Below, in pieces: positions 1 to 22,455 of a stretch of 22,455 nt of DNA. The stretch spans positions 1 through 22,455 of IMG/VR virus record IMGVR_UViG_3300010354_000734, one strand, 5' to 3'. The notes under the pieces were generated by a model. The model had not been told where the DNA came from. It saw only the letters and a program-made list of their open reading frames with translations, and ran no database searches. Source of the DNA: a virus. The translations under genes were made by a program, and so were the position numbers. The stretch's first letter is position 1; each line of letters starts with the position of its first letter.

Positions 1-1811
1 AAGACGGCTCCGAAAGAGACGAAACCGCAGACTTATGCAATGGTCTGTACCGCGCCGACGTGCAGGACTCGTGCGCCGAAGAGGCATTCGACAATGCTTT
101 CGAAGAGGCGGTGGGCGGCGGCTTTGGAGCTGTCAGGCTTCGGACAGTCTACGAGGACGAAGAGGACGACGAAAACGACCAGCAGCGCATCAGGATCGAA
201 CCGATATTCGATGCCGATTCGTCCGTCTTTTTTGATCTAAACGCCAAGCGGCAGGACAAGAGCGACGCAAAGCGCTGCTATGTACTCACAGCCATGTCTC
301 GGCAGGCTTATAAAGAAGAGTACAACGACGATCCGACAAGCTGGCCTAAAGAGGTCATGCAAACCGAGTTTGATTGGGCTACGCCTGATGTCGTCTACGT
401 TTGCGAGCATTATCGGATCGAAGAAACTAAGGAAACCGTCCGGACGTATCAGGCGCTCGACGGCACCGAGGTTAAGTATTCTGATTCTGACTTCGAGAAA
501 AACGAAGAGCTGGAAACCGAGCTATTAGAAACAGGCCATCGCGAAGTGCGGCAGAAGCGCGTCAAGCGCAAACGCGTGCGCAAATACATTTTGAGCGGCT
601 CGAAAGTGCTTGAGGATCTCGGATATATCGCTGGCAAGTGCATCCCGGTTATTCCCGTTTACGGCAAGCGCTGGTTTGTTGACAACGTCGAGCGGTGCAT
701 GGGTCACGTGCGCTTGGCCAAAGACCCGCAGCGCCTAAAGAATATGCAACTCTCCAAGCTAGGAGAGATCAGCGCATTGTCGAGCGTCGAGAAGCCAATC
801 TTCGCACCTGAGCAGATCACAGGCCACGAGATGATGTGGGCGCAGGACAATCTGAAAGATTATCCGTATTTATTAGCCAATCCGATCACAGGGCCCGATG
901 GGGCAATGCAGGCCGGGGGCCCGGTTGCTTATACCAAGCCTCCGCAGGTTCCGCCGGCAATGGCCGCATTGCTGCAGCTCACTGAGCAGGATATGGCCGA
1001 GATTCTCGGAAATCAGCAGCAAGCCGACAAGATGGTCAGCAACATCAGCGGCAAGGCTGTCGAGGCTATCCAGGAGCGGATCGACGCGCAGGCCTTTATC
1101 TATATGAGCAATCAGGCCAAGCTAGTGCAGCGCACGGGCGAGGTGTGGCTATCGATGGCTAAAGATGTGTACATCGAAGAAGGTCGGAAAATGAAGTCGA
1201 TCGGTTCTCAGGAGCAGGTCGAATCGGTTCAGATCATGAAGCCATCGGTTAATTCTGAGACCGGCGAAATCGAGTACGAAAACGATCTTGCCGACGCATC
1301 GTTTGACGTAGTGGCATCGGTAGGCCCGACCTCGCGCAGTAAGCGCCAAGCTACGCTGCGGTCGCTGATCAACATGATTCAGATCACCGACGACCCTGAA
1401 ACGCGCCAGGTTCTAACCGGCATGGCCATGCTTAACATGGAAGGCGAAGGGATTCAGGACGTTCGCGACTTCTTCCGCAAGCGCATGGTCATGATGGGCG
1501 TTATTAAGCCGACCGAGGAAGAAGCCGCAGAAATGCAAGCCGCTGCACAGAATCAGCAGCCGGACCCGAATGCAGTATTTTTACAGGCAGCAGCCGAGGA
1601 AGCGACTGCTAAGGCTGCGCAGGCTCGGGCGTCTGTCATTAAGACCGTGGCGGATTCTGAGCTTGCGCAGGCTAAGACTATCGAGACGATGGCTAAGGTC
1701 GATCTCGGCGCACAGGATCAATCTATTAAGATTGCACAAATGTTAGGCAATACGCTTGGTCAGCCTGAGCAGATACAGCAGCCAGAGATCCAAGCGCCGC
1801 CGATGCAATAA
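1..1811 (+). CDS. P22-type portal protein (5' end missing)
   Basis: The portal is a dodecameric ring at one capsid vertex through which DNA is packaged and ejected, and to which the tail attaches. The reading frame is open from base 3 with no stop, so the gene starts upstream of the window; internal GTG or ATG codons should not be taken as the start. About 602 residues are visible, against about 725 in P22. Near the visible start is a block reading GFGAVRL followed by an acidic stretch, and further on FVDNVERCMGHVRLAKDPQR, which leads into the long helical part typical of P22-family portals. The last 90 or so residues are rich in Ala, Gln and Glu and probably helical, like a portal barrel. 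The scaffold and coat genes follow, as in P22. Family assignment is by recognition and gene order, not by a search. Confidence 0.93.
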   Translation, partial: DGSERDETADLCNGLYRADVQDSCAEEAFDNAFEEAVGGGFGAVRLRTVYEDEEDDENDQQRIRIEPIFDADSSVFFDLNAKRQDKSDAKRCYVLTAMSRQAYKEEYNDDPTSWPKEVMQTEFDWATPDVVYVCEHYRIEETKETVRTYQALDGTEVKYSDSDFEKNEELETELLETGHREVRQKRVKRKRVRKYILSGSKVLEDLGYIAGKCIPVIPVYGKRWFVDNVERCMGHVRLAKDPQRLKNMQLSKLGEISALSSVEKPIFAPEQITGHEMMWAQDNLKDYPYLLANPITGPDGAMQAGGPVAYTKPPQVPPAMAALLQLTEQDMAEILGNQQQADKMVSNISGKAVEAIQERIDAQAFIYMSNQAKLVQRTGEVWLSMAKDVYIEEGRKMKSIGSQEQVESVQIMKPSVNSETGEIEYENDLADASFDVVASVGPTSRSKRQATLRSLINMIQITDDPETRQVLTGMAMLNMEGEGIQDVRDFFRKRMVMMGVIKPTEEEAAEMQAAAQNQQPDPNAVFLQAAAEEATAKAAQARASVIKTVADSELAQAKTIETMAKVDLGAQDQSIKIAQMLGNTLGQPEQIQQPEIQAPPMQ

Positions 1812-1824
1812 ATTAAGCGGTATC

Positions 1825-1846
1825 CACCTGGCCGCACAATCAGGTG
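1825..1846 (+). other. Small inverted repeat between portal and scaffold genes
   Basis: CACCTG and CAGGTG form a 6-bp stem around a 10-base loop in the 51-base gap after the portal stop. No T-run follows, so it is not a standard terminator. It lies just upstream of the scaffold ribosome binding site (AGGGG at 1852-1856) and could influence translation or message stability. Function is unknown. Confidence 0.35.
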
Positions 1847-1862
1847 AGATTAGGGGTATTTA

Positions 1863-2717
1863 ATGGACGAAAATCAGGCAGATAAGGAACAGCAACCAGA
1901 AATCGAGATTGTCGAAGATCAGCTCACCGAAGCTCAGCCCGTCGAGGCTGAAGAAGAGCAAGATCAGGACATTATCGAGGACGAGGTTGTAGTTTCAATT
2001 GGTGAGGAAGCGCCGCCCACCGAAGAGGCTGACAAGCCCGCGCCTAAATGGGTTAGGGAGTTGCGTAAGACTCAGCGAGAACTGCAACGAGAAAATCGGG
2101 AACTAAAAGCTAAGCTGGAAAGTTCAACTGTAGTTGAGAAAAAGCCGACACAGTTAGGAAATAAGCCCACGCTTGATAGTTGCGATTATGACTCGGAGTT
2201 GTTCGAGGCTGAGCTGGCGAAGTGGTATGAACGCAAGCGTGAGGTAGACGCCGAGGAAGCCAAGGCTAGAGAATCGCAAGAAGCGCAGGAGCGCGACTGG
2301 CGGTCTAAGCTGGACGCTTACGGAAAGGCTAAAGCCGATTTACGTGTGCGTGACTACGACGACGCTGAAGAGGCTGTACAACAGCTTTTCGACGTGACTC
2401 AGCAGGGTGTATTGATTGAAGGAGCCAACAATCCGGCTCTTTTGGTTTATGCGCTCGGCAAGAACCCAAGCAAGGCCAAGGAATTGGCAGCGATTAAAAG
2501 CCCCGTCAAGTTTGCTTTTGCGGTCGCTAAACTGGAGAAAGAATTGAAAGTTAGTAACCGTTCAAGGCAAGCGCCGCCACCAGAGAAAACCGTCACTGGA
2601 ACGGGACGAATATCTGGTGCAGTTGATTCAACACTTGAAAGGCTCCGCGAGGAAGCAGCAAGCAGTGGCGACATGTCCAAAGTGCTAGCCTACAAACGGC
2701 AGCTCCGTAAAAAATAA
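1863..2717 (+). CDS. Scaffolding protein
   Basis: The scaffold directs coat assembly into a procapsid and then leaves. The 284-residue product is close to the 303 of P22 scaffold and is very highly charged. Residues 1-60 are strongly acidic. Residues 66-88 form a probable coiled coil (Arg/Glu/Leu repeats), and residues 115-160 are a second charged helical stretch. The C-terminus (about 256-284, LERLREEAASSGDMSKVLAY then a basic tail) looks like the basic helical coat-binding end of P22-type scaffolds. It lies between portal and coat, the expected place. The start is the ATG at 1863, preceded by AGGGG about seven bases upstream. Sequence conservation in scaffolds is poor, so the call rests on position, length, charge pattern and the basic C-terminus. 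Confidence 0.87.
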   Translation: MDENQADKEQQPEIEIVEDQLTEAQPVEAEEEQDQDIIEDEVVVSIGEEAPPTEEADKPAPKWVRELRKTQRELQRENRELKAKLESSTVVEKKPTQLGNKPTLDSCDYDSELFEAELAKWYERKREVDAEEAKARESQEAQERDWRSKLDAYGKAKADLRVRDYDDAEEAVQQLFDVTQQGVLIEGANNPALLVYALGKNPSKAKELAAIKSPVKFAFAVAKLEKELKVSNRSRQAPPPEKTVTGTGRISGAVDSTLERLREEAASSGDMSKVLAYKRQLRKK

Positions 2718-2729
2718 CCGAGGTTAATT

Positions 2730-4004
2730 ATGTCTAACTCATTTTCCAAAGAAGAGCGCATTGCTTTCGAGGATCTCCTCGAAGGTTTCAATGACGCGCT
2801 GGTTCTGTCCAAGAACGTAGCCGTCTACAACACCGATCAGCAGATGATGGAGCGGACCAACAACATCATTTGGCGCCCGCAGCCCTACATCGCTACGTCG
2901 TACTCTGGCACCGACCAGACGACCAACTTCGACGACTACAACGAGTTGTCAGTGCCTGCCACGATCGGCTTTTCGAAGTCGGTGCCATGGTCGATGACCG
3001 CCACCGAATTGCGTGACGCTCTGCAAGAGCAGCGCCTCGGCAGCTCGGCCAAGCAGAAACTTGCTTCCGATATCAACCTGGCCGTGATGAACGTCGCAGC
3101 AAACCAGGGCACGCTGTTTGTTAAGCGTACCGCCGCCGCGTCTGGCTTCGATGATGTCGCTCAGTGCGAAGCGATTTTCAACGAGCAGGGCGTGCCGGGA
3201 AACGATCGCTATCTGGCGCTTTCGACCCGCGACTACAATGGCATGGCGTCTAACCTGGCTGTTTCGACTCGTTCGTTCGGAAACGACATTTCTGACCGCG
3301 CTCTGCGCGATGCATACGTCGGTCGGATCGCTTCGTTCGAGACCTACAAGCTTGACTATGCTGTTCGCAAGTCGTCCGCCGCTGGTGGCGCTGGCATCAC
3401 CATCAACACGCTCGTTGCTGGCGGTAACTACTGGACGCCCAAGGCAACCAGCGTTGCAGCAACTGGCGAATCGAGCAACGTCGATAACCGTTTCCAGACC
3501 ATCACAGTTTCGAGCACGTCTGGCGTTGCTGCTGGCGATGCGTTCACGATCGCTAACTGCGAAGCCGTGCATCACATCACCAAAGGCTCGACCGGCCAGC
3601 CGAAAACCTTCCGGGTTATCTCGGTTCAGTCGGCAACGACCATGGTCATTTCGCCCCCGATCATCAGCGCTCAGGGCGGCACCGATGCTGAGAACCAGTA
3701 TAAGAACGTGACCTTCACGGCCACCGCTTCGAATGCGGCCATCACATTCCTGAACGTTGCCGACGCTGTCGTGAATCCGTTCTGGCAGAAAGACGCTATC
3801 GAAATCCTGCCTGGCCGCTACGCTGTGCCAAAAAATGCCGGTGCTGCTGTGATGCGTGGATCGACTGACCAGGGGATTGAGCTTGTAATCACGAAGTTCT
3901 ACGACATCAACACGATGAAAACCAAGTTCCGCGTCGATACGCTCTTCGGTGTCGTCAACAAACAGCCCGAGATGACCGGCGTCATCATGTTCGGTCAGGT
4001 CTAA
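2730..4004 (+). CDS. Major capsid (coat) protein, P22 coat family
   Basis: This is the HK97-fold shell protein. The 424 residues compare with 430 in P22 gp5, and the pattern can be followed along the chain: TNNIIWRPQP near residue 43 (P22 has SSNTIWMPVE), a helix-rich segment with LRDALQEQRLGSSAKQKLAS at 94-113, VDNRFQTITVSSTSG at 251-265 (P22 VDNRFATVTLSATTG), and NVADAVVNPFWQKDAIEI at 342-359 (P22 NVKDARTNVFWADDAIRI). The stretch from about 220 to 345 corresponds to the inserted I-domain that stabilises P22 coat subunits. A GAGGT ribosome binding site lies just before the ATG, 12 bases after the scaffold stop. Coding is regular and rich in preferred-looking codons, as expected for a very abundant protein. 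Confidence 0.95.
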   Translation: MSNSFSKEERIAFEDLLEGFNDALVLSKNVAVYNTDQQMMERTNNIIWRPQPYIATSYSGTDQTTNFDDYNELSVPATIGFSKSVPWSMTATELRDALQEQRLGSSAKQKLASDINLAVMNVAANQGTLFVKRTAAASGFDDVAQCEAIFNEQGVPGNDRYLALSTRDYNGMASNLAVSTRSFGNDISDRALRDAYVGRIASFETYKLDYAVRKSSAAGGAGITINTLVAGGNYWTPKATSVAATGESSNVDNRFQTITVSSTSGVAAGDAFTIANCEAVHHITKGSTGQPKTFRVISVQSATTMVISPPIISAQGGTDAENQYKNVTFTATASNAAITFLNVADAVVNPFWQKDAIEILPGRYAVPKNAGAAVMRGSTDQGIELVITKFYDINTMKTKFRVDTLFGVVNKQPEMTGVIMFGQV

Positions 4005-4025
4005 TTAAAAAAGGGGTTTTATATT

Positions 4026-4628
4026 ATGTCTTTGATTCCTGCAAACGGGACCGCGCAAATCGTGGTTCCTTCGGGCGAGTCGATTGCAGTTTATTGCGTC
4101 GGCACCGCTACTGTCTCGCGTTTGGTTGGCTATCCTAACTATCCCGATCAGGTTACTCAGATCGGTGTAGTTGATGACGGTCAGACCGTTTTCGGTTCCT
4201 ACTCTTCGGGCGCGACGATTATTGTCGACGCCTCGGGCGGAAGCGATGTTTACTACGAAGTCGGCAATGCCCCGGTGGTTAAGTCTGACCGCCGATCGGC
4301 ATCGACGTATAGCTTGGTCAATTCATTCAATACCACTGGCACCATTTCATCGGCGCTGCTACTCGGGGGATTGATTACCTCGACGACCGCCGCCGCTGTC
4401 AGTGCCACGCTGCCAAGCGGCGCAGGCATAGACCTGGCAGCCGAGTTTGTTGTAGGTGAAACGTTCGATTGGTCGGTGGTTAACACTGGCCCGAATACCT
4501 TCACCGTGCTACAAGGCTCTTCAGGGCATACGGTTGTCGGATCAATGGCTGTTGCTACCCTAACTTCCGGGCTGTTCCGCACCCGCAAGACCGCTGTTGA
4601 TACGTTCGTAACGTACCGTCTGGCGTAA
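4026..4628 (+). CDS. Beta-rich virion protein, possible capsid decoration or head fibre protein
   Basis: The 200-residue product is rich in Gly, Ser, Thr and Val, has almost no charged runs, and is probably all beta. The N-terminal part (to about 95) has short beta-type segments. The C-terminal part (about 105-200) is a module common in phage structural proteins: it reads EFVVGETFDWSVVNTGPNTF and ends in a TVVGSMAVATLTSGLFRTR block. The same type of ending is seen in the protein encoded at 5651. It follows the coat gene directly with a strong AAGGGG ribosome binding site and is followed by a terminator, so it is probably co-expressed at high level with the coat. A decoration or head-fibre role is inferred from position and composition; I do not recognise a named family. 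Confidence 0.72.
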   Translation: MSLIPANGTAQIVVPSGESIAVYCVGTATVSRLVGYPNYPDQVTQIGVVDDGQTVFGSYSSGATIIVDASGGSDVYYEVGNAPVVKSDRRSASTYSLVNSFNTTGTISSALLLGGLITSTTAAAVSATLPSGAGIDLAAEFVVGETFDWSVVNTGPNTFTVLQGSSGHTVVGSMAVATLTSGLFRTRKTAVDTFVTYRLA

Positions 4629-4640
4629 TTGTTGTAACTA

Positions 4641-4666
4641 TCGGGGGGCTTCGGCTCCCCGATTTT
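4641..4666 (+). terminator. Rho-independent terminator with UUCG tetraloop
   Basis: A 9-bp stem (one G-T pair), TCGGGGGGC / GCTCCCCGA, encloses a TTCG loop closed by C-G, the very stable UUCG tetraloop. TTTT follows at 4663-4666. It begins 12 bases after the stop at 4628 and ends just before the AGGAG at 4667-4671 that serves the next gene. Within a late operon it probably causes partial termination, giving more transcript of the coat and the 200-residue protein than of the genes downstream. Confidence 0.85.
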
Positions 4667-4677
4667 AGGAGTCTGAT

Positions 4678-4848
4678 ATGCCGCTCAAAAAAGGCTATTC
4701 GCAGAAAAGCATTTCCTCGAATATCTCCAAGGAAATGAAGTCTGGCAAGCCGCAAAAGCAGGCTATTGCAATTGCTTTATCGACCGCCAGGACTGCCGCG
4801 CAAAAGGCTGGCAAACCTGGTAAAGCGCCACCAAAAAAGGGCAAATGA
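4678..4848 (+). CDS. Small basic conserved phage protein
   Basis: The 56-residue protein starts MPLKKGYSQKSISSNISKEM, continues SGKPQKQAIAIALSTAR and ends in a Lys/Pro/Gly-rich tail. The type MPLKKG...SKxIxxNI...GxPxKQAxAIAL is common as a short gene in phage structural regions; its function is not known to me. AGGAG lies six bases before the ATG, directly after the terminator, so translation should be efficient. The stop overlaps the next start in an ATGA. The composition suggests a helical basic protein that could bind nucleic acid, but that is inference only. Confidence 0.8.
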   Translation: MPLKKGYSQKSISSNISKEMKSGKPQKQAIAIALSTARTAAQKAGKPGKAPPKKGK

Positions 4849-5162
4849 TGGATTTTCCACTGTTCGTGTACAAAAAGTCTAGTGTTAAGGGCAGCTTGAT
4901 CCCGTTTAAAACCTTGTTGGTTAAAGACGAAAAGCAATATAGTGCTGCTATCGGCGGCGGCGAGTGGTTTGCTTCCGTTCCTGAGGCTCTCGCAGAAAAA
5001 GCAGAGCAGCCTAAACAAGAGAAAGCTGATATTCCTGGCGACGAAGATCAGCCGAACCGCGAAGAATTAGAAGCCAAAGCGACCGAGTTGGGGTTAAAAT
5101 TTGACGGACGTACGTCTGATCGTAAATTGGGCGTTCTAATCTCTGAGGCTCTGGGCGAGTAA
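4845..5162 (+). CDS. Hypothetical protein with C-terminal HeH/LEM-like segment
   Basis: The 105-residue product has three parts: a folded-looking N-terminus (about 1-45, MMDFPLFVYKKSSVKGSLIP), an acidic Glu/Lys/Gln linker (about 46-70), and a C-terminal segment (about 71-103) reading NREELEAKATELGLKFDGRT then SDRKLGVLISEAL. That last pattern (helix, LGL, FD/GRT, second helix) is the HeH/LEM type of short helix-extension-helix domain often found at the C-terminus of small phage head-region proteins. The function of the whole protein is unknown. It starts inside the preceding stop (ATGA) and its TAA overlaps the next ATG (TAATG), so it is translationally coupled on both sides. Confidence 0.75.
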   Translation: MMDFPLFVYKKSSVKGSLIPFKTLLVKDEKQYSAAIGGGEWFASVPEALAEKAEQPKQEKADIPGDEDQPNREELEAKATELGLKFDGRTSDRKLGVLISEALGE

Positions 5163-5641
5163 TGGGCTACAGCAAGCGGCAATTCGTGACGGCGGCATTC
5201 GAGGAAATCGGGCTCGCGTCCTACGTTTTCGACTTGTCGCCCGAGCAGCTCGAAAGCGCATTGCGCCGACTCGATGCAATGCTAGCCGAGTGGAATGCTA
5301 AGGGCATCCGGCTCGGCTATCCGCTCCCAGGCAGCCCTGAGAGTAGCAACCTCGATGCAGAGTCGGCTGTGCCTGATTCGGCCAACGAGGCGATTATCAC
5401 AGGGCTTGCCGTTCGGATCGCTCCGAGCCTTGGCAAACAGCTTATGCAGGAAACCAAGGTCACGGCAAAACAAGGCTACAACACGCTGTTAGCTCGCGCT
5501 TGTCAGCCTATCGAAATGCAATTGCCAGGGACGCTACCGGCCGGCGCTGGTAACAAGCCATCGCGCTTTAGTGACCCGTTCCTATATCCGCCGTCCGACT
5601 CTATTGATGCGGGCTCAGATGGCCCGATCGAGTTTACTTAA
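5162..5641 (+). CDS. P22 gp4-like head-completion / tail adaptor protein
   Basis: In P22, gp4 binds under the portal after packaging, extends the channel and gives a platform for gp10 and the tailspikes. This 159-residue product (P22 gp4 has 166) keeps the recognisable blocks: a helical start, LRRLDAMLAEWNAKGIRLGY at 33-52 (P22 VDDLEAMMAEWYQDGIITGY), GLAVRIAPSLGKQ at 81-93 (P22 NLACRIAPDYALE), a Lys/Ala helix, and LPAGAGN followed by an aromatic Pro-containing segment at 125-143 (P22 MPTGSGN...HYFPG). The disordered acidic end also fits. The start overlaps the preceding stop by one base. Some gp4 proteins are reported to have muramidase activity; the sequence alone does not show whether this one does. 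Confidence 0.92.
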   Translation: MGYSKRQFVTAAFEEIGLASYVFDLSPEQLESALRRLDAMLAEWNAKGIRLGYPLPGSPESSNLDAESAVPDSANEAIITGLAVRIAPSLGKQLMQETKVTAKQGYNTLLARACQPIEMQLPGTLPAGAGNKPSRFSDPFLYPPSDSIDAGSDGPIEFT

Positions 5642-5650
5642 GGGCTATTT

Positions 5651-6106
5651 ATGCCGACTATTAACCAACTCTCGACAACTGACAGCGTATCGGCTGGGGA
5701 CTTGTTCCCGGTGTACGTAAGCAGCGAAGGCGACGCCCGCAAGGTAAGCGGCACTAATCTGCGTTCCTTTGTGCTTGATGGCGCATCGGTGGCCGACGAC
5801 AAAGTGACGCAATACGCCGCCCCGTCTGGTACTGGGTTTACTGTAACTATCACAAATAGCTCGAATAGCGTTTGGCTGATCTTGACCCCGACCGGCACAT
5901 TTGCAGCCGGGACAATTATTCTTCCGTCTGTGGCCAATACGGTTGATAAGCAAGAGCTGCTAGTCAATTCGACGCAGACGGTTACGTCTTTAACGATCAA
6001 CGGAAACGGCGCTACGGTTACGGGCGCACCGTCTACTATCTTGGCTAATGGGTTTTTCCGGCTGCGATTCGACGACGTGGCTAACGTTTGGTATCGAGTC
6101 GGTTAA
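5651..6106 (+). CDS. Beta-rich virion protein, fibre or decoration type
   Basis: The 151-residue product starts MPTINQLSTTDSVSAGDLFP, then SEGDARKVSGTNLRSF. This N-terminal type (a short segment ending in an xxGDxxP turn, then a DARKxS strand) is common at the start of phage fibre-like or decorating proteins. The C-terminal half is all beta in character and ends GNGATVTGAPSTILANGFF followed by RLRFDDVANVWYR, the same design as the end of the protein encoded at 4026. AAGGG lies about seven bases before the ATG. It sits between the gp4-like and gp10-like genes, where P22 has no such gene. A virion surface role is inferred. The exact location in the particle cannot be told. Confidence 0.72.
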   Translation: MPTINQLSTTDSVSAGDLFPVYVSSEGDARKVSGTNLRSFVLDGASVADDKVTQYAAPSGTGFTVTITNSSNSVWLILTPTGTFAAGTIILPSVANTVDKQELLVNSTQTVTSLTINGNGATVTGAPSTILANGFFRLRFDDVANVWYRVG

Positions 6107-6117
6107 AAGGGCAAAAA

Positions 6118-7569
6118 ATGACGGATCTTTTCAAATCACGCGACGGCGTACAGCGCCAAAACTTCAACCTTGGAAACGACGCGTACGGCGAGGTAGTGAC
6201 CCCGCGAAGCCAGCAATCTTTAATTCGCAGTAGCTTTGCCAAGGCAATCACGGGCGGTGTCGACTCTGACTTTTTGCAGATCATTGGCAGCGTAGGCGCT
6301 GGCATTGGAGTCAATCAGACAGGCGGCAATCTGGTCGTCACGTCTGGCACAACTGCAAACTCTGAGCTGATTCTGCGCTCGGTCAAGTCGGTTAGCGGCG
6401 CATTTGTCGCACGCTGGCAAGCTATTCTTAGTCAGCGGATCGCGAACAATAACTTTTATTTTGAGTTAGTGGACGTCATTGGAGACGGACTGGCGTACAC
6501 GATCAACTCGGCCACAAGCGTTACGGTCACGATTCCTAACAACAAATTCACCTCCGAAAACGTCGGGCAGTCGGTCACGATTGGCGCTATTACCGGGGCG
6601 GCTGGCTTGCCTGGTCGATATGCAATCGCCTCGGTTAGCGGCCTGGATGTAACTTTCACCGTCGCATCATGGCCGGCCAGCGGTTCCGGTACCTGCTCGC
6701 TATTCGGTTGGAATTTCCACCGTACGACGTATACCGGCACGACCGCTACTAATGCGGGCTACGATACTGGCCGCAACGGCTACGGGTCCGGCGACACGAC
6801 CGCAACAATCAGCACCACGGCATCGCCTGGTCACATGGGCATTATGACCAGCGAAGACGGAATGGCAGCATTCCTTGACCAGCTGGTAGCTAGTGCATCG
6901 AAAACGGTTCAGAGGGCAAGTCGGGTGATTAACGTCGCGCGCGACGATGTCGACTTGTTCTTGCAAATTCGCGTAGTAAACGGCACCGTAGCACCGGCCA
7001 GCACGACCACGCTTACTGTCGGCATGGTGTCGATGAGTAACTATGAGTCTGTCAACGTAGCGATCAACTCGGTCCGGCCGCAGATTAGAAACTCGTCGAC
7101 CCCCGTAGTTGTCGAGGATGGAACGCTTACTTCGGTTGCTACGGTTACAACCGTTTCTACTGTTACAACCGTTACCGGCATTACTACTGTTACGACCGCT
7201 GGTACCCCGGCTGTTCCGGCCACTCCGTACTTCGTCAACTCGGCTGCCACGACTAACGGCGCGTTAGTTCTTACTGGCACATCGGGATTGCAGGCTCTGT
7301 ACGCGACCAACACTGGCGCCGCTGCGGCGTTCGTCAAGCTTTACAACAAGGCCACAGCGCCTACCGTAGGCACCGACGTTCCGGAGATGATTATTCCGGT
7401 CCCGGCTGCTGTTGGTGGTGTTCCTGGCGTCGCTCAAATTATCCCCGGATTTAACGGCTATCGGTTCGCGCTCGGGCTTGGCATTGCCATCACTGGCGGC
7501 GCAGCCGATTCAGATACGACCGCAGTGGCGGCCGGGCAAGTGAAGGTCAAACTCTCAAGGACTGTTTAA
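6118..7569 (+). CDS. Large beta-rich virion protein with Thr/Val-repeat stalk
   Basis: The ATG at 6118 is chosen over upstream TTG codons because AAGGG lies just before it and the upstream codons overlap the previous gene. The 483-residue product begins MTDLFKSRDGVQRQNFNLG. Residues 45-310 are Gly/Ser/Thr-rich and beta in pattern, with a Gly/Thr-rich stretch at 206-240. Residues 338-360 are a Val-Thr-x tandem repeat (VTT, VST, VTT, VTG, ITT, VTT) that looks like a beta stalk. The C-terminal domain (about 370-483) contains FVKLYNKATAPTVGTDVPE, a module I recognise as frequent in phage head or tail proteins. The architecture of base, stalk and terminal knob suggests a fibre or head-decoration protein, probably oligomeric. 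No enzymatic motif was seen. Confidence 0.78.
   Translation: MTDLFKSRDGVQRQNFNLGNDAYGEVVTPRSQQSLIRSSFAKAITGGVDSDFLQIIGSVGAGIGVNQTGGNLVVTSGTTANSELILRSVKSVSGAFVARWQAILSQRIANNNFYFELVDVIGDGLAYTINSATSVTVTIPNNKFTSENVGQSVTIGAITGAAGLPGRYAIASVSGLDVTFTVASWPASGSGTCSLFGWNFHRTTYTGTTATNAGYDTGRNGYGSGDTTATISTTASPGHMGIMTSEDGMAAFLDQLVASASKTVQRASRVINVARDDVDLFLQIRVVNGTVAPASTTTLTVGMVSMSNYESVNVAINSVRPQIRNSSTPVVVEDGTLTSVATVTTVSTVTTVTGITTVTTAGTPAVPATPYFVNSAATTNGALVLTGTSGLQALYATNTGAAAAFVKLYNKATAPTVGTDVPEMIIPVPAAVGGVPGVAQIIPGFNGYRFALGLGIAITGGAADSDTTAVAAGQVKVKLSRTV
7129..7197 (+). repeat. Thr/Val triplet repeat encoding a probable beta stalk
   Basis: About 23 codons encode alternating Val-Thr-x units (SVATVTTVSTVTTVTGITT). 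The DNA shows repeated versions of ACTGTTACAACCGTT with base changes, so the repeat is old or kept by selection at the protein level. It separates the main body from the C-terminal domain of the 483-residue protein. Confidence 0.8.
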
Positions 7570-7570
7570 T

Positions 7571-7756
7571 ATGGCAACCTACGTCATCGTTGAAGAGGCT
7601 CCCGTTTATTACACCGTAGACGTCGAGTTCGATGGGCTGTCTTTTCGGCAATTGCTGATTAGCGAGCAAATTGGGCAAGGGCTTGCCGATCAGCTGCAAG
7701 CATATGCAGATGCTTACCAAGCAGACTACGAGCTGAGGGCCAAGAGTGGCGGCTAA
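7571..7756 (+). CDS. Small hypothetical protein
   Basis: The 61-residue product, MATYVIVEEAPVYYTVDVEF onward, is acidic, with a beta-type first half and a helical second half (about 32-58). I do not recognise it. The start has AAGGA eight bases upstream inside the end of the preceding gene, and its end overlaps the next gene by 11 bases, so it sits in the coupled late operon and is probably real. A virion-associated or assembly role is only a guess from position. Confidence 0.65.
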   Translation: MATYVIVEEAPVYYTVDVEFDGLSFRQLLISEQIGQGLADQLQAYADAYQADYELRAKSGG

Positions 7757-8030
7757 GGATTCGCGCCTAGATAGGGTCGGGGTCGCTGGCTATAACAAGC
7801 CCAAGCGCACCCCGTCTCACCCTACGAAGTCCCACGTTGTGGTGGCTAAGCAGGGCGACCAGGTTAAGACAATTAGATTCGGTCAGCAAGGCGTGAGCGG
7901 ATCGCCAGCCAAGAAAGGCGAAAGCGAAGCAGACAAGAACCGGCGCGCATCGTTCAAAGCGCGGCATGCTGCCAACATAGCCAAGGGTAAAATGAGTGCT
8001 GCCTACTGGGCTGATAAAGTGAAGTGGTAG
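7746..8030 (+). CDS. Conserved small basic phage protein, function unknown
   Basis: The 94-residue product starts at a GTG with AGGG just upstream; this start gives the usual N-terminus MAAKDSRLDRVGVAGYNKPK. The middle reads KSHVVVAKQGDQVKTIRFGQ, and the end has RRASFKARHAANIAKGKMSA followed by AYWADKVKW. This FGQQG...SFKARHxxNI...SAAYWAxxVKW pattern recurs in small proteins of many unrelated phages, including marine and cyanobacterial ones, usually in structural regions. It is strongly basic (many Lys and Arg), which would suit DNA contact in the head or a processed virion part, but no function is established that I know of. Confidence 0.82.
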   Translation: MAAKDSRLDRVGVAGYNKPKRTPSHPTKSHVVVAKQGDQVKTIRFGQQGVSGSPAKKGESEADKNRRASFKARHAANIAKGKMSAAYWADKVKW

Positions 8031-8033
8031 CCG

Positions 8034-9437
8034 ATGCAAATCCCAATTCTTAGCGGCGTTTATGCAGATAGCGGACCTGATTTCCGGGTTTCTTATCCGG
8101 TGAATCTGTTCGTCGTCCCAGGCCCGAACGGAATCAGCGATTCTTATCTAAGACCCGCTGACGGCATTACGTCGGTAGGGATTGGGCCTGGCGTTGATCG
8201 CGGCGGGATCAACTGGAAAGGCGTGCATTACCGGGTCATGGGGCCCTCGCTGGTCAGCATTACAGCCGACGGTGTGGTGACCACTATCGGAGGCGTTGGC
8301 GGAACTGTTGATCCTGTCACGTTCGACTATAGCTTCGATCGTCTGGCTATCGCATCGGTTGGCGATCTGTACTACTGGAATGAGATTTCATTGCAGCAGG
8401 TGCTGGACCCAGATCTAGGCGACGTGGTGGATGTCGTCTGGGTTGACGGCTACTTTATGACGACCGACGGCACTTCGCTTGTCGTCACCGAGCTTACAGA
8501 CCCATTTTCAGTTAATCCGCTCAAATATGGATCGAGTGAGGTCGATCCCGATAGCGTCGTTGCATTGCTCAAGACTAGAAACGAGGTCTATGCGCTCAAC
8601 CGAAACACGATTGAAGTGTTCGACAACATCGGCGGGGACTTTTTCCCGTTTCAGCGCATCGATGGGGCGCAGATCACTAAAGGCTGCATTGGCACCCATG
8701 CTTGCTGTGTGTTCGAGGATGCAATCGCATTCCTAGGCAGCGGCAGGAATGAGGCCCCGTCTATTTACATTGGCGGAAATGGCCAGGCCAAGCAGATCAG
8801 CTCCCACGAAGTTGACCGGCTGCTGTTGAACTACACTGAGGCACAACTATCCGAGGTCAATTTAGAGGCCAGGAACGACAAGGCACAGCGGCTGCTATAC
8901 GTCCACCTGCCGGACCGTACACTCGTTTATGACGCCACTGCATCCGAGGCATTGCAGCAGCCTATATGGGTGACACTCACTAGCGCGCTTTCTGGCTTCT
9001 CGCAATATCGTGCGAACTCGCTGGTATGGGTTTATGACAACTGGTGGGTGGGCGATCCGACTAGCTATGCCTTCGGCAAACTTACGCAATCGGTGGGCAC
9101 TCATTGGGGCTCGACGGTACGCTGGGAGTTCGCCACCTCGATCATGTACGCAGAGGGGCGCGGGGCAATATTGCACCAGCTCGAGCTAGTGGCGCTAACC
9201 GGACGCATTGCCCTGGGATCAGACCCGACGCTCAGCACCTCATACTCTACCGATGGCGTGACTTGGAGCCAGCCTAAATTTATCAAGGCAGGCGCACAGG
9301 GAGATCGGGCTAAGCGCCTGGCATGGTTTGGCCAGGGCTATATGCGCAACTTCCGGGCGCAGCGATTCCAGGGTGACACACAGACGCACCTGGCATTCGC
9401 AAGGCTTGAGGCTCAGGTCGAAGGGCTGGCGTACTGA
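8034..9437 (+). CDS. P22 gp10-like tail accessory / packaged-DNA stabilisation protein
   Basis: In P22, gp10 forms a hexamer under gp4 that continues the tail channel and holds the needle. The 467 residues compare with 472 in P22. Matching elements include the N-terminal YPVNLFVVP with a following LRPADGITSVG (P22 LPVNMLATP...LRSFPGITKRY), NRNTIEVFDNIG (P22 GSSTIEYFSLTG), KGCIGTHACCVFEDAIAFLG (P22 KGIAGTYCKTPFADSYAFIS), APSIYIGGNGQAKQIS (P22 APSVYIIGSGQASPIA) and LLYVHLPDRTLVYDA (P22 LLIIHLPRHVLVYDA). The fold is expected to be a beta-propeller-like barrel. Only three bases separate it from the preceding gene, and its TGA overlaps the next ATG. No strong ribosome binding site is seen, so translation may depend on coupling. 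Confidence 0.93.
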   Translation: MQIPILSGVYADSGPDFRVSYPVNLFVVPGPNGISDSYLRPADGITSVGIGPGVDRGGINWKGVHYRVMGPSLVSITADGVVTTIGGVGGTVDPVTFDYSFDRLAIASVGDLYYWNEISLQQVLDPDLGDVVDVVWVDGYFMTTDGTSLVVTELTDPFSVNPLKYGSSEVDPDSVVALLKTRNEVYALNRNTIEVFDNIGGDFFPFQRIDGAQITKGCIGTHACCVFEDAIAFLGSGRNEAPSIYIGGNGQAKQISSHEVDRLLLNYTEAQLSEVNLEARNDKAQRLLYVHLPDRTLVYDATASEALQQPIWVTLTSALSGFSQYRANSLVWVYDNWWVGDPTSYAFGKLTQSVGTHWGSTVRWEFATSIMYAEGRGAILHQLELVALTGRIALGSDPTLSTSYSTDGVTWSQPKFIKAGAQGDRAKRLAWFGQGYMRNFRAQRFQGDTQTHLAFARLEAQVEGLAY

Positions 9438-10342
9438 TGGCCAACAAACTCGGTCTAACTCGCGATCAGCTTGCCTCGTTCCTGAAAGACCCGGAGCAGA
9501 TCAAGCAATTCGAGCAGCTATTTAGGACTGTCGATACCACGACAACCATCATCCTTCCGGCTATCGACACCGATGCGGGTATTGGTGAGTCGCAGGCACA
9601 GGAAGCGCTAGGCAATATCGTCGCGCTTAGCCGAGACACGGCGGCACAGATCGGAAGTATTCAGGGGGAGCTCGAGGAGATCACATCTGAACTTCGTCGT
9701 GTTGATGTTGACGTTCAATCGCTAGGGCTCAAATATGACGACACGCTGGCCGCAAGAATCGAACAATTGCAGAGTGAGGTCAATGGGCTATCGTCGATTG
9801 CGATGGTCGACACGCTGTCGGCAAGAGTCGAGCAACTGCAAAGCACTCTAGACGGACTAGCGTCCATTGCGATGGTTGATACTCAGCCAAAGCGGCGCCG
9901 GCTTGGTGCGTTTTACGATACGACCACGCAAACGGCTGCGGCTATCAATACCGCCTATGCCGCTACGTTTAACACCACTGCATTGTCGGACGGCGTCTAT
10001 ATAGGCTCACCGACTTCGCGGATATACGTAGACACCGAGGCAACCTATAATTTTCAATTCTCTATGCAGCTCGATAATACGAGCGGCGGCAACCATTTGG
10101 CCTTTTTATGGTATAGGATAAACGGGGCAGACGTTGCCAACTCGGCAAGCCAGATTCGGCTAAAAGGATCGGATGGCGAGCTTGTCGCGGCATGGAATTT
10201 TGTAGAAAGACTCAAGGCTGGCGACTATTTCGAGCTCATGTGGTCTGTTAACGATACAGCCGTGGAGATGACGGCATCGGCAGCAGTTGCGCCAGTTCCT
10301 GGCATTCCTTCCGTGCTTCTTAGCGTGGCAACGTGTGATTGA
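9437..10342 (+). CDS. Probable tail needle (gp26-like) with coiled-coil stalk and C-terminal beta knob
   Basis: In P22 the needle is a trimeric coiled coil that plugs the tail channel right below gp10, and its gene follows gene 10, as here. The 301-residue product has a short N-terminal helical part (1-35), a Thr/Ile-rich segment, a heptad-like stretch (about 52-125, SIQGELEEITSELRRVDVDV), a tandem 23-residue repeat at 104-149 and, after a basic PKRRR at 151-155, a beta-rich C-terminal domain (about 156-301) with AFLWYRINGADVANSASQIR and AGDYFELMWSVND. The last pattern resembles C1q/TNF-like knobs, a fold reported for the Sf6 needle knob. The N-terminal plug sequence of P22 gp26 is not obvious, so this is called from gene order and architecture. 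A short fibre is the alternative. Confidence 0.72.
   Translation: MANKLGLTRDQLASFLKDPEQIKQFEQLFRTVDTTTTIILPAIDTDAGIGESQAQEALGNIVALSRDTAAQIGSIQGELEEITSELRRVDVDVQSLGLKYDDTLAARIEQLQSEVNGLSSIAMVDTLSARVEQLQSTLDGLASIAMVDTQPKRRRLGAFYDTTTQTAAAINTAYAATFNTTALSDGVYIGSPTSRIYVDTEATYNFQFSMQLDNTSGGNHLAFLWYRINGADVANSASQIRLKGSDGELVAAWNFVERLKAGDYFELMWSVNDTAVEMTASAAVAPVPGIPSVLLSVATCD
9746..9883 (+). repeat. Tandem 69-bp coding repeat in the probable needle
   Basis: Two consecutive units of 23 codons encode LAARIEQLQSEVNGLSSIAM+VDT (residues 104-126) and LSARVEQLQSTLDGLASIAM+VDT (127-149). Sixteen of 23 residues are identical and most changes are conservative. The DNA has diverged at many third positions (for example CAATTGCAG versus CAACTGCAA), so the duplication is not recent. 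Confidence 0.93.
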
Positions 10343-10350
10343 GGTAAAAA

Positions 10351-10686
10351 ATGGCTGTTATCACTAAAGCGCTACTGGATAGCAAATATCTAGAATCAGT
10401 TCAGACGACGCAATACACGGCTACCAACTGCCGGGCACTGGTCACCAAGGCCAGCATTACGAACAATGACACTGTAAACCGAACGGTGTCGATCAATATA
10501 GTTCCGGCTGCTGGCAGCGCGTCAAACTCAAACCGAGTGATCGCTACCAAAACCATCGTCCCGAACGAGACCTATCTATGCCCTGAGCTATCCGGGCAGG
10601 TGGTCGAGAACGGCGGGTTTATCTCGACGATCGCCAGCGCGGCGTCGGCTCTTACGATTCGGATTAACGGTCAGGAAATAACCTAA
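10351..10686 (+). CDS. Conserved small phage structural-region protein
   Basis: The 111-residue product reads MAVITKALLDSKYLESVQTT, then KASITNNDTVNRTVSINIVP, VPNETYLCPELSGQVVENGG and ends SALTIRINGQEIT. This beta-rich design (start on KAL...KY, a VxVNIVPxxGxAxxSN core, then ExYxCPELxGxxLxxGGxIS and SALxIRxxGxE) is common in phage genomes next to tail or head genes. It is probably a small beta-sandwich protein, perhaps a fibre tip or connector component, but no function is established that I know of. GAGGT lies eight bases before the ATG. The next gene starts on the base right after its stop. Confidence 0.8.
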   Translation: MAVITKALLDSKYLESVQTTQYTATNCRALVTKASITNNDTVNRTVSINIVPAAGSASNSNRVIATKTIVPNETYLCPELSGQVVENGGFISTIASAASALTIRINGQEIT

Positions 10687-11094
10687 ATGGATAAGGCCCG
10701 TTTACCTGCTCTAATGCTTGGGAAGTTTAGAGGCATCGAAGTCGAAGAGCCGTTCGTCACGACCGCTGAGAACTCAAAGAATACAAAGCTCGTGATCGAC
10801 CAGTGGTCGCTTGGTCCGCTCGTTCCGGAGATTCAGCCAGACGCAAATAAGCCCTTTTGGTCTAAGCTGGCCAAGGCGTGGCAGGTGACCGAGAAAGAAG
10901 CGCGGCGGCGTTTCTGCGCGAATTGCGAATATTTCAAGAATGACACTACATTCCAGGCGAAGATGGAGCGGATCCCGCTTAACAGGTACGACACCGGCGC
11001 AGGTGGTCGCGGGTTCTGCGAAAAGTTCGACTTTATCTGTCATAACCTCCGCGTTTGTCAGGCTTGGGAAGAGCGCGAAGAAGGGGAAGAGTGA
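10687..11094 (+). CDS. Conserved Cys-rich phage protein, possible metal or Fe-S site
   Basis: The 135-residue product has five cysteines, all in its second half: C77 and C80 in RRRFCANCEYF, then C111, C118 and C124 in GFCEKFDFICHNLRVCQAW, with H119 next to the fourth. The spacing (CxxC, then C-x6-C-x5-C) looks like a zinc or iron-sulfur binding site, and the sequence type (ARRRxCANCEYF...GGRGxCxKFDFICHNLRxCQAW) recurs in many phages between tail and ejection genes. The role is unknown to me; related proteins are sometimes described as resembling high-potential iron-sulfur proteins. The start directly abuts the previous stop and the TGA overlaps the next ATG. The C-terminus is very acidic. Confidence 0.82.
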   Translation: MDKARLPALMLGKFRGIEVEEPFVTTAENSKNTKLVIDQWSLGPLVPEIQPDANKPFWSKLAKAWQVTEKEARRRFCANCEYFKNDTTFQAKMERIPLNRYDTGAGGRGFCEKFDFICHNLRVCQAWEEREEGEE

Positions 11095-13133
11095 TGGCCT
11101 CATCCAATCAACAAGCGTCTAAAAATCAACCTAAATCGGTAAGCAGCTTTGATGCTTACGACGCAGCAAAAATAGCACTTGGAAGGGTTAACTCTGATGA
11201 GTTAGCGGCTACAAAACAAGGCTTGCTAGAGGCTGGTTCTGAAATTGGTCTAAATCAGGAAGACGATTTAGACTCTATGATCGAAATATTTGAGTACATA
11301 TCAAGCAATCCAGATGCTTACCAAGCTGCCATTAAAGAATTGGCCAGCAAGGACTATATAGACGCCGAAGATTTTCCAGAGCAATTCGACCCTCAGTTTT
11401 TGGGCACAGTGCTTGCGATGCTACATGAGTTGCAGGCATCAGGATTGCCAAGCGCAGAGCAAACAACACAAACCAAATCACCGGTTAATGAGATTCAAAA
11501 TTTGAATCGTGGCAATGTTTCTGAAATTGCTAGCCAACTTGCATCTTATGGGCGGCATGGAGATACCATGCTTGCTCATATAACACCAGAAGAAGCAGAA
11601 ATACTCAAAAGCCGAGGGGGGTCTGGGACCATCAACCCTATTACTGGCTTGCCAGAATTTTTTCTTAAAAAACTTGCAAAAAAAATAAAGCAAGGCGTTA
11701 AAAAAGTCGCCAGTGCAGCAAAAAAAGTATTAAACACACCTGTTGGTAGAATTGTAGGAACTGTGGCACTAGCAACAGTTCTAGGCCCCGCTGGAGTTGG
11801 GCTGTCGACTGGTTTGGCTGGCGCTGCCGCTGGTGCTGGAGCAAGTTTGGCGGCAGGCGGATCGGCCAAAGAGGCCCTTGTGTCTGGCGCGATGGGATAC
11901 ATCGGAGGCGGCGGCACGGTCATGGGTGCAAACCCAGTGACAGCAGTAGGAAGTTATCTTCCTGGCGCAACAGGATCGGCGCTTAATACTGGATTGGCAA
12001 CCGGAGCAATTGCAACCGGGGTAGGTAAATTGGCAGGCATGAGCACTGCCGATGCATTAAAAATGGGTATTACTTCAGGCACAGCGGCCGGCCTGCAAAA
12101 TGCGATTGGCAATCGTATTGCTACAAAGCCATCAATTGGGGAAGGGGTTGGTCCTAAAAACTTAAGTTCTCTAGAATCGTCCGCATACGGAGCTTCACCA
12201 TCGCTTACTGGAAGCCCATTTCTTAATGGGGGCGTCGAAGCGCCTCCTTTAACGTTTGAGACTGCTGGAGCTAGTGGGTTTGATGTGCCAGTGCTTACTG
12301 GCAGCAACCCATTTGAGCCTCCTCCAACGCTTTGGGATGCTGTAGGCGATTCAATTAAAGCATCAGCAAACAAGATCGGGGATGCTGTAGTTAATACAGT
12401 AAAACCCCCATCAGACACCGGCGGTCTAATGAGCTGGCTGGGGGCTCCGGCCGCCCAGCTAGCAGGCCAGGCTATTAACGCGGGCGTGCAATACGCAGCA
12501 GCGGACAGAGCATCGGAGCAGCAACAGCGAGCCGCCCAGGCTGCTATGGATGAGCAGCGGCGGCAGTTCGACATCACTCGCCAGAGCCTGGCGCCGTTCG
12601 TTCAGGCAGGCACGCAAGCGCTCGGAGGTTTTGCTCCATATCAAACGGCTGGCCTACAGGCGTTTGGCCAACAGCAGGCATTAGCGGGCCTACAGGGTGA
12701 GCAAGCGCAGCGGCAGGCTATTGGAGCGCTTGAGGCGTCGCCAGAATATCAAGCGCTCGCTAGGCAGGGCGAGGAAGCCATTCTGCAACGTGCATCGGCC
12801 ACCGGCGGACTACGCGGCGGGAATGTTCAGGCAGCCCTGGCTCAGTTCCGGCCGGCGATGCTGCAACAGCTTATTGACCAGCAATATCAGCGCTTAGGAG
12901 GCTTTGCTGGAACTGGCTTACAGACGACCACGAACCTCGCTGAAATGGGCCGGGCTGCGGCTACTCAGCAGGGGACGTTTGGGGCTAATGCTGCATCCAA
13001 CATTGGTAGCCTATTGACCCAACAAGGCCAGGCACAGGCAGGTGGCACGCTAGGAATGGCGCGCGGGGTGTCTGAGTTACTCAGTGCACCGGCTCAGATT
13101 TATGGCTTTCAGCGCGGACTAAGGCAGGCTTAA
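11094..13133 (+). CDS. Large ejection-type protein (DNA transfer protein p32-like C-terminus)
   Basis: The ATG at 11094 (TGATG overlap, AAGGGGAAG upstream) is preferred over upstream codons; it gives 679 residues. Four regions are visible. Residues 1-135 are a polar, partly helical region. Residues 155-190 carry GDTMLAHITPEEAEILKSRG followed by GSGTINPITGLPEFF, a block recurrent in phage ejection or tail proteins. Residues 191-345 have a Lys-rich amphipathic helix then long Gly/Ala-rich hydrophobic stretches, suited to membrane insertion. The C-terminal 230 or so residues (SLAPFVQAGTQALGGFAPYQ, then ASPEYQALARQGEEAILQRA, ATGGLRGGNVQAALAQFRP) match proteins annotated as DNA transfer protein p32 in podophages. 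Like P22 gp7, gp16 and gp20 it is expected to be packed in the head and ejected with DNA. The first 600 bases are more A/T-rich than the neighbours. Confidence 0.83.
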   Translation: MASSNQQASKNQPKSVSSFDAYDAAKIALGRVNSDELAATKQGLLEAGSEIGLNQEDDLDSMIEIFEYISSNPDAYQAAIKELASKDYIDAEDFPEQFDPQFLGTVLAMLHELQASGLPSAEQTTQTKSPVNEIQNLNRGNVSEIASQLASYGRHGDTMLAHITPEEAEILKSRGGSGTINPITGLPEFFLKKLAKKIKQGVKKVASAAKKVLNTPVGRIVGTVALATVLGPAGVGLSTGLAGAAAGAGASLAAGGSAKEALVSGAMGYIGGGGTVMGANPVTAVGSYLPGATGSALNTGLATGAIATGVGKLAGMSTADALKMGITSGTAAGLQNAIGNRIATKPSIGEGVGPKNLSSLESSAYGASPSLTGSPFLNGGVEAPPLTFETAGASGFDVPVLTGSNPFEPPPTLWDAVGDSIKASANKIGDAVVNTVKPPSDTGGLMSWLGAPAAQLAGQAINAGVQYAAADRASEQQQRAAQAAMDEQRRQFDITRQSLAPFVQAGTQALGGFAPYQTAGLQAFGQQQALAGLQGEQAQRQAIGALEASPEYQALARQGEEAILQRASATGGLRGGNVQAALAQFRPAMLQQLIDQQYQRLGGFAGTGLQTTTNLAEMGRAAATQQGTFGANAASNIGSLLTQQGQAQAGGTLGMARGVSELLSAPAQIYGFQRGLRQA

Positions 13134-13136
13134 CCC

Positions 13137-14513
13137 ATGGCAAACCCATTCGATTACAGTCTAAACACACAGAGCCCGCTTGAGTCGATGGTCGGCGGGT
13201 ATAGGGCAGGCGCTAACATTGCTGCTATCGAGCAAGAGCAGCAAGCCAGACAGCAGGCCATGCAACTGGCTGCGATGAAACAGCAGCAGGAAATGATGCT
13301 GCAACAGCAAAAGCAGGCCGCTTTTGATAGGCTCAATGCCCCAGACGTAACGCCAAACGATTATAGAAACGCGGCATTGCTTGGCAACAAAGAGCAGTCG
13401 GAAGTCATCATGAAGATGATGGCGCAAAACGACGAAGCCACGAACCGAGCAACGATTAGTAAGTTGGCTCCGACCGTGTTTGCTCTGCACGCAAACAAAC
13501 CGGAGCGTGCTATCTCAGCGCTTGAGCAACAGTTGCAGGCATATCAAGACAATCCAGCCGCGCAGCAGCAGATTCAATCTCAGATCGACGCTATTAAGAC
13601 AGACCCAGAGTCAGCCAAGCTTGAGCTGACTGGTGTTTTGTCGCTGGTTCCTGGCGGCGAGAAAATTCTTGAAAACGTTTTAAGTTTGACTAAAGAAAAT
13701 CGCGCTCAATCAGAAGAAAAACGTGCGGCAGAATTGCATGCTACCGAGGTTAGCAAAGGAAAGTCAGAGGCAGAAATAAAACAAGCAGAAGCAGAATTTG
13801 CTAGGAAAAACCAGATCGCAAAACTTCAGCAGCAAGCCGCTTCACTTGGGCTTACCAAGGCTCAGACAAATCAGGCAATTGCTCAGACGAGAAATCTGAC
13901 AGAGCAAGGTCAAATGATGGCGCTTGATTTTAAGGCAGCTCTTAATGGTTTGCCATTGCCAAGCAAAGGAGGAGGGACTAAACCGGCATCAGCAGCGACT
14001 GAAGATGAAAGAAAGGCAGCAGGATGGCTAGCTCAGGCTGATAATTCATACAAAAACATGCTGTCAGCCATGTACACTAAAGAAGGAAAGGCTACAGGGG
14101 CTGAAAAACCAGGGTTTTTAGAAACTGTTACTCCTTTAGGTTTTGGAGCAGGTGCAGTAAGGTCTACTGAGCGCCAAAAGTTTGTACAGGCATCAGAATC
14201 ATTGGGTGAGGCGATTTTAAGGGCTGCAACAGGTGCAGGTGTAAACAAAGATGAAGCCGCACAAAAAGCCCGTGAATTGACTCCTGTTTTTACTGATGAC
14301 GAAGAGACGCGCAAGCAAAAATTGGATGCAATACCAATGTATCTAAAATCGTTGCACACAAGAGCAGGTCGTGCAGCGCCAGAAAATTACGAAATCCCGC
14401 AGCCGCCAAAATCTGCTCAGGCTCAGCAGCCAGTCATCTACGCAAGAAACCCACAAACAGGCCAGCGGATCATGTCTAATGATGGCGGGAAAACTTGGGC
14501 GCAAGCGAGGTAA
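13137..14513 (+). CDS. Second ejection-type (DNA injection) protein
   Basis: The 458-residue product begins MANPFDYSLNTQSPLESMVG, then a long Gln/Ala-rich coiled coil (about 29-66). Helical, charged sequence continues to about 280, with heptad-like Lys/Glu/Ala runs at 186-255. The C-terminal part has RQKFVQASESLGEAILRAAT then GAGVNKDEAAQKARELTPVF, a pattern I recognise from phage DNA ejection proteins, and it ends VIYARNPQTGQRIMSNDGGK followed by TW. Its place between two other ejection-type proteins and before the tailspike matches the P22 order of genes 7, 20 and 16, though one-to-one correspondence cannot be claimed. No signal peptide or enzymatic motif is seen. It starts four bases after the previous stop. 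Confidence 0.78.
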   Translation: MANPFDYSLNTQSPLESMVGGYRAGANIAAIEQEQQARQQAMQLAAMKQQQEMMLQQQKQAAFDRLNAPDVTPNDYRNAALLGNKEQSEVIMKMMAQNDEATNRATISKLAPTVFALHANKPERAISALEQQLQAYQDNPAAQQQIQSQIDAIKTDPESAKLELTGVLSLVPGGEKILENVLSLTKENRAQSEEKRAAELHATEVSKGKSEAEIKQAEAEFARKNQIAKLQQQAASLGLTKAQTNQAIAQTRNLTEQGQMMALDFKAALNGLPLPSKGGGTKPASAATEDERKAAGWLAQADNSYKNMLSAMYTKEGKATGAEKPGFLETVTPLGFGAGAVRSTERQKFVQASESLGEAILRAATGAGVNKDEAAQKARELTPVFTDDEETRKQKLDAIPMYLKSLHTRAGRAAPENYEIPQPPKSAQAQQPVIYARNPQTGQRIMSNDGGKTWAQAR

Positions 14514-14515
14514 AT

Positions 14516-16882
14516 ATGCCGCTCCCACCGGGGTTTGTATTAGAAGGATCGCCAGCAACTCCAAAGCCAGAGCAGATGCAAGGCTTACCGGCTGGCTTTG
14601 AGATTGAGCAACAGGTGCAGCAAGCAGCCGAACCTGCTAAGCCAATGGGCTTTTTCGAGGGCCTAGCAGAGCAGGTAACAGGACGCGCTCGCGCCACGCC
14701 TGAGACTCAAACACTTCCAGAATGGACGGGGATGCCTGAGCTCAATCAGATGAGCTTGGCATCATTCAAAACAGGATTGGGCACGCTACTTAGCAACCCA
14801 AAAGAAACCGTTCAAATCTTGCAGGCCAACTTCCCAGGCGTGCAAGTTCGACAGGATCAAAAAGGCAATTACATCCTGAGATCGTCAGTCGATCAGAAGG
14901 AATATGTCATTCCTCCAGGGTTTACGGCTGGCGACATCCCTCGCGCTATTGGTGGGGCATTGGCATTCACGCCAGCGGGTAGGGCCACTACTATCCCTGG
15001 CGCAATCCTGGCCGGCGGTGCTACTCAGGCCGCGATTGAGGCAAGCCAAGCAGCTACCGGTGGTGGGGCTGGTGCAGAAGATCTTGCAGAAGTAGGGATG
15101 GCAGCGGCATTAGGCCCGGCCGGCCAAGTTGTCCGGCGAGTTGCTCAGCCAGTAGCCCAGGCAGTTAAAGGCGTTGCCCAGAAAGTCATGGGACGCGCAC
15201 CGGCTGCGGCAGCTCCGGAAGCTGCTATGCGATACGCAACGACGGCTGAGCAGCAAGCTAAAACAGCGGCGGCCACTACCGCTGCCCAAACAGCTCCAGA
15301 AGAGATAACTTCGTTAGTTCAAAAAGCATCAGGAAAAGGCATTGGCTCTGCCAGCGCACGGGATAGGCTCGCTGATCTAGCGCAGATCGACACGGAAGCC
15401 AAAGCGGCGGCGAACCGACTTGGTATCGAGTTACCTGCCGATGTGTTCAGCGATAACCCTCAGATACGTGCTGCGGCAGGGCTTACACGCTCGGTCGCGG
15501 GCGGTGAGGCTGAAGCAGCCTGGCGCAATACTGTAAGAGATGCAGTCGAAAAGGCTGATGACGTCATCAGAAAATATGATGCAAGCTTTGTCGAGGGGAC
15601 TGTTTCGCCTGGTGCTGTGTCTCAGAAAATCAAAGACGCCCTGATTCAGCAGCAAAAAGACATTGCTCAATCGGCAAAGGATCTATACGGAGAAGTTGAT
15701 AAAGTAGTACCAAAGCAGACGCCGGTTACATTCCCAGGGCTCAAAGCAAAACTTGCAGACATGGCTGAAAGTTTTGGCGAGCAAAGTATGCAAGAGAACC
15801 CAATCATCAGAAAACTTACAAAGATGGTTGATCTCGCCGAGGCCGGGAAAGTTCCTTATGGCAGACTCATAGAAGTAAAGGCATTGATTGGGGAGTCAAT
15901 CAAGGGCGCTCAGAATGACTACTCTAAAAGCCTATCCCAGGGGCGTCTAAAAGACATCTATGGTGCGCTTGCTCAAGATCAACTTGATAATGTCGAAAGG
16001 CTTGCAAGTCCTGAGGTGCGGAAGCAACTAAGGTCGGCCAATCTGTTGACCGCTAAAGAGAAAGCGCTTGGGAAACGGATTGTCAACGCATTTGGGCAAG
16101 ACGTTGAGGGAAGCGTCGCCAACAAAATGAGATTGGCAATAACTAGCGCTGCCAAAGGCGACACTGGCGAATTCAATCGCCTACTTAAAACAGTGCCAGA
16201 AGAGTTGCGCAGAGAAACCGTGGCCACTGCGCTTGCTTCTGCAACTAGGTCAGCAAGAGGCGCAGAAAAGGGCGGTTTTGGCTTTTCTGAGTTTGCAAAC
16301 ATATACCCAAAAATCCGAGCAAATCCGCAGGTGTACAAAACAATCGTTGAAACCCTTGGGAGTGATGCGGCGCTTGCGATGCGTGACCTTTACTCAGTAT
16401 CGAAAAGAATCACCGAGGCCCGCGCCAATGTGTTGACTACAGGAAAGGCAAATCAAGCATTTGCAAATCCTGAAGGTTTGATTGGCAAGGTTATGGAGAA
16501 CAGCATCGCCCAGCGCGCCGCCACTGCCGCTGTGGGGCTTGTTCCTGGAGGCGGGGCAGTTGCACCGGACATCATCAAATTCATGTCTCAGGGCGCGGAA
16601 GAGCGGGTAAAGGCTGCTGGAAAACTGTTTGCAGATGAGTCGTTCCAAAAGCTAGCCATTGAGGCTGCCACCAAAGCAGAGCCAAGCGCAGCAACGCTTC
16701 GCAAGGCTGCTATGTCTCAATCATTCCAAAGATATGCGGATGCCATAAAACTGCCTAAGCCATTAAATGAGCGGCTAAAATGGCTGCAATCTGGCCTTCA
16801 GGCTGGGCGCATGTCTAATCAAGAAGAGCCACAACGTATTTACGTCGGCGGCTTTGCAGATCAACAAGAGGCGCAACAATGA
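14516..16882 (+). CDS. Third large ejection-type protein with LPxGF motifs
   Basis: The ATG at 14516, preceded by GAGG, gives 788 residues; an upstream GTG at 14495 would overlap the previous gene and is less likely. The N-terminus carries PLPPGFVLE (2-10) and GLPAGFEIE (23-31), short repeated motifs common at the start of phage ejection proteins, and a third related VIPPGFTAG lies at 131-139. Residues 86-140 include LSNPKETVQILQANFPGVQV and NYILRSSVDQKEY, a conserved segment in these proteins. Residues 142-205 are Gly/Ala-rich and hydrophobic, a possible membrane-active region. The rest is long and helical. Length and position (last before the tailspike) resemble P22 gp16 (about 609 residues), which helps DNA cross the membrane. 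Its ATGA overlap couples it to the spike gene. Confidence 0.77.
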   Translation: MPLPPGFVLEGSPATPKPEQMQGLPAGFEIEQQVQQAAEPAKPMGFFEGLAEQVTGRARATPETQTLPEWTGMPELNQMSLASFKTGLGTLLSNPKETVQILQANFPGVQVRQDQKGNYILRSSVDQKEYVIPPGFTAGDIPRAIGGALAFTPAGRATTIPGAILAGGATQAAIEASQAATGGGAGAEDLAEVGMAAALGPAGQVVRRVAQPVAQAVKGVAQKVMGRAPAAAAPEAAMRYATTAEQQAKTAAATTAAQTAPEEITSLVQKASGKGIGSASARDRLADLAQIDTEAKAAANRLGIELPADVFSDNPQIRAAAGLTRSVAGGEAEAAWRNTVRDAVEKADDVIRKYDASFVEGTVSPGAVSQKIKDALIQQQKDIAQSAKDLYGEVDKVVPKQTPVTFPGLKAKLADMAESFGEQSMQENPIIRKLTKMVDLAEAGKVPYGRLIEVKALIGESIKGAQNDYSKSLSQGRLKDIYGALAQDQLDNVERLASPEVRKQLRSANLLTAKEKALGKRIVNAFGQDVEGSVANKMRLAITSAAKGDTGEFNRLLKTVPEELRRETVATALASATRSARGAEKGGFGFSEFANIYPKIRANPQVYKTIVETLGSDAALAMRDLYSVSKRITEARANVLTTGKANQAFANPEGLIGKVMENSIAQRAATAAVGLVPGGGAVAPDIIKFMSQGAEERVKAAGKLFADESFQKLAIEAATKAEPSAATLRKAAMSQSFQRYADAIKLPKPLNERLKWLQSGLQAGRMSNQEEPQRIYVGGFADQQEAQQ

Positions 16883-18948
16883 CCGTTATCGCTAATTCAC
16901 CTTTCCCGGTCTACTTAGACACCGACGGCTCAGCGCTTGAGGATGGCTATCTGTACATCGGATCGCCTAATCAAAACCCGGAAACGAACCCGATCACAGT
17001 ATATTGGGACGCCGACTACACGACCCCAGCGGCGCAACCGATCAGGACATCGGGCGGCTTTGCGGTGCGCAATGGCTCGCCAGCCATGATGTATGTCTTG
17101 GCGCTCGATTATTCGATCACGGTGCGAGACAAGAATCGGCGGCTTGTGTATAGCAAGCTAGAGAACGATTCGACCACATCGCAACTTACAGTGCTTGATG
17201 TTGATGATGTGTTCACTGGGAACGGCGCGACAACGGTTTATACCTTAAGCAAACTTCCATCCAGCCAAGCAGGGCTTGATGTAAGCGTTAGCGGAGTTAC
17301 TCAAACCCCAGGTACCGATTACACCCTGACTGCCAACACTCAAACGCTGACATTTAGCACGGCGCCCCCCAATGGGGCAATCATCCTTGTCAAATACAGC
17401 CGTTCGATTACCGTAACGCTCAGCAGCACCTCTAGCGACTTTATAAATGTTAAAAACTTCGGAGCGATTGGTAACGGAGTCGCAGACGACACTGCCGCCA
17501 TTCAGGCAGCGCTTGATTACGCTTACGGCCGACCCGTATACGCCCCGGCAGGAACGTACAAGATTACCTCGCCCATCACTAGCTATAACGCCAGCCTAGT
17601 TAAGCGGCCGGGCGTGGTGCTGTATGGAGACGGTCCAGGAATTACGATTTTCGATAACCAAGTCGCGTCTGGCTACTGCTTTGACTTTAACCACAGCGTC
17701 GGATCGACTACTTACGCAAATCAGGTTTGGTCTGACTCAAGTTCTATCAAGAATCTGACTATTTTAGGGAATGCTTCGATAGCCAGTAGCAGCGGCATCA
17801 AAGTCCGAGGCTTGTGGAATCTGGTGTTCGACCAGGTGGTGATCAAGAATCACACCCTGTATGGGTTCCACGCGGACGTCGATCCTGCCTATAACCCTGA
17901 CATGACCGCTTCGGTCAGTATGGCTTTCCGCAACTGCTGGATTTCTTACAACAAGATCGGGATGTATTCCCCGCAATCGCAAGCCATGCCAGCTTGCACT
18001 TGTACGAATGTCTACGTGTTCTGGAATACAGACGCGGGGATCATTATGTCGTCCGGCATATTCAAAATGGCAGCATGCGGGATATCGTTCAATGGGTATT
18101 CATATTCCGGCGACTTCTCTCCATCGCTTAGTTATGGCGGATTTATCAACCCATTGGTGAATGGATGCCCGTCTGGCATTTCATTTGAAGGGTGCGAATT
18201 TGACGGAAACAAGCCGCAACAAATTTATTCCGCTTTATCTAGCGGAATGAAAATAACTCACGGTCGGTTTGGAGTACGTAGGTTAGATGGCGAGCTAAAT
18301 AAATATATGGTTGTTTTCGGAGCCGATACAACTGTCGGGACATTCCGTTGTTATGATCCATTGATCGAACATTGCGAGATCAATTTCAAAAGCGGAGACT
18401 ATACCGGCGTGACTGTTCGTCCGTTCATGTTTAAGACGTACAGCCGGTATGGCAAGGTAGGAAACAATCAATGGTTTTCAACTGCCACCAATTTAACCGC
18501 CGGTACTAATTTGTTCTACGTGACAGAAGATGCAAGGACTGGCGGAGATGACGGGGCTCTGTATGCAGTTAAGTACGAGTTTCAAAACGCAGTCTATAAC
18601 CCGCTCGCATATCAAACGCGCTATTCGTCTGGGTTCGTTTACACGATTCCTAATGACTCCGTAATTAGTTTCCGTCCCACGTTTATAGGCGGTGCGATTA
18701 TGGTATCTGGCGGTAGTTCGTTTACACATGGACTAATAGGTTATGTGTCAATCCCTGGCAGCGTGTGGGCGATGACTACGCTATCTGGCGGCGTTAACTT
18801 GACTACCGGCGTGCTCACTGGAACTACAGGAACCATCAACAGGCTTAACATCAGCGCTTCTGGTGGTCTAATTTACATAGAAAACAGACTCGGGACAGCG
18901 CCATTGATTGCTGTTAAGACACTCCCATCGTCAGATCTGTACGTCTAA
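16879..18948 (+). CDS. Tailspike with P22-type head-binding domain and pectate-lyase-like beta helix
   Basis: Tailspikes bind and usually cut host surface polysaccharide. The 689-residue product has three recognisable parts. Residues 1-98 (NSPFPVYLDTDGSALEDGYL, YIGSPNQNPETNPITVYW, RTSGGFAVRNGSPAMMYV) match the P22 tailspike N-terminal head-binding domain. Residues 103-175 (FTGNGATTVYTLSKLPSSQA, TQTPGTDYTLTANTQTLTF, APPNGAIILVKYS) are a small beta domain often found in fibres. Residues 188 onward (INVKNFGAIGNGVADDTAAI) begin a pectate-lyase-superfamily right-handed beta helix that runs to about 460, followed by a beta-rich C-terminal part with no recognised chaperone domain. Acidic catalytic residues cannot be assigned by eye, so activity and substrate are unknown. 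The N-terminal domain shows it attaches to the gp4/gp10-type tail machine encoded upstream. Confidence 0.93.
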   Translation: MTVIANSPFPVYLDTDGSALEDGYLYIGSPNQNPETNPITVYWDADYTTPAAQPIRTSGGFAVRNGSPAMMYVLALDYSITVRDKNRRLVYSKLENDSTTSQLTVLDVDDVFTGNGATTVYTLSKLPSSQAGLDVSVSGVTQTPGTDYTLTANTQTLTFSTAPPNGAIILVKYSRSITVTLSSTSSDFINVKNFGAIGNGVADDTAAIQAALDYAYGRPVYAPAGTYKITSPITSYNASLVKRPGVVLYGDGPGITIFDNQVASGYCFDFNHSVGSTTYANQVWSDSSSIKNLTILGNASIASSSGIKVRGLWNLVFDQVVIKNHTLYGFHADVDPAYNPDMTASVSMAFRNCWISYNKIGMYSPQSQAMPACTCTNVYVFWNTDAGIIMSSGIFKMAACGISFNGYSYSGDFSPSLSYGGFINPLVNGCPSGISFEGCEFDGNKPQQIYSALSSGMKITHGRFGVRRLDGELNKYMVVFGADTTVGTFRCYDPLIEHCEINFKSGDYTGVTVRPFMFKTYSRYGKVGNNQWFSTATNLTAGTNLFYVTEDARTGGDDGALYAVKYEFQNAVYNPLAYQTRYSSGFVYTIPNDSVISFRPTFIGGAIMVSGGSSFTHGLIGYVSIPGSVWAMTTLSGGVNLTTGVLTGTTGTINRLNISASGGLIYIENRLGTAPLIAVKTLPSSDLYV

Positions 18949-18974
18949 TCGCCAACGGTCAAAAAAGGCAACCA

Positions 18975-20063
18975 ATGTCACTCACTCAAGTAATCAACGG
19001 ACTGCTAGCTGACGGGGCTATCACAACGGCCAAGCTAGCGGATGCAAGCGTGGGCGCCGCCAATATCATCGACGCAAACGTGACCGCAGCAAAGCTAGCA
19101 AACGCTAGCGTTACGACTGCAAAGCTGGCAAATAGCGGCTACGAACTCGGGCCACGTAATCGCATTATCAATGGCGCGATGAATATCTCGCAGCGGGGGA
19201 CGACGTTTGCCGCGATTGCTAGCACGGCTTACTCGCTGGATCGGTGGCGCATAGGCTACACAACCACAGCCGTTGCCACCGTGTCTCAACAAGCAGACGT
19301 TCCGAGCAGCAACGAATTCCAAAACAGTTTACGAGTTACCGTGACTACGGCAGACACCAGCATCGAGGCCAGTGATTATTTTTATGTTCAGCAGTTTGTT
19401 GAGGGATATAACGCGAGAGACTTGCTCGGACGAACTTTCACGCTTTCTTTCTGGGTCCGATCAAGCAAGACAGGAACGCATTGCGTTTCGTTTGGCAACG
19501 CTGGGGCAGATCAGTCATACATTGTTGCGTACACAATCAGCGCGGCAAACACCTGGGAATACAAGACCGTCACCATTTCAGGCGGCTTGACTACCGGTGG
19601 CACATGGACCTGGACAAATGGCCGGGGCCTCGTTTTTCAGTTCATCTTGGCTTGCGGCTCGGCTTTTCAAGCCACAGCAGGTGCTTGGCAAACTGGCAAC
19701 TTTATTGCCACCGCCAACCAAGTCAACTGCTTGGACACTATAGGCAACATATTCGCAATCACTGGGGTTCAGCTTGAGGCCGGATCATCCGCCACTCCGT
19801 TTGAGTATGTCGACTTCGGAACCGAATTTGCAAAATGTCAGCGGTACTTTGAAATCTGCGGATTTATTGCTACAGCTACGTCTCCGCCGTTTACAAGCGT
19901 TCGATATACAGTAAAAAAACGCGCAACTCCGAACTCTCTAACCCCAAGCGTTTCTATTTCTCCCGCTACTCTAAACAATAGGCTTTCTGACAACTTTTTT
20001 TCTATGGACGGAAACCCTGCTTCTAGCGTAGCGTTAACAGTATCGGTAGACGCGGAACTATAA
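18975..20063 (+). CDS. Second receptor-binding protein (tail fibre type)
   Basis: The 362-residue product starts with four 10-residue repeats of the type xxTTAKLAxA (residues 14-53), the common short stalk of phage fibres. It is followed by ELGPRNRIINGAMNISQRGT at 57-76, the conserved start of a fibre domain seen in many phages. The middle is beta-rich (FTLSFWVRSSKTGTHCVSFG, AANTWEYKTVTISGG), like a carbohydrate-binding jelly roll, and leads to GVQLEAGSSATPFEYVDFGT then EFAKCQRYFE, again a widely shared segment. The last 65 residues are variable Ser/Thr-rich sequence. There is no P22-type head-binding domain, so how it joins the virion is unclear; it could bind the spike, the needle or the capsid. 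AAAAAAGG precedes the ATG. Confidence 0.83.
   Translation: MSLTQVINGLLADGAITTAKLADASVGAANIIDANVTAAKLANASVTTAKLANSGYELGPRNRIINGAMNISQRGTTFAAIASTAYSLDRWRIGYTTTAVATVSQQADVPSSNEFQNSLRVTVTTADTSIEASDYFYVQQFVEGYNARDLLGRTFTLSFWVRSSKTGTHCVSFGNAGADQSYIVAYTISAANTWEYKTVTISGGLTTGGTWTWTNGRGLVFQFILACGSAFQATAGAWQTGNFIATANQVNCLDTIGNIFAITGVQLEAGSSATPFEYVDFGTEFAKCQRYFEICGFIATATSPPFTSVRYTVKKRATPNSLTPSVSISPATLNNRLSDNFFSMDGNPASSVALTVSVDAEL
19014..19133 (+). repeat. Four 30-bp coding repeats (fibre stalk)
   Basis: Four successive 10-codon units encode GAITTAKLAD, ASVGAANIID, ANVTAAKLAN and ASVTTAKLAN. The DNA keeps recurring GCAAAGCTAGCAAA-like words, with GCTAGC occurring several times. The unit is typical of fibre stalk repeats. 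Confidence 0.85.
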
Positions 20064-20351
20064 ATGGACCTAGAGACCATCGTTGCAGTGACCGGCGGGG
20101 CGGTATGCGGATCGGTGGTCACTATAGTAAATAGCGAAACGAAAACGCGTCGGGCCGCTGTTAAGCTGCTGTTCAAAATAGTGGCCACAGTCGGCGGCCT
20201 GGCGCTTTTTCTCGGGCATGTAATCCATAAGTTTGTCGAGATCCCGCATCCGATTTCAGAAAGCACGGCAGCTTTTGTGCTAGCGGCTACCGTGAATCAG
20301 CACCGAGAGATGGCACGTTTTTTAGCCGAATGGCTTAGGAAAAAAGCATGA
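20064..20351 (+). CDS. Small membrane protein, candidate holin
   Basis: The 95-residue product has two hydrophobic segments, at about 4-22 (ETIVAVTGGAVCGSVVTIV) and 36-56 (LFKIVATVGGLALFLGHVIH), separated by a charged loop NSETKTRR, then a weaker hydrophobic stretch at 66-78. It ends in a basic tail (EWLRKKA). Size, two to three membrane spans, a charged C-terminus and position in front of another membrane protein and a peptidase endolysin fit a holin. No specific holin family was recognised. The ATG directly follows the fibre stop and the gene overlaps the next in an ATGA. Confidence 0.65.
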   Translation: MDLETIVAVTGGAVCGSVVTIVNSETKTRRAAVKLLFKIVATVGGLALFLGHVIHKFVEIPHPISESTAAFVLAATVNQHREMARFLAEWLRKKA

Positions 20352-20647
20352 GCACGGCCCAGGTCGTCATCCATTATGTTTTTATGAGCTGGTTCGCGTG
20401 GGCGACCTTTTCCATGATTTCAACTGTCGACAAAGGATTTCACCCGGCAATCCGCGTATCGATGGCAGCCCTAGGGATCTGTGCGTTTGCTGCTCTTTTC
20501 GTCCCTACATACCTACGCATATCAGGTCAATCGTGGGAGTCTATGACAGACATCGTGCTCTGGATATACACAGGTATCCTTGCTTCGGGTGTTATTGCTC
20601 AGACGGCGATAGTTCTAGAAGATGCCATCTGTCGGCGTAGGGCTTGA
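20348..20647 (+). CDS. Three-span membrane protein of the lysis region
   Basis: The 99-residue product has three hydrophobic segments: about 6-25 (VVIHYVFMSWFAWATFSMIS), 37-55 (VSMAALGICAFAALFVPTY) and 68-90 (DIVLWIYTGILASGVIAQTA), with an Arg-rich end (CRRRA). AGGA lies eight bases before the ATG, which overlaps the previous stop. Topology resembles class I holins or an accessory membrane protein of the lysis cassette. Which of the three membrane proteins in this region sets lysis timing cannot be told from sequence. Confidence 0.65.
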   Translation: MSTAQVVIHYVFMSWFAWATFSMISTVDKGFHPAIRVSMAALGICAFAALFVPTYLRISGQSWESMTDIVLWIYTGILASGVIAQTAIVLEDAICRRRA

Positions 20648-20678
20648 CAAGCTAGCGGGCTGGTGCTCATGATAAGCC

Positions 20679-21137
20679 ATGAAACTATCGGCCCATTTCA
20701 CGCTTGATGAGCTAATCGTATCGCAATACGCTATTAGGCACAACATCGACAATATGCCGAGCGATGCCATCGTTGCGAATCTTGAGAGACTATGCGCCGA
20801 CTTGTTGGAGCCGTTGCGCGCGGCCTTAGGTCGACCGATTGTGATCTCTAGCGGTTACAGATCGCCTGAAGTTAATCGAGCAATCGGCGGATCTAGCGGT
20901 AGCGCGCACATGTTAGGGCTGGCGGCAGATATCACCGTTCCAGGCTTGACGGTGCAAGCCGTGTGCAAAGAGATTGCAAATCTTAAGCGGCCATTCGATC
21001 AAGTTATTGACGAATATAGTCGATGGGTACATGTTGCAATTGCAGCAAAAGACAAAAAGCCGCGCATGCAGCAGTTGGTAGCCAGGCGTTTTGGGAACGG
21101 CGGACAGACGGTGTATTCATCCGCAAATTTTAACTAG
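20679..21137 (+). CDS. Peptidase M15-family endolysin
   Basis: This is a zinc peptidase that cuts peptide crosslinks or stems in peptidoglycan. The 152-residue product shows the family's metal site: SxHxxGxAxD as SAHMLGLAAD (S75, H77, D84) and the third ligand H118 in SRWVHVAI, with an upstream acidic segment FDQVIDEYS likely to hold the catalytic acid. ISSGYRSPEVNRAIGG at 56-71 is the usual segment before the metal site, and the N-terminal HFTLDELIVS at 6-15 is typical of M15A phage proteins. There is no signal peptide, so it needs a holin to reach the wall. Neighbouring membrane proteins on both sides fit. The ribosome binding site is weak and no lysozyme-type endolysin is present. Confidence 0.92.
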   Translation: MKLSAHFTLDELIVSQYAIRHNIDNMPSDAIVANLERLCADLLEPLRAALGRPIVISSGYRSPEVNRAIGGSSGSAHMLGLAADITVPGLTVQAVCKEIANLKRPFDQVIDEYSRWVHVAIAAKDKKPRMQQLVARRFGNGGQTVYSSANFN

Positions 21138-21146
21138 GGGGAACTT

Positions 21147-21317
21147 ATGGACGCGATGGTACTTTCGGCGCTTGCTCGCCATCTTTTAACAACTTTCGGC
21201 GGTGTCTTTGCCGCCAAATACGGCATCGAAGGCGGCACGATCGACGCTGTAGTCGGTGCGATTGCTACCCTGGCCGGCTTTGGCTGGTCGTTCTGGGACA
21301 AGAAAAAGGCTAAGTAA
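21147..21317 (+). CDS. Small single-span holin-like protein
   Basis: The 56-residue product begins MDAMVLSALARHLLTTFGGV and has one clear membrane segment at about 31-50 (TIDAVVGAIATLAGFGWSFW), followed by the basic end DKKKAK. The order 'RHLLTT-GG, then IDAVVGAxxTLxGxGWSxW, then Lys-rich tail' matches small phage holins of the Pam3 gp28-like type as I remember them. AGGGGG lies directly upstream, a strong ribosome binding site compared with other genes of the lysis region. It is the last plus-strand gene of the late region. Function as a holin is inferred from family resemblance and position after the endolysin. Confidence 0.78.
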   Translation: MDAMVLSALARHLLTTFGGVFAAKYGIEGGTIDAVVGAIATLAGFGWSFWDKKKAK

Positions 21318-21329
21318 GCCATGAAGGCG

Positions 21330-21374
21330 CTGCGGAAATTGCTAAGGATTCTATTCTCAAGCAATTATCCGCAG
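21330..21374. other. Large imperfect hairpin between convergent genes
   Basis: CTGCGG (21330-21335) pairs with CCGCAG (21369-21374), and AATTGCT (21337-21343) with AGCAATT (21360-21366), with one or two unpaired bases between the arms and a 16-base loop. It lies 12 bases past the plus-strand holin stop and 14 bases past the minus-strand stop at 21389. That central position suggests a shared transcription end or message-stabilising structure, but neither strand has a T-run after it, so it is not a standard intrinsic terminator. Confidence 0.55.
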
Positions 21375-21388
21375 CAGCAGATGACAGA

Positions 21389-21562
21389 CTAGACCATGCC
21401 GATACGGTTGTAGTCGTCGCTCGTTCGCTCTTCGCGCAATAAAATTTTCAGGTCTTGCTCTAGTTGCTCGACCTTATCTCGCAAGTAGTCCCTCTGGGCT
21501 ATCACGCAAGCCGGGTGCATGCAGTAATAGCTGCACGTGTGTAAATCGTTTTTGTCTGTCAT
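21389..21562 (-). CDS. Small Cys-containing coiled-coil phage protein
   Basis: The 57-residue product reads MTDKNDLHTCSYYCMHPACV at the start. H8, C10, C14, H16 and C19 (HxC-x3-C-x-H-x2-C) could hold a metal ion. Residues 21-45 (IAQRDYLRDKVEQLEQDLKI) form a probable coiled coil. The type HTCSYYCxxPxCIxAQRDxLRD is a familiar small accessory protein of phages, with no known function. A GAGGAT ribosome binding site precedes the ATG. It is the last gene of the minus-strand cluster; its TAG is part of a CTAG palindrome. Confidence 0.82.
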   Translation of the reverse strand: MTDKNDLHTCSYYCMHPACVIAQRDYLRDKVEQLEQDLKILLREERTSDDYNRIGMV

Positions 21563-21593
21563 TTGATCCTCACAGAGTTAGGCGGTGTCTTGG

Positions 21594-21800
21594 TCACGTT
21601 GCTATTCTTCTGGCGAATTCTGTCATCAGCTCCTGAGATATGCGTTGGATTGCGTATGCCTCTTGTTCACATCCTGGGGTCTTTTCGCCGTAAAAATCGC
21701 ACCACTCCTGCCATGCGTGCACGGCTTCATGAACCAATAAACCGGCTACTTCTATTGGGCTGTGCTTCTCATAGTTCGACAAGCACACAACAACCGCCAT
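21594..21800 (-). CDS. Mini zinc-metallopeptidase-like protein (HExxH), N-terminus uncertain
   Basis: From the only ATG in this frame the product has 68 residues. VAGLLVHEAVHAWQEW holds the HExxH zinc motif (H24, E25, H28), and E47 in EQEAYAIQ is 19 residues further, the spacing of a gluzincin third ligand. The sequence type (LLVHEAVHxWQ...GE..P..E.EAYAIQ.I.Q.L) is a common small phage protein. The frame stays open upstream to 21860 and there reads NWIKTEQADATAHHLFTREG, which looks like real family sequence, yet it has no standard start codon and is preceded by a TAA. The annotated start also lies inside the upstream gene, in another frame. Either the gene uses a non-standard start or it has been joined out of frame to the upstream gene. 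Activity is not proven. Confidence 0.66.
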   Translation of the reverse strand: MAVVVCLSNYEKHSPIEVAGLLVHEAVHAWQEWCDFYGEKTPGCEQEAYAIQRISQELMTEFARRIAT

Positions 21801-21942
21801 CCCTTCGCGCGTGAATAAATGATGCGCGGTTGCATCGGCTTGTTCTGTTTTTATCCAATTTTAAAATGCTTTGCCCGTGCTCGTTCAAGCCGATCTCAAA
21901 CCCAGCCTCCCGCGCCATGCGGATGATGTCGTCGCGTGTCAT
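21769..21942 (-). CDS. Small phage protein, MTRDDIIRMAREAGF type, possibly with a frameshifted end
   Basis: The 57-residue product begins MTRDDIIRMAREAGFEIGLN, a common N-terminus of short phage proteins that usually end with a helix such as ERFAALVAxAE. Here that usual ending is missing. After EHGQSILK the frame gives an Arg/Cys-rich sequence (DKNRTSRCNRASFIHARRDG) that looks like a shadow of the metallopeptidase frame. The start is well supported: AAGGGAAAG lies just before it and it overlaps the preceding stop in an ATGA. I think the first 25-30 residues are genuine and the rest is doubtful. Confidence 0.55.
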   Translation of the reverse strand: MTRDDIIRMAREAGFEIGLNEHGQSILKLDKNRTSRCNRASFIHARRDGGCCVLVEL

Positions 21943-22097
21943 TTCTTTCCCTTTGCTTGAATTGACGCGGCCACTAAGTAGGCGAAGCGCTTGAGTTCGT
22001 TTCCGCACAGCGGTGACTTAGTGCGGATCGACCCCGTTATTTCGCTAACCTCAAAGCCAGCCTTGCGCGCAAGTTCGGTGATTTGGGCTTTAGTCAT
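21939..22097 (-). CDS. Small phage protein, MTKAQITELARKAGF type
   Basis: The 52-residue product reads MTKAQITELARKAGFEVSEI, then TGSIRTKSPLCGNELKRFAY and LVAASIQAKGKK. Its N-terminus closely resembles that of the next gene (MTRDDIIRMAREAGFEI), and it keeps the usual ending ELKRFAYLVAAS that the next gene lacks. Such proteins are frequent in phage accessory regions and are probably small helical proteins of unknown role. GAG with flanking purines precedes the ATG. The gene overlaps both neighbours in ATGA junctions, so the three are translationally coupled. Confidence 0.82.
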   Translation of the reverse strand: MTKAQITELARKAGFEVSEITGSIRTKSPLCGNELKRFAYLVAASIQAKGKK

Positions 22098-22455
22098 TTC
22101 TCACTCCTCGCGCGGATGGCGGCGCTGTCAGCACCCCCGAACCGACGCCTGAATTCTGATTCTTGTGCGTCCATCGCTGCGGCCCACCCTGCAGCCCTCG
22201 CTGCAGCCCTCTCTGCAACACTCTCTGCTGCCCACGCTGCGGCACTCGCTGCGGCACTCGCTACGTCAATCGCTGCGCTCCTCGCTGCGTCCATCGCTGC
22301 GGCCCACCCTGCAGCCCTCGCTGCAGCCCTCTCTGCGGCCCTCGCTGCGCCCATCGCTGCGGCTAACTCAGCATCATTAGCGTCGCAATTTGCGTATCGC
22401 TCTGCTACGTCGATCGCCGCGATAGATCGGGGGTCGGTCATCAAGTGTTGCACTT
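22094..22455 (-). CDS. Alanine-rich repeat protein (5' end beyond window)
   Basis: The frame is open to the right edge, so the true start may lie outside; a GTG at 22453 is possible but unlikely to be the real start. About 119 residues are visible: a normal-looking helix (MTDPRSIAAIDVAERYANCD, then ANDAELAAA) followed by about 70 residues made almost only of Ala with Arg, Glu, Trp, Met and Asp, and an end GADSAAIRARSEK. This type, a DxxSxxAIxVAERY...ATxAELAAA start followed by AARAAxxAAxWAA repeats, is known from many phages as a protein of unknown function. Two stretches of 17 residues are identical because of a 51-bp DNA repeat. The stop overlaps the next start in an ATGA. Confidence 0.78.
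   Translation of the reverse strand, partial: VQHLMTDPRSIAAIDVAERYANCDANDAELAAAMGAARAAERAAARAAGWAAAMDAARSAAIDVASAAASAAAWAAESVAERAAARAAGWAAAMDAQESEFRRRFGGADSAAIRARSEK
22166..22216 (-). repeat. 51-bp perfect direct repeat, copy 1
   Basis: This segment is identical, base for base, to 22286-22336. It encodes 17 residues (AERAAARAAGWAAAMDA) of the alanine-rich minus-strand protein. The two copies are 120 bp apart start to start, exactly 40 codons, so the reading frame is kept. Confidence 0.93.
22286..22336 (-). repeat. 51-bp perfect direct repeat, copy 2
   Basis: Second copy of the repeat at 22166-22216. The sequence between the copies is related but diverged, built from the same Ala-codon words (GCAGC/GCGGC). 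Lack of third-position changes points to a recent duplication or gene conversion. Confidence 0.93.

Follow-up and report, generated by a model that had tools for sequence, protein, structure and literature searches.

A probable recombination relic in a P22-like podovirus: the end of an HExxH protease gene joined out of frame to the start of a small accessory gene

A protease frame that has no start of its own, and that lies directly behind the beginning of a small phage gene in another reading frame, raises the question of how the two came together and whether anything is made from them. A preliminary description of the locus proposed that a deletion, a recombination or a +1 frameshift had fused them. 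We investigated this in a 22,455-base virus record, referred to here as the window (the whole stretch of DNA that was analysed), which has no end repeats; such records are often a fragment. In our view, the locus is likely to be the relic of a recombination in the genome of a P22-like podovirus, the result of an out-of-frame join that probably does not work. In the following features, L001 and L002 are loci with an intact protease gene and L095 is the closest relative of the window.

21389..21562, minus strand: the gene that comes next in the leftward operon (MTDKNDLHTC...), with a conserved counterpart in L095 (80% identity)
21594..21860, minus strand: HExxH protease frame truncated at its 5' end, 88 codons without a start and without family residues 1–39
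21717..21731, minus strand: HEAVH zinc-binding motif (HExxH)
21769..21942, minus strand: 57-aa ORF, a true small-gene start (about 29 codons, 21942–21856) followed by off-frame protease DNA
21798..21800, minus strand: ATG, the sole in-frame start of the protease frame, abutted by the purine run AAGGG at zero spacing
21855..21864, minus strand: junction of the two truncated genes; homology to L001 and L002 starts at 21858, and the DNA upstream is unlike them except for a few bases
21861..21863, minus strand: TAA that opens the protease frame, the one TAA inside the extended profile match
21939..22097, minus strand: intact small gene of 52 aa that starts similarly (MTKAQITELARKAGF...LKRFAYLVAA), the stop of which overlaps the next ATG (ATGA)

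Two truncated genes joined in different frames

The protease frame (minus strand, 21594–21860) translates as NWIKTEQADATAHHLFTREG-MAVVV...HEAVH...RRIAT* and corresponds to the C-terminal 87 residues of a family of HExxH proteases whose members have about 125–130 aa (PHROG 882). Homology to the family begins at a W codon near 21857 and ends at about 21597–21604; the first ATG, GTG or TTG in the frame is the ATG at 21800, which gives an ORF of 68 aa (21594..21800). As the preliminary description had it, the frame runs past this only ATG in family-like sequence until it meets the TAA at 21861–21863 with no start codon; this is seen in the translation and in the relatives, and the coordinates are correct. 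The family profile matches the window record at E = 7e-54, beyond chance, with one match within the window that takes in the TAA when it is extended. Against PHROG 882 (phage proteins of unknown function; 135 positions), for which a literature search with 'phrog 882' returned 0 papers, the frame covers profile positions 47–124 (E = 1.3e-17); the intact L001 covers 41–125 and L191 covers 18–124. The window copy therefore shares the profile match and has the HExxH motif as well as the invariant Glu downstream of it (E103 in L001), but it is without the N-terminal third, including the strand–helix that, with a start codon, characterizes a complete gene, and without a start of its own. The N-terminal 40 residues of the protease were not found in the window in any of the six frames (best E = 0.056, in an unrelated place; the L002 control gave 1.8e-24), which rules out a mere frameshift inside one intact gene. 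Of the proposed fusion, the meeting of two truncated genes near 21855–21864 is supported and a +1 frameshift as its cause is not.

The other partner carries MTRDDIIRMAREAGF, the start of a family of phage small genes (the MTRDD small-gene family). A search for this start gave 173 loci, of which 80 were kept, and the first 15–22 residues are nearly identical in many of those kept. Seventy-nine distinct complete genes with this start were compared, the window gene among them (as L013); L115 (352 aa) is a false positive. Complete members go on to a ERFAALVAAAERE-type helix, and RARG is the ending of many of them. In its strict form, [R/K/H/T]F[A/V/T], the helix motif is present in 62 of the 79 and the other 15 are mostly variants (for example, NFAALV and VFAALV), whereas neither the motif nor a variant was found in the window gene. 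This gene departs from the family after about residue 29, lacks the FAALVAAAE-type second helix and is one of the 2 genes of at most 57 aa. Its tail, DKNRTSRCNRASFIHARRDGGCCVLVEL, corresponds to DKNRAGRRNGTSFFQARRNGGCCVLVEL in an off-frame ORF of the intact L001, with the same VEL* end, so the tail is protease DNA read out of frame. The 79-gene comparison and the L001 shadow peptide thus bear out the claim that the upstream gene starts normally, loses its helical ending and turns shadow-like. Because the 57-aa ORF has a good-looking ribosome site and an ATGA overlap with the preceding gene, its product may be made. For the intact 52-aa gene (21939..22097), the search found no relatives. Small-gene starts were found in 0 of the records of the 12 close protease relatives, an uninformative result from a 29-aa query without a control.

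As a separate observation, the 15-residue start MTRDDIIRMAREAGF is nearly fixed across L014–L093, and the downstream length and sequence vary widely, as if different bodies had been attached to one gene start again and again; the patterns used in the search are biased towards this start.

Both genes are cut at one point, and the joined frames are offset by +1 and overlap between 21860 and 21769. The base composition is smooth across the junction segment. We saw no clear homology at the junction, and it contains no known slippery sequence or +1 frameshift motif (of which the CTT-TGA of prfB is an example). The exact junction strings occur in 0 viral contigs, in a scan that may omit records very close to the window. 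Microhomology was considered and rejected: TTGGA, spanning an Ile-Gly pair, lies over the two codons before the helix motif in 1 of 62 family genes.

Intact relatives of the protease

A search of viral contigs, with the entire window frame as query, yielded 12 loci, all of them relatives by tblastn (62–83% identity), which align from residue 1 or 2 of the window frame and thus from upstream of the ATG at 21800. All 12 of these close IMG/VR relatives continue upstream in one frame, through MVKWLDRRISAPGPFLCLCLSEDEYKSAMK-like sequence, to an ATG (GTG in two). The same one-frame extension is present in 4 further IMG/VR records (a profile scan of viral contigs added L181, L183, L184 and the distant L186, for 16 loci in total), in 5 of the 5 relatives from a genome scan and in 3 phage records (EBPR siphovirus 1 and two of Acinetobacter phages) examined from the 51 that L001 matched; plasmid matches comprise 130 records. 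Every relative examined continues in one frame upstream of the equivalent of 21800, and none starts there, the finding that would have spoken against the preliminary description. A local profile scan of 199 loci points the same way: the window match starts at position 41 and the other family members start at 1–19, with the one exception of a divergent Acinetobacter copy that starts at 49 and has a longer frame upstream. The window piece has 82–83% amino acid identity to L001 and L002 over 85–87 residues and shares HEAVH and EQEAY with them, and in alignment A2 (15 relatives) the H, E and H of the motif do not vary.

Apparent late starters were considered and rejected. The gp60 of EBPR siphovirus 1 is annotated as short, yet it has an upstream in-frame ATG and family-like residues; the annotation of this gene (L194:2788-3183; JF412302.1 gp60) seems to be about 40 codons too short. 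Both of the Acinetobacter records examined annotate longer genes, of 411 and 435 bases.

The model of full-length L001 (pLDDT 85.3) has a strand at 15–19, a helix at 22–31, strands at 48–55 and 58–65, the HExxH helix at 73–94 and a C-terminal helix at 102–125. In a BFVD fold search, the first-ranked match is an uncharacterised protein (E = 4.2e-9); SprT-like is named in 2 of the 24 matches at E ≤ 0.001 (ranks 7 and 20), and the others include uncharacterised phage proteins. In the PDB, there were 0 sequence relatives at E ≤ 1 and 0 Foldseek matches at E ≤ 0.001, and a second look gave no Z of at least 5; no trustworthy zincin was found, an absence that is not evidence.

Genome setting

The nearest annotated genome, MW202867.1, has P22-like portal, coat and tail genes. 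At the right end of the window, a peptidase, which we take to be M15-type, is followed by a small gene labelled holin-like by its position and then by leftward small genes; in MW202867.1, the gene in the equivalent position to the peptidase bears the annotation L-alanyl-D-glutamate peptidase endolysin. The genes that flank the junction fit a normal leftward operon in their ATGA overlap, ribosome sites, strand and spacing and in the start of the next gene. Scans of the window gave 0 promoters (0.6 in shuffles), 4 terminator-like sites against 1.4 expected and no Rfam matches.

Intact copies of the protease gene have a different setting, which in the closest relatives is the packaging region, on the strand of the terminase and portal. 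The gene in L001 and L002 has 130 aa and follows NinG (PF05766 in L002), and in L002 it lies ahead of the terminase (PF17289) and portal and shares their strand. In L003 and L008, the terminase small subunit (PF20901) precedes the protease gene; in L188 and L191, the terminase large subunit follows it; and in the two Acinetobacter phage records, it lies between head and tail genes. In the window, the portal gene (phrog_156) is on the plus strand, and the protease fragment is on the minus strand, attached to another gene in an operon of small genes that follows the lysis genes. Compared with the gene in L002, the window piece is thus shortened, misplaced and on the opposite strand.

L095 (M15 peptidase, 88% identity; portal, 87%) is collinear with the window up to 21571. 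Beyond this point, a different gene, of 64 aa, takes the slot, an Ala-rich gene is also present, and the window segment from 21572 to about 22170 is missing; no protease was found within its 36.8-kb record. The window also has an Ala-rich gene (22094–22453, minus strand), to which the one in L095 is the counterpart, carried by a 12-base tandem repeat (array 22166–22363, 16.5 copies, 77% matches). The DNA of the window gene resembles hypothetical genes of Mycobacterium phages (75 of 81 records) and Pseudomonas phages (4 of 81), a resemblance that is probably due to composition.

Origin and fate of the junction

We suggest that non-homologous recombination or a deletion joined a piece of a packaging-region metalloprotease gene, minus its first 39 or so codons, to the opening 29 or so codons of a small accessory gene, which belongs to the leftward operon beside the lysis genes. 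The small-gene start would probably still yield a 57-aa peptide, the second half of which is nonsense. The protease frame, which has no well-served start, would probably not be made at all, or would give only a 68-aa stub from the ATG at 21800. Both truncations, the frame mismatch, the intact relatives and the different place and strand are seen directly, whereas the recombination event and the lack of a product and of function are inferred; the relic is probably both young and dead. According to the portions of De Paepe et al. 2014 (PMC3945230) used here, phages exchange small gene fragments more often than complete functional modules; relaxed homologous recombination was found, and illegitimate recombination was judged to be much less frequent. 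The window junction resembles this mosaicism in that a gene fragment has been joined in a new place, but it differs from relaxed homologous recombination in showing no clear homology there.

The protease frame retains the marks of selection. The window and L001 differ at 46 of 255 nucleotides, 35 of them at third positions, with 13 changes in 85 amino acids; random placement of the changes gives a mean of 31.0 amino acid changes (0 of 5,000 trials with 13 or fewer) and a stop in 88% of trials. We obtained a dN/dS of about 0.05 by NG86, with synonymous sites near saturation, and of 0.13 by YN00. The ATG at 21800 does not mark a change in conservation, with 2 of 19 codons changed before it and 11 of 66 after it, and no stop interrupts the 88 codons. 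This strong past constraint without decay indicates that the break is young or that some product has been kept. On the simplest reading of these comparisons, nearly all of the divergence from L001 would have preceded the cut, when the gene was whole, and the cut would be recent; purifying selection may leave room for a residual product. The constrained 88-codon open frame is evidence against a relic, as is the fact that the junction is known from one metagenomic contig.

The last point bears on an assembly or sequencing artefact, in which the contig would join two unrelated molecules or be wrong at the junction, with an intact arrangement in the phage itself. The absence of the junction strings from the viral contigs scanned (with records very close to the window possibly omitted), the missing segment in L095 and the lack of end repeats in a record of a kind that is often a fragment are all consistent with this. 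However, the flanks are those of a normal leftward operon, the base composition is smooth and a single-base error cannot explain 39 missing residues; we therefore regard an artefact as unlikely.

A working short protease of 68 aa, made from the ATG at 21800 by reinitiation or leaky translation, would have the HExxH motif and the downstream invariant Glu in a frame that is open and was formerly under purifying selection. Mapped onto the L001 model, the 88-codon frame loses strand 15–19 and helix 22–31, and a product that begins at the ATG (residue 59 of the model) also loses strand 48–55, so that two of the model's three longer beta strands are absent from the stub. The AAGGG run leaves no spacing to the ATG, no relative starts at this point and the window has 6 residues unlike those of all 7 relatives compared, one of them in place of an Arg that is invariant in those 7. 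Such a protease is very improbable. We see a similarly small chance of a working chimera, in which the small gene would lend its translation start, and perhaps a new N-terminal helix, to the HExxH domain by means of a +1 slip or of reinitiation; if true, this would explain the missing decay in the protease frame and would represent a gene just coming into being within the accessory operon of a phage.

The least likely reading is a +1 ribosomal frameshift near the junction: a slip within the overlap from 21860 to 21769 would fuse the two frames into a chimera of 115 aa (346 nucleotides, 21942 to 21597, minus 1), and not the 113 or so residues first proposed, but there is no known +1 motif at the junction, and the relatives keep the protein in one frame, with no such fusion among them. 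The overlapping frames are not conserved in relatives, as would be expected of a programmed +1 frameshift, and we found no positive evidence for the suggested dependence of expression on frameshifting.

A recombination relic would provide a clear example of how phage accessory operons gather broken pieces of other genes and, if the fragment is expressed, of gene birth by mosaic joining. It is also a warning for annotation: gene callers could report two products, a 57-aa protein with a nonsense tail and a 68-aa 'mini-protease', although it is unlikely that either represents a genuine functional gene.

Other arrangements were seen among the loci examined. In L038 (5001–5878), 1 of the 80 kept loci, the stop of a MTRDDIIRMAREAGF-type small gene overlaps the beginning of a distant HExxH gene (phrog_1365), whose C-terminal part is longer; the two gene types are neighbours there and both are intact. 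From this single case, a deletion between a neighbouring small gene and HExxH gene is conceivable. In L184 (3608–5917), the protease gene closely follows a long ORF that is coat-like by look and precedes a short ORF that resembles the start of the large gene that follows the protease in L003, perhaps another rearrangement.
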